The notes beneath the pieces are model-generated. The model was not told the origin of the DNA. It did not search any database and worked only from the letters and a program-made list of their open reading frames with translations. The translations under genes were made by a program, and so were the position numbers. This document shows, piece by piece, positions 1-48,195 of a stretch of 48,195 nucleotides of DNA (position 1 is its first letter; each line of letters starts with the position of its first letter). The stretch is from an uncultured Psychroflexus sp. (GTDB lineage: Bacteria > Bacteroidota > Bacteroidia > Flavobacteriales > Flavobacteriaceae): the NCBI GenBank assembly GCA_913062845.1, contig CAJXVZ010000017.1:1-48195 (forward strand). Direction: 5' to 3'.

Positions 1-153
1 CTTAATTCTGAACCTGTTAACTCAAGGATAAGAACAATGATTTCGGAAGATAAAATACCATTTGAAACTTATGACCATCAACCAAGAATCTTGACTAAAG
101 CCAGTTTTGGGTTTGGGGATGTGAATGCCTGTGTGGTGTTGAAAAAATTATAG
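1..153 (+). CDS. beta-ketoacyl-ACP synthase family protein, C-terminal fragment
   Basis: Frame 1 is open from the window edge to the TAG at 151-153 and encodes the last 50 residues of a larger protein; the start lies outside the window. The end reads KASFGFGDVNACVVLKKL, the C-terminal strand of thiolase-fold ketosynthases (FabF type proteins usually end in SFGFGGxNAxLxF...). The family condenses acyl chains with malonyl-ACP in fatty acid, polyene or polyketide synthesis. The usual GG is GD here, which I associate with ketosynthase-like proteins of pigment or aryl polyene clusters, but that is only a guess. The active-site residues are not in the window. Its last six bases overlap the end of the convergent lipoprotein gene. 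Confidence 0.7.
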   Translation, partial: LNSEPVNSRIRTMISEDKIPFETYDHQPRILTKASFGFGDVNACVVLKKL

Positions 154-852
154 GCAGGTCTTTAATTCTTTAATTTCATTCGTGAGTGGACTGAACGTTC
201 CCGGTAATTTTATCTGCTTCAATTCTAATTTACATTCATTTATTCCAAGTATCTGAAAAATATGGATATCAGGCAAGTATTGAAAGGTACAGACCAGGAA
301 AAAATTCTTTTTAATTTGTCTTATATACCAATATCCTTCGGCATTTAAAGTATTGTTTATTAAAGTCTTTCTTCTTGAGGATTCTTTAAGTTTTTTATCA
401 TTTGAGAAAAATTCATCACTAAATTCGATATCCAATTCTCCACCTATGTCTTCAAAATCGTTATTTATCAGAAATTCACTGATTTCATCTTTAGTTGTTT
501 GTAATTGGAAATTTAATTCTAAAGGCTTAAACATTTCAACCATATTTTGCTTAAAGTCAATTTCTAAAGAATCGTTACTCTTCAGTTTATAATTTAAACT
601 GATCAATGTATCTAAGTTGATGGATATTTTCCTTTTATCAAAATCAATTAGTAATGGCATAAAAGTATCTATCCTGATATGGCCCAAAGATTTATCATCA
701 AAATCAATTAAAAGACCTTCTCCAATCGGTCTTCCGGCATTATCGGGATTAATAATATAATTATCATAACATATCCAGACTCCTGAAGGGTTTTGAGCTT
801 TACAAGACGAGAGATTTAATATTAAAACTAAAACTGTAATAAAAATTCTCAT
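148..852 (-). CDS. putative lipoprotein of unknown function
   Basis: The 234-residue protein starts with a short lipoprotein signal peptide ending in the lipobox LSSC (Cys at about residue 17) followed by KAQNPSG. I chose the ATG at 852 because it places the signal peptide right at the N-terminus; an upstream ATG at 876 would add eight residues (MFIYIKGT). The mature part mixes beta-type segments with many Asp, Glu and Lys residues and mentions of GVW near its start, reminiscent of lipocalin-like Bacteroidota lipoproteins, but I recognise no family. It is probably attached to the outer or inner membrane facing the periplasm. It lies 69 bases after the next minus-strand lipoprotein gene and may share its transcript. 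Confidence 0.6.
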   Translation of the reverse strand: MRIFITVLVLILNLSSCKAQNPSGVWICYDNYIINPDNAGRPIGEGLLIDFDDKSLGHIRIDTFMPLLIDFDKRKISINLDTLISLNYKLKSNDSLEIDFKQNMVEMFKPLELNFQLQTTKDEISEFLINNDFEDIGGELDIEFSDEFFSNDKKLKESSRRKTLINNTLNAEGYWYIRQIKKNFFLVCTFQYLPDIHIFQILGINECKLELKQIKLPGTFSPLTNEIKELKTCL

Positions 853-921
853 AGTCCCTTTAATATAAATAAACATGATGGGAGGTTTAGATTTTGGTTA
901 TTATTCATTTAATTAACTCTA

Positions 922-1701
922 TTATAAATTATCTCTAAATTTTAATTCAATATGTTTTAATCTCGTAGTCCTGGTTGATAATTGAGTAAAAAGCGTTTTC
1001 TCTAATATAAAATAACCCTTATCTGTCAAACTTTTTAGGTTTAAAAGATAGTTATAATTCAAACTAATATCAGATGTAACAAATAAGTCGTAACGATAAA
1101 ATCCTTTTTTTGAATAACATCTCACCAGAAAGCAATCATAACCATCAATTATTTTTCTATTGTCTTTTAAAAAAATAATATCGTAATTTTTTTCATTTTG
1201 GTAAGTTACTCTACGTCGCTTTCTACAGTCTTTGTGAATTTTTCCAAAACAACTATACAAACTATCTCTATCAATAACTTGCCCAAACCTATAGAAATCG
1301 GTTTTGCCATTTATATTTTTCTTACTTGAAGGGATAAAAATATTGGTTGGCTGGATAACGATCTTTACGATAGATGTATCCCTTTCAGTAGTTAAGAAAA
1401 AGTCATCTTTTACATATCCCTTTGAATCAAAGTTTGTTTTAAAAAATTTAACTGCTAAAGAATCTTCTGATGAAGTAATTTCGTTGATAGTTTTTTCATT
1501 TAACTTAAATATCGAATCATATTTAGTCAAATATTTAAATGCCTTTAGACTAGCTCTTTTATTGGCGGAATTCTCTACTTCAAACTCCTCAAAAATCATT
1601 ACACCACTTAAAATTTTTCTATTATCTGGATTTTGCTTTTTGGAAACTTTACATCCAAAATTAATCAACAGTATCAATATTATTAGTTTACTTTTCTTCA
1701 C
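922..1701 (-). CDS. putative lipoprotein of unknown function
   Basis: The 259-residue product begins MKKSKLIILILLINFGC, a classic lipoprotein signal with Cys17, so it should be lipid-anchored in the cell envelope. The rest is rich in Lys, Asp, Phe and Tyr, with two nearby cysteines (SLYSCFGKIHKDCRKRRR region, about residues 151-160) and another in the FLVRCYSKKG segment. No conserved domain is recognised. The gene lies 64 bases downstream of the DUF6090 gene, and that gap holds a copy of the ATTAAG repeat. Base composition is as AT-rich as its neighbours. It looks like a lineage-specific envelope protein. Confidence 0.55.
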   Translation of the reverse strand: MKKSKLIILILLINFGCKVSKKQNPDNRKILSGVMIFEEFEVENSANKRASLKAFKYLTKYDSIFKLNEKTINEITSSEDSLAVKFFKTNFDSKGYVKDDFFLTTERDTSIVKIVIQPTNIFIPSSKKNINGKTDFYRFGQVIDRDSLYSCFGKIHKDCRKRRRVTYQNEKNYDIIFLKDNRKIIDGYDCFLVRCYSKKGFYRYDLFVTSDISLNYNYLLNLKSLTDKGYFILEKTLFTQLSTRTTRLKHIELKFRDNL

Positions 1702-1719
1702 TCCGCTAAATAAGTTTTC

Positions 1720-1757
1720 AAACCATTAAGAAATTAAGGAACATTAAGCAGATTAAG
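1720..1757 (+). repeat. ATTAAG-type short repeat
   Basis: ATTAAG motifs sit in the gap between the DUF6090 and lipoprotein genes. Bases 1720-1748 equal 10292-10320 except for one base, with the same 8 and 10 base spacing of the NATTAAG units; a fourth unit follows at 1751. Confidence 0.8.
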
Positions 1758-1765
1758 TATAAAAA

Positions 1766-2476
1766 CTATAATCGGGTTTTAATATCTTCAAGTAATCCCG
1801 AAGCATCTCTTTTAAATGACTCTAATAATGAAACATGATTTGCATAATTCAATACTTCCCTCAATGCTACTCTGTTCACAAATTCAGTATTGTTTTCAAA
1901 AAAACCTAAGTTATTATCAATCCCCCTATCGGTAAACCAATCCTTAAAATGAGGATAATTTATTTTTAAATAATTCAGGTTATCATTGGTATCCTCCAGC
2001 AACATTGTATTAACGACTTCTGTTAACTTAGTATAGGAATTATAAAAATTAGAGACATTGAATATTAAAGAATCTGTTCTGTTTAAATTGTCTTCCTTAA
2101 AATTTGAAAGTTGCTGGTAGCCTCTGGTTCTCAACGAAAAGGGAATAACATTGGTTAAAACATTTGGACAATAAATGCAGTCTTTAATCGACCTACCGTT
2201 ATCTAAGCTGTCAAGGATAAAATTAAACAGTTTCTCTTGATCTTCATACCTATCTAAAACAATATCAACTTCCGTTAAATCAGTTTCAATATCATTAGAA
2301 ATATTGATCAAGATGGTTTGCAAAACTTGTTCTTGTTTGTTCTTTTCAACTTTATTGTTGATCAAAACCGCTATGGAAATACCAATAACGATCAAAATAA
2401 TTTCACCCAAGGCATATAACAGATATTTTTTCAATTTGTGATGATTTAAAAGTCTGATCTTTTGTTTTGAAAACAT
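1766..2476 (-). CDS. DUF6090 family membrane protein
   Basis: The 236-residue protein has the hallmark of the flavobacterial DUF6090 family: a basic N-terminus, then KKYLLYALGEIILIVIGIS, a single membrane helix at about residues 18-40, directly followed by LINNKVEKNKQEQ and a long, mostly helical soluble part. The family function is unknown; members occur in Flavobacteriia, often several per genome. Residues 40-70 look like a coiled coil, and the soluble part contains two cysteines close together (DCIYCPN, about residues 98-104). The gene starts 27 bases after the stop of the S46 peptidase gene and is probably cotranscribed with it. Confidence 0.75.
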   Translation of the reverse strand: MFSKQKIRLLNHHKLKKYLLYALGEIILIVIGISIAVLINNKVEKNKQEQVLQTILINISNDIETDLTEVDIVLDRYEDQEKLFNFILDSLDNGRSIKDCIYCPNVLTNVIPFSLRTRGYQQLSNFKEDNLNRTDSLIFNVSNFYNSYTKLTEVVNTMLLEDTNDNLNYLKINYPHFKDWFTDRGIDNNLGFFENNTEFVNRVALREVLNYANHVSLLESFKRDASGLLEDIKTRL

Positions 2477-2503
2477 GAGCTCATCAACCTAAATTAATTT
2501 ATA

Positions 2504-4633
2504 CTATTTTTTCTTTTTCCGATTTTTCTTCTTGCCTTTTGGCATTTCAGATTTTGGTCTGACCAGTGTCATTTCTTCAATCAGATGTTCTGCACCGGCA
2601 TATTTGTCAATGATAAAAAGGATGTAACGTAAATCTACCATGATGTTTCGGCATATTTCAGGATCGTAATACATGTCGCTCATTGTGCCTTCCCAGACTC
2701 TGTCGAAATTGAGACCAACTAAATAACCATTGGCATCTATGGCCGGACTGCCTGAATTTCCTCCTGTGGTATGGTTGGTACCAAGAAAGCATACCGGTAC
2801 TTTTCCCGTATCGTCGGTGTATTGACCGAAATCTTTGGCTTTGTAAAGATCTATGAGCTTATCCGGAACATCAAACTCATAATCTCCGGGAATATACTTT
2901 TCCATCACGCCATCCAGATAGCTGACTTCATTATAATACACCGCGTCTCTTGGCGAATAGCCTCGAACCTGCCCATAGGTCACTCTCAAAGTACTGTTGG
3001 CATCCGGAAAATATCTTTCATCCGGTAAGACTTCCATCAAGGCCGTCATATAACGGGTTTGTAAAGCAGAAATGGAGGTATTGATTTTAACAAACTCTGG
3101 ATTGACATTGATAAAGAAATCTTCAATAATAGGTTTGGCATATTGGTAAGCAGGGTCCTTATTTAAATTTTTCAGGACTTTTTCCATATCATCCTTAAAT
3201 AAATCAGAAGCTGTCTCCATTGAAGTGAATGCTGTATTTGAATAGATAGAGCTATCCACATCATCATGATAGAAAGGCATGACATTTTCAAAAACACCCT
3301 GATCTACTTGTGCATCATAGTTCTTGTAAATACCTTTTAAACGATTAAGATAATTTGCTTTTTCTTCATTAAAAGCTTCAGGGTTTTGAAGCAAGGCCTG
3401 TTCGAATTGGTAGGCATAAAACATCATTTGCATTAGTTCGTTGGTCACCAAAAAAACTTCAATAAAATTTCTGCGTTTGATGTTAACGGGGGAAAATTCA
3501 GCGTATAATTTTTCAAATTCAGGTAAAATGTCTGCATATTTATCCGTCAGGTTCTTCTTCTCCATAGCGGTTTTAAACCTCTCTTCAAAATCTCGTCTGA
3601 TCTCTATGGCACCGCTTTTTTCAATCCCAAGATTTTCACCAATCCATTTTTTCCAGGCATTGGCAATTCGTGCCTGTTTTGATGCGTATTTTATCCTGAC
3701 TTCGTCATTGGTTTTCATTTCTGCATCAATGACCTTTAAAGCAGCTTCTCTAATCGCAATATTTGTTGGATTAAATTCCTGGGTGATATGCTGAATAGCC
3801 ACCGCCGGTAAATATTCGTTTGTTGTACCGGGAAAACCAAAGACCAGCGTAAAGTCTCCTTCTTCAACACCATCTAAGGATACAGGCAAGTAATGTTTTG
3901 GAATATATGGTTTGTTGTCTTCGCTGTATTTTGCCGGACGATTATTGGCGTCAGCGTATATTCTAAACAGCGAAAAATCTCCGGTATGTCTTGGAAATAC
4001 CCAGTTATCTGTATCACTGCCAAATTTTCCAATACTTGTTGGTGGCGCACCCACGAGTCTTATGTCTTCAAATCTCTCGGTGACGAACAAAAAATACTGA
4101 TTGCCATTGTAAAAAGCTTTTGTTTTGACGTCCTGCCAGTCTTCTCTTGGCCAGGACTCGAGAACAGCGTTAGAGTTTCTGGAGATTTGAGATTGCCTGT
4201 CTCTTTCAGAAAGCTCATCCGTGACGTTTTCTAAAACTTTGTCCGTAACATCATGAATGCTCACAATAAATTCAACGTACAGGTTTTCATTTGGGATTTC
4301 TTCATCAAAATTCATAGCCCAAAATCCATCTTTTAGATAATCATTTTCCAGGGTTGAATGCGATTGGATCTGCCCGTACCCACAATGGTGATTAGTCAGC
4401 AACAGGCCTTGGTTTGAAATCACTTCTGCAGTACAGCCACCGTTAAAGTGAGCAATAGCATCTTTTAGACTGGAATTGTTGACATCGTAGATATCTTCGG
4501 CAGAAAGCTGACTGCCAAGTGCAGACATTTCACTTTCGTTCATGCCTTCGAGTAAAGAAGGGATCCACATACCACCTTGCTGTGCAAATCCTTGAAAAAC
4601 AAAAAGTAACAGGAGAATTTTTAAAAATCGCAT
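2504..4633 (-). CDS. S46 family serine dipeptidyl peptidase, DPP11-like (Asp/Glu-specific)
   Basis: This 709-residue periplasmic exopeptidase should release acidic dipeptides from peptide N-termini, a step in protein use by Bacteroidota. The ATG at 4633 gives a clean signal peptide (MRFLKILLLLFVFQGFAQ); the longer frame starts with GTG at 4666. The S46 landmarks are present: catalytic His83 in LLLTNHHCGYGQ, Asp219 in WVFPRHTGDFS and Ser627 in GGNSGSPAID. Arg645 in LNFDRVWEG sits 18 residues after the Ser, the same spacing as Ser655 and Arg673 of Porphyromonas gingivalis DPP11, where the Arg reads the acidic P1 side chain; DPP7 has Gly there. The C-terminus is odd, ending in a run of lysines (KGKKKNRKKKK). 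The DUF6090 gene follows in the same direction. Confidence 0.92.
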   Translation of the reverse strand: MRFLKILLLLFVFQGFAQQGGMWIPSLLEGMNESEMSALGSQLSAEDIYDVNNSSLKDAIAHFNGGCTAEVISNQGLLLTNHHCGYGQIQSHSTLENDYLKDGFWAMNFDEEIPNENLYVEFIVSIHDVTDKVLENVTDELSERDRQSQISRNSNAVLESWPREDWQDVKTKAFYNGNQYFLFVTERFEDIRLVGAPPTSIGKFGSDTDNWVFPRHTGDFSLFRIYADANNRPAKYSEDNKPYIPKHYLPVSLDGVEEGDFTLVFGFPGTTNEYLPAVAIQHITQEFNPTNIAIREAALKVIDAEMKTNDEVRIKYASKQARIANAWKKWIGENLGIEKSGAIEIRRDFEERFKTAMEKKNLTDKYADILPEFEKLYAEFSPVNIKRRNFIEVFLVTNELMQMMFYAYQFEQALLQNPEAFNEEKANYLNRLKGIYKNYDAQVDQGVFENVMPFYHDDVDSSIYSNTAFTSMETASDLFKDDMEKVLKNLNKDPAYQYAKPIIEDFFINVNPEFVKINTSISALQTRYMTALMEVLPDERYFPDANSTLRVTYGQVRGYSPRDAVYYNEVSYLDGVMEKYIPGDYEFDVPDKLIDLYKAKDFGQYTDDTGKVPVCFLGTNHTTGGNSGSPAIDANGYLVGLNFDRVWEGTMSDMYYDPEICRNIMVDLRYILFIIDKYAGAEHLIEEMTLVRPKSEMPKGKKKNRKKKK

Positions 4634-4793
4634 AATCGAAATATTTTTAAGGGTAAATATAAGCACTTATTTGTCAATTTTTTGAAATAAAAGGACTTTG
4701 CAGTTTTTCACAGGCAGATTTAAATTTTGAACCAAAAAGCGAAATTCTGGACAGTATCAAAAAAGTTAAATAAATTAGTCAAAAATTATAATC

Positions 4794-5027
4794 ATGACAA
4801 AAAAACAAGCAAAACGAGACTATTGGATTTTTGGTGGAATGGGCAGCGCCGTATTAGGATTTGGATTGAGTCTTATGGTTGAAAGCGGATTCATCAAACA
4901 CAGCGATGCACCAACCTGGCAATGGATAGGCTTAGGCACTTTATCACTCGTTCTGATCATGAGCGGCATCAATTTCCTGTTCAGATCGTTTGAAAGTAAA
5001 TTGAAAATGAAAGCCGGTAAAGACTAA
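4794..5027 (+). CDS. small two-helix membrane protein
   Basis: A 77-residue protein with a basic N-terminus (MTKKQAKRDYW) and two hydrophobic segments, at about residues 12-30 and 42-63, ending in a basic tail (ESKLKMKAGKD). The topology suggests both ends in the cytoplasm. No family recognised, although short two-helix proteins of this kind are common in Flavobacteriaceae. It is divergent from the S46 peptidase gene, 160 bases away, and stands alone before the repeat-rich gap. Balanced codon use and a plausible membrane topology support a real gene. Confidence 0.6.
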   Translation: MTKKQAKRDYWIFGGMGSAVLGFGLSLMVESGFIKHSDAPTWQWIGLGTLSLVLIMSGINFLFRSFESKLKMKAGKD

Positions 5028-5130
5028 ATAATATTTTTAAAACAATAGGGAATTAAGTAATATTTAGTTTCTTCTTAATACCAACTTGACTAATTAATGC
5101 AAGTAAAATAAACGTTCAAGCTGTATTTTA

Positions 5131-5192
5131 AGCCACTAATACACGAATACTTAAAAATTAAAATTGTTAACGTTATTTATGAGGCTTCAATT
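5131..5192 (+). repeat. direct repeat, copy 1
   Basis: Begins AGCCACTAATACACGAATAC and runs through TTATTTATGAGGCTTCAA. It matches the stretch at 5520-5581 with only a handful of substitutions, such as ATACACG versus ATGCACG and GAGGC versus GAAGC. Confidence 0.75.
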
Positions 5193-5276
5193 TTGAAACA
5201 TTGAACCTTAAACCAGAAACAAATAATACTAAAAGCTAAAGTTTAAATACTAAAGATTAAAGACTAACAATCTAAC

Positions 5277-5312
5277 CGCAAAGCCCGCAAAGCAGACGCA
5301 AGGTTCGCAGAG
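5277..5312. repeat. paired CGCAAAG motif block
   Basis: Four copies of CGCAAAG or a close variant start at 5277, 5286, 5297 and 5306, that is at spacings of 9, 11 and 9. It is the reverse complement of the CTTTGCG motifs found around rpe, at 9452-9488 and 10198-10237, which are also spaced in pairs of 9. Confidence 0.65.
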
Positions 5313-5458
5313 TTGTAATAGATTTTTATTAATATTATAGGTGATAGGTTTTTGAGTATATTTATTTTAGAAGTGTATGAGGTTATTGCTTTATGAGATG
5401 AAAAACAAGAAACTTTAAACTTTAAACCCGAAACATGAAAATATTTGTTGTTTTGAAA

Positions 5459-5482
5459 CATTAAGGCATTAAGAAAATTAAG
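5459..5482 (+). repeat. ATTAAG-type short repeat
   Basis: Three copies of CATTAAG or AATTAAG start at 5459, 5467 and 5476. The 8 and 9 base spacing resembles the blocks at 1720-1757 and 10292-10320. Confidence 0.6.
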
Positions 5483-5519
5483 CATTTCTATACCACAGGA
5501 CGATATAATTCTTTTTAGA

Positions 5520-5581
5520 AGCCACTAATGCACGAATACTTAAAAAGTAAAATTGTCAACCTTATTTATGAAGCTTCAAAC
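5520..5581 (+). repeat. direct repeat, copy 2
   Basis: Second copy of the element at 5131-5192; begins AGCCACTAATGCACGAATAC. It is followed immediately by the CTTTAAA heptamer array. Confidence 0.75.
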
Positions 5582-5615
5582 TTTGAACTTTAAACTTTAA
5601 ACTTTAAACTTTAAA
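5581..5615 (+). repeat. CTTTAAA heptamer tandem array
   Basis: Five tandem heptamers: CTTTGAA followed by four CTTTAAA units, ending just before the stop codon of the TPR gene. A shorter run lies at 5412-5427. Such an array can expand or contract by slippage. Confidence 0.8.
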
Positions 5616-5621
5616 TCCAAT

Positions 5622-6137
5622 TTAAAATTTCTTCATCTGCTGCTTCATCATTTTAATTTGATCGCCCAGCATATTGTGTTTGTCTAAATCTTTAGCTTCT
5701 TTGAGTAACATTTGAGCTTCACGCTTGCGTCTTTTGGTCATAGCTATTCCCGCAAGATTCAATTTTGCCATGGCCAAATCGTGTTTCATTGACAATCCTA
5801 AACGGATAGCTGTTCTGAAGTATTTTTCAGCCTTGGTCATGTTGGTCTGAGAAAGAATTAAACCATGCAGATAATTATAATAGCCTTGTTGCTTTTGGGT
5901 TAAGGCGGCTTCAGGGTTTTTTATTTTATCTAACCACTTTCTTGTGCCTTCAAAATCCTGTTTTCTTAAGCGCAAAAATGCCAGTAGTATAAATTCATTT
6001 TTAAAATAAAGAAAAACAAAAATACCACTTAGCAATATCAATAGGATACCGTTACCTATGTTACCTTCAATAAACTGGTAAATGGCAAAAGCAAACACAA
6101 GTACCGCAAGGATCAATTTTATAATTTTATTGAACAT
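5622..6137 (-). CDS. TPR-containing small membrane protein
   Basis: With the ATG at 6137 the protein has 171 residues: two closely spaced membrane helices (about 3-22 and 25-45), then a cytoplasmic helical region of about 120 residues. The part around QQGYYNYLHGLILSQT and AEKYFRTAIRLGLSMK reads as tetratricopeptide-like helix pairs, which usually bind other proteins. A longer form from the ATG at 6176 would add 13 residues ([13 protein letters not shown]); the shorter one gives a normal membrane N-terminus. It ends in a Met, Lys and Gln rich helix. It is divergent from rpmH. No specific partner can be named; similar DUF2892/TPR-like proteins are common in Flavobacteriia. Confidence 0.7.
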   Translation of the reverse strand: MFNKIIKLILAVLVFAFAIYQFIEGNIGNGILLILLSGIFVFLYFKNEFILLAFLRLRKQDFEGTRKWLDKIKNPEAALTQKQQGYYNYLHGLILSQTNMTKAEKYFRTAIRLGLSMKHDLAMAKLNLAGIAMTKRRKREAQMLLKEAKDLDKHNMLGDQIKMMKQQMKKF

Positions 6138-6199
6138 TTGATTTATTTTTTGAATTTGCAAACTTACAAAATTCATAATAAAAGATTTAAAAATAAATG

Positions 6200-6229
6200 T
6201 TGCAAAACAAAAAAGACTTTGTATATTTG
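6200..6229 (+). promoter_or_regulatory. Bacteroidota-type promoter of rpmH
   Basis: TTG at 6200-6202, exactly 19 bases, then TATATTTG at 6222-6229: a full match to the Bacteroidota sigma consensus TTG-N19-TAnnTTTG. The rpmH start lies 44 bases downstream. Confidence 0.8.
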
Positions 6230-6273
6230 CACCCGATTTAAAATTAGCATCAAAAGAATTAATATATAGTCTG

Positions 6274-6435
6274 ATGAAAAGAACATTTCAACCTTCAAAG
6301 AGAAAGAGAAAGAACAAGCATGGCTTTAGAGAGCGTATGGCATCTGCCAATGGCCGAAAAGTTTTAAAAAGAAGAAGAGCTAAAGGAAGAAAAAAACTTA
6401 GTGTTTCATCAGAAACCAGCATGAGAAGAAGATAA
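6274..6435 (+). CDS. rpmH: 50S ribosomal protein L34
   Basis: The 53-residue protein starts [20 protein letters not shown] and continues through [10 protein letters not shown] and [13 protein letters not shown], the nearly invariant L34 sequence. L34 is a small, highly basic protein buried in the 23S rRNA of the large subunit. The length is normal for Flavobacteriia, which carry a few residues beyond the 44-46 of E. coli. It is shorter than the usual ORF cut-off. The gene has its own strong promoter and a perfect hairpin terminator (6462-6493), so it is a single-gene transcript. The rnpA gene often found next to rpmH in other phyla is not here. Confidence 0.97.
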
Positions 6436-6461
6436 TATGATTTATCTACCATATAATATTT

Positions 6462-6493
6462 AAAGTGTTACTTAACGGTAACACTTTTTTTTT
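6462..6493 (+). terminator. intrinsic terminator of rpmH
   Basis: Perfect 10-base stem (AAAGTGTTAC at 6462-6471, GTAACACTTT at 6478-6487) with the loop TTAACG, running into an unbroken T tract to 6493. It lies 26 bases after the rpmH stop and 27 before carB. Confidence 0.92.
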
Positions 6494-6520
6494 ATCTAAT
6501 TTTATCAAAATTTCATTCCA

Positions 6521-9373
6521 ATGCCAAAGCATCAAGATATAAAAAGTATTCTGATCATAGGTTCAGGTCCTATTATAATTGGGCAAGCCTGCGAATTTGA
6601 TTATTCAGGTTCACAAGCTTTAAGGTCACTAAGAGAGGAAGGTATAGAAACCATACTGATCAATTCTAATCCGGCCACCATCATGACCGACCCAACCATG
6701 GCCGATCATGTATATTTAAAGCCTTTAACCACAAAATCCATCATTCAAATCTTAAAAGAACACCCACAAATTGATGCGGTTTTACCCACTATGGGCGGAC
6801 AAACAGCTTTAAATCTATGTATCGAAGCAGATGATAAGGGTATTTGGGAAGATTTTGGTGTAAAAATCATAGGCGTAGATATCAATGCCATCAATATTAC
6901 TGAAGATCGTGAGAAATTCAGAAAACTGATGGAAGACATAGGTGTTGGTGTTGCTCCATCAAAGACTGTAACCTCATTCCTAAAAGGAAAGGAAGTTGCC
7001 CAAGAATTTGGTTTCCCTTTGGTGATCCGTGCTTCTTTTACATTAGGCGGATTGGGAGCTTCTGTTGTTTTTGAAGAAAAAGATTTTGAAGAATTACTTA
7101 CCCGGGGTTTGGAAGCTTCGCCGATTCATGAAGTTATTATCGATAAAGCCCTGATTGGCTGGAAGGAATACGAACTGGAACTGCTAAGAGACCGCAACGA
7201 CAATGTAGCCATAATATGTAGTATTGAAAATATGGACCCGATGGGCATCCACACCGGAGATTCCATTACCGTTGCACCTGCTATGACTTTAAGCGATACG
7301 ACTTTTCAACGTATGCGGGATTTGGCTATCAAAATGATGCGAAGCATTGGCAATTTCTCCGGAGGCTGTAATGTTCAGTTTGCGGTAAGCCCGGATGACA
7401 AAGAAGACATTGTTGCAATTGAAATCAATCCCAGGGTATCACGATCTTCTGCACTGGCTTCAAAAGCTACCGGTTATCCCATTGCTAAAGTTGCTTCAAA
7501 GCTTGCTATAGGTTACCATTTGGATGAACTTGAAAATCAAATTACAAAAACCACTTCGGCCTTTTTTGAACCCACTTTAGATTATGTTATTGTAAAAATC
7601 CCACGCTGGAATTTTGATAAGTTTGAAGGCTCTGACCGCACTTTAGGCCTACAAATGAAAGCCGTTGGTGAAGTGATGGGCATTGGACGTTCTTTTCAGG
7701 AGGCCTTACATAAAGCCACACAATCTCTGGAGATCAAACGAAATGGTCTTGGAGCCGATGGTAAAGGTTACACCAAATACGACACCATCATCGAAAAACT
7801 TACAAACGCCAGTTGGGACCGTGTTTTTGTGATTTATGATGCCATACAAGCCGGTATTCCTTTGAAACGCATCAATGAGATTACAAAGATCGATATGTGG
7901 TTCCTGAAGCAGTACGAAGAATTGCATCACCTGGAAATGGAAATTTCAAAATACAATATTGATACTCTGAGCAAAGAGTTACTGCTTGAAGCCAAACAAA
8001 AAGGATTTGCAGATAGGCAAATTGCGCACATGCTGAGATGCCTGGAAAGCCAGGTCTATAACAAACGTAGTGAGTTAGGTATAAATCGGGTATATAAACT
8101 CGTTGATACCTGTGCAGCAGAACACGAAGCACAAACCCCATATTACTACTCTACTTTTGAAGCTGAAGTCATTGATAAAGATGGTAATGCATTTGTTGAA
8201 AACGAAAGTGTTGTTACCGATAGAAAGAAAATTGTAGTCCTTGGTTCCGGACCAAACCGTATTGGTCAGGGTATCGAGTTTGACTATTGCTGTGTACACG
8301 GCGTTCTCGCAGCAGCTGAGTGTGGTTATGAAACCATCATGATCAACTGTAATCCGGAAACGGTTTCGACTGATTTCGATACAGCTGATAAGCTCTACTT
8401 TGAACCTGTATTCTGGGAGCATATTTATGACATTATTCAGCATGAAAAACCAGAAGGTGTTATTGTTCAGCTTGGTGGTCAAACCGCATTGAAACTTGCT
8501 GAGAAATTAAGTCGATACGGCATTAAAATTCTAGGTACAAGTTATCAAGCTTTAGATTTAGCGGAAGACAGAGGAAGTTTTTCAAAATTACTAAAAGATA
8601 ACGATATTCCCTATCCGGAATTTGGTGTCGCTACCAGTGCTGAAGAAGCAGCAGAATTGGCTGAGCAACTCAACTTCCCGATTTTAGTCAGACCTTCCTA
8701 TGTACTAGGCGGTCAAGGCATGAAGATCGTTATCAATCAAAAAGATCTTGAGGCTCACGTTGTTGATTTATTAAGAAAAATACCAAATAATAAACTATTA
8801 TTAGACCACTATCTTGATGGTGCTATTGAAGCTGAGGCCGATGCGATATGCGATGGTGAAGATGTGTACATTATTGGTATCATGGAGCATATTGAACCCT
8901 GTGGAATACATTCAGGGGACTCCAATGCCTTGTTACCACCTTTTAATCTTGGTGATCTCGTTTTGCAACAGATAAAGGACCATACCAGAAAAATTGCTCT
9001 GGCTTTAGAGACTGTGGGATTGATCAATATTCAATTTGCCATTAAGGATGACAAGGTTTACATCATTGAAGCCAATCCCAGAGCTTCAAGAACTGTTCCT
9101 TTTATTGCAAAAGCTTACAAAGAACCTTATGTAAATTATGCCACTAAGGTCATGCTTGGTCATAAAAAACTCAAGGATTTTGATTTCAACCCTCAACTGG
9201 AAGGTTATGCCATTAAACAACCTGTATTCTCGTTCAATAAATTCCCGAACGTAAGCAAACAACTTGGTCCGGAAATGAAAAGTACCGGTGAAAGCATCTT
9301 ATTTATAGACTCCCTTAAAGACGATGATTTCTATGAATTGTATGCCAGACGGAAGATGTATTTGAGTAAGTAG
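6521..9373 (+). CDS. carB: carbamoyl-phosphate synthase large subunit, without the allosteric domain
   Basis: CarB makes carbamoyl phosphate from bicarbonate, glutamine-derived ammonia and two ATP, for pyrimidines and arginine. Both homologous halves are visible: the first begins GSGPIIIGQACEFDYSG (residue 14 on) with the ATP-grasp segment RASFTLGGLGAS (about 170), the second begins GSGPNRIGQGIEFDYCC (about 575) with RPSYVLGGQGMKIV (about 724). The protein is 950 residues and stops just after LGPEMKSTGES; E. coli CarB has 1073 and carries there the MGS-like domain that binds UMP and ornithine. The frame ends in a clean TAG, so this is a natural short form, which I recall as usual in Flavobacteriia. 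The small subunit gene carA is not in the window. Confidence 0.97.
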   Translation: MPKHQDIKSILIIGSGPIIIGQACEFDYSGSQALRSLREEGIETILINSNPATIMTDPTMADHVYLKPLTTKSIIQILKEHPQIDAVLPTMGGQTALNLCIEADDKGIWEDFGVKIIGVDINAINITEDREKFRKLMEDIGVGVAPSKTVTSFLKGKEVAQEFGFPLVIRASFTLGGLGASVVFEEKDFEELLTRGLEASPIHEVIIDKALIGWKEYELELLRDRNDNVAIICSIENMDPMGIHTGDSITVAPAMTLSDTTFQRMRDLAIKMMRSIGNFSGGCNVQFAVSPDDKEDIVAIEINPRVSRSSALASKATGYPIAKVASKLAIGYHLDELENQITKTTSAFFEPTLDYVIVKIPRWNFDKFEGSDRTLGLQMKAVGEVMGIGRSFQEALHKATQSLEIKRNGLGADGKGYTKYDTIIEKLTNASWDRVFVIYDAIQAGIPLKRINEITKIDMWFLKQYEELHHLEMEISKYNIDTLSKELLLEAKQKGFADRQIAHMLRCLESQVYNKRSELGINRVYKLVDTCAAEHEAQTPYYYSTFEAEVIDKDGNAFVENESVVTDRKKIVVLGSGPNRIGQGIEFDYCCVHGVLAAAECGYETIMINCNPETVSTDFDTADKLYFEPVFWEHIYDIIQHEKPEGVIVQLGGQTALKLAEKLSRYGIKILGTSYQALDLAEDRGSFSKLLKDNDIPYPEFGVATSAEEAAELAEQLNFPILVRPSYVLGGQGMKIVINQKDLEAHVVDLLRKIPNNKLLLDHYLDGAIEAEADAICDGEDVYIIGIMEHIEPCGIHSGDSNALLPPFNLGDLVLQQIKDHTRKIALALETVGLINIQFAIKDDKVYIIEANPRASRTVPFIAKAYKEPYVNYATKVMLGHKKLKDFDFNPQLEGYAIKQPVFSFNKFPNVSKQLGPEMKSTGESILFIDSLKDDDFYELYARRKMYLSK

Positions 9374-9451
9374 AATCAATTTGAAAATTTGAAAATGTAG
9401 TAATTTGATAATCAATTGAATAGTTTTATTTTTAATTTCTTAAATGGTTCG

Positions 9452-9488
9452 CTTTGTGCTCTTTGCGAAAAACTTTGCGCTCTTTGCG
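9452..9488 (+). repeat. paired CTTTGCG motif block
   Basis: CTTTGTG or CTTTGCG starts at 9452, 9461, 9473 and 9482 (spacings 9, 12, 9) in the 165-base gap between carB and rpe. The same pairing with 9-base steps occurs at 10198-10237 and, inverted, at 5277-5312. Confidence 0.7.
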
Positions 9489-9538
9489 GTTAAAAAAATA
9501 AACTGAATTAATGTTAAAAATATTAAAGGCAACAAATT

Positions 9539-10195
9539 ATGAGTACTAAAATAGCCCCATCCGTATTAGCAGCCGATTTTGCGAACCTTCAACGTGACAT
9601 TGAAATGGTTAACCAAAGTGAAGCCGATTGGTTTCATATCGACATCATGGACGGCGTATTTGTACCTAACATTTCCTTTGGTATGCCGGTCTTAAAAGCA
9701 ATAAGTCAACACGCCAAAAAATTTATTGATGTACACCTGATGATCGTTGATCCGGACCGTTACATTAAAACTTTTTCAGAATTAGGTAGCAATATGTTGA
9801 CTGTTCATTACGAAGCTTGTACACATTTACACAGAACCCTTCAAGCCATAAAAGCAGAAGGCATGCAAGCCGGCGTAGCACTTAATCCGCATACGCCCGT
9901 GCATTTACTCAAAGATGTAATTCAGGATATTGATATGGTCTGTCTGATGAGCGTAAACCCCGGATTTGGTGGACAGAGCTTTATTGAAAATACCTATAAC
10001 AAAGTAGCCGAACTCAAAGAACTCATTTTAAACAAAAACGCACAAACCCTGATTGAAATCGATGGTGGCGTAACGGATAAAAACGCTGAAAAGCTAGTAA
10101 AAACAGGCGCTGATGTTTTAGTCGCCGGGAGTTTTGTATTTAAGTCTGAAAATCCTAAGGAGACGATTAAGGGTTTGAAAGCTTTAGTATCATAA
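9539..10195 (+). CDS. rpe: ribulose-phosphate 3-epimerase
   Basis: The 218-residue TIM-barrel enzyme interconverts D-ribulose 5-phosphate and D-xylulose 5-phosphate in the pentose phosphate pathway. It starts STKIAPSVLAADFANL, as the family does. The metal ligands can be placed at His33 and Asp35 (WFHIDIMDGVF), His66 (DVHLMI) and Asp175 (EIDGGV); Asp35 and Asp175 are also the catalytic acid-base pair. MSVNPGFGGQ (137-146) is the phosphate-side loop. Length is normal. The gene is flanked on both sides by blocks of CTTTGCG-type repeats (9452-9488 and 10198-10320), so its transcript probably stands alone. Confidence 0.97.
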   Translation: MSTKIAPSVLAADFANLQRDIEMVNQSEADWFHIDIMDGVFVPNISFGMPVLKAISQHAKKFIDVHLMIVDPDRYIKTFSELGSNMLTVHYEACTHLHRTLQAIKAEGMQAGVALNPHTPVHLLKDVIQDIDMVCLMSVNPGFGGQSFIENTYNKVAELKELILNKNAQTLIEIDGGVTDKNAEKLVKTGADVLVAGSFVFKSENPKETIKGLKALVS

Positions 10196-10197
10196 AA

Positions 10198-10320
10198 CTT
10201 TGTGGGCTTTGCGTGGTAAATCTTTGTGGTCTCTGCGTTAAACCTCTTAAGAGAACCACTTAGCGCCTTAGCGGCTTGGCGAGAGATTTTTAAACCATTA
10301 AGACATTAAGGAACATTAAG
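10198..10320 (+). repeat. composite block of short intergenic repeats
   Basis: Downstream of rpe three repeat types follow each other: CTTTGTG, CTTTGCG and CTCTGCG units at 10198, 10207, 10222 and 10231; CTTAGCG-like units in steps of 8 at 10259, 10267 and 10275; and ATTAAG units at 10292-10320. The last part equals 1720-1748 but for one base. The remaining bases up to the next gene show nothing else. Confidence 0.7.
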
Positions 10321-10417
10321 GTTCATATTATTTTTCTTACCAAAAGATAGCTGAAATAGACTAATCAAATTTATTCCAAAAAGCCATTTTTACTTTACTT
10401 TTACAAAAAATTCTATC

Positions 10418-13117
10418 ATGAAGAGCTCTTTACTTTTAGTCCTAAGTCTTTTTAGTTTTTTTCTTGTTCAAGCACAGAATAATCCCGATTTTTATGTAGC
10501 GCCTAATGGAGTAACATGCATGTGCCCAAACGCTAATTTTGGAGACACTGGAACATTAACAATAAATGGTCAAACCAATACTTTTACAAAGCGTAGTAGA
10601 GTTCAACTTGATGCGTTAATTGAAGCAAACCAAAATGATCCTCAAATTGCATTGACCTGTACATCAGGTATTACGGATATGAGTGAGATGTTTAAATTTA
10701 AAAATACATTTAATCAAGATATCAGCACATGGGATATTTCTAATGTTACTAATACCAGTAATATGTTTTTTGGTGCCGATAGTTTTAACAAAGACATAAA
10801 CTTTTGGGATGTTTCAAATATAACTAATATGGCAGGTATGTTTCGATCAGCAGTAGTCTTTAACAGAAACATAAATGGTTGGGATGTTTCTAACGTTACA
10901 AATATGTCCAGAATGTTTTACTTTTCATCCAATTTCAATCAGCCTCTAAATAATTGGGATGTTTCTAGTGTAACTGACATGTCTTTTATGTTTAGTAATG
11001 CAACAGATTTTAATCAGGATATTGGAAATTGGGATGTTTCTAATGTAAAATACATGAACTCAATGTTCAGGGCAAGTCATACTTTTAATCAAAATCTAAA
11101 TGGATGGAATATAATTAGTGTAATTACTATAGGTGGCATGTTTTACGATGCCTTTTTATTTGATCAGCCCTTAAATAATTGGAATGTTTCTAATTTAAGT
11201 AGTTTAATTTCTATGTTTGAAAATTGCCAAAGTTTTAATCAACCATTAAATAATTGGGATGTATCAAATGTAACCAATATGACTTCTATGTTTAGTGGTG
11301 CTGATTTATTTAACCAATCTCTAGATGATTGGGATGTTTCAAATGTAACTAATATGACTTCTATGTTTAGGAGTGCTAATTCATTTAATCAGCCATTAAA
11401 CAATTGGGATGTTTCAAATGTTTCATTTATGAGCTTAATGTTTCAAAGTGCAACTCAGTTCAATCAACCTCTGGACAATTGGAATGTTTCAAATGTAAAT
11501 AATATGAATAATATATTTTCAGGCTCAAATTCATTTAATCAAGATTTATCGGATTGGAATTTCAATTTTAGTAATTCTGATTCTATAAATATTGTGAGCT
11601 TTTCGGGCCTTGATCCTTCAAATTATGATTTGCTTCTTGATAGATTTGTTCAACTTAATCTTAGTAATAAAAATATATATTCATCTAGTATAAATTATTG
11701 TGATGAATTTACTAGACAACAGCTTATAACGGCTGGCTGCACGATAACTGATGATGGCATTGCAGACGGTTGTAATTTAAATTATGTATTTGGAAGTGCT
11801 ATTTATGATTCAAACGAAAACGGATGTACCCCAGATGATTTCCCATTTTTAAATTACTTAGTCAATGTAAATAATGGCTCAGAAAATGCCAGTTATAATT
11901 TGAATAGTAATGGAGAATATATTATTGGTTTAGATTCTGGGAATTATAATTTAAGCATCATAAACCTAAATTCAAATTTTATTTCAACACCTTCAACTCA
12001 AACTGTCAACTTTTCAGGGCAAAATGAAATCATAACGGATATAGACTTCTGTGTAGTCGGAAACCAAGAATTTGAAGATTTATCCATAAATATTTTCCCT
12101 CTTGATGATGCCATTCCAGGTTTTCAATCAGATTATCTAATTATAGTCAATAATGATGGAACACAAACAGTTCCAAGTTTACAGGTGTCATTTGAATATG
12201 ATGAAAGTTTTCAAACCTATGTCACTTCAACTGCTCCTTTAAGTAATAGTTCAACAGATATTCTAAACTTTCAGTTCACTAACCTTGATCCTTTTTCGCC
12301 AGAGGTATTTGAAATTACGCTTCAAAACATAATACCGCCAACACTAAATAGTGGAGATATTTTAATACTCTCTGCTGAAGTTACCCCTGATAGTAATGAT
12401 TTAGACATCGAAAATAACTCTGCTAGACTAGACCAAACCGTCGTCAACTCCTTCGACCCCAACGACAAAATGGTCGTACAAGGCGATGAAATAGAAATTG
12501 ATGACACTGATCAATATTTAGATTACCGCATCCGCTTCCAAAACCTGGGCACAGCCAATGCTTTAAATGTCAAAATCACTGATACGATTGACAATAATCT
12601 GGATTGGACCACATTTCAACCAATTACGTCCAGTCACGATTACCGCATCGAAATCGTCGATGGCGAACAAATCAATTACTATTTTGACAACATCAATTTA
12701 CCTTTCGAAACGGCTGATCCTGAAGGCAGTAATGGTTATATCACCTATAAAATCAAACCTAAACCAAGCGTTCAAATTGGTAATACCTTTGAAAATACGG
12801 CCTATATCTATTTCGATTTTAATTTGCCGATCATCACAAATACCGTTGTGACTACTGTTATGGATAATCTTGATGTAGATGCTTTTGATTTCAATCGAAT
12901 AAAAGTTTATCCTAATCCAGTAAGTGATCAATTGAATATCGAACTGCCAAACAATCTAAACCTCAATTCCATTGAATTGTTTGATATTCAAGGGAAACTT
13001 GTCAAATCTTTTGACTACCAAACCAAATTTGATTTTAATGATATTCAAAAAGGGGTTTATATTTTGAAATTGAATACTGATCATGGTAGTTATCATCATA
13101 AGCTGATAAAAAAGTAA
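10418..13117 (+). CDS. BspA-like surface protein with DUF285 repeats and T9SS sorting domain
   Basis: The 899-residue protein has a signal peptide (MKSSLLLVLSLFSFFLVQAQ), then twelve tandem 25-residue repeats (residues 89-385) of the DUF285/BspA type, with the pattern MFxxAxxFNQxLxxWDVSNV. An SdrD-like beta domain follows (about 455-545), then a DUF11-like beta-sandwich beginning FDPNDKMVVQG, a module seen in many Bacteroidota T9SS proteins (DUF7619, as I recall). The end (VYPNPVSDQLNIELPNN to the final KLIKK) is a type A sorting domain, so the protein should be exported through the T9SS and attached to the surface. BspA repeats often bind proteins or other cells; the ligand here is unknown. 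TACTTTTA (10396-10403), a near match to the -7 box, lies 14 bases before the ATG. Confidence 0.92.
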   Translation: MKSSLLLVLSLFSFFLVQAQNNPDFYVAPNGVTCMCPNANFGDTGTLTINGQTNTFTKRSRVQLDALIEANQNDPQIALTCTSGITDMSEMFKFKNTFNQDISTWDISNVTNTSNMFFGADSFNKDINFWDVSNITNMAGMFRSAVVFNRNINGWDVSNVTNMSRMFYFSSNFNQPLNNWDVSSVTDMSFMFSNATDFNQDIGNWDVSNVKYMNSMFRASHTFNQNLNGWNIISVITIGGMFYDAFLFDQPLNNWNVSNLSSLISMFENCQSFNQPLNNWDVSNVTNMTSMFSGADLFNQSLDDWDVSNVTNMTSMFRSANSFNQPLNNWDVSNVSFMSLMFQSATQFNQPLDNWNVSNVNNMNNIFSGSNSFNQDLSDWNFNFSNSDSINIVSFSGLDPSNYDLLLDRFVQLNLSNKNIYSSSINYCDEFTRQQLITAGCTITDDGIADGCNLNYVFGSAIYDSNENGCTPDDFPFLNYLVNVNNGSENASYNLNSNGEYIIGLDSGNYNLSIINLNSNFISTPSTQTVNFSGQNEIITDIDFCVVGNQEFEDLSINIFPLDDAIPGFQSDYLIIVNNDGTQTVPSLQVSFEYDESFQTYVTSTAPLSNSSTDILNFQFTNLDPFSPEVFEITLQNIIPPTLNSGDILILSAEVTPDSNDLDIENNSARLDQTVVNSFDPNDKMVVQGDEIEIDDTDQYLDYRIRFQNLGTANALNVKITDTIDNNLDWTTFQPITSSHDYRIEIVDGEQINYYFDNINLPFETADPEGSNGYITYKIKPKPSVQIGNTFENTAYIYFDFNLPIITNTVVTTVMDNLDVDAFDFNRIKVYPNPVSDQLNIELPNNLNLNSIELFDIQGKLVKSFDYQTKFDFNDIQKGVYILKLNTDHGSYHHKLIKK
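10682..11572 (+). repeat. twelve tandem 75-base coding repeats
   Basis: The DUF285 repeats of the BspA-like gene. The Met-Phe pair recurs at residues 90, 115, 140 and so on in exact steps of 25 (Ile-Phe in the last unit), so the DNA period is 75 bases with no insertion. Units 8-11 are the most alike. Confidence 0.9.
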
Positions 13118-13125
13118 TTACATCT

Positions 13126-13158
13126 AAACCTCACAGGTTTTGAAAACCTGTGAGGTTT
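13126..13158. repeat. 33-base palindromic element
   Basis: Two 16-base arms (13126-13141 and 13143-13158) are perfect inverted copies around a single G at 13142; the arm begins AAACCTCACAGG. It sits 8 bases after the stop of the BspA-like gene. As RNA it would form a stem of at least 12 pairs. No long T run follows on either side, so it is either a rho-independent terminator using its own T-rich arm or a mobile palindrome. I recall near-identical palindromes from many Flavobacteriia. Confidence 0.75.
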
Positions 13159-13271
13159 GTCGAGACTGGTTATTCTATTAAATTAACTCAAAACTAATGA
13201 TTTAATTAAGGATGAATGGAAATAGAAAAAAGGTATTCATGATAAGTAAATCATGGATAATTGGAAGTGAT

Positions 13272-13310
13272 AAAAAAACCTGAAAAGCGTTTTAAAGCTC
13301 CTCAGGTTTA
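13272..13310 (-). terminator. terminator of the minus-strand lipoprotein gene
   Basis: On the minus strand AAACCTGA pairs with TCAGGTTT, with a second inner stem (GGAGC with GCTTT) and the loop between, followed by seven T. It starts about 36 bases after the stop at 13346. Confidence 0.8.
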
Positions 13311-13345
13311 TTGGTTAGTTAATGAAAACTATTTTGGCTAATTGA

Positions 13346-13798
13346 TCATTTAAACTGACCTAAGAATTGAATATTTCCTCCGGCAATTGACCCCAGATTT
13401 ATCTCATTGAGGTTTCCGTTTTGGTCAGCAGATATGCCGAAGATATAATCATCCCTGCAATCATCTATAAAATTATCTTCGCTTGTACCTGGTATTCTGT
13501 AAGGATTTCTAAGGGTTATACATTCTTCACCTTCAATCTCAACAGTCATTTCAGTTTCACTGACTGTAAAGGTAGCAGCAGTACCTTCAGGAAAAGGCGA
13601 TTGTGGTGTTGCAAAATCCAATACTAGGTTTAATTCGCCGTGTAAACTCGCCGGAACGCTTCCCGGATCCTGACCTGCTTCTAAGGTATATTCACATACT
13701 GTTGAACAATTTGAAGAGATATCTTCAGAATCATCTTCACTGCAGGAAATCAGTAAAACAGTGCATAATAAAATTGGTAGTAACTTAAGAATTTTCAT
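13346..13798 (-). CDS. small lipoprotein of unknown function
   Basis: A 150-residue protein with the lipoprotein signal MKILKLLPILLCTVLLISC; Cys19 would be lipidated, and the following SEDDSEDIS is the acidic stretch typical of surface-exposed Bacteroidota lipoproteins. Further cysteines at NCSTVC (about 31-35), EEC and DDC could form two disulfides in the mature domain. It ends in a predicted beta-rich part (GNLNEINLGSIAGGNIQFLG). No family is recognised. The gene is monocistronic: terminator at 13272-13310, and TACTTTTA (13817-13824, minus strand) 18 bases before the ATG as a possible -7 box. The same octamer lies before the BspA-like gene. Confidence 0.65.
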   Translation of the reverse strand: MKILKLLPILLCTVLLISCSEDDSEDISSNCSTVCEYTLEAGQDPGSVPASLHGELNLVLDFATPQSPFPEGTAATFTVSETEMTVEIEGEECITLRNPYRIPGTSEDNFIDDCRDDYIFGISADQNGNLNEINLGSIAGGNIQFLGQFK

Positions 13799-13951
13799 AA
13801 TTAAAATTTGTTTTTGTAAAAGTAATTCAGGTCTTCAATTTCAGAAATAGGGCAATTGCCGTATTTTTTAAAAAACCCTTGTGTTAAACTTTATCAAAAC
13901 AACTATACAATTTCAGGATTATGATTTTATTGTTTAAAAAATTGAGAAGTA

Positions 13952-14908
13952 ATGACATACGATATTGTGATTATTGGTGCAGGACCAATTGGTTTGGCTT
14001 GTGGACTTGAAGCTAAAAAGAAAAATCTAAATTATATCATTATTGAAAAAGGCGTATTGGTCAATTCTCTGTACCATTACCCAGCAAACATGACTTTTTT
14101 CTCTACATCAGAAAAACTGGAGATAGATGGTATACCTTTTATAAGTAAGAATGCAAAACCGACCAAACAAGAAGCATTGGAATATTACCGCAGGGTTGCT
14201 ACATCAAATGCACTTAATATCAATTTATTTGAAAGTGTTGAAAATGTCGATAAGATCAAAAACACATTTGAAGTCAAAACTTCTAAAACCACGCATAAAG
14301 CTAAAAATATTATTGTCGCTACAGGTTTTTATGATATCCCAAACAAATTGGATATTCCCGGTGAAGAGCTTGAAAAAGTCTTCCACTATTACAATGATCC
14401 ACATTATTATATCAATCAGGATGTCGTTGTAGTAGGCGCCAGTAATTCTGCGGTAGATGCCGCTTTAGAAATCTATAGAAAAGGAGGACGTGTCACAATG
14501 ATCATTAGAGGTGACGATATTGGTAAGCGTGTGAAATACTGGGTGAGACCGGATATCGTAAATCGTATAAATGAAGGAAGTATCACCGCCCATTACAATG
14601 CTGAGCTTACTGAAATTCATCAAGACAAAGTGATTTTTAAAGACGAAAACGGGCAGAAACAAAGCCTAAAAAACGATTTTGTAGTTGCCTTGACCGGCTA
14701 TCAGCCTAATTTTGAGTTTTTGGAAAAACTAGGGATAAAACTTAGTTCTCAACAGAAGAAAATCCCTGAATATAATCCCCAAACCATGAAAACAAATATT
14801 GAAGGTATTTATCTGGCAGGAGTAATTTGTGGTGGAATGGAAACGCATAAATGGTTTATTGAAAATTCGCGTATTCATGCCAAAATGATCATTGAAGATA
14901 TTTTATAG
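13952..14908 (+). CDS. ypdA: YpdA family FAD/NAD(P)-binding disulfide reductase (putative bacillithiol disulfide reductase)
   Basis: The 318-residue flavoprotein is thioredoxin reductase-like: FAD motif IIGAGPIGLACG (residues 7-18), NADPH motif VVGASNSAVDAAL (160-172) and a C-terminal FAD-binding part with GIYLAGVICGG. The usual CxxC redox pair of thioredoxin reductase is missing, as in YpdA/Bdr. In Firmicutes YpdA reduces oxidised bacillithiol with NADPH; many Flavobacteriia carry bshA-C genes, so the same role is likely, but no bsh gene lies here. The next gene, for an MBL-fold protein, starts 5 bases after the stop, so the two are cotranscribed. Confidence 0.88.
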   Translation: MTYDIVIIGAGPIGLACGLEAKKKNLNYIIIEKGVLVNSLYHYPANMTFFSTSEKLEIDGIPFISKNAKPTKQEALEYYRRVATSNALNINLFESVENVDKIKNTFEVKTSKTTHKAKNIIVATGFYDIPNKLDIPGEELEKVFHYYNDPHYYINQDVVVVGASNSAVDAALEIYRKGGRVTMIIRGDDIGKRVKYWVRPDIVNRINEGSITAHYNAELTEIHQDKVIFKDENGQKQSLKNDFVVALTGYQPNFEFLEKLGIKLSSQQKKIPEYNPQTMKTNIEGIYLAGVICGGMETHKWFIENSRIHAKMIIEDIL

Positions 14909-14913
14909 TCACG

Positions 14914-15675
14914 ATGAAAATACGACATATTAGAAATGCTACCATGCTTATTGAAACAAATAAGCATGTCTTTTTGGTGGATCCCATGTTGTCAGAAAAG
15001 GGTAGCATGCCCAGTTATACAGAAAAACGCTTTAATCCACAGAAAAACCCTATTGTTAAGCTACCGCAACAAACAAAGGAACAATTAAGTAAAGTCACAC
15101 ATTGCATCATCACACATTTACATTCTGACCATTTGGATAAAGCTGGCGAAAAATTTCTTAGAGAAAATAAAATTCCCGTCATATGCAGTACAAATGATGC
15201 TGAAGAGCTCAAAAAAAGAGGCTTAAATATTTTCAAAATAATAAAATACTGGCATCAAAGCGAATTTCAAGGGGTTTCCATTGACGGCATTCCTGCAAAA
15301 CATGGATACGGCAAAGTAGCAGAACTTATGGGAAATGTGATGGGTTATTTTATCAGGTATAAAAACAAATCTGTTTACCTTAGTTCAGATACTATATATA
15401 CCGCGGCTGTAGATAAAGTATTGAAAAGTTTTAAACCTGACATAAGTGTATTAGCCTGCGGATCTGCACAGCTTGATAAACATGAGCCTATCTTAATGAC
15501 CATGAAAGACATTCTAATATTTATTGAAAATGCTTCGGGCCATGTCATCGCTAATCATATGGAAGCTGTCAACCATTGTCCTACGACCAGAGAAATGCTT
15601 ACAGAGGCCTTGAAAGAAAAGAAACTTTCAAAAAAAGTCTGGATACCTGATGACGGAGAGGAAAAACTGTTTTAA
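14914..15675 (+). CDS. metallo-beta-lactamase fold hydrolase (UlaG-like)
   Basis: A 253-residue cytoplasmic protein of the MBL superfamily. It opens MKIRHIRNATMLIE and FLVDPML as the UlaG/L-ascorbate lactonase-like branch does. The zinc motif HxHxDH is THLHSDHLD (His68, His70, Asp72, His73), and SSDTIY (about 155) and the late ANHMEAVNHCP supply further ligands. The substrate cannot be told from the sequence. It follows the YpdA gene by 5 bases and is followed by a DUF4174 gene after 10, so a role in thiol or oxidative-stress chemistry is possible, as for the MBL proteins (persulfide dioxygenases, bacilliredoxin partners) found near bacillithiol genes, but this is inference. Confidence 0.82.
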   Translation: MKIRHIRNATMLIETNKHVFLVDPMLSEKGSMPSYTEKRFNPQKNPIVKLPQQTKEQLSKVTHCIITHLHSDHLDKAGEKFLRENKIPVICSTNDAEELKKRGLNIFKIIKYWHQSEFQGVSIDGIPAKHGYGKVAELMGNVMGYFIRYKNKSVYLSSDTIYTAAVDKVLKSFKPDISVLACGSAQLDKHEPILMTMKDILIFIENASGHVIANHMEAVNHCPTTREMLTEALKEKKLSKKVWIPDDGEEKLF

Positions 15676-15685
15676 AAAGCGTGCA

Positions 15686-16135
15686 ATGTTAAGACCTATT
15701 TTTTTAGTAATTGCAATTCTCATTATGACTCATAAAACTGAAGCCCAACAAAGTAAACTGAAAAAACATAGATGGCAAAACAGAATTTTAGTACTTAAGA
15801 CTGACTCTAAACAGAACGATAATTTTGTGAATCAGCTGCAAGAATTAAAGCAGCATAAAGTTGGCTTAATAGAAAGGAAACTGGTGTTATATACAGTTAT
15901 TGAAGATATGGTGTACTTTGATAACTTTAAATCTAAAGACCCTGCAAGCTATAAATTAAATGATCTTGATGAATTATCTGATATTTTCGGGAGCGAGGAT
16001 TATGAAATTATTTTAATTGGGTTGGATGGCGGCATAAAAGTTCGTGACATACAGAAAACTTCCATAAAACAACTTTTTGAAATAATTGACGTTATGCCTA
16101 TGCGAAGGAGAGAATTAAAAAATAAGGGTAAGTAA
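15686..16135 (+). CDS. DUF4174 domain protein, secreted
   Basis: The ATG at 15686 gives a 149-residue protein with a signal peptide (MLRPIFLVIAILIMTHKTEAQ); the longer frame from 15650 would overlap the MBL gene and bury the signal peptide. The DUF4174 landmarks are visible: KKHRWQNRILVLKT at the start of the mature domain, LIGLDGGIKVR near the middle and the family ending IIDVMPMRRREL. DUF4174 proteins are thought to have a thioredoxin-like fold without a redox cysteine pair; none is present here. Function unknown, site periplasm. Third gene of the ypdA operon. Confidence 0.8.
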   Translation: MLRPIFLVIAILIMTHKTEAQQSKLKKHRWQNRILVLKTDSKQNDNFVNQLQELKQHKVGLIERKLVLYTVIEDMVYFDNFKSKDPASYKLNDLDELSDIFGSEDYEIILIGLDGGIKVRDIQKTSIKQLFEIIDVMPMRRRELKNKGK

Positions 16136-16255
16136 TAGAAAATAATGTTTTCCAATACAAGAATTATTTTTTTAACTAATTGTTTTTCAGCACAATAATT
16201 TAAATATTTAAGTAAACAATATTTATCTTAATGAAATTTATATTTTAAAATTTAT

Positions 16256-16263
16256 TACTTTTG
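16256..16263 (+). promoter_or_regulatory. -7 promoter element of the trmD operon
   Basis: TACTTTTG matches TAnnTTTG and lies 18 bases before the ATG at 16282. No TTG is found 19 bases upstream, so the match is to the -7 part only. Confidence 0.5.
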
Positions 16264-16281
16264 CCTTGTAAAAATTATCCT

Positions 16282-16857
16282 ATGAAATATTTTATACCCT
16301 TGCTGTTTTTAGCCTTTGGCTTAAACACAAATGCTCAAAATTCTGGTGTAGTGAAAGCTTTCGATTCATTAGTTGAAAACAGTAACAGCTGGACAAAATA
16401 TCGGATGATCAAAAAAGATGAATTAGGTGCATACAAGCGTTTATTAATTTCAAAGACAGATAGTTTGGATAATAAAATTTCAAACTTAAATGATAGAATA
16501 AAAAAACTTGAATCAAGTCTTGAGAAAACTGAAAATGAGAACATTGCTTTAAAAGATGAGGTAGAGGGTTTAAAAAATGCCAGGGATGAAATAAGCATTG
16601 CAGGCTTATCACTACCTAAAGCAACATATTCTGTCATAGTCTGGAGTATAATTATAGTTTTAATTCTGATCTTAGCATTTGTCATAATCAAACTAAGAAA
16701 CCGTTGTATTGTAACGCAAGAAATCAAAGAGAACTTAGAAAATACAACAAAGGAATTTGAAGACTATAAACACAGAGCTATTGAAAAACAGCAGAAGTTA
16801 GGCAGAGAATTACTTGATGCACAAAAACTGGCCCAATCCAGAAATACGAAAAAATAA
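16282..16857 (+). CDS. coiled-coil membrane protein upstream of trmD
   Basis: A 191-residue protein: signal peptide ([19 protein letters not shown]), a long periplasmic coiled coil (about 50-100, with [19 protein letters not shown]), one membrane helix (about 116-137) and a second, cytoplasmic coiled coil (about 143-185). I chose the ATG at 16282, because the frame's first codon (TTG, 16261) lies inside the -7 box. Homologues in Flavobacteriia are often labelled tRNA (guanine-N1)-methyltransferase, which I think comes from the neighbouring gene: no methyltransferase motif is present. Its TAA shares a base with the trmD ATG, so the two are translationally coupled. The role is unknown; it could be a bitopic scaffold. 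Confidence 0.75.
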
Positions 16858-17528
16858 TGAGGATAGACATTGTATGTGTTGTTCCGGATCTGTTAAAAAG
16901 TCCTTTTGAAGCCTCTATAATGAAAAGAGCTATAGACAAAGGTCATGTAGAAGTTCATTTTCATAACCTAAGAGATTACACCAACAATAAATACAAGCAA
17001 GTAGATGATTACCAGTATGGTGGTGGTGCGGGAATGGTCTTAATGGCAGAACCTATTGATAAGTGTCTGGGCCAGTTAAAAAGCGAAAGACAATACGATG
17101 AAATTATATATTTGACGCCTGATGGTCACAGACTTGATCAACAAATGGCAAATACTATGTCTTTGCAACAAAATCTGATCTTCTTATGCGGACACTATAA
17201 GGGTATCGATCAGAGGGTGAGAGACATGCACATCACTAAAGAAATTTCCATAGGAGATTATGTTTTATCGGGAGGTGAAGTCGCAGCTATTGTTCTTTCA
17301 GATGCAATAATCAGGCTAATTCCAGGTGTGCTTAATGACGAGACCTCTGCACTAACAGATTCTTTTCAGGATAATTTGCTTGCCCCTCCGATTTATACAA
17401 GACCTGCAGAATACAAAGGACATAAAGTTCCTGAGATTCTAATGAGTGGCCACAAAAAGAAAATAGAAGAATGGCGAGAAGACCAGGCATTGAAAATAAC
17501 AAAAGAAAAAAGACCAGATCTAATTTAA
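16857..17528 (+). CDS. trmD: tRNA (guanine-37-N1)-methyltransferase
   Basis: TrmD methylates G37 next to the anticodon of tRNAs reading CNN and some other codons, which prevents +1 frameshifting. The 223-residue protein shows the SPOUT landmarks: the opening [27 protein letters not shown] (about 53-67), the knot that binds S-adenosylmethionine with [13 protein letters not shown] (about 110-122) and [15 protein letters not shown] (about 131-145), and the [19 protein letters not shown] region. Length is normal for the family in this phylum. Usual neighbours rimM, rpsP and rplS are absent; instead it lies between a coiled-coil gene (TAATG overlap) and an ExbD-like gene (4 bases). Confidence 0.97.
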
Positions 17529-17532
17529 TTTT

Positions 17533-18099
17533 ATGAAAACAATTGCATTTTTAACCCTTTGCACAATTAGCTTAAGTTTAAATGCTCAAAGCTGGTTTGA
17601 CAAATCATGTGTGAATATCGACGAAGAAGTCCTTGAAGAAGATTTTAAAGCCTCAAGCGAAAGAAATATCCTTAAGATCATTGTCAATCAGGCAGGTGAC
17701 ATAGAAATAAATGACGAAGTAAAAAAAGACATTAACGAAATACGTTTTAAAGAGTTGGTTCTTGACTTTGTAACCAATCCTGACGACAATAAAAATAAAG
17801 CTGATAAACCTGAAAAAGTATATGTCCAGATTAAAAGTTTAAATAATGACAAAAAGCAGCTTGAAAGCATAAAGTACTTTGTACAGGATGTTTATCTGTA
17901 TTTATGGGATAAAGAGGCTGATCAAAGATTCAAATCTGCTTACGTAGACCTGAATTGCAAAAAGAGGGAAAAAGTTTTTAATGCTTTTCCATTGAGAATA
18001 ATTGATGATGTCAAGGCTGAAAAAAAGAAAAGCAATAACTTACCCAGAAAATCCGGACCCGGCCTACCACCTTTTGGCGGTGATGTCAAGAAAAATTAA
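17533..18099 (+). CDS. secreted protein resembling the periplasmic domain of ExbD
   Basis: A 188-residue protein with a cleavable signal peptide (MKTIAFLTLCTISLSLNAQ). Residues 43-158 resemble the periplasmic part of Bacteroidota ExbD-type proteins: ERNILKIIVNQAGDIEIN, then ELVLDFVTNPDDN, VYVQIKSLNNDKK, YFVQDVYLYL and the ending FPLRIIDDVKAE. Normal ExbD has an uncleaved N-terminal helix with an essential Asp, which energises TonB; this protein lacks both and would be free in the periplasm. The tail is Pro, Gly and Lys rich (SGPGLPPFGGDVKK). It starts 4 bases after trmD and its stop overlaps the convergent T9SS gene by four bases. The resemblance is from pattern memory and needs a profile search. 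Confidence 0.6.
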   Translation: MKTIAFLTLCTISLSLNAQSWFDKSCVNIDEEVLEEDFKASSERNILKIIVNQAGDIEINDEVKKDINEIRFKELVLDFVTNPDDNKNKADKPEKVYVQIKSLNNDKKQLESIKYFVQDVYLYLWDKEADQRFKSAYVDLNCKKREKVFNAFPLRIIDDVKAEKKKSNNLPRKSGPGLPPFGGDVKKN

Positions 18100-20975
18100 C
18101 GCTTTAACGTAAAGTTACCAACGAGAATCCTACCGCTTTCCAGCTCAATTTTATACCAGTAGTCATTTGATGGCATGGGTTTTCCATTAAAAAAACCATC
18201 CCAGAAACTATCAAGACCTCTAAAAGATTTTAAAAGTTTGCCATACCTGTCAAATATAAAAACCTGTGCCAGGGCTTCTTTTTTATTGAAAACGCCTTTA
18301 AAGGTCCATACATCGTTTACTCCATCAGCATTAGGCGTGAAGTAATCCATTATACCTAAAATACCAAAGGTTTTTTGAACGACTCCACAACCGTTTTTAT
18401 CTCGGACAAACATATCATAAATACCTGGAAGTAAATTTTCAAACACGTTACTGTCCTGATAAGGTCCATCCGCACTCAGGGCGTACTCATAGTCACCGAT
18501 GCTTTCAGCTGCTACGTTTACGGTAACACTGTTTCGATCCTCAAAAAACTCTTCGATTTCAAGCTCATAGGCAGGTAAACCTGACTCTATTACCTCTATA
18601 TTTCTGAAATTGGTACAACCGGTATCAAGGTTTGTAAGAGCTACCTCATAATTTCCGATTTCATTCACCTGTATACCTGAGGTCGTTTCTCCGGAGGCAA
18701 TCCAAAGAAATTCAAAGTTATCAAGTTCATTTTCAGGAACACCAGATTGTATTGTAATAGGATTGGGAAAATCCTCCACGCAATAGTAGGCAATGGTATC
18801 ACTGGTAGGTGGAAGTAAAACTACTTCCAGAGATAATGCGCCCAATTCTTTACAAAACTGGTCGCTATCAATATTAAAAAAAACATCCTGTTGATATGGA
18901 TTTTGATTTTGAAATTCATTAGGATTCTGTATCGGATTTTCCTGATTAAGTGCATCATTTTCAGTCAGGTAAAAATCTGACACAATTATATTCTCTTGAG
19001 ATTCGATTTGTGTCAAATCAAAGGTTACAAGACCATTCTGGTTATCATCACAAAGATTCAAAGTATAATCCTGGACATTTACAGCAATAACATCCAGTGT
19101 TAATTCCATGATATTTTCACAGCCTGTAACTGTATTTTGTACGACCACACTTAAGGTTTGAGGAGCACTTAAATTACTGTAAGCATTAATATTTTGAATA
19201 GCATTTTCAAAATTCTGAGCATCTTCCGTACTTTCAAAATAAGTAAAACTGTAGTCATCCAGATTTTCACCTTCGGCTATGAATTTTACATTGGCTTCAG
19301 TAAGGTTATAAGTTGCTGTGTTTTGTTCAAAATCAGTTACGCATTCATCCAGGAAAGCATTATTTTGTTCAGGTAATTCAAAATAAGTCACTATGGCCAG
19401 ACCTATAATAGGGCAACTACCGTCATTTAGATCTACCTCCAAAGCATAGGTTTCCTGAAAAGGTAATGTAACACCACTTGGCTGACTTATTTCGAGTGTT
19501 GCTGAGGTTTCATTTGATATTACAGTCCCATCCCTGGTCCATTCGTAGGTTGAGTTCGGTTCATTCTGCTCATCTTCAAAGAAAAGCGTGAATGATTCAC
19601 CGTCGCATAAATTTAGTTGTTGCGTATTGAGACCCGTAATATCTACTCTTGAGGAAAATATAGACTGTATAAAAGGCGGAAGTCCAAATGTAGCAATTCT
19701 TCCTCCCAGAGAAATTGCCCCTTGTGTAAATTGTTCGGTGTAAGAAGCTGCTGCGCCTGCAAGTTCAGGCTCATTAATTACGCTTAGCTTCGATTCTGAA
19801 AGCATTGTTCTGTATATTTTTCCATCCGGTGCTACCTGAAGAGCTCCGGACCCTTGGCCGGTTACACCACTAAATTGAAATTGTGAACCAAGAATATCTG
19901 CGGCTTCAAGATCCCATTGAAATATTTGAGGAACGCCATCAGAAGCTACGCAAGCATATGCCTTTGTACCACCAGGTGAAAATTCAACACCGTAAGAACT
20001 AATGTTATTTATCAGCTCCAATGGATTTGATACGACACCAGTTGAAGAATTAAAGTCAAACAGAAAGACATTCCCTGTTCCCTGGTCATTATTGGTTACA
20101 GGATCGTAATCTAAGGTTTGATTTGCTACCAATAATTTATCACCGTTTGGAGAAGCCTTCAAATATCCCAGCGCTGCTCTTCTGTAATTGTCTGTTGACA
20201 TCAATGGGCCTACCTGAGAGGTCACCGGGGTTTCATTCATTCCATTCTCATCAATACGGAACGCATAAAAGGTATCTTTGAAATGAGTCAGAACCCAAAC
20301 CGATTCGCAATCCTGACCTCTTACTGCTGTTATTTTTTCTGAACATTTATACTTAATGTCTTCAGAATCATTAGGGTCATAGGTTACCAGTTCAATATTT
20401 TTTTGAGTTGCAACAACATCTCCAAGTCCTCCGTTAAGGGTCATATCTACCACCGAATAATTGAAACCATTGTTAAATCCATCGTCATCCAGTGGAATGG
20501 ACTGTTGCCCGGGATCATTATAATCGTTTATCGGGTTACCAAATTCGTCTGCAGGTCCCTGTGCCGGAAAGGCAAAAGCATTATTATGATGTGGTTCATC
20601 TACCGTGAATACAAAAAAGAGATTCTCCTCTGTAGGATGTGGAACAATAAGACCACTGGATGTACTTGAAGGATCACCATTGAGACCAGTTCCTCCGAAA
20701 TAATCTGCATTTGGCATGATTTGGTGGTCTGCTGTCCATACGGTCCTTCCGTCGGTATAAAAAAGCAGATCTCCATTTGAATCAGAAATGGAGGAACAGC
20801 CTTCAAGTGTATTAACCTGACCATCTAACAGGACCGATGGTGGTGAGGTATTAAAGGTAATTCCTGCATTTTGACCAAAATACCAATTATTGGCTTCTCC
20901 CTGAGTAAAACCTAAAGCGGGTAATAAGAAGAAAATGAAAAGTAAAAACCTGTGTATTGAATGTTTTTTATGCAT
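18096..20975 (-). CDS. T9SS type B sorting domain surface protein
   Basis: The 959-residue protein starts with a signal peptide (through LPALGFTQG). Residues 25-430 look like a beta-propeller (NWYFGQNAGITF, SSGLIVPHPTEENLFFVFT, KASPNGDKLLVANQ, QVAPDGKIYRTM), followed by PKD/Ig-like beta domains with paired cysteines (about 445-865). The last 87 residues from MDYFTPNADGVNDVWTF to GNFTLKR are the CHU_C / gliding-motility type B signal that sends proteins through the T9SS; type B cargo is often adhesins or gliding-associated proteins. The ATG at 20975 is only 4 bases from a -7 box. Four bases overlap the convergent ExbD-like gene, so there is no room for a hairpin terminator between them. Confidence 0.9.
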   Translation of the reverse strand: MHKKHSIHRFLLFIFFLLPALGFTQGEANNWYFGQNAGITFNTSPPSVLLDGQVNTLEGCSSISDSNGDLLFYTDGRTVWTADHQIMPNADYFGGTGLNGDPSSTSSGLIVPHPTEENLFFVFTVDEPHHNNAFAFPAQGPADEFGNPINDYNDPGQQSIPLDDDGFNNGFNYSVVDMTLNGGLGDVVATQKNIELVTYDPNDSEDIKYKCSEKITAVRGQDCESVWVLTHFKDTFYAFRIDENGMNETPVTSQVGPLMSTDNYRRAALGYLKASPNGDKLLVANQTLDYDPVTNNDQGTGNVFLFDFNSSTGVVSNPLELINNISSYGVEFSPGGTKAYACVASDGVPQIFQWDLEAADILGSQFQFSGVTGQGSGALQVAPDGKIYRTMLSESKLSVINEPELAGAAASYTEQFTQGAISLGGRIATFGLPPFIQSIFSSRVDITGLNTQQLNLCDGESFTLFFEDEQNEPNSTYEWTRDGTVISNETSATLEISQPSGVTLPFQETYALEVDLNDGSCPIIGLAIVTYFELPEQNNAFLDECVTDFEQNTATYNLTEANVKFIAEGENLDDYSFTYFESTEDAQNFENAIQNINAYSNLSAPQTLSVVVQNTVTGCENIMELTLDVIAVNVQDYTLNLCDDNQNGLVTFDLTQIESQENIIVSDFYLTENDALNQENPIQNPNEFQNQNPYQQDVFFNIDSDQFCKELGALSLEVVLLPPTSDTIAYYCVEDFPNPITIQSGVPENELDNFEFLWIASGETTSGIQVNEIGNYEVALTNLDTGCTNFRNIEVIESGLPAYELEIEEFFEDRNSVTVNVAAESIGDYEYALSADGPYQDSNVFENLLPGIYDMFVRDKNGCGVVQKTFGILGIMDYFTPNADGVNDVWTFKGVFNKKEALAQVFIFDRYGKLLKSFRGLDSFWDGFFNGKPMPSNDYWYKIELESGRILVGNFTLKR

Positions 20976-20979
20976 TCAA

Positions 20980-20987
20980 CAAATATA
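20980..20987 (-). promoter_or_regulatory. -7 promoter element, possibly giving a leaderless transcript
   Basis: TATATTTG on the minus strand, ending 4 bases before the ATG at 20975. It is also the left arm of a dyad, CAAATAT with ATATTTG (20980-20996). No TTG at the proper spacing. Confidence 0.4.
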
Positions 20988-20998
20988 AAATATTTGGA

Positions 20999-21814
20999 TT
21001 ACAAATCCCTCTTCTTAAGCAGGGCATAAGCTCCGTAAATGAATAAAGCTGTCCAGATTAAAACTGTAACGACATTGACCCAACTTACGCTGTAATCTCT
21101 CAAGAGTTCTGCGTTAAGCTGTTTCGCTGCTGAATTAATAACGTCTAATCTTGTAATGGGTTCAGGTATAAGGCCCCACATTGACATTAAAGGTGTGAAA
21201 TCTCCAATAAACTCAAAACTGGTATCCCTTAAACTGGCCAGTGAAATTCCCTCAATTATCCATAGCAGGAATAAAAAACCAAGTGCGAAAGCTGAACGTT
21301 TGACCAGCAGACCTAAGAATAAGCACAATGAAAAGAAACCTAAAAGTTTCACGAAGTAACCTCCAATATACTCAAGGTCTGAAAATATGATCTGAAACTC
21401 ATCATAATCTGAAAAGATCAGACCTAAAACCAGAGTAACTATAAATAACAAGATCGTTGAGCATAAGGCATACAGTACAGACACATAAAATTTTGAAAGT
21501 ATGAACTCCTTTTTGCTTAAACCATCTATGAGATTTTGTTTTAAAGTCCTATTGGTATATTCGCTAGACATCATTGATACGATTACAATAGCCAAAATTA
21601 TTTTAAGAAATGCCACGAAAAAGCTCATAAAATGCCAGGTGTAAGGAAAGTTGTATATACCCTGATCTGCAAGCCTGAATTCTATTCCAAAGTCAAATTT
21701 TACAGTTGAAAGTAAAGCGGCGGACAAAAACAAACTGAAGTATAATATAGTCATGATCTTTGCAGATCTACTGTGCTTAAGCTTGAATAATTCTATATTG
21801 ATGAGTCGTAACAT
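20999..21814 (-). CDS. ABC-2 type transporter permease
   Basis: A 271-residue membrane protein with six hydrophobic segments. It starts MLRLINIELFKLKHSRSAK, the amphipathic N-terminus typical of ABC-2 permeases, and has the SSEYTNRTLKQNLIDGLSKKEF loop (about residues 83-104) that contacts the ATPase, ending with a basic LLKKRDL. The start is 5 bases after the stop of the ATPase gene, so both form one exporter, with two copies of each. The substrate is not evident; relatives handle lipids, peptides or antibiotics, or serve gliding (GldA/GldF), but there is no gldG here. Confidence 0.85.
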   Translation of the reverse strand: MLRLINIELFKLKHSRSAKIMTILYFSLFLSAALLSTVKFDFGIEFRLADQGIYNFPYTWHFMSFFVAFLKIILAIVIVSMMSSEYTNRTLKQNLIDGLSKKEFILSKFYVSVLYALCSTILLFIVTLVLGLIFSDYDEFQIIFSDLEYIGGYFVKLLGFFSLCLFLGLLVKRSAFALGFLFLLWIIEGISLASLRDTSFEFIGDFTPLMSMWGLIPEPITRLDVINSAAKQLNAELLRDYSVSWVNVVTVLIWTALFIYGAYALLKKRDL

Positions 21815-21819
21815 ATTTT

Positions 21820-22716
21820 CTAATTTGTGAGTTTAAGGAACTGTTCTTCAAGGCTTTCTTTTCGTTTTACAAGATGCGTTAAAGTAAAGCCTTTATCAAA
21901 ACAAAGCTTATTAAAGTCGGCAGCTGAATAATCTTTACTTAAAAAGATTTTTACCGGTTCATTATGTGTTTTATTAAATTTATCTACGAAGTCTAAGTTC
22001 TCAATAAATTTCATGAACTCCTCTTGATCATCAGAAAGAGCTTCGATATAACCAAATGAGGCATTCATCTCATCCACTCTTCCGGCATAAAGTTTCACGC
22101 CCTTTCTTATAACCACGACATGCGTACATATTTTTTCCACCTCATCCAGCAGATGCGAGGCCAAAAGAATGGTTGTTCCGTTTGCAGCTATTTTCTTAAT
22201 GATTTCTCTGATTTGATGAATGCCCTTGGGATCTAAGCCATTTGTAGGTTCATCAAGTATGAGAATTTCGGGATCATTCAGTAAGGCAGATGCAATGGCC
22301 AATCGTTGTTTCATACCCAGAGAGTAGGTTTTAAAATGGTCATGCTGTCGGTCATGGAGTTCTACTGTCTGAAGAACATTTTGGATATTATCTTCACTGA
22401 TCTCTTTTATTTTACAAACCAACTTGAGGTTGTCCAAAGCAGACATGTTCGGATAAAAGTTCGGGCTCTCTATAATAGCCCCTACTTTTTTTAGGGCATC
22501 ATGGGTTTCCATCTCTCCTGAAAACCATTCAAAACTTCCTGAGGTTACATTGATCACATTCAGAACCATACCAAGCGTTGTAGACTTGCCACTTCCGTTT
22601 GGTCCCAAAATACCGTATACATGACCTTTTTGTATTTTAAAACTTAGCTCAGAAACTGCTTTGAACCTGCCAAATTGTTTAGTAAGGTTTTTTAATTCTA
22701 AAATCGTTTCAGACAT
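21820..22716 (-). CDS. ABC transporter ATP-binding protein
   Basis: The 298-residue ATPase carries Walker A GPNGSGKST (38-46), the signature SLGMKQRL (132-139, the variant of LSGGQ found in ABC-2 exporters), Walker B ILILDEPTNGLD (151-162) and the switch His188 (LASHLL). The Q-loop Gln is replaced in IIESPNFYP (81-89), usual for the BcrA/GldA-like branch. The last 85 residues form the extra C-terminal domain of this branch. It powers the permease encoded 5 bases downstream. The signals suggest export rather than uptake, since no binding protein gene is present. Confidence 0.93.
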   Translation of the reverse strand: MSETILELKNLTKQFGRFKAVSELSFKIQKGHVYGILGPNGSGKSTTLGMVLNVINVTSGSFEWFSGEMETHDALKKVGAIIESPNFYPNMSALDNLKLVCKIKEISEDNIQNVLQTVELHDRQHDHFKTYSLGMKQRLAIASALLNDPEILILDEPTNGLDPKGIHQIREIIKKIAANGTTILLASHLLDEVEKICTHVVVIRKGVKLYAGRVDEMNASFGYIEALSDDQEEFMKFIENLDFVDKFNKTHNEPVKIFLSKDYSAADFNKLCFDKGFTLTHLVKRKESLEEQFLKLTN

Positions 22717-22792
22717 ATCGTAGATTTATTTGTTAGACGATTATCTTAAATATTTGTTACAAAGATTGTCTTATAGTTTTTCTAGCAATAAC

Positions 22793-22818
22793 AAAAAAGG
22801 CTCCCTGTCGGAAGCCTT
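22793..22818 (-). terminator. terminator of the M61 peptidase gene
   Basis: On the minus strand AAGGCTTCC pairs with GGGAGCCTT (one G-U pair), loop GACA, followed by six T. It lies 22 bases after the stop at 22840. Confidence 0.88.
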
Positions 22819-22839
22819 CATAGTTCAAGTTTCAAAAAT

Positions 22840-24732
22840 TTATTGATTTAACCATGCTTTTCGCAGGTTTATCTGGCGTTCTGATGCTTCTTCATCTTCG
22901 ATAATGGTTTCAGAAACAGCAGTAGCTTTTGTTAATGTTGTTTCCAAATTTATGGTTTCACCATCTCTTTCAAGTTCCATAGTGATATCCATGCCTTCCT
23001 GCCAGCCAAACATTCCGCCTATTACTTGTTGCGCGTTAGCCATAGTCAATTCTGCACCATTGACCTTTTTGATAACATCTCCGGCTTTAATGCCCTGTGA
23101 TACCCAAAAAGAGTTTTTGAGTGCCATGTTTGAGAAAAATATAGTTCCGGCTTCCCGATCGCCATCAAAGATAATATTTTGTCCGCCTGCAAAAATATAG
23201 TTTGTCTCTACTTCCTTTTGGTCTTTTGTAAGGCCTACCATTTCAAAAAATTCATCGTAATTGATCGGTGTATCTCCTTCAACATGGGTTTTTAGAAACT
23301 CGCCAACACTTGGGTAGGTCATTTGAGTGATCTCGGTAATCAGGCTGTCGTCTTCAAAAGGCTTATTTTTTCCGTATTTATTTGATAACTCTTTCATAAG
23401 AGAAAGCATGCTTCGCTGTCCGTTACTTTCCTTTCTCATCAAAATATCAATACACATGCCTATAAGCGCACCCTTCATGTAGACGTTATAATAGTTTGAG
23501 GCATAAGGTTCTTCCAAAATATTCTCACTCATTTTGGTAAAACTCATACTATCATCTAAATTCTTAGATACAGTAATTTTCTCATCAATTGTGCTGTAAA
23601 ATTCTGCAGGTTCCACCAAACCTTTATAAACCTGAAAATGTTGAGCAAAGTATTCTGTTACACCTTCATACATCCAGAGATGTTTAGAGAATGTAGGCTC
23701 ATAGTAATCAAAATAATGAACGTCTTCAGAATGCACTGATAAAGGGGTTACAATGTGAAAGAACTCGTGAGCGATAACATCAACCATAGAGCTCTTTAAG
23801 CCTTCCAGAGGTGTAGCTTCAGGAAATACCGCGACTGTAGATGTATGATGCTCAAGCGCACCAAAACCCTTAGGCGAATCTTCTTCTCCGGATGATAAAT
23901 AAACATAGATGTCATATCTTGGTGTACTATTGATATCTCCCAAATAATCCTTTTGTGCTTCCATCATTTTAGAAACAGTTTCCTTAAGACTTGAGGCCGT
24001 ATGCTTTTTATTTGGGGAATAAAGGCTAAGCACAATCTTAATATCACCAACCATAAATTCTTCAACATCCAGGTTTCCATACATCATAGGATTATCTGTG
24101 ATATCAAAATATCGTGGTGCAAAGTACTTGCTGGTTTTGAATTTACCATCAGCACTGATTTCTTCTCCTGTACTTTGTAAAGCAGAGGTTCGGTCAAAAT
24201 CTGCGGGAGCAGTGACATCTAAAGTATATTGATTAGCTTTAAACTGATCAAAATAACCAATGAAACCATGTAGGTTTAAGACATAGTTATCAGGTTCGAT
24301 ATTTGTTCCTGCAGGAGAAAACGGTCGTTCCCCTCCTATGCCACCGGTAGTTTCGATATCATAGGTGTCATTTACGTAATAAGTTATCTTGTCTAAATCT
24401 TTGGCATTGGTGATTTGCCAGGAATTATCATCTATTTTTTCCGCATCGTATGCGTTGCCATCATAATCTATCACTTGTAATTCTTCTATATACTTTCCGA
24501 AGTCACTGACGGAATAAGTTCCCTGTATAACCCTCGGCAATCTGTATATAACAGTATCGCTGGTTATTCTCCCGGGATTGATTGTTACAGGTACCCTGTC
24601 GGCGTCTACAGCTGTAAGATCTATTTTAGTCTGAATTGGCAAATTGCTCGCCAGATCATTTGAAGTTGATTTTTTCGCATCACATCCAATTAATAAGATG
24701 CTTAAAAGCAATAATGAAAAATAATGTTTCAT
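22840..24732 (-). CDS. M61 family metallopeptidase with PDZ domain, lipoprotein
   Basis: The 630-residue protein belongs to the M61 (glycyl aminopeptidase-like) family. The lipobox LIGC (Cys17) follows a short signal peptide, so it is membrane-attached in the periplasm or at the surface. An N-terminal beta domain (about 35-230) precedes the gluzincin core: zinc motif HEFFH at 322-326 and third ligand Glu356 in WMYEGVTEY. A PDZ domain follows (about 530-600, with NSFWVSQGIKAGDVIKKVNG), typical for the family and likely to bind peptide ends. It probably cleaves N-terminal Gly or Ala from peptides; specificity cannot be read from the sequence. It ends with a hairpin terminator. Confidence 0.93.
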   Translation of the reverse strand: MKHYFSLLLLSILLIGCDAKKSTSNDLASNLPIQTKIDLTAVDADRVPVTINPGRITSDTVIYRLPRVIQGTYSVSDFGKYIEELQVIDYDGNAYDAEKIDDNSWQITNAKDLDKITYYVNDTYDIETTGGIGGERPFSPAGTNIEPDNYVLNLHGFIGYFDQFKANQYTLDVTAPADFDRTSALQSTGEEISADGKFKTSKYFAPRYFDITDNPMMYGNLDVEEFMVGDIKIVLSLYSPNKKHTASSLKETVSKMMEAQKDYLGDINSTPRYDIYVYLSSGEEDSPKGFGALEHHTSTVAVFPEATPLEGLKSSMVDVIAHEFFHIVTPLSVHSEDVHYFDYYEPTFSKHLWMYEGVTEYFAQHFQVYKGLVEPAEFYSTIDEKITVSKNLDDSMSFTKMSENILEEPYASNYYNVYMKGALIGMCIDILMRKESNGQRSMLSLMKELSNKYGKNKPFEDDSLITEITQMTYPSVGEFLKTHVEGDTPINYDEFFEMVGLTKDQKEVETNYIFAGGQNIIFDGDREAGTIFFSNMALKNSFWVSQGIKAGDVIKKVNGAELTMANAQQVIGGMFGWQEGMDITMELERDGETINLETTLTKATAVSETIIEDEEASERQINLRKAWLNQ

Positions 24733-24853
24733 GTTTGAGAATTTGAGTTTGTTGATATGACGGCAGGTTTTATCAGATGTTACAAAATATTTGCTTATGT
24801 TTTGTTAAAGTCTGTAAAGGGACTATATTTCAAATCCATTTCGGTTTGGACAT

Positions 24854-25063
24854 TCATTTTAACAGCTGTAGCCCTTTTTTAATAGAAAAATAAGCAATAA
24901 CAGGCAGTGAAATCAAAACTATAATTATCACCAGTCTGTTTAAGGTATTAAAATACTCAACATAGGCGTCATCGATATAACTTATGATGTATCCGAAGCC
25001 AGACAACAATAAACAAATTGTGGCTATCCCAAACAGAATATATGCTTTGGTCTTTTTATTCAT
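24854..25063 (-). CDS. small two-helix membrane protein
   Basis: A 69-residue protein with a basic N-terminus (MNKKTKAYILFG), two hydrophobic helices (about 7-27 and 43-61) and a short acidic loop (YIDDAYVEYFNTL) between them, ending KKGLQLLK. The charge pattern puts both ends in the cytoplasm. No family recognised. It starts 9 bases after the stop of the TlpA-like gene and is probably cotranscribed with it; it may assist that lipoprotein. Confidence 0.6.
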   Translation of the reverse strand: MNKKTKAYILFGIATICLLLSGFGYIISYIDDAYVEYFNTLNRLVIIIVLISLPVIAYFSIKKGLQLLK

Positions 25064-25072
25064 AAACCTATT

Positions 25073-26953
25073 TTACCTGACCATTTCTAGCATGATGTCC
25101 ATTTTTTGCATCAGCTTACTTTCTGATCCGCTGTAACCAACGTCCTTGAATCTTATATTACTGTTTTTATCTATGATAAACTTTGTGGGAATACCAGAAA
25201 CGTTGTAAGATTCTGCTATATGGTATTGACTCTTATCATCATTATAAGGATCTATCAGGACATTGAATGTATAGCCTTCCTTCTCAATGAATGAACTAAC
25301 CGACTTAATCCTGTTTTCTCCCTTTTCAAAAGTATCGACAAAAAGAAAAACAACATCTTGATCATCTTGATATTTATTCAGGACTTTTTGCATTCCGGGA
25401 AACGAATCTTTACAAGGACCGCACCATGTTGCCCAAAAGTCCAATACAACAGTTTTCCCTTTCAACGACTCTAGAGATATTTCATCACCATTTAAGTTTA
25501 GCGCCTTAAAATCAGGAGCAACCTCTTCAATTATATTTTTCGCAATCTTCTTTTTATACTTTTCCCTTGCTTTTTTTTCTAACTCTGCAAGGACAGTGCT
25601 AAATTCTTCATTCTTTTTGAGCGCGTTATATGCTGTTTCAAAATAGGCTTTAATTTGTTCAGTTGCGTTACCTTCAGCTAAAAATTCTTTTGATTCACTG
25701 TAGGCTAAATCAAATTGATCATCTTCTATAAGGTACTGAATATATTTTTCGTTGTAATCAGGATATAAACCATCTCCAACAGCTTCTTTCTGATATTCTA
25801 TTGCTGACTGCAGGTCACCTTTTTTGTGTTGGATATAGGCATAAGTGTCGGTAAACAGACCTTCAAAGTAGGTTAACATATCTTCGTATTGACTCGGACT
25901 ATAAAACTCCGGCTTGTGAGTCATGGCAACTTTCTCTGACTTTACCAGGTCTACTGATTTTATTGAAAGTTCAGCCATATAATCCAACTTTTCATCTTTT
26001 TGCGCATTACTCCAGGCAATGCTATTCAGCAAGCTGGTTTTAACTCTTACATTCTTGATACTATCTACATAACTTTCAAATTTTTGATAATCTTCAAGTT
26101 TATAATATTCCAATGCCAACTGATTATAAACATTAGACATGTTTGGTCTTTGAAAGCCATTAAGGTAGTTATCGTAATAATCAAATTTCTCTTCAGCAGT
26201 TTGCAACTCATAAAAATCACTTATCAATGCATCCTTTGCGAGATTAGAATCAGGAAATTTTTCAATCACTACCTTGTTTAAACTGTCAGATTTTTTATTG
26301 TTACGGTTCGCCGAGTAAGCTTTGATCATCTTTTCATAGTCAGAAACCTCTAATTCATCTTTTTGAGTAAATGTTGAGATGTAAGATTCCACTAACTGGT
26401 CTGTTTTTTCATTTCCGGCATAATTAGCCGTTTCAATATGCTTATCAAACCACTTGTCAGCGTATGCAGGATTTTGGTTAACTAATTTATCAATTGTATT
26501 GAAGGTCAATATTTTATCTCCTCCCTTTATATCACTAAAAGCGCCTTGCCTTATAAGGTAATATTGCTTAGCGGCTTCAAAATCAGCTGCTGTGTTACCT
26601 GAAGCATCAACAACTTTAAACAGATATCCTTGCCCCTTGTTATTATCCGGCATGCCTTCAATTTTAAACAGAAAAGAGACCATCGATACCGAATCCGGTA
26701 TACTTACTTCAGCGGTATTATTTTCAAATACCAGGTCCATTGGATAAAAATCAGGACCGTTAATCTGATGATAATAACCACCATCGAGATCAGCTTCACC
26801 GGTATAAGTAATTATAAAATTTGTGTTTTCCTTAATTTCATCAGACGAAAATAAAAAGTCGCCTAATCTAACTTCATTTTCTGCTTCATTCGTATTGTTA
26901 CTATTACAAGAAATAAAAAGGACGGTAATAATAGATAAAAAAAAGTAACACAT
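25073..26953 (-). CDS. TlpA-like thioredoxin-domain lipoprotein with large N-terminal domain
   Basis: The 626-residue lipoprotein has its lipobox at FISC (Cys16). The C-terminal 140 residues are a TlpA/ResA-type thioredoxin domain: VVLDFWATWCGPCKDSFPG with Cys511 and Cys514, and the cis-proline loop SGIPTKF (Pro589). Such domains reduce disulfides in the periplasm, for instance in cytochrome c or oxidase maturation. The 490-residue N-terminal part is mostly helical and looks TPR-like (many Tyr, Lys, Glu; YIQHKKGDLQSAIEYQKEA), preceded by a small beta domain that resembles the DUF4369-type start of Bacteroidota TlpA proteins. It lies just downstream of the terminated ACIII-oxidase operon, but separately transcribed; a maturation role is only suggested by this. 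Confidence 0.85.
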   Translation of the reverse strand: MCYFFLSIITVLFISCNSNNTNEAENEVRLGDFLFSSDEIKENTNFIITYTGEADLDGGYYHQINGPDFYPMDLVFENNTAEVSIPDSVSMVSFLFKIEGMPDNNKGQGYLFKVVDASGNTAADFEAAKQYYLIRQGAFSDIKGGDKILTFNTIDKLVNQNPAYADKWFDKHIETANYAGNEKTDQLVESYISTFTQKDELEVSDYEKMIKAYSANRNNKKSDSLNKVVIEKFPDSNLAKDALISDFYELQTAEEKFDYYDNYLNGFQRPNMSNVYNQLALEYYKLEDYQKFESYVDSIKNVRVKTSLLNSIAWSNAQKDEKLDYMAELSIKSVDLVKSEKVAMTHKPEFYSPSQYEDMLTYFEGLFTDTYAYIQHKKGDLQSAIEYQKEAVGDGLYPDYNEKYIQYLIEDDQFDLAYSESKEFLAEGNATEQIKAYFETAYNALKKNEEFSTVLAELEKKAREKYKKKIAKNIIEEVAPDFKALNLNGDEISLESLKGKTVVLDFWATWCGPCKDSFPGMQKVLNKYQDDQDVVFLFVDTFEKGENRIKSVSSFIEKEGYTFNVLIDPYNDDKSQYHIAESYNVSGIPTKFIIDKNSNIRFKDVGYSGSESKLMQKMDIMLEMVR

Positions 26954-27005
26954 AGCGATTGGTTTAGATATAATTCTAAAAGTACGAAAAATTACTGTAT
27001 AATCT

Positions 27006-27036
27006 AAAAACCCTTTCCAAATGAATGAAAAGGGCT
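27006..27036 (-). terminator. terminator of the ACIII-oxidase operon
   Basis: Minus-strand stem CCCTTTTC with GGAAAGGG around the loop, followed by five T, located 30 bases after the coxA stop at 27066. It separates the respiratory operon from the TlpA-like gene. Confidence 0.8.
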
Positions 27037-27065
27037 TTAATTTCTAATTAATTCAATATTTACAT

Positions 27066-28895
27066 CTAATGATTCAGTTCCTCTTCACCTTCCATTAATG
27101 GGACGTTCTGAGGTATAAAGTCCTGTCCAGGAATAACGTAATCACTTTCATCAGCATTCAATTTACTGTAATCGTAAGACCATCTGTACACTTTGGGCAA
27201 TTCTCCATACCAGTTACCGTGGATATGCTCAACAGGAGCAGTCCATTCCAGTGTAGTTGAATTCCATGGATTTTGTGTAGCACGTTTTCCGTAAAATATT
27301 GAACTTATAAAATTGTAAATAAAAACAATTTGAGCTGCAGCGGTTACCATAGCAAATACTGATATCAAAACATTTGTGTCTGATAAGTCATCAAAATATG
27401 GAAAAGCGGTATTTGTATAATAACGTCTTGGTAAACCTGCCATACCTATAAAATGCATTGGAAAGAAAACACCGTATGCACCAACTGCTGTTACCCAGAA
27501 ATGCACGTAACCAAGATTTTTATTCATCATTCTACCAAACATTTTCGGGAACCAGTGATAAACACCGGCAAATAAACCGTACAGTGCTGAAATACCCATA
27601 ACCAGATGGAAGTGTGCTACAACAAAGTAAGTGTCATGAACATTAATATCTAGTGTGCTATCACCTAGAATAATACCCGTAAGACCACCGGTAATAAACG
27701 TGGAAACCAAACCTATAGAGAATAGCATCGCGGGATTGAACTGCAAATTACCTTTCCATAAAGTCGTAATGTAATTGAATGCTTTAACAGCCGATGGTAT
27801 TGCAATTAATAATGTTGTAAATGTAAATACCGATCCTAAAAATGGGTTCATACCTGAAACAAACATATGGTGACCCCACACAACAGTTGATAAAAAGGCA
27901 ATTGCCAATATGGAGGCAACCATTGCTCTATAACCAAATATTGGTTTACGTGCGTTCGTGGCAATAACTTCAGATGTAATCCCCAAAGCAGGTAATAAAA
28001 CTATGTACACCTCAGGGTGTCCAAGAAACCAAAATAAATGCTCATATAAAACAGGTGAACCACCTTGATGTGCTAAAACTTCTCCTTGTATGTAAATATC
28101 ACTTAAGAAGAACGAAGTTCCAAAACTTCTATCCATAAGTAACAAAAGCCCTGCTGATAATAAAACCGGGAAAGATACAACACCAATAATAGCTGTAACA
28201 AAGAATGCCCATACTGTAAGAGGAAGTCTTGTCATGGACATTCCTTCTGTTCTGAGATTTAAAACAGTTACGATATAGTTAAGGGATCCAAGTAAAGATG
28301 AAGCAATAAAAATTGTCATAGAGACAAGCCATAGCGTCATTCCCATACCTGAGCCTCCAATAGCCTGCGGTAAAGCACTCAAAGGTGGATATACTGTCCA
28401 TCCTGCAGAAGCCGGGCCGGCTTCAACGAATAATGATGACACCATTATAACAGATGACAAAAAGAATAACCAGTAAGATAACATGTTTAGAAAACCGGAA
28501 GCCATATCTCTGGCTCCAATCTGAAGAGGTATCAATAAATTACTGAACGTACCGCTTAATCCTGCTGTCAAAACAAAGAATACCATGATCGTACCATGTA
28601 TGGTAACTAATGCCAAATATATACTTGGATCCATCACACCATCTGTACCAAATTTGCCAAGTAATGCTTCAAAAATCCAGAATTTTTCATCAGGCCATGC
28701 CAACTGCAACCTCATCAAGAGTGACATAGCAATACCAATAAAGCCCATAATTAGACCGGTAATCAGGTATTGCTTAGCGATCATCTTGTGATCTGTGCTA
28801 AAGATATATTTCTCTATAAAAGGCTGCTCATGGTGATGATGAGCATGTGCTTCTGAGTGATTTTCTGGTTGTGCTGTTATTGCTTCTGCTGACAT
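27066..28895 (-). CDS. coxA: cytochrome c oxidase subunit I (aa3-type)
   Basis: The 609-residue subunit reduces O2 at its haem a3-CuB centre and pumps protons. All metal ligands are seen: His100 (haem a, TIHGTIM), CuB ligand His293 with Glu295 and Tyr297 (GHPEVYIV), His342 and His343 (WGHHMF), His428 and His430 (VAHFHLVMG). Glu in HPEVY and the cross-linking Tyr mark a type A1 enzyme. The cytoplasmic N-terminus is rich in His (HSEAHAHHHH at residues 13-22). Last gene of the act-cox operon, 19 bases after subunit II. Subunits III and IV are not in the window. The size is as in other Flavobacteriia. Confidence 0.97.
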   Translation of the reverse strand: MSAEAITAQPENHSEAHAHHHHEQPFIEKYIFSTDHKMIAKQYLITGLIMGFIGIAMSLLMRLQLAWPDEKFWIFEALLGKFGTDGVMDPSIYLALVTIHGTIMVFFVLTAGLSGTFSNLLIPLQIGARDMASGFLNMLSYWLFFLSSVIMVSSLFVEAGPASAGWTVYPPLSALPQAIGGSGMGMTLWLVSMTIFIASSLLGSLNYIVTVLNLRTEGMSMTRLPLTVWAFFVTAIIGVVSFPVLLSAGLLLLMDRSFGTSFFLSDIYIQGEVLAHQGGSPVLYEHLFWFLGHPEVYIVLLPALGITSEVIATNARKPIFGYRAMVASILAIAFLSTVVWGHHMFVSGMNPFLGSVFTFTTLLIAIPSAVKAFNYITTLWKGNLQFNPAMLFSIGLVSTFITGGLTGIILGDSTLDINVHDTYFVVAHFHLVMGISALYGLFAGVYHWFPKMFGRMMNKNLGYVHFWVTAVGAYGVFFPMHFIGMAGLPRRYYTNTAFPYFDDLSDTNVLISVFAMVTAAAQIVFIYNFISSIFYGKRATQNPWNSTTLEWTAPVEHIHGNWYGELPKVYRWSYDYSKLNADESDYVIPGQDFIPQNVPLMEGEEELNH

Positions 28896-28914
28896 CTTCG
28901 TAATAATTTCTATG

Positions 28915-29976
28915 TTATTGTTGTGCTAATAATTCTCCAAAAGTTTGTTGTTCTTCCATCCATTTGTTGAAGTCTTCTTCTTCTTCAACAACAATTTTCA
29001 TTTGCATATTGTAGTGTGTTACACCACAAATTTTATTACATAACAAATAGTATTCAAATTCGTAATCATCTAGTGCTGTTCTACCTTCTGCAATTAAATC
29101 TTCACTTCTTTCTTTGCGAATTTCGTTAATACGTTTAACTTTTTCGAGCATGTATTCGCTATTTTTAATTTCTTTAGATGTTGTTGTAGGGGTAAATCCA
29201 AATTCAGTAATCATTCCAGGAACAACGTTCATCTGGGATCTAAAAAATGGAAAATAGGCCGAATGCAATACATCCTGAGATCTGAATTTAAAGATTACCG
29301 GTTTATTCACGGGTAAATGTAATTCGTTTACAATCACATCATCTTTCCCGTACTCATCGGTTTCGTCAACACCAAGTTGATTTACACCTTCAATAAATCT
29401 TACGTTTGCTTTTCCGAGTACGTTATCTTTTCCTGCATACCTGGCTCTCCAGTCGAATTGATATGCATAGATCTCAACAACCATTGTATCTTCATCCTGT
29501 TGTGGATTCATGATTTGTGTCCATGAAACCAATCCATAGATAATCAATCCTGCGAGTACGACAACGGGGATAACTGTCCAGATAAATTCAAGGGTGTTGT
29601 TATCCGCGTAAAACAAAGCTCTTTTTCCTTTTTTTCCTCTGTATTTATAAGCAAAGTAATGTAATAATATCTGGGTAATAACCTGAACGACCATGATCAC
29701 GCCAATTGAGATGAACATAAGCTGGTCATAACTTGAGCCATGAGCAGATGAAGCTTCAGGCAGATAGAATTTACTTAGGTTTACAAAGGAATATATCATC
29801 AGCCCATAAAGAAAAACCATGAAGATTAACATGATTTTACCTTGTTTCTGGTTATCCTTATCATTGGCGATAACACCGTCATCACCTGATGGCTTTGATA
29901 AATTATATACTTTAGAAATTTGCCAAAAGGTAATAGCTAATAAGGCTAAAACGATTATAACTAAAAATGCTGTCAT
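28915..29976 (-). CDS. coxB: cytochrome c oxidase subunit II with CuA site
   Basis: The 353-residue subunit takes electrons from the ACIII side into CuA. The CuA ligands are His238 (DVLHSAYFP), Cys313, Cys317, His321 and Met324 (CNKICGVTHYNM). It differs from the textbook form in two ways: there are four hydrophobic helices (about 1-20, 48-66, 85-108, 128-151) instead of two, and a charged helical insert of about 35 residues (EYMLEKVKRINEIRKERSED part, residues 268-303) precedes the CuA loop. Both are, as far as I recall, usual in Bacteroidota. No haem c motif is present, so the electron donor must be a cytochrome domain of ACIII. Confidence 0.96.
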   Translation of the reverse strand: MTAFLVIIVLALLAITFWQISKVYNLSKPSGDDGVIANDKDNQKQGKIMLIFMVFLYGLMIYSFVNLSKFYLPEASSAHGSSYDQLMFISIGVIMVVQVITQILLHYFAYKYRGKKGKRALFYADNNTLEFIWTVIPVVVLAGLIIYGLVSWTQIMNPQQDEDTMVVEIYAYQFDWRARYAGKDNVLGKANVRFIEGVNQLGVDETDEYGKDDVIVNELHLPVNKPVIFKFRSQDVLHSAYFPFFRSQMNVVPGMITEFGFTPTTTSKEIKNSEYMLEKVKRINEIRKERSEDLIAEGRTALDDYEFEYYLLCNKICGVTHYNMQMKIVVEEEEDFNKWMEEQQTFGELLAQQ

Positions 29977-30000
29977 TTGAGTCTTTTCTATAATTTTTAA

Positions 30001-31308
30001 TTAATAATGATAATGTTGACTTTCTTTCAAGAAAGGGGAATGTTTTGGAACTAATGGTAACTTACTAATACCTCTAAATATAAAGAAAATAAACAAACCT
30101 GCAAAGAATAACAGGCTACCTATTTCAGGTATACCTAAATGCCATGATTCTCCAACTGTACCAGGCATGATTAGCAAGAAAAAATTGAAATAGTGACCAA
30201 CCAGGATTAATATGCCGGTTAGAACAACGATCCAGTTTACGCGTTTGAAATCTGAATTCATAAGAATTAATAGCGGTCCAACGAAATTGATTGCTGTAGT
30301 TCCAAAGAACATCAATTTATAGTTTTCTATCCTTGAGACGAAGTAAACGGCTTCCTCTGGCATATTGGCATACCATATTAACATGAACTGCGAAAACCAC
30401 AGATAAGTCCAGAATATACTTATCCCGAACATAAATTTGGCCAAATCATGTATATGGCTGTCGTTTACCTGCTGTAAGTATCCTCTTGATTTAAGATAAA
30501 TACTTACAAGAGCAATAGTTGTGATCGCAGAAACAAACATACTCGCAAAAACAAACCATGGAAATAATGTACTGTACCAGTGTGGATCAATACTCATCAT
30601 ATAATCCCAGGAAAGTACTGCCTCTGAAAATATGAACAATAATAAAAAGCCTATAGAAAGCTTAAGATTCTTTTTGTAGAGACTCAGATTGAGTTCTTCA
30701 TCCTGTTTTACAGAATTTGATACCAATTTGTGTCTGAAAAACAACCACGCGCCCAAAATTACTACAGATCTTATTAAAAAGAATACAATATTAAGGTAAG
30801 GTGTTTTCTCCTGAATGACCTCATCAGTAGCTACAGTGTCAGCATCCATCCATACGTAGATGTGATTCAAATGGAAAGTAGACAGAAGCATAAAGAAGAA
30901 CACAATAATAGCCCCTGGTAACATATAGTTTGAAATACCTTGCATCACTCTAAACAATAATGGGGACCAGCCTGCCTGGGAAACATTTTGAATAGTATAA
31001 AAAACTAAGGCTCCAACAGATATGAAAAAGAAGAACAGCATAGGCACCATAAATGCAGACCATGGTCTGTTGGCCATCTGATGAAAGGCGTGTTCTACGT
31101 GTTCGGCTTCTTCAGCTTCGCTGTGAGCTTCATCATGAGATGCAGTACCTGCATGCTCTTCTCCATGATGATCGGAATGACTTGCTAACATTTCTTTTGC
31201 TTCAGCCTCATTGCCTGGAGCTTGTAAAAATCCATAGCCTATACCTAAAATACCTACAACCATAAGTATGAAAGAGAATAAGCGTAGTTTGTTGGACATT
31301 TTATACAT
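30001..31308 (-). CDS. actF: alternative complex III subunit ActF (quinol:cytochrome c oxidoreductase)
   Basis: A 435-residue membrane protein with about ten helices, related to NrfD/ActC. In ACIII it is the second large membrane subunit. I keep the ATG at 31308 (MYKMSNKLRLFSFILM), since homologues as I recall begin MYxxSxKLK; an inner ATG at 31299 is possible. Between helices 1 and 2 there is a loop very rich in His and Glu: nine His in residues 44-76 (LASHSDHHGEEHAG at its start). Helical motifs such as WDYMMSIDPHWYSTLFPW and the QFMLIWYANMPEE segment are typical for ActF. It lies 24 bases after actE. Confidence 0.93.
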   Translation of the reverse strand: MYKMSNKLRLFSFILMVVGILGIGYGFLQAPGNEAEAKEMLASHSDHHGEEHAGTASHDEAHSEAEEAEHVEHAFHQMANRPWSAFMVPMLFFFFISVGALVFYTIQNVSQAGWSPLLFRVMQGISNYMLPGAIIVFFFMLLSTFHLNHIYVWMDADTVATDEVIQEKTPYLNIVFFLIRSVVILGAWLFFRHKLVSNSVKQDEELNLSLYKKNLKLSIGFLLLFIFSEAVLSWDYMMSIDPHWYSTLFPWFVFASMFVSAITTIALVSIYLKSRGYLQQVNDSHIHDLAKFMFGISIFWTYLWFSQFMLIWYANMPEEAVYFVSRIENYKLMFFGTTAINFVGPLLILMNSDFKRVNWIVVLTGILILVGHYFNFFLLIMPGTVGESWHLGIPEIGSLLFFAGLFIFFIFRGISKLPLVPKHSPFLKESQHYHY

Positions 31309-31332
31309 GGTAATATATCTTTTTATTTTTGA

Positions 31333-32004
31333 TTATTCTGCACTTGCCATTTCAGATCCCTCTTCTGCTGTTGAAGCATCAGCAAGACTTTCAGGCATTT
31401 CCTGTATTTGAGGATCATTTTCGAGTGCTCTAACTGGTTTTCCTTCAAGTTCGGCCTTAAGTTTCATCACGTAATGGTCAACCTGCCATAGCTCCTTTTC
31501 ACTCATTTGTGAAGCATAAGAACCCATGGTATTGATACCCCAATACATAACGTGGTAAACACTGCCTTCTGTTATTGCTCTACCGGCATCGTCATAAGAT
31601 GGTACACCCAGGATCTTTTCCTGTTGTACAAGCCAACCTTTTCCATTACCTTTTTTACCATGACAGGTAGCACAATAAATATCATACAACTCTTTACCCT
31701 TCGCTAAGTTCTCTTCAGTGTAGGCAAGTGTATTCTTGAGTTCAGCTTTGGCAGCTTCATAACCTTCAGTATTGTCTTCATACTCGTAAGGCATCCAACC
31801 TCTGGAAATAGAACCTTCGACAGGAATCATAGCCTCCTGATTATTTCCATCGTTAATTTGTCCGAATATTTCAGCCTCAGCGTAGGTTTCGTACGCTAAA
31901 GATTCGTACATATCCGGGAAGTATTGATAATTTGGGTCATCTTTGTCTGCGCATGAGACCAGACCTAAAATTAATACTATAAATAATGCGTTTGTATATT
32001 TCAT
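31333..32004 (-). CDS. actE: alternative complex III subunit ActE, monohaem cytochrome c lipoprotein
   Basis: The 223-residue subunit has a lipoprotein signal peptide with Cys18 (LGLVSC), so it is anchored at the periplasmic face, as in known ACIII structures. One haem c motif, CATCH, is at 111-115, with Met160 (INTMGSY) as the probable sixth ligand. The region before it has the ACIII marker YFPDMYESLAYETYAE (28-43). ActE passes electrons from the ActA haems onward. The C-terminus is acidic. It starts 4 bases after actD and overlaps nothing. Confidence 0.94.
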   Translation of the reverse strand: MKYTNALFIVLILGLVSCADKDDPNYQYFPDMYESLAYETYAEAEIFGQINDGNNQEAMIPVEGSISRGWMPYEYEDNTEGYEAAKAELKNTLAYTEENLAKGKELYDIYCATCHGKKGNGKGWLVQQEKILGVPSYDDAGRAITEGSVYHVMYWGINTMGSYASQMSEKELWQVDHYVMKLKAELEGKPVRALENDPQIQEMPESLADASTAEEGSEMASAE

Positions 32005-32008
32005 AAAC

Positions 32009-32533
32009 CTAAGATTGTTTTAAGGAAACTTCTTTTGCTCCTGTTGAATGTAAAAATTCAGCAACTGATTGAATATTATCTTTGGCGGCGCTAACCTCCA
32101 TAATGAAATGATCGTCTGTCGTTCTTGGATCCGGATTTTCTGCTTTTTTAAAAGGCCAGATCTTTGATCTCATATAAAAAGTTATAACCATAAGGTGAGC
32201 TGCAAAAAATACTGTAAGCTCAAACATAATTGGTACAAAAGCCGGCATATTCTGAAAAAAAGTAAAGCTTGGCTTTCCACCTATGTTTCTAGGCCAGTCG
32301 TCAATCATCATGAAGTTCATCATCCAGACAGCCACAGACAATCCAAGCACGCCATACATAAAAGAAGCTATTGCGATTCTCGTATGATTTAAACCCATAA
32401 CTTTGTCAAGACCGTGAACCGGAAAAGGTGTATAGACCTCATCTATATGATGCTTTTTAGCCTTTGTCTCTTTAACAGCTTTGACTAAATGGTCATCATC
32501 TTCGTATACAGCTAATAATTTATAATCTGCCAT
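32009..32533 (-). CDS. actD: alternative complex III subunit ActD (DUF3341)
   Basis: The 174-residue protein is the small membrane subunit ActD. It begins with a cytoplasmic ferredoxin-like segment (LLAVYEDDDHLVKAVKETK) and the family motif VYTPFPVHGLDKVMGL (33-48), followed by two membrane helices (about 53-72 and 100-122) and a soluble C-terminus (DDHFIMEVSA). In ACIII structures ActD packs against ActC. Gap of 2 bases to actC, and 4 to actE, so these three are tightly coupled. Confidence 0.95.
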   Translation of the reverse strand: MADYKLLAVYEDDDHLVKAVKETKAKKHHIDEVYTPFPVHGLDKVMGLNHTRIAIASFMYGVLGLSVAVWMMNFMMIDDWPRNIGGKPSFTFFQNMPAFVPIMFELTVFFAAHLMVITFYMRSKIWPFKKAENPDPRTTDDHFIMEVSAAKDNIQSVAEFLHSTGAKEVSLKQS

Positions 32534-32535
32534 AA

Positions 32536-34278
32536 TTAGTTTTTATTAAGTAAGTTAGCTTCTCCAGACCAAAATCTTGCTTGCGTCTTTGGAAATTTTG
32601 AAATTAACTGATCAAGTATATGATATTCTTTTTCTGTCATTTTTACAATTTGATTGTATGTATAGACTCCAACCTGATTTAATTTTTGCTCGAGTGCTGG
32701 TCCTACTCCTGTCAGTTTCTTTAAGTCATCAGCAACATCATTGGAGGCCTTTCCAATATTTAGGATGAGTGTTTCCACCAAACCACCATCTTCAGCAACT
32801 TCTTCATTTTTATTTTCCAGCTCCTCTATCAGTTTATCAAAATCAGGAAGCGGCTGTTGCTTAGGTAATTCGTACAACTGAACATCATCACCGTGTTCTG
32901 CTCTCATGGACTTGTAACGGTCACCGGAAAGCTTTAGGATACTTTTCACTTCCGCCTGAGCGATAACAGGGAAACTTCTTGAATACAATAAGAATAATAC
33001 AAAGAAAAATCCAATTGTACCGATAAATATGCCAACATCGACAAAGGTTGGCGAGAACATAGCCCACGTAGATGGTGTTCTGCCTTTACTTAAACACAAA
33101 ACAATGATATCAAATCTTTCAAACCACATACCAATGTTGATTATGATGGAAAGAATGAATGTCCACATAATATTTCTTCTCAACTTCTTCCACCACAATG
33201 TAATTGGAGCAATCATATTACAAAATATAAGTGCCCAAAATGCCCACCAATAAGGGCCTGTTGCAGCACCGAAAGACAAATAAGTATAATCTTCATAAGC
33301 ACTACCGGAATACCAGGCAATGAAGTATTCAATAATGTAAGCACCTCCTACAATACCGCCAGTCACGATAATAACTTTATTCATCAGTTCAATGTGATCT
33401 ACTGTAATGTAATCTTCTAAGTTGGATACTTTCCTCATTATAATAAGTAGCGTTTGCACCATGGCAAAACCTGAAAATATAGCACCCGCAACGAAATAAG
33501 GCGGGAATATTGTACTGTGCCAACCCGGAACTACCGACGTCGCGAAGTCAAAAGATACAATGGTATGTACCGATAATACAAGAGGCGTTGCTAAACCGGC
33601 AAGTACCAAAGATACCTCTTCAAATCTCTGCCAGTCCTTAGCTCTTCCACTCCAACCGAACGAAAGAATACCATAAATTTTCTTCTGGAACGGCAGTTTC
33701 GCTCTGTCTCTTATCATTGCAAAGTCAGGTAATAATCCGGTATACCAAAAAACTAACGAAACCGAAAGATAAGTTGATATCGCAAAAACATCCCATAACA
33801 AGGGCGAATTAAAGTTTACCCAAAGCGAGCCGAATTGATTAGGAATAGGAAGCACCCAGTAAGCTAACCATGGACGACCCATGTGAATAATTGGGAAAAG
33901 ACCAGCCTGAACAACAGCAAAAATAGTCATAGCTTCCGCTGAACGGTTTACCGCCATACGCCAGCGCTGTCTGAATAATAAAAGTACAGCTGAAATAAGC
34001 GTACCTGCGTGACCTATACCAACCCACCACACAAAGTTTGTGATATCCCAGGCCCACTCAATGGTGTTGTTGAGACCCCAAACACCTATACCGGTAGATA
34101 TAGTGTAGATGATACAACCTAATCCCCATAAAAATGCAACTAATGCAATAGAAAAAACAATCCACCAAGTCTTGTTTGCTCTGCCTTCGATAGGCCTAAC
34201 AATGTCTTCTGTAACTTGATGATATGTTTTATTCCCGGTTACAAGCGGTTTTCTAATGGGAGCTTCGTAATGAGACAT
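32536..34278 (-). CDS. actC: alternative complex III subunit ActC (NrfD-like) with C-terminal helix-hairpin-helix domain
   Basis: The 580-residue protein contains the NrfD/PsrC-type integral membrane subunit ActC: about ten helices, with WDITNFVWWVGIGHAGTLIS, GLFPIIHMGRPW and SFDFATSVVPGWHSTIFPPY as family markers. It is thought to bind menaquinol near the ActB iron-sulfur domain. After a charged linker (about 455-515) comes a soluble domain, DDLKKLTGVGPALEQKLNQV and onward (517-560), the LTGVGPxLExKLNxxGVxT pattern of helix-hairpin-helix proteins. This is unexpected on a respiratory subunit; see the findings. Gap of 23 bases to actB and 2 to actD. Confidence 0.93.
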   Translation of the reverse strand: MSHYEAPIRKPLVTGNKTYHQVTEDIVRPIEGRANKTWWIVFSIALVAFLWGLGCIIYTISTGIGVWGLNNTIEWAWDITNFVWWVGIGHAGTLISAVLLLFRQRWRMAVNRSAEAMTIFAVVQAGLFPIIHMGRPWLAYWVLPIPNQFGSLWVNFNSPLLWDVFAISTYLSVSLVFWYTGLLPDFAMIRDRAKLPFQKKIYGILSFGWSGRAKDWQRFEEVSLVLAGLATPLVLSVHTIVSFDFATSVVPGWHSTIFPPYFVAGAIFSGFAMVQTLLIIMRKVSNLEDYITVDHIELMNKVIIVTGGIVGGAYIIEYFIAWYSGSAYEDYTYLSFGAATGPYWWAFWALIFCNMIAPITLWWKKLRRNIMWTFILSIIINIGMWFERFDIIVLCLSKGRTPSTWAMFSPTFVDVGIFIGTIGFFFVLFLLYSRSFPVIAQAEVKSILKLSGDRYKSMRAEHGDDVQLYELPKQQPLPDFDKLIEELENKNEEVAEDGGLVETLILNIGKASNDVADDLKKLTGVGPALEQKLNQVGVYTYNQIVKMTEKEYHILDQLISKFPKTQARFWSGEANLLNKN

Positions 34279-34301
34279 AATATATATTCTAATTAATTTG
34301 T

Positions 34302-37300
34302 TTAAACTTCTTCTGTATTTGTAATCTTAGTTTGGTAGAAAACATTTGGTTCTACACCTAAATAACCTAATAAATAGAATTTTCTATCGTCATTTAGTTT
34401 TTCGTATACCACACTTGATTTATCATTCTTATCACCAAAGACAAGTGCGCCACTATCACATGCATTGCTACAAGCCGTCTGGAATTCTTCGTCTTTTACT
34501 GGCCTTCCGTCTCTTTTCGCATCTAATATGGCTTTCTGCGTCATTTGGATACACATAGAGCATTTTTCCATAACACCTCTTGAACGTACAGTTACATCCG
34601 GATTGAGTACCATTCTTCCGAGGTCATTATTCATGTGATAATCAAACTCATCGTTTTTATTGTATCTAAACCAGTTGAAACGTCTTACTTTGTATGGACA
34701 GTTATTTCCGCAGTAACGTGTACCAATACATCTGTTATAGGTCATCTGGTTTTGTCCCTGACGTCCGTGACCAATTGCCCCAACTGGACAAACAGTTTCA
34801 CATGGCGCATGGTTACAATGCTGACACATAACGGGCTGAAATGCCACCTGTGGATTATCAAAAGACTCTACTTCTACATTTCGATGATGATCCAAAGCAC
34901 CATCGGTCTTATATCTTTCCTGCTCTTCTTTAAAAGTGTCACCGGCAGAATAGTACCTGTCTATTCTTAGCCAATGCATATTTCTGTTGTTCCTGACTTC
35001 CTGTTTACCTACAACAGGCACATTATTTTCTGAATGACACGCTATTACACACGCACCACAACCTGTACATGAATTCAGGTCTATTGACAGATTAAAGTGA
35101 TGACCTATTGAACGATCAAATTCCTGCCAAAGATCTACTTTTGGAGAATCAAATGGATACTCTACGTGGTCTTTAGAAAATACCGGTGTTGGGTTCCATT
35201 CTTCCTTATTGTTATTAACATATTCTGCCAGCGTTGTTTCTACAATGATGTCTTTACGACCAGCCATTGTATTTTGAAGCTGTAAACTGGCAAACTCGTG
35301 GTTTCCATCAACTTTTTCAATTGAAACACCCTGCAGATTACTGAAATTCTGATAAAGCGGATAAGCATTTTTACCAACTTTCATTTCTTCCTGAAGGCCT
35401 TCTATCTGACCATACCCTAAGGCTAAACCAATAGAACCCTGAGCCTGACCTGGCTGAACCATTACAGGAACATTTTCCACAGTTGTATTCCCAAGTGTGA
35501 TATTTACTAAATCACCGTCAATAGCACCTTTTGAAGTTACCCTGTTTTCAATACCCAGATTATCGGCATCCTTTTTAGAAATGGTGATATAATTATCCCA
35601 GGTATTTCTGGTAATAGGATCAGGGAATTCCTGCAACCATGGGTTGTTGGCGTTCTTACCATCACCCATAGCTATCTTGGTATATAATGTCAATTCAAAA
35701 TCACCTTTCATTTGCATTCTCGACAAATCAGATGCCATCTGAGATGCAGACATAGAGGAGGCTTCTGTTGATTCATTTTCAGTTAATGCAGCATCATTGT
35801 TTTTAACTTCAAAAACCCCATCATGCAGACTAACATTCCATGATAATCCTCCTGTATAATTAGAAAAATTTGCTTTTACGTAATCGTAATATTTTTGATC
35901 TGAACCTGACCATTTGAGAAGACATTCCTGAAACTGTCTGGTATTAAATATTTTTTGAATAGTTGGCTGTACCAGAGCATAATTATACTTTGTCATTTGC
36001 ACATCATCCCATGACTCCAGATAATGAGGAGTAGCCGCGACATATTTAGAAAGTGCTGCAGTTTTATTTTTCTTCATTGCAAAGCTGACTGTACAGTCTA
36101 CTTTCTTGAGTCCGGAAATAAACTTATCAGCCTCTGGCAATGCATAAGCAGGATCAGCTCCAACCACAAATAACGCTCCGACTTTTCCAGCATTCATATC
36201 TTTTAGCAAGGCCATAACCTGATCGTCATTTCCTTGTCTTACAAGTCTGTAATTATCTACATCAACAACCTTAGACGATAAAGCATCGTTTATCGCCAGA
36301 GCAAGGTATTGAGCAGCCTTATTCTGTATTCCAGTTACAAAAACCGCTTTGGTTCCAGCCTTTTTAAGATGCTTTACAGCCTTGTTCACTTCATTTTTCA
36401 ATCCGCCTTCAAGCTTTGAAGACACAGTGGAATCTCCGGTGACTTGTTTATAGATTTCAAGCAATACCTGAATTTGACTACTTGGTTTTACAGGAACTCT
36501 CTTATCTGCATTTGCTCCGGTGGTTGTAAGATTTGCCTCAAACTGTATGTGTTTAGACATTTTACCATTCTGTGGGACTCTACTCTTGGCGTATGATGCA
36601 TCAAATCCACCACCTTGCCAATCACCTAAAATATCTGCTCCTACAGACACAATCGCATGTGCTCCTGAGAAATCGTAGTTAGGTAAAGCTCTTACCCCAT
36701 ACATGGCTTTGAACGCCTCTAATGAACTGTGTTCTGAGACCGCATCATAAATAATATGTTTTGAGGTTGGATATTTAGCTTTAAAGTCTTGTATTACCTT
36801 TAATGTACTGGGACTGGCAAATGTTTGCGTCAAAAACACAATCGACTTATCACCTAAAGTTTCCAGTTTTTCAGTTACAGCATCATCAAAAGTCTTCCAT
36901 GTAACATCAGCACCATCTATAGTTGGATTTTGCAATCTTTTTGTATCGTACAAAGACAAAACTGAAGCATGCACCCGTGCTCCCGAGGCAGCTTTAGCTT
37001 TCGACTTATCATTCCATTCTATTTTGATAGGACGGCCCTCTCTTACTTTTACTAAAACACTTGAAAAATCAAATCCGTCTGCAAGGGTAGTTGCGTAATA
37101 TTCCGCAACACCTGGAACTATTCTTTCCGGCTGAAAGACGTAAGGTACAGACCTAATCACAGGACCTTCACAGGCAGCTAAAGTTGCGGCAGCCGTACTA
37201 AAGCCAACGTACTTTAAAAAGTCTCTACGACTTGTACCTGAATCGTCTTGAGCATTTTCCTCTCTTATGTCGGCTTTACTTGGTAAATCTTCTGTAAATT

Positions 37301-37382
37301 CTTTAGCCTCAATATCTTGAAGAACTGAACTGTTCTCATTAAGTTCCTCGAGGTTTTTCCAGTATTTTTTATTTGAAGACAT
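34302..37382 (-). CDS. actB: alternative complex III subunit ActB, molybdopterin-like and 4Fe-4S fusion
   Basis: The 1026-residue periplasmic subunit has a Tat motif SRRDFLKYVGFSTAAATLAAC (51-71, twin Arg and Cys71 as candidate lipid site), preceded by a long 50-residue N-terminus. Residues 80-730 resemble a molybdopterin oxidoreductase that lost its cofactor. The C-terminal 290 residues hold the ferredoxin-like part with four clusters: CTGCGACVIACHSEN, CQHCNHAPCETVCPVGA, CIGTRYCGNNCPYKVRRF and CSMCIQMTQ with CSNACDSGA. It transfers electrons from quinol to the ActA haems. The size matches other Bacteroidota ActB. Gap of 26 bases to actA. Confidence 0.96.
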   Translation of the reverse strand: MSSNKKYWKNLEELNENSSVLQDIEAKEFTEDLPSKADIREENAQDDSGTSRRDFLKYVGFSTAAATLAACEGPVIRSVPYVFQPERIVPGVAEYYATTLADGFDFSSVLVKVREGRPIKIEWNDKSKAKAASGARVHASVLSLYDTKRLQNPTIDGADVTWKTFDDAVTEKLETLGDKSIVFLTQTFASPSTLKVIQDFKAKYPTSKHIIYDAVSEHSSLEAFKAMYGVRALPNYDFSGAHAIVSVGADILGDWQGGGFDASYAKSRVPQNGKMSKHIQFEANLTTTGANADKRVPVKPSSQIQVLLEIYKQVTGDSTVSSKLEGGLKNEVNKAVKHLKKAGTKAVFVTGIQNKAAQYLALAINDALSSKVVDVDNYRLVRQGNDDQVMALLKDMNAGKVGALFVVGADPAYALPEADKFISGLKKVDCTVSFAMKKNKTAALSKYVAATPHYLESWDDVQMTKYNYALVQPTIQKIFNTRQFQECLLKWSGSDQKYYDYVKANFSNYTGGLSWNVSLHDGVFEVKNNDAALTENESTEASSMSASQMASDLSRMQMKGDFELTLYTKIAMGDGKNANNPWLQEFPDPITRNTWDNYITISKKDADNLGIENRVTSKGAIDGDLVNITLGNTTVENVPVMVQPGQAQGSIGLALGYGQIEGLQEEMKVGKNAYPLYQNFSNLQGVSIEKVDGNHEFASLQLQNTMAGRKDIIVETTLAEYVNNNKEEWNPTPVFSKDHVEYPFDSPKVDLWQEFDRSIGHHFNLSIDLNSCTGCGACVIACHSENNVPVVGKQEVRNNRNMHWLRIDRYYSAGDTFKEEQERYKTDGALDHHRNVEVESFDNPQVAFQPVMCQHCNHAPCETVCPVGAIGHGRQGQNQMTYNRCIGTRYCGNNCPYKVRRFNWFRYNKNDEFDYHMNNDLGRMVLNPDVTVRSRGVMEKCSMCIQMTQKAILDAKRDGRPVKDEEFQTACSNACDSGALVFGDKNDKSSVVYEKLNDDRKFYLLGYLGVEPNVFYQTKITNTEEV

Positions 37383-37408
37383 ATATTATTATGTATTTCT
37401 AGTATTGA

Positions 37409-38743
37409 TTAATAATGACACTTTCCACACTCAATACCACCCATATCCGCGGCGGTAAACTCCTCTACGTTATACTTTTTAGATAACTCTTCGTGAATTT
37501 TAGTGTAGTAGCCATTGTCTTTAACTTTGACATTTGTTTCTCTGTGACAGTTTATACACCAACCCATAGTTAGCGGAGCATGCTGATACATAATCTCCAT
37601 TTCCTCAACCGGGCCGTGACAAGTCTGACACTCTATTTGTCCGACGGTAACGTGCTGTGAGTGATTAAAATATGCCAAATCAGGCAGATTATGCAGTCTA
37701 ATCCACTTAACAGGCTTAGATTCTCCGGTATATGACTGGGTCGTTTTGTCCCAGCCTACAGCTTCGTAAAGTTTAGCGATTTCAGCATTGTAATCTACGC
37801 CAAATTCCTGCTCTCCTTTAGCCTGGGTTTCCGGTGCAACCTCAGCGATTTGCTTATGACAATTCATACAAACATTCAAAGATGGAATACCTGAATGCTT
37901 TGAAACTCTGGCTGAGGAATGACAATACTTACATTCTATCTTGTTTTCACCAGCGTGTATTCTATGGGAATAATGTATAGGCTGAAGTGGTTCATATCCC
38001 TGATCCACACCAACCTGCATAAGGTATCCATAACCAAACCATCCTGTACCCAGCAAGAAAACTATGACTGTAATTAAAACAAGGAATCCGTTTTCTGCAT
38101 AAGCTTTCCAAAGGGGTTTTGTTTGTTTTTGTTCTTTAGCTTTTAATTGCACACCGTTGGCTTCTGCAAAACGGTTTAATGTTTTATTGACGAGGTATAA
38201 TGTTACTGCAAGCAATAATAATACAAACGACAATATAGCTAAAATGAGATCGGTCGAAACACCACCTCCGCCACCTCCGGCAGCTGCAACGTCAGTTTCA
38301 ACGGGTTTTGGCGGCTCAGGTTTTGGCTGTTCTACATAAGCCAAAATGTTATCAATGTCCTGATCACTCAATTGAGGAAAGGCATTCATCGCAACCTGAT
38401 TGTATTCCTCATAGATTGCAACTGCTCTTGAATCACCTGACTTAATTAGCGCCTGCGAATTTCTAATCCAACTGTACAACCACTCAAAATCCCCATCATA
38501 CTTATTCACTACACCATGCAAAGCAGGACCAACAGCTCTTTCATAAGGCTTGTGACAAGCCGCGCATAAAGAATTGAATAATTCTTTTCCTTTTGCCGGA
38601 TCACCACCGGGTACTGGCGATTCTACTGCTGCTTCAGTTTCAGCTGGAGTTTCGGCTTCAGTTTCTTGCGAAAAAAGAAAACCAGTAAACAAAAAGAAGA
38701 ATAAAAATGCAAAAAGTGAAGGTCTTAAAATTACCTTTTTCAT
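37409..38743 (-). CDS. actA: alternative complex III subunit ActA, pentahaem cytochrome c with extra N-terminal monohaem domain
   Basis: The 444-residue cytochrome has six CxxCH motifs. The first (Cys60-His64, CAACH) belongs to a class I cytochrome c domain at about 48-138, with the Met ligand probably at 119 (AMNAFPQLSD). A Pro/Gly-rich linker ending in six glycines and a membrane helix (166-186) lead to a second helix (218-240) and the pentahaem part: motifs at 271, 292, 372, 396 and 439. The last haem motif ends one residue before the C-terminus. The classic ActA has only the five; the extra domain could be a tethered shuttle to the oxidase. It is the first gene of the act-cox operon; TATTTTTG (38795-38802, minus strand), 51 bases before the ATG, is a weak -7 candidate. 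Confidence 0.94.
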   Translation of the reverse strand: MKKVILRPSLFAFLFFFLFTGFLFSQETEAETPAETEAAVESPVPGGDPAKGKELFNSLCAACHKPYERAVGPALHGVVNKYDGDFEWLYSWIRNSQALIKSGDSRAVAIYEEYNQVAMNAFPQLSDQDIDNILAYVEQPKPEPPKPVETDVAAAGGGGGGVSTDLILAILSFVLLLLAVTLYLVNKTLNRFAEANGVQLKAKEQKQTKPLWKAYAENGFLVLITVIVFLLGTGWFGYGYLMQVGVDQGYEPLQPIHYSHRIHAGENKIECKYCHSSARVSKHSGIPSLNVCMNCHKQIAEVAPETQAKGEQEFGVDYNAEIAKLYEAVGWDKTTQSYTGESKPVKWIRLHNLPDLAYFNHSQHVTVGQIECQTCHGPVEEMEIMYQHAPLTMGWCINCHRETNVKVKDNGYYTKIHEELSKKYNVEEFTAADMGGIECGKCHY

Positions 38744-38874
38744 ATTTGTAAAATTATAATTTTAAATGAACATAAGGTTCAGATATTTTGTTCGCAAAAA
38801 TAAGATATTACAATGATTTTAGTCATACTGACATTTGTTAAAAGCTAATTTAAAATCTTTCTAAATAACAAGAT

Positions 38875-38904
38875 TTGAACATCAGGATAAATATCATAGA
38901 TTTG
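38875..38904 (+). promoter_or_regulatory. Bacteroidota-type promoter of the SPOR gene
   Basis: TTG at 38875-38877, exactly 19 bases, then TAGATTTG at 38897-38904. The ATG follows 17 bases later (38922). Confidence 0.75.
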
Positions 38905-38921
38905 CATTATACTCCATTTTT

Positions 38922-39290
38922 ATGAAAATAATTAAAACAACATTTATATTATTATTTGTACAATTGTCAATACTTTGTCATGGGCAGGTTACTGAGGCCA
39001 ATGTAACAAAAATAGATTCCCTATTGCTTTTAAAGAAGGAAATGATCAATAATAATGATCTCAAGTCATTTTATACTATTCAATTGTTTTCAGGTAGAAT
39101 TGATGGGGCTGAAGAAGTAAAGAAAGACTATGATTCTAAAAATCACAATTACGAGGCTACTATAAAATACGAAACACCTAATTACAAGGTTTGGGTTGGG
39201 ATGTTCAGAACAAGATTATATGCTGACAAGGCTTATGAAGCCATAAGAAAAGACTTTCCAAATGCATTGGTTTTAAAACCAGGACGCTAA
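38922..39290 (+). CDS. SPOR domain-containing secreted protein
   Basis: A 122-residue protein with a signal peptide (MKIIKTTFILLFVQLSILCHGQ) and a C-terminal SPOR domain (about 50-120): YTIQLFSGRIDGAEEV, then IKYETPNYKVWVGMFRTR and LYADKAYEAIRKDFPNALVL. SPOR domains bind denuded glycan strands of septal peptidoglycan, so the protein should act in the periplasm. Because there is no membrane anchor it is released. Divergent from actA with its own promoter; a role in the respiratory complex is not implied. Proteins of this size and layout are common in Flavobacteriia. Confidence 0.8.
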   Translation: MKIIKTTFILLFVQLSILCHGQVTEANVTKIDSLLLLKKEMINNNDLKSFYTIQLFSGRIDGAEEVKKDYDSKNHNYEATIKYETPNYKVWVGMFRTRLYADKAYEAIRKDFPNALVLKPGR

Positions 39291-39309
39291 TAAATTTTTC
39301 AAAAAGTAA

Positions 39310-39340
39310 ACCAAAGGCTATTTCATTTGGTATATATTTG
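39310..39340 (+). promoter_or_regulatory. promoter with dyad ahead of the arsenosugar genes
   Basis: TATATTTG at 39333-39340 is a perfect -7 box 22 bases before the ATG at 39363. Immediately upstream, ACCAAA (39310-39315) and TTTGGT (39326-39331) form a dyad with a 10-base spacer where the -33 region would be; no TTG at the right distance. It may be an operator or a weak hairpin ending the SPOR transcript. Confidence 0.5.
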
Positions 39341-39362
39341 AAAGCAATCAAAAATATACTTT

Positions 39363-39698
39363 ATGGACAATTCTTATTACAACCCAAAAGATCTCAAAAA
39401 ATTTGGAAACATAACAGATTTTCAAAAAGAGCTTGGAGATAAATTTTTCGAATACTACACTAGTGTTTTTAAAGATGGTGCTTTAACTGAGAGGGAAAAG
39501 GCACTCATCGCGTTGGCAGTAGCTCACACAGAGCAATGTCCTTATTGCATAGATGCTTATACACAAGACACTTTACAACGCGGTGTTACCCGTGAAGAAA
39601 TGATGGAAGCTGTACACGTGGGTGCTGCCATTAAAAGTGGAGCAGCACTGGTTCACAGTACAATGATGATGAATAAAGTAAAAAAACTTGACGGATAA
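39363..39698 (+). CDS. arsenosugar biosynthesis-associated AhpD-like (carboxymuconolactone decarboxylase family) protein
   Basis: The 111-residue protein is an AhpD-like all-helical protein: ALTEREKALIALAVAHTEQC leads into the redox motif CPYC (Cys59, Cys62) with His55 and Glu57, as in alkylhydroperoxidase D cores, and the second half GAAIKSGAALVHSTMMMN. I recognise it as the arsenosugar biosynthesis-associated peroxidase-like family (TIGR04169), mainly because arsS follows after only 3 bases. The role in the pathway is unproven; reduction of an arsenic or sulfur intermediate is plausible. First gene of the cluster. Confidence 0.85.
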   Translation: MDNSYYNPKDLKKFGNITDFQKELGDKFFEYYTSVFKDGALTEREKALIALAVAHTEQCPYCIDAYTQDTLQRGVTREEMMEAVHVGAAIKSGAALVHSTMMMNKVKKLDG

Positions 39699-39701
39699 TT
39701 T

Positions 39702-40766
39702 ATGACAAAACTAAATCTTAAATCACTTAAGCGAAGAAAGAGTTTGCTGGCACAGGCAGATCATCAGTTAGAGTATTTGTCAAATGGTATTTTTAAAAGT
39801 GGTGAATTACCAACTTTTAAAGCAAAAATTGAAAAGGATGGATTTTTACCTTTAAAACCTAAAAAACTTGAAATTTTTCAAATCAACTTAGGTTATATGT
39901 GTAATCAGGTCTGTTCGCATTGTCATGTAGATGCAGGACCTGACCGACAGGAAATCATGACCCGAGAGACAATGCAGCATTGCCTGGATGTCATTAAAGA
40001 AAGTGGTGCCCATACTTTGGATTTAACCGGTGGTGCTCCTGAAATGAATCCGAATTTTAGGTGGTTTGTAGAAGAAGCTTCAAAAGTTGGTATTGATGAT
40101 ATTATAGTTAGATCAAATCTAACCATTATTAAGGCTAATAAGAAATATGCAGAACTACCGGATTTTTTTAAGAAACACGGCATTCATGTCGTATCTTCAT
40201 TACCTCACTGGACCAAGGGCAAAACAGACAAACAGCGCGGTGAAGGTGTTTTTAATGCTTCAATTGAAGCCTTAAAAGACTTAAATAAAGTCGGCTACGG
40301 TATGCAGGATAGCGGATTAAAATTAGATTTGGTTTACAATCCTTCTGGAGCATTTATGCCAGGCAATCAGGCAAGTTTAGAAAAGGACTTTAAAAAAGCT
40401 CTGAAAGATGATTTTGACATTCATTTCAACAATTTGTTAGCTATTACAAATTTGCCAATATCAAGATTTTTAGATTACCTGATTGCCTCCGAAAATTATG
40501 AGGATTATATGTATAATTTGGTTGAGGCATACAATCCCATAGCTGTTCAGAATGTTATGTGCCGAAATACACTCTCCGTGAGTTGGGATGGCTGGCTTTA
40601 CGATTGTGACTTCAATCAAATGCTGTGTATGAAAATTGAAACCGAAAAAAATCATATCAAAGATTTTGATTTGGAAGCCTTACAAAAGAGGAATATCAGA
40701 ATTCATCAGCACTGCTATGGCTGTACTGCCGGAGCAGGAAGCAGTTGCGGAGGAACGACAACATAA
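39702..40766 (+). CDS. arsS: arsenosugar biosynthesis radical SAM protein ArsS
   Basis: The 354-residue enzyme has the radical SAM motif CNQVCSHC (Cys67, Cys71, Cys74), then DLTGGAPEMNP (substrate and SAM-binding GGE-like strand) and the C-terminal auxiliary cysteines CYGCTAGAGSSCGG (338, 341, 349), all typical of TIGR04167. ArsS is proposed to transfer the 5'-deoxyadenosyl group from SAM to dimethylarsenite, giving a dimethylarsinoyl-deoxyadenosine, the precursor of arsenosugars. The methyltransferase ArsM that makes the dimethylarsenical is not in the window. A rhodanese gene follows 27 bases later. Confidence 0.93.
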   Translation: MTKLNLKSLKRRKSLLAQADHQLEYLSNGIFKSGELPTFKAKIEKDGFLPLKPKKLEIFQINLGYMCNQVCSHCHVDAGPDRQEIMTRETMQHCLDVIKESGAHTLDLTGGAPEMNPNFRWFVEEASKVGIDDIIVRSNLTIIKANKKYAELPDFFKKHGIHVVSSLPHWTKGKTDKQRGEGVFNASIEALKDLNKVGYGMQDSGLKLDLVYNPSGAFMPGNQASLEKDFKKALKDDFDIHFNNLLAITNLPISRFLDYLIASENYEDYMYNLVEAYNPIAVQNVMCRNTLSVSWDGWLYDCDFNQMLCMKIETEKNHIKDFDLEALQKRNIRIHQHCYGCTAGAGSSCGGTTT

Positions 40767-40793
40767 AAACAATCTTTAATAATATTTAAACTG

Positions 40794-41363
40794 ATGTCTT
40801 GCTTAACCCGTAATAGTAATTCTAAAGCTAGTATTACCAAAATTAATGAAAGGATAAAGCGGCTTAACTTAAAGCATTCAACATTTCTGTTGGTATTTTT
40901 TATATCAACTATTCTGGCTTTAGGTCAAAAATCTATAGATGAAACGCTATCGAAGTACAATTCCGGAACTGTTCCTTACATTTCAGTTGATGAACTCGAA
41001 TCTAAAATATCTAATAATCAAAATATCATTCTACTGGATACAAGGTCAAAAGAAGAATATAAGGTAAGTCATTTAAAAAAAGCCGTTTGGGTTGGGTACA
41101 AATCTTTTGAAAAATCCAGAGTTGAAAAATTTGATAAAAATGCGGAAATCATAATTTACTGTTCGGTTGGTGTAAGGTCTGAAAAAATTGGAGAAGAATT
41201 GAAAAATCTCGGATTCACTGACATTAAAAATTTATATGGTGGTATCTTTTTATGGACAAATAAGGGACTACCCCTATATGCTAATGGAAAACAAACAGAC
41301 TTCATCCATACTTACAATAAGCGCTGGTCTCAATTCATCACGAAAGGAAAAAAAGTCTATTAA
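40794..41363 (+). CDS. rhodanese-like domain protein of the arsenosugar cluster
   Basis: The 189-residue protein has a single membrane or signal segment (about residues 28-44, STFLLVFFISTILALG) after an unusually long basic N-terminus of 27 residues, then one rhodanese domain (62-156): LLDTRSKEEYKVSHL with Asp82, and the active-site loop YCSVGVRSE with Cys123. Rhodaneses carry sulfane sulfur; here it may supply sulfur for thio-arsenicals or for maturation. The N-terminus makes export likely, although a later start cannot be excluded. Its stop overlaps the next ATG (TAATG at 41361-41365), so they are coupled. Confidence 0.85.
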   Translation: MSCLTRNSNSKASITKINERIKRLNLKHSTFLLVFFISTILALGQKSIDETLSKYNSGTVPYISVDELESKISNNQNIILLDTRSKEEYKVSHLKKAVWVGYKSFEKSRVEKFDKNAEIIIYCSVGVRSEKIGEELKNLGFTDIKNLYGGIFLWTNKGLPLYANGKQTDFIHTYNKRWSQFITKGKKVY

Positions 41364-41977
41364 TGCCTAAAAATGCCCTCATCATTTTTACCCGAAAGCC
41401 TGAATTAGGAAAAGTTAAAACCCGATTGGCCAAAAGCGTTGGTGATGAAAAAGCCTTAGAAGTTTATAAACATTTACTCCTTCATTCAGCAGAAATCTCT
41501 TCACAGGTCAATGCTGAAAAACAGGTTTGGTACACCAACAGTATTGAAAAAAAAGACATCTGGAACGGTAAGGTTTTCAAAAAATACACGCAAGCAGATG
41601 GTGACCTTGGAAATAAAATGAACCATGCATTTTTTATAAATTTCAAAAATGAATTTGAAAAAGTGGTGATCATGGGTACGGATTTGCTTGATATAGATAC
41701 AAACCTGATTGAAAAGGCCTTTGAACATTTAGACCATCATGATGTGGTGATCGGACCTGCTGAAGATGGTGGTTACTACTTATTGGGTATGAATCATTTT
41801 ATTCCTGAAGTGTTTGAAGATGTGGAATGGAGTACTTCCAAAGTTTTAAAACAAACTTTAGAAAAACTAAAACATAAGTCGGTGATGCTTTTGGATGAGA
41901 AAAATGACATTGATTATAAGGAGGATGCCCTAAGGCATGCAGAACTTAAAAACATATTGTTTCGGGACGCAAACTAA
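41363..41977 (+). CDS. TIGR04282 family arsenosugar biosynthesis glycosyltransferase (DUF2064)
   Basis: The 204-residue cytoplasmic protein opens with NALIIFTRKPELGKVKTRLA, a nucleotidyl/glycosyltransferase A-type start with a nucleotide-binding basic loop, followed by VVIMGTDLLDIDTNLIEKA (carrying a DxD) and VIGPAEDGGYYLLGM, the signature of DUF2064/CofC-like proteins. TIGR04282 members occur in arsenosugar clusters. It could activate or transfer a sugar or phosphate; this is not proven. It starts at the TAATG overlap with the rhodanese gene and its end overlaps the convergent second glycosyltransferase by four bases. Confidence 0.88.
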   Translation: MPKNALIIFTRKPELGKVKTRLAKSVGDEKALEVYKHLLLHSAEISSQVNAEKQVWYTNSIEKKDIWNGKVFKKYTQADGDLGNKMNHAFFINFKNEFEKVVIMGTDLLDIDTNLIEKAFEHLDHHDVVIGPAEDGGYYLLGMNHFIPEVFEDVEWSTSKVLKQTLEKLKHKSVMLLDEKNDIDYKEDALRHAELKNILFRDAN

Positions 41978-42675
41978 ACCCCTTCTCTTAAAAAGCCTTT
42001 ATAAATTTTTCTGAGTTTTAATGGTTTTATACCAAGCTTATAAAGCAGGAAAACATAGCCATTGATCAGGTTTACCTCAAGCCAGGTAGAATGGTCATAT
42101 TTTCGGGCGCTTACAGTGGCCCTGCTTTGTATGATCTTAAACGGAATTTTTTGTTTTCTGACCCTATCCATAATTTCAAAGTCCTCCATAATGCAGTAGT
42201 CTTCATCAAAACCACCCAATTCTTCAAAGGTATTGGCTTCAAAAAACTGGCATTGGTCTCCTGCACCGGCAAAAAGACTATCATTTTTTGTAAAATAACT
42301 GTTCAGATTCAACATAAAAGTACTCCGATCAAAGCGATAGGCAAAAAATCCCATCTTGTAACCTTCTTTGACTGCTAAGGTGACCTGCTCATAAAAATCC
42401 TCGGGAAGTTGCACATCACAATGCAAAAACATCAAGATATCGCCCTTAGCCATAGAAGCTCCAAAATTCATCTGTTTGGCCCGTCCTTTTGTAAAACTAT
42501 CATAAAATTGTACATTTTTGTAGCTTTTACTGATCTCTGCACTGTTATCTGTCGTATCTATACTGTTAGAAAGAATGATTTCAATGGGATGCAAATCTGC
42601 CTGTCGGTCTAAAAACGTTAATTGTATCGGTAGATTTTTTGATTCGTTGTAAATTGGAATAATGATACTTAACAT
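41974..42675 (-). CDS. TIGR04283 family arsenosugar biosynthesis glycosyltransferase
   Basis: A 233-residue family 2 glycosyltransferase. SIIIPIYNESKNL is the nucleotide-sugar binding start, KGRAKQMNFGASMAKGD (63-79) and FLHCDVQLPEDF (84-95, Asp87 as the metal-binding Asp) the typical middle, GAGDQCQFFEANTFEELGGF and CIMEDFEIMDR the acceptor side with the general base ED. TIGR04283 proteins are found with ArsS in Bacteroidota and other phyla. Probably they attach a sugar-like head group to the arsenoriboside. It is the only minus-strand gene of the cluster, convergent with TIGR04282 and divergent from DUF547. Confidence 0.9.
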   Translation of the reverse strand: MLSIIIPIYNESKNLPIQLTFLDRQADLHPIEIILSNSIDTTDNSAEISKSYKNVQFYDSFTKGRAKQMNFGASMAKGDILMFLHCDVQLPEDFYEQVTLAVKEGYKMGFFAYRFDRSTFMLNLNSYFTKNDSLFAGAGDQCQFFEANTFEELGGFDEDYCIMEDFEIMDRVRKQKIPFKIIQSRATVSARKYDHSTWLEVNLINGYVFLLYKLGIKPLKLRKIYKGFLREGV

Positions 42676-42696
42676 AGCACTAAACTACAGATTATT

Positions 42697-43470
42697 ATGA
42701 GAACTATACTGAATATAACCCTGTTATTATGCATATTTTTCACATATGCTCAACAAAGCTTTGATTATATAGATCTATCTCAAAATCTGCTGGAAAAAGT
42801 GAAGAATGAAAAGAATTTTCAACCTGAGATCAAACAACTTGAAGCCAGTCAATTAGAAGATCTGGCTGAACAATTAAAGACTGATGAGCAAAAACTTGCA
42901 TTTTGGATCAATATCTACAACGCTTTCATTCAGATATCTCTGAAAGAAAATCCTGAGCAATATACTGATGACAACAGGAGCAACTTTTTTAAAACAGAAC
43001 GTGTGAATATTGCAGGTGAAAAATTATCCTTTGATGATATCGAGCATGGTATCATCAGAAGTTCGATGTCCAAAATATCAATGGGTTATGTCAAGAAGAT
43101 TTTCAGGCCAGAATGGGAACGCAAACTAAGGGTTGAGAATATTGACTGGAGAATACATTTTGCTCTGAATTGTGGCGCAAAGAGTTGTCCACCGGTAGCC
43201 ATTTATGATGACAAGTTTATCGATAAACAGCTAGATTTCATGACCAAATCCTACCTAAAAGAACAAACCAATTACATAGCTGAGACCAAGACTGCTGAAA
43301 CAGTAGTGTTATTCTCATGGTTCAGAGGTGATTTTGGTGGTTTAGATGAAGTCAAAAAGATTTTAAGACAATATGATGTCACGCCGGAGAAACCTGAAGA
43401 TCTGGAGTTCAAAACCTATGACTGGACCATGTTACTGGACAATTTCAGAACACTACCGGACTTCAAATAG
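42697..43470 (+). CDS. DUF547 domain-containing secreted protein
   Basis: The 257-residue protein has a signal peptide (MRTILNITLLLCIFFTYAQ). The DUF547 motifs are clear: KLAFWINIYNAFIQ (about 68-81), the family's central DIEHGIIRS, and HFALNCGAKSCPPVAIYD (about 153-170, with two conserved cysteines). DUF547 proteins have a papain or transglutaminase-like look with a Cys/His pair, but no known activity; they are often found beside arsS genes in Bacteroidota. Only 21 bases separate it from the divergent glycosyltransferase gene, so its promoter overlaps that gene's start. Confidence 0.88.
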   Translation: MRTILNITLLLCIFFTYAQQSFDYIDLSQNLLEKVKNEKNFQPEIKQLEASQLEDLAEQLKTDEQKLAFWINIYNAFIQISLKENPEQYTDDNRSNFFKTERVNIAGEKLSFDDIEHGIIRSSMSKISMGYVKKIFRPEWERKLRVENIDWRIHFALNCGAKSCPPVAIYDDKFIDKQLDFMTKSYLKEQTNYIAETKTAETVVLFSWFRGDFGGLDEVKKILRQYDVTPEKPEDLEFKTYDWTMLLDNFRTLPDFK

Positions 43471-43515
43471 GCATTAGATTTAATATAGATTTTACAAAAA
43501 ACCCAATTAAATATT

Positions 43516-43523
43516 TAGATTTG
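43516..43523 (+). promoter_or_regulatory. -7 promoter element of the PNP gene
   Basis: TAGATTTG at 43516-43523, 26 bases before the ATG at 43550. A TTTAC lies at the -33 distance instead of TTG. It shows that the PNP gene can be transcribed apart from DUF547. Confidence 0.55.
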
Positions 43524-43549
43524 TTGTCTTGTTCCACAAGAATCAAAAC

Positions 43550-44359
43550 ATGAAATATATTCAAGAAACGACGGAATACCTCATAGAAAAAGGGTTTGAT
43601 AAGCCAGAAATAGGCATTATACTTGGCACCGGTTTAGGTCAATTACTAGAGAAAGTCGATGTCATCCAGGAAGTCAGTTATAACCACATACCAAATTTCC
43701 CCACAGCAACCGTTGAATTTCATAAAGGAAAGCTCATTTACGGAAAAATTGAAGGTAAAACCGCCGTTATTATGCAAGGACGTTTTCATCTATATGAAGG
43801 CTATGATTTATTGGACGTCACCTTTCCTGTAAGAATCATGTACCGATTGGGTGTAAAAAAACTATTGGTTTCTAACGCTGCCGGCGCCATCAACCTCAAT
43901 TTTAAAAAAGGGGAACTCATGCTTATCGATGACCACATTAACCTTTTAGGCGGTTCGCCATTGGCTTATAAGGGAGTCTCGAAGCTTGGAAATATTTTCG
44001 TTGATATGAGTTGTCCTTATGACAAGGGCATGAGCCAAAAACTTGAAGACATTGCCCAAACCGAAAAGATCAAACTCCATAAAGGCGTTTACGCTTCAGT
44101 ATTAGGCCCACAATTGGAAACAAGAGCAGAATACCGATATCTCAAAACCATTGGTGCTGATGCTGTTGGTATGAGTACAGTTCCTGAAGTCATTGTGGCC
44201 AATCATCTCAAACTGCCTGTAGTTGCGGTTTCTGTTTTAACTGACGAATGTGATCCTGACCATTTGGAGCCGGTCAATGTTGAAGATATACTATCTACAG
44301 CTGCAAAAGCAGAGCCAAATATGGTGAAACTGTTTTGTGAATTGATAAAAGGACTTTAA
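43550..44359 (+). CDS. purine-nucleoside phosphorylase, class I (trimeric type)
   Basis: The enzyme splits purine nucleosides with phosphate into base and ribose 1-phosphate. With the ATG at 43550 it has 269 residues (the frame also has a TTG at 43529). Class I motifs are seen: GIILGTGLGQLLEKV, RFHLYEGYD with the phosphate-binding His, VSNAAGAINLNFKKGEL, Glu190 (QLETRAEYR) that reads the base, and GADAVGMSTVPEVIVA. In human PNP Asn243 reads the 6-oxo group; the aligned residue here is Asp232 (SVLTDECDP). Asp at that place favours 6-amino purines (adenosine), as known from the human N243D variant. It lies next to the arsenosugar cluster but has its own promoter. PNP in the classical sense remains possible. 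Confidence 0.93.
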   Translation: MKYIQETTEYLIEKGFDKPEIGIILGTGLGQLLEKVDVIQEVSYNHIPNFPTATVEFHKGKLIYGKIEGKTAVIMQGRFHLYEGYDLLDVTFPVRIMYRLGVKKLLVSNAAGAINLNFKKGELMLIDDHINLLGGSPLAYKGVSKLGNIFVDMSCPYDKGMSQKLEDIAQTEKIKLHKGVYASVLGPQLETRAEYRYLKTIGADAVGMSTVPEVIVANHLKLPVVAVSVLTDECDPDHLEPVNVEDILSTAAKAEPNMVKLFCELIKGL

Positions 44360-44464
44360 TTCATAATACCAAAGTATTATATAACGTTCACTTTAGAAAT
44401 TTACTGTAACCCTTTTAAAGAAAATTGACTTATTTAACTGAGTCTCTGAATAAAATTTTCAGAA

Positions 44465-45064
44465 TCAATCAGCCCTGACCTCCATCAGTCGTTTCACATA
44501 TTTTCCGATCACATCAAACTCCAGATTGACCTTATCCCCTTTTTGGAGGTATTTAAATGTAGTATGTTCAAAAGTATAAGGAATAATAGCTACACTGAAG
44601 GCGCTGATATCACTGTCAACAACAGTTAAGCTCACACCATTAATCGTGATTGAGCCTTTTTCAATAGTCACGTTTTGTTGTTTTGAATCGTATTCAAATC
44701 TATAAGTCCAGCTGCCATCATTTTCTTCAGCTTTTATGCAGGTTGCAGTTTGGTCTACGTGACCCTGTACGATATGTCCATCCAGTCTGGCATTGAGTTT
44801 TGCCCCTCGTTCAAGATTGATCTTGCTACCAACTTTAAGATCACCAAGATTGGTTTTTTGCAAAGTTTCGTCAATTGCTGTTACTCTGTAGGATTTATTA
44901 TCTATATCAGTTGAAACAACTGTAAGGCAAACACCGTTGTGAGATATACTTTGGTCTACTTTGAGTTCATTTACAAGTAAAGATTTTATATCAAAGTGAA
45001 TATTGGTTTTATCCCTTTCAATATTAATTACTTCTGCTATTTCTTCAATAATACCTGTAAACAT
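44465..45064 (-). CDS. ribE: riboflavin synthase, alpha chain
   Basis: The 199-residue enzyme joins two 6,7-dimethyl-8-ribityllumazine molecules into riboflavin. The start MFTGIIEEIAEV is the family's invariant opening. It has two homologous barrels, with VDQSISHNGVCLTVV in the first and EKGSITINGVSLTVVD in the second, plus GHIVQGHVDQ. It ends after the usual C-terminal helix (YVKRLMEVRAD). Single gene on the minus strand, divergent from pdxA; TAAATTTG (45094-45101, minus strand) lies 29 bases before the ATG. No FMN riboswitch fits into the 107-base gap. Confidence 0.97.
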   Translation of the reverse strand: MFTGIIEEIAEVINIERDKTNIHFDIKSLLVNELKVDQSISHNGVCLTVVSTDIDNKSYRVTAIDETLQKTNLGDLKVGSKINLERGAKLNARLDGHIVQGHVDQTATCIKAEENDGSWTYRFEYDSKQQNVTIEKGSITINGVSLTVVDSDISAFSVAIIPYTFEHTTFKYLQKGDKVNLEFDVIGKYVKRLMEVRAD

Positions 45065-45093
45065 ATTGCGAATTTATTTAATTATCTTTGCTG

Positions 45094-45101
45094 CAAATTT
45101 A
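45094..45101 (-). promoter_or_regulatory. -7 promoter element of ribE
   Basis: TAAATTTG on the minus strand, 29 bases before the ribE ATG at 45064. On the plus strand TATCTTTG (45083-45090) overlaps the same region and may serve pdxA. Confidence 0.4.
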
Positions 45102-45171
45102 GTTGAAATAAGCCTTTGATATTTGCAAAAGCCAAAATATCACATTTATTTAGCTAAAACTAAAAAAGATT

Positions 45172-46236
45172 ATGCCAAGAGACAGAAAAAAAGACGATTT
45201 GCCTATTGTTGGCGTCAGTATTGGAGACATCAACGGAATAGGTCCTGAAATAGTCCTGAAAGCCTTTAGTGATGACCGGATGCTTGAATGTTGTACACCA
45301 GTGATTTTTGCACACACCAAAATGTTGTCTTTCCTTAAAAGACATTTTAATCTTAATATGAAATTTCAAGGCATTTCTGATGCAGATAAGGCGATTCCAG
45401 GGAAAATAAATGTTGTAAATACCTGGAAGAACAATCCAAAAATTGAATTCGGCGTAGAGCATCAGGCTTCAGGTGTTTTTTCAATAAAATCATTAAGGGC
45501 TGCAACAAAAGCATTAAAAGAAGAACAAATAGATGTATTGGTTACAGCTCCAATTCACAAAAAGAATATTCAGGCAGAAGACTTCAATTTTCCAGGCCAT
45601 ACAGATTTTCTGGAACAGGAACTTGGTGGTAACGCGCTTATGTTTATGGTTTCAGAAAATATAAAAGTTGGTTTACTTACAGATCACGTTCCACTTAAAG
45701 ATATTTCCAGCAAAATAACACCGGAATTAATAAAGCAGAAAATTAAAACCATCAAAAATTCCTTACAGCAAGATTTTAAAATCAATGTCCCTAAAATCGC
45801 AGTACTCGGTATAAACCCTCATACCGGAGATGATGGTGTTATTGGCAAAGAAGATGATGAAATCATAAGACCTACATTAGCCGAGATCAATCAAAAGGGA
45901 TCTTATGTTTTTGGGCCATATGCTGCCGACAGCTTTTTTGGGACCAAAAATTATAAGAACTTTGATGCTATTATTGCCGCTTATCATGACCAGGGCTTAA
46001 TACCATTCAAGACGCTTTCTTTTGGTGAAGGAGTAAATTTTACCGCAGGCCTTAATTACGTAAGAACCTCTCCTGACCACGGTACAGGTTTTGATATCGC
46101 CGGTAAGAATGAGGCAAACCCAAGTTCTTTTATAAAGGCCGTATTTGCCGCAATAAGAATACACAGAAACCGGGAAGAATATAAAGAACTGAATAGCAAT
46201 CCGTTAAAAACAGGCTCAGCACGGATCAAAAATTAA
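45172..46236 (+). CDS. pdxA: 4-hydroxythreonine-4-phosphate dehydrogenase
   Basis: PdxA oxidises 4-phosphohydroxy-L-threonine on the way to pyridoxal 5'-phosphate (DXP-dependent route), using NAD+. The 354-residue protein starts VGVSIGDINGIGPEI, has the FPGHTDFLEQ loop (140-149), and its three metal ligands can be placed at His172 (TDHVPL), His217 (INPHTGD) and His272 (AYHDQG), matching E. coli His166, His211 and His266. The C-terminal TSPDHGTGFDIAG is also typical. The size is about 25 residues above the E. coli protein. The DUF177 gene follows 59 bases later with its own -7 box. Confidence 0.97.
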   Translation: MPRDRKKDDLPIVGVSIGDINGIGPEIVLKAFSDDRMLECCTPVIFAHTKMLSFLKRHFNLNMKFQGISDADKAIPGKINVVNTWKNNPKIEFGVEHQASGVFSIKSLRAATKALKEEQIDVLVTAPIHKKNIQAEDFNFPGHTDFLEQELGGNALMFMVSENIKVGLLTDHVPLKDISSKITPELIKQKIKTIKNSLQQDFKINVPKIAVLGINPHTGDDGVIGKEDDEIIRPTLAEINQKGSYVFGPYAADSFFGTKNYKNFDAIIAAYHDQGLIPFKTLSFGEGVNFTAGLNYVRTSPDHGTGFDIAGKNEANPSSFIKAVFAAIRIHRNREEYKELNSNPLKTGSARIKN

Positions 46237-46268
46237 TTTCAATAAGCTTTTAGTTTCTAAATTTTTTT

Positions 46269-46276
46269 TATATTTG
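46269..46276 (+). promoter_or_regulatory. -7 promoter element of the DUF177-rpmF operon
   Basis: TATATTTG at 46269-46276, 19 bases before the ATG at 46296. A T-rich sequence but no TTG lies at the -33 position. Confidence 0.6.
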
Positions 46277-46295
46277 CAGGCTCAAAATTGATGTG

Positions 46296-46832
46296 ATGGA
46301 GACGAAATTTGAGAATTATGCCATAAAATTTATTGGCTTAAAGGAAGGTTTACATCATTTTGATTATCATATAGATAATGCGTTCTTTGATGAATTTGAC
46401 TATAATGAATTTCAGAAATCTGATATTGACGTTGATGTTCATTTAAACAAAAAGAAGACTCAGTTAGAGTTTGATTTTCACATTAAGGGTATTGTAGGTG
46501 TTGAATGTGATTTAACGCTTGAACCCTTCGATTTACCCATTGAAAACACCATATCGATACTGGTTAAGTTTGGAGATGAATTTGAAGAAGTTGATGAAAA
46601 ACTAATCATTATTCCAAGAGGTGATTATGAATTTCAAATCGAACAATTCATTTATGAAAGTGTTTTACTGGCAATGCCTTCTAAAAGAATACATCCTGGT
46701 GTAGAAGATGGTACACTGGATTCTGAAATACTAAAAAAGTTAATTCATCACAGCGTAGATAAAGACAATAAAAAAGAAAAGGAAACTACCGACCCACGTT
46801 GGAATAAATTAAAAAAATTACTTAAAGATTGA
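46296..46832 (+). CDS. YceD/DUF177 family protein
   Basis: A 178-residue cytoplasmic protein of the DUF177 family, which almost always precedes rpmF; in other bacteria YceD is linked to rRNA processing or 23S accumulation. It has the family's features: a beta-rich first half (DIDVDVHLNKKKTQLEFDF), GVECDLTLEPFDLPIEN (in which a single Cys stands where CxRC often is), and the acidic IHPGVEDGTLD near the end. I start at the ATG at 46296; a GTG at 46293 just upstream is in frame (MMETK). It ends DPRWNKLKKLLKD, the common C-terminal box. Only 3 bases before rpmF. Confidence 0.88.
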   Translation: METKFENYAIKFIGLKEGLHHFDYHIDNAFFDEFDYNEFQKSDIDVDVHLNKKKTQLEFDFHIKGIVGVECDLTLEPFDLPIENTISILVKFGDEFEEVDEKLIIIPRGDYEFQIEQFIYESVLLAMPSKRIHPGVEDGTLDSEILKKLIHHSVDKDNKKEKETTDPRWNKLKKLLKD

Positions 46833-46835
46833 GTT

Positions 46836-47039
46836 ATGGCACATCCAAAGAGAAAAACCTCGAAAACACGTAGAGATAAAAGAAGGACACATATCAAGGC
46901 CGAAATGCCTCAGATAGCTATGGATCCTACTACCGGGGAACCACATTTATACCACAGAGCGCATTGGCACGAAGGTAAATTGTACTACAGAGGTCAGGTA
47001 CTTATAGATAATACTGAGGAAGAAATAGAAGTAGATTAA
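46836..47039 (+). CDS. rpmF: 50S ribosomal protein L32, cysteine-free form
   Basis: The 67-residue protein starts [19 protein letters not shown], as L32 does. The zinc ribbon of other L32 proteins (CPxCG and CxxCG) is absent: there is no cysteine at all, and the segment reads [19 protein letters not shown]. Cysteine-free L32 is, as far as I recall, standard in Flavobacteriia; it makes the protein independent of zinc. Second gene of the DUF177-rpmF operon, closed by a strong hairpin at 47067-47094. The fabH gene that often follows rpmF is not here. Confidence 0.97.
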
Positions 47040-47066
47040 TTACTTCTAACACTTATTTATATATTT

Positions 47067-47094
47067 AACCATCTCTCGCTAGAGATGGTTTTTT
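47067..47094 (+). terminator. intrinsic terminator of the DUF177-rpmF operon
   Basis: Perfect 10-base stem, AACCATCTCT (47067-47076) with AGAGATGGTT (47081-47090), tetraloop CGCT, then TTTT. It lies 27 bases after rpmF and 31 before the next ATG. Confidence 0.93.
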
Positions 47095-47125
47095 AGTATA
47101 TACCAGTTTCATTTCAATATCTATA

Positions 47126-48124
47126 ATGGATTCACTAACCCAAATCGTATTAGGCGCAAGTATTGGAGAAGTTGTACTTGGCCGAAAGATCGGCAATAAA
47201 GCAATGCTTTACGGTGCTATTGGTGGAACTATTCCTGATCTGGACGTTTTGGCCTCTCACTTTACTGATACAGTGACTGCTCTGGAGATTCATCGTGGTT
47301 TTACACATTCCATTGTTTTCTCCGTTTTGATGGCCCCTTTATTCAGCTGGTTAGTGACACGTTACGAGTCTTACAAAAATAAAAAACAGTGGGCATGGTT
47401 TTTCTTCTGGGTATTTATAACGCATCCTCTTCTTGATGCTCATACCACATGGGGTACACAATTATTCTGGCCTTTTGACCTGAGGCTTGCGTTCAAAACC
47501 ATTTTTGTTATTGACCCGATATACACCATTCCATTTTTGGTCTTTTTGATAGCTACTATGTTCCAGAAGAGAAACAGTACTAAAAGAAGATTATATAATG
47601 GTATAGGTTTAACTCTAAGCACAGCTTACCTGGCGTTGACCTTTATTTTGAAGTACTCTGCGTTTAGTAATTTCGAAAAAGCTCTCGCCAATCAAAATAT
47701 CGTTTATAACAACATAGACACCAGACCATCTGCTCTCAATACGGTTTTATGGAATGCTAATGTTGAGACCAAAGATTACTTCTTACTGGGAGACTACTCA
47801 TTTTTCGACTCCAAGCCAATAGACTTCATAGCCTATTCTAAAAATCATCATTTACTCGGAGATTTGGTCAATAATGAAAAGGTCAAACGCATGATCAAGA
47901 TTTCAAAAGGCTGGTTTAGCATTATTGAAAAGGATAATGTGTTGTATTTTAACGACTTGAGATTTGGCCTGTTGAACATGGAAAAAGGTTCTCAGGACTT
48001 TGTATTTCAATATAGAATTGATGTTGACGAGTCTGGTGAAGTTACTTTTACAGAAGTTGAAAAATCGACTCGTGATGGTAAGAAATTAATGAGAGAATTG
48101 TTGATAAGGATTAAAGGCAATTAA
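47126..48124 (+). CDS. membrane-bound metal-dependent hydrolase (YdjM/DUF457 family)
   Basis: A 332-residue membrane protein. The start MDSLTQIVLGASIGEVVLG is the DUF457 opening, followed by IPDLDVLASH (about 36-45), EIHRGFTHSIVFS (56-68) and THPLLDAHTTWGTQLFWPF (96-114): these His and Asp residues form the metal site of the LexA-regulated YdjM/phospholipase C-like family. About five helices lie in residues 10-180; the C-terminal 150 residues form a soluble domain (DYFLLGDYSFFDSKPID). Substrate unknown, perhaps a lipid. It follows the rpmF terminator, so it is separately transcribed. Confidence 0.87.
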   Translation: MDSLTQIVLGASIGEVVLGRKIGNKAMLYGAIGGTIPDLDVLASHFTDTVTALEIHRGFTHSIVFSVLMAPLFSWLVTRYESYKNKKQWAWFFFWVFITHPLLDAHTTWGTQLFWPFDLRLAFKTIFVIDPIYTIPFLVFLIATMFQKRNSTKRRLYNGIGLTLSTAYLALTFILKYSAFSNFEKALANQNIVYNNIDTRPSALNTVLWNANVETKDYFLLGDYSFFDSKPIDFIAYSKNHHLLGDLVNNEKVKRMIKISKGWFSIIEKDNVLYFNDLRFGLLNMEKGSQDFVFQYRIDVDESGEVTFTEVEKSTRDGKKLMRELLIRIKGN

Positions 48125-48171
48125 ATAAATATTAAAGAAAATTATATAAGAAATTTAAATTGTGCCTTGCC

Positions 48172-48187
48172 AGTCTTTATAAAGACT
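48172..48187. repeat. 16-base palindrome at the window end
   Basis: AGTCTTTATAAAGACT is a perfect palindrome lying 48 bases after the last gene. Its purpose is unclear: part of a terminator, or a site. The remaining bases hold no gene. Confidence 0.5.
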
Positions 48188-48195
48188 CTCAATTG

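Follow-up and report, generated by a model that had tools for sequence, protein, structure and literature searches.

Seaweed and plankton commonly contain arsenosugars, a class of organic arsenic compounds. The product of the radical SAM enzyme ArsS carries arsenic bonded to the 5' carbon of deoxyadenosine. In the literature passages covered, arsenic is adenosylated by ArsS (PMC12159101), natural arsenosugars are 5-dimethylarsinoyl-beta-D-ribofuranosides (PMC10456119), and no gene is assigned to the steps after ArsS. Our comparative evidence gives a candidate gene for adenine removal, i.e., a class I nucleoside phosphorylase (PNP) that very probably belongs to the arsenosugar pathway, and it recasts TIGR04282, a so-called glycosyltransferase, as a likely sugar-activating enzyme.

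Gene content of the locus

The window, i.e., the whole stretch of 48,195 nucleotides analyzed, contains seven genes at 39363-44359, all with open frames. An AhpD-like CxxC protein (39363..39698, plus strand; TIGR04169, 177.4 bits vs. a cut-off of 120) is followed on the same strand by ArsS (39702..40766; TIGR04167, 442 bits vs. 300), a rhodanese-homology protein (40794..41363; NF045521, 195.1 bits vs. 145) and a TIGR04282 / DUF2064 protein (41363..41977; 211.9 bits vs. 134). The TIGR04283 family 2 glycosyltransferase lies on the minus strand (41974..42675; 189.9 bits, barely over the cut-off of 182), and a DUF547 protein (42697..43470; PF04784, 106.9 bits vs. 27) and the class I PNP with D239/V251 (43550..44359; NF006054, 331.8 bits vs. 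218) are again on the plus strand. The preliminary description had placed these seven families together, and all pass curated cut-offs. Two details are corrected, namely the strand of the TIGR04283 gene and the start of the PNP: the ORF opens with TTG at 43529, from which the residues are numbered here, while ATG 43550 is the start that aligns with relatives.

The CxxC of the AhpD-like protein is kept in 74/74 locus homologues and the CxxxCxxC of ArsS in 80/80, with CNQVCSHC in the window protein, which is the single ArsS match in its genome at E <= 0.001. Screening of 38700-44700 revealed just short, imperfect DNA repeats, and promoter and terminator sites were about as numerous there as in shuffles.

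An arsM gene, which the preliminary description proposed to look for, was not recognized in the window's genome (99.96% complete, 155 contigs): NF038099 had no match at E <= 1e-100, and NF008823 had none above its cut-off, the best reaching 36.7 bits. The genome thus holds no recognized complete pathway, if arsM is counted as part of it.

Linkage of the phosphorylase to TIGR04282 and arsS

The claim that a PNP is commoner at arsS loci than expected by chance survived by a wide margin, both in a comparison of loci and in genome counts. The locus sample consisted of the best 80 of 590 ArsS relatives from genome contigs. A whole PNP ORF was found in 60 of these 80 loci, at most five genes from ArsS in 52/80, and in all 60 it lay within two genes of TIGR04282. 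The 20 loci without a whole PNP ORF include three in which the PNP is cut by the locus end (L005, L024, L045), three in which the stretch stops shortly past TIGR04282 (L011, L049, L069), and 14 from Maribacter, Muricauda and similar genera with no PNP in the stretch covered. The rhodanese was present in 52 and DUF547 in 40 of the same best 80 loci. General synteny as the cause of the linkage was ruled out, because the commonest families besides the named cluster genes reach just 19/80 (a fatty-acid hydroxylase, perhaps a cluster member itself) and 18/80 loci.

Across 139 Flavobacteriaceae genomes, the linked type of PNP was found in 114/114 arsS+ vs. 12/25 arsS- genomes (Fisher p 8e-12, relatedness of genomes ignored). 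Three copies counted as present are broken or partial, i.e., a 164-bit fragment in G429, a genome with 7% contamination, and the PNPs of G428 and G448, each with one TAA read through in the search; since all three genomes are arsS+, the defect-free count is 111/114. No more than 5 kb separates the PNP from TIGR04282 in 119/119 genomes with TIGR04282, even where arsS is elsewhere, compared to 76/114 arsS+ genomes for ArsS; for arsM, the same distance holds in 86/88 genomes. In 23 genomes arsS is away from the PNP, and in the eight of these loci that were read, TIGR04282 adjoins the PNP in 8/8 and arsM stands beside it in 7/8. The tie of the PNP to TIGR04282 is tighter than that to ArsS. Thus, the linkage claimed in the preliminary description stands, but with TIGR04282 rather than ArsS as the closest partner. 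NF038099-type arsM is missing from 26 of the 114 arsS+ genomes. In the tree, the linked PNPs that were sampled group in a single clade; within Flavobacteriaceae, the linkage is thus a single recruitment that was long kept.

The linked type is not exclusive to arsS+ genomes. Five of the 12 arsS- genomes that have it retain a TIGR04282-PNP pair and seven the PNP alone; therefore, the PNP has either another use there or lingers. The five pairs lie side by side in genomes with neither arsS nor NF038099 arsM, accompanied by rhodanese and TIGR04283 relatives in 5/5 and DUF547 in 3/5, as would be expected if rhodanese, TIGR04282, PNP, DUF547 and TIGR04283 were an older module for nucleotide-activated, possibly 5-modified ribose and its riboside, with arsenosugars as one use. 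We consider this unlikely, as TIGR04282 without arsS is rare (5/119) and the PNPs of these five genomes nest among the pathway copies in the tree, which fits a recent loss of arsS.

A genus with patchy arsS separates the two types of PNP. Among its 140 genomes, an extra PNP subtype occurs in 11/11 arsS+ and 0/129 arsS- genomes (p 1.5e-16, again ignoring relatedness; a broken partial match in G342 was left out of the count). The subtype is at most 8.2 kb from arsS, and the ordinary PNP, of which the genus has 94 copies, is additionally kept in 9/11 arsS+ genomes. These data bear on whether the PNP is simply a purine salvage gene that happens to sit in the cluster. Such a placement would agree with the usual presence of one PNP type per genome among the 139 Flavobacteriaceae (linked in 126, ordinary in 8, both in just one) and with the 12 arsS- genomes that retain the linked type. 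It is nevertheless very improbable: 9/11 arsS+ genomes of the patchy genus hold both PNPs, the subtype is absent where arsS is absent, the window's genome has a second PNP, DeoD, the pocket is altered, and an MTAP takes the place of the PNP in another phylum. Membership in the arsenosugar pathway is the reading we retain, and it suggests that a salvage role is wrongly assigned to the PNP and MTAP genes of arsS clusters.

Pocket residues and phosphorylases of other phyla

The window PNP exceeds the cut-offs of both class I models (NF006054 and TIGR01700), although only just for the inosine/guanosine-specific TIGR01700 (297.3 vs. 293.35), and its best-scoring solved chains are 4lna, 8swu and 4m1e. 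We take positions 239 and 251 to be N243 and H257 of human PNP. Compared to class I PNPs, the window protein has D239 in place of N243 and the hydrophobic V251 in place of H257, and so lacks the residues of a 6-oxopurine nucleoside enzyme. D239 with I/V251 was found in 79/79 linked PNPs examined, while 30/30 ordinary PNPs of the patchy genus have D239 with H251, the histidine that binds the 5'-OH. The window PNP resembles MTAP (TIGR01694) in having Asp where human PNP has N243 and in lacking a His where it has H257, and its proposed substrate is likewise a 5'-deoxy-5'-substituted adenosine. It is not itself a TIGR01694 member, since it scores 92.8 bits vs. a cut-off of 274.85. We infer that the linked enzyme is a class I PNP with a 5' pocket that has turned MTAP-like.

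Outside Flavobacteriaceae, 20/20 arsS loci searched yielded no PNP relative, which counts against the pathway role. Three Pseudomonadota genera, represented by Burkholderia glumae, Acinetobacter portensis and Cupriavidus sp., carry MTAP genes over the TIGR01694 cut-off in their arsS clusters, near TIGR04282/TIGR04283; by eye, these MTAPs have D at the first pocket place and V, A and V at the second. DUF547 is also found within the clusters of Burkholderia and Acinetobacter. Eight further PF01048-type proteins considered as MTAPs were rejected, as seven look by eye like AMP nucleosidases and one like a PNP. For Hymenobacter, Pseudanabaena and Thiodictyon, the annotation, itself incomplete, lists no phosphorylase up to 9-12 kb from arsS. 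In the 23 arsS+ genomes outside the family, PF01048 genes are on other contigs or distant, the nearest observed at about 29 kb (G079); each of the 23 has a PNP whose residue 251 is hydrophobic, and 22/23 have D239. Class I PNPs occur in nearly every genome of the phylum sample (104/104 arsS+ and at least 131/143 arsS- genomes). The D/hydrophobic pair is not exclusive to arsS+ genomes, as 28 of the best 30 PNPs in the phylum sample are of that type and 13 of these 30 genomes are without arsS.

The altered pocket would also suit 5'-deoxyadenosine and MTA, and the enzyme might clear these compounds as side products of SAM enzymes, ArsS among them, relieving inhibition rather than performing a pathway step. 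The MTAP partners in Pseudomonadota and the seven arsS- genomes with the PNP alone agree with such clearing, but a scavenger should track the radical SAM gene, not TIGR04282 as seen here (119/119 vs. 76/114 for ArsS). Moreover, the subtype is missing from all 129 arsS- genomes of the patchy genus, which surely hold other radical SAM enzymes. By-product clearing is thus improbable, and a direct step on the arsenic nucleoside is preferred. It is extremely doubtful that the PNP acts on arsenate, with nucleoside arsenolysis aiding reduction to arsenite as for mammalian PNP. The part of the literature covered does report that PNP can assist arsenate reduction in vitro (PMC12608789), but such a role leaves the pocket residues, the tie to TIGR04282 and the MTAP of other clusters without explanation.

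Proposed route and comparison with known systems

The preliminary description had both glycosyltransferase-labeled proteins finish the arsenosugar, and this probably holds for only one of them. The AlphaFold model of the TIGR04282 protein (pLDDT 95.7) has the fold of guanylyl- and other nucleotidyltransferases, and it would be a glycosyltransferase by label only. Its Foldseek ranks 2-9 consist of 2i5e (titled probable nucleotidyltransferase), 3-phosphoglycerate guanylyltransferase and Rv2983, the first glycosyltransferase appears at rank 14, and G16, K19, R21, D107, D135, D182 and D184 are invariant in 33 rows. It shares fold and ranking with guanylyltransferases of the CofC / Rv2983 / 3-phosphoglycerate type, but scores 30.2 bits with the CofC model TIGR03552, below the cut-off of 105. 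On this model, we lean slightly towards an NTP:arsenoribose-1-phosphate nucleotidyltransferase. For the TIGR04283 protein (pLDDT 91.8), the 50 listed Foldseek matches comprise only glycosyltransferases and glycan polymerases. Since TIGR04282 folds as a nucleotidyltransferase, TIGR04283 is the only likely glycosyltransferase.

The locus probably covers arsenosugar biosynthesis from its middle steps to the end, and the following order of reactions is reasonably likely. The AhpD-like protein would probably provide thiol reduction of dimethylarsenic for ArsS; in the window's genome, with no recognized arsM, the dimethylarsenic may be supplied externally. The PNP would then use phosphate to split the ArsS nucleoside into adenine and 5-deoxy-5-dimethylarsinoyl-ribose 1-phosphate. 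This phosphorolysis is likely, and adenine removal gains support from the MTAP-like pocket residues and the MTAP in Pseudomonadota arsS clusters. TIGR04282 would couple the sugar phosphate to a nucleotide, and TIGR04283 would transfer the arsenoribose to an acceptor, either glycerol or a molecule that contains it. This order agrees with the stereochemistry, as phosphorolysis yields the alpha-1-phosphate, from which an inverting enzyme would produce a riboside of the natural beta configuration. As a tentative generalization, for which the case is a little short of even, bacterial arsenosugars may be made via nucleotide-activated arsenoribose, e.g., GDP-arsenoribose, with phosphorylases drafted at least twice for its first step, PNP in Flavobacteriaceae and MTAP in Pseudomonadota. 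To our knowledge, nucleotide-activated arsenoribose is a kind of metabolite not known before. With candidate genes for adenine removal and activation, the rest of the pathway could be tested using three purified proteins and a single synthetic nucleoside.

The window locus has TIGR04167, TIGR04169, TIGR04282 and TIGR04283 in common with known ArsS arsenosugar loci, as named by NCBIfam, but those loci include the NF038099 ArsM. Among the NCBIfam matches obtained, none links a nucleoside phosphorylase to the pathway, and the titles and abstract openings of the papers listed assign neither such an enzyme nor TIGR04282 to it. A parallel is the algal arsenolipid AsSugPhytol546, for which, in the part of the paper covered, a proposed adenosyl nucleosidase likewise removes adenine after the arsenic nucleoside forms (PMC10456119). 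That step is assigned to a nucleosidase and no gene is named in the same part, whereas the enzyme proposed here would be phosphorolytic and has a gene.

The arsenosugar locus and its genome

The arsenosugar cluster at 39363-44359 consists of seven genes, encoding a TIGR04169 AhpD-like protein, ArsS, an NF045521 rhodanese, TIGR04282 and TIGR04283 proteins, a DUF547 protein and a class I purine nucleoside phosphorylase (the linked PNP), and all seven exceed the curated cut-offs in profile searches. TIGR04283 (41974-42675), a minus-strand gene flanked by plus-strand ones, passes narrowly, at 189.9 bits against 182, and its product shares at most 38% identity with 23 aligned relatives. On its upstream side the cluster is flanked by a small protein whose SPOR match falls marginally short of the cut-off (20.7 bits against 21) and by two ORFs on the minus strand, judged by eye to resemble respiratory-complex subunits of the cytochrome and iron-sulphur kinds; riboflavin synthase and PdxA are found downstream. 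Named relatives of this ArsS are from Flavobacteriaceae in nearly every case. Two further members of the PNP superfamily are encoded elsewhere in the source genome (3.37 Mb, 155 contigs): a DeoD-type PNP, and a uridine-phosphorylase-like protein that scores under the cut-off of the uridine phosphorylase model.

Several accessory genes recur around arsS clusters. A SusC/SusD pair (identity assigned by eye), a sodium:solute symporter and a metallophosphoesterase lie in or next to the cluster of one locus (L045:11895-18741). Similar sets are present in L004, L029, L037, L038, L039, L042, L061 and L078, also in L199 and L200, and upstream of ArsS in L052, L060, L062 and L068; the set looks like an uptake system whose substrate is an organoarsenic compound or a phosphorylated relative. 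Fatty-acid hydroxylase/sterol desaturase and phosphate-transporter genes recur in Bacteroidota and Pseudomonadota alike (L028:13203-14096; L307:18378-19037; L311:11051-11956; L044:15170-16288; L308:5988-7127), hinting at arsenolipids and arsenate uptake.

Association of the linked PNP with arsS and TIGR04282

Gene families were clustered from ORFs in the loci of the best 80 of 590 ArsS relatives, hence close ones only. A whole PNP ORF was found in 60 of these 80 loci, always on the ArsS strand and at most two genes from TIGR04282 (60/60 for both), and 52 of the 80 have it within five genes of ArsS. The arsenosugar arsM, assigned to NF038099 from one representative, adjoins PNP in 40/60. Of the other 20 loci, six are truncated where the locus or contig ends, and in 14 no PNP was found within the covered stretch. 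Eight of the 80 loci (L007, L009, L015, L021, L043, L044, L054, L055) have the gene of a T9SS-sorted DM13-domain protein, its domains assigned from a single representative, inserted after TIGR04282 and before PNP.

For the family as a whole, searches for ArsS, the linked-PNP profile, TIGR04282 and NF038099 arsM were combined over the same 139 Flavobacteriaceae genomes, which represent 138 genera and are each 95% complete or more. ArsS occurred in 114, TIGR04282 in 119, arsM in 88 and the linked-type PNP in 126, the last including one fragment and two copies with an internal stop. All four genes were present in 88 genomes, all but arsM in 26, only TIGR04282 and PNP in five, only PNP in seven, and none in 13. 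PNP accompanied arsS in 114/114 genomes (111 without visible defect) versus 12 of the 25 lacking arsS (Fisher p = 8e-12, computed on 114 and 12 without correction for relatedness and overstating independence, since the genomes are related).

PNP lies within 5 kb of TIGR04282 in 119/119 genomes (within 1 kb in 117) and of arsM in 86/88, but within 5 kb of arsS in 76/114 and within 15 kb in 91/114; in the remaining 23, arsS is at a distance or on a different contig. Inspection of eight of those 23 PNP loci found TIGR04282 next to PNP in all eight, and arsM and TIGR04283 in seven each. From these counts and loci, PNP is tied primarily to TIGR04282 and secondarily to ArsS. Because 12 genomes without arsS retain PNP, five of them with TIGR04282, a second role of the enzyme is likely. 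The rhodanese-TIGR04282-PNP group and a TIGR04283 relative stay together in five genomes without arsS or NF038099 arsM (L249, L250, L251, L254, L255), and these clusters are either leftovers or serve a related, arsenic-free riboside pathway.

Searches of the source genome (G000) with NF038099 and NF008823 recognised no arsM; a congener carries arsM between ArsS and the rhodanese (L186). As arsS is present here without recognisable arsM, and 26/114 arsS-bearing genomes lack the NF038099 type, such strains may receive methylated arsenic from other organisms.

A patchy distribution within one genus, which we take to be Flavobacterium, separates two PNP types. Among 140 genomes (centre G084), 11 carry arsS. 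The class I PNPs form two score groups, 94 ordinary copies at 363-387 bits and 11 at 321-350 bits, and the latter occur in exactly the 11 arsS-bearing genomes, about 0.2 to 8.2 kb from arsS (downstream of ArsS in seven, upstream and divergent in four), and in 0/129 of the others. Those 129 hold an ordinary PNP only (85), no class I PNP (43) or a broken fragment (one). Nine of the 11 also keep an ordinary PNP. Gain and loss of a PNP along with arsS, while the ordinary PNP persists, is hard to explain by purine salvage.

Pocket residues and a second phosphorylase family

Counted from the TTG at 43529, Asp239 is combined with Ile or Val251 in 79/79 linked PNPs, and with His251 in 30/30 ordinary PNPs of the patchy genus. 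Since ordinary copies share Asp239, it is residue 251 that is distinctive. A phmmer alignment with PNP chain 4ear, a human H257W mutant, equates 251 with human H257 and 239 with N243; the 4ear residue aligned with 251 is a tryptophan. In human PNP, H257 binds the 5'-hydroxyl and N243 the 6-oxo group of the base. The residue change fits a 5'-deoxy-5'-substituted adenosine as substrate.

In 23 arsS-bearing genomes of other families, PNP has a hydrophobic residue at 251 in 23/23 and Asp239 in 22/23. This type also occurs in genomes without arsS outside Flavobacteriaceae, and at phylum level a class I PNP of some kind is present in 104/104 arsS-bearing versus at least 131/143 other genomes. A tree of 86 sampled rows groups every linked PNP with the family's copies from arsS-less genomes in one clade (100/100, 51 rows). 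Because the type occurs without arsS, the linked PNP appears to be a suitable enzyme retained for its role in Flavobacteriaceae, not invented for it.

With PNP as query against plasmids, weak matches annotated as S-methyl-5'-thioadenosine phosphorylase (MTAP) were found on records also bearing ArsS. In Burkholderia glumae, TIGR04282, TIGR04283 and MTAP are consecutive, about 6 kb from ArsS, and in Cupriavidus sp. KK10 MTAP immediately follows TIGR04282. The order in Acinetobacter portensis is ArsS, TVP38/oxidoreductase, DUF547, TIGR04283, TIGR04282, methyltransferase, phosphate transporter and, on the opposite strand, MTAP. Their TIGR01694 scores are 312.1 (B. glumae), 276.8 (Cupriavidus) and 314.8 bits (A. 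portensis) against a cut-off of 274.85. By eye, these three MTAPs (23-25% identity to the window PNP) share the Asp, and at the position of residue 251 two carry V and one A. MTAP lies in the arsS cluster in 3/6 arsS-bearing genera of the searched collection; in the other three, Hymenobacter, Pseudanabaena and Thiodictyon, the annotation shows no phosphorylase within 9-12 kb of arsS. The 75 records with an MTAP relative comprise 47 Burkholderia (near-copies and therefore counted as one), one Acinetobacter and one Cupriavidus in arsS-bearing groups, and 26 outside. The proposed type of reaction gets its best independent support from this placement, in three genera, of a different phosphorylase in the same cluster. 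In Burkholderia and Cupriavidus, a further radical SAM gene adjoins DUF547 (L306:13081-15278; L308:14392-16687, the Cupriavidus case by eye).

A proposed route and its relation to known pathways

The predicted structure of the window TIGR04282 protein (with 32 relatives, pLDDT 95.7) matches best 3cgx, an uncharacterised protein titled putative nucleotide-diphospho-sugar transferase, followed by 2i5e (titled probable nucleotidyltransferase), 3-phosphoglycerate guanylyltransferase and Rv2983. IspD and glucose-1-phosphate cytidylyltransferase rank lower, and a glycosyltransferase first appears at rank 14. For TIGR04283 (pLDDT 91.8), each of the 50 matches listed is a glycosyltransferase or a glycan polymerase. 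A second, sub-cut-off TIGR04282 paralogue occurs in five loci (L045:11126-11806, L064:8732-9424, L186:11068-11742, L188:15452-16126, L192:8158-8925), with 106.2 and 95.6 bits for the two tested; 30 lower-scoring relatives keep the DGGY and Asp motifs, and the GxxKxRL stretch is unconserved.

The preliminary description had the phosphorylase release an arsenoribose 1-phosphate for the glycosyltransferases to finish. A nucleotidyltransferase-like protein adjoining the phosphorylase suggests a route via sugar-1-phosphate and then NDP-sugar: the phosphorylase would make the sugar-1-phosphate, TIGR04282 would convert it to an NDP-sugar, and the family 2 enzyme TIGR04283 would finish the riboside. 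The order of steps, the nucleotide and the acceptor are all inferred.

NCBIfam names the pathway families, and none of the matches obtained names a phosphorylase for the arsenosugar pathway. Our literature search, mostly of open-access papers, found none linking PNP, MTAP or TIGR04282 to it. If phosphorolysis inverts the anomeric configuration and the transferase step inverts it again, a beta product is expected. Natural arsenosugars agree with this, being described as 5-dimethylarsinoyl-beta-D-ribofuranosides in PMC10456119, which also proposes a nucleosidase for an algal arsenolipid in passages that name no gene for it.
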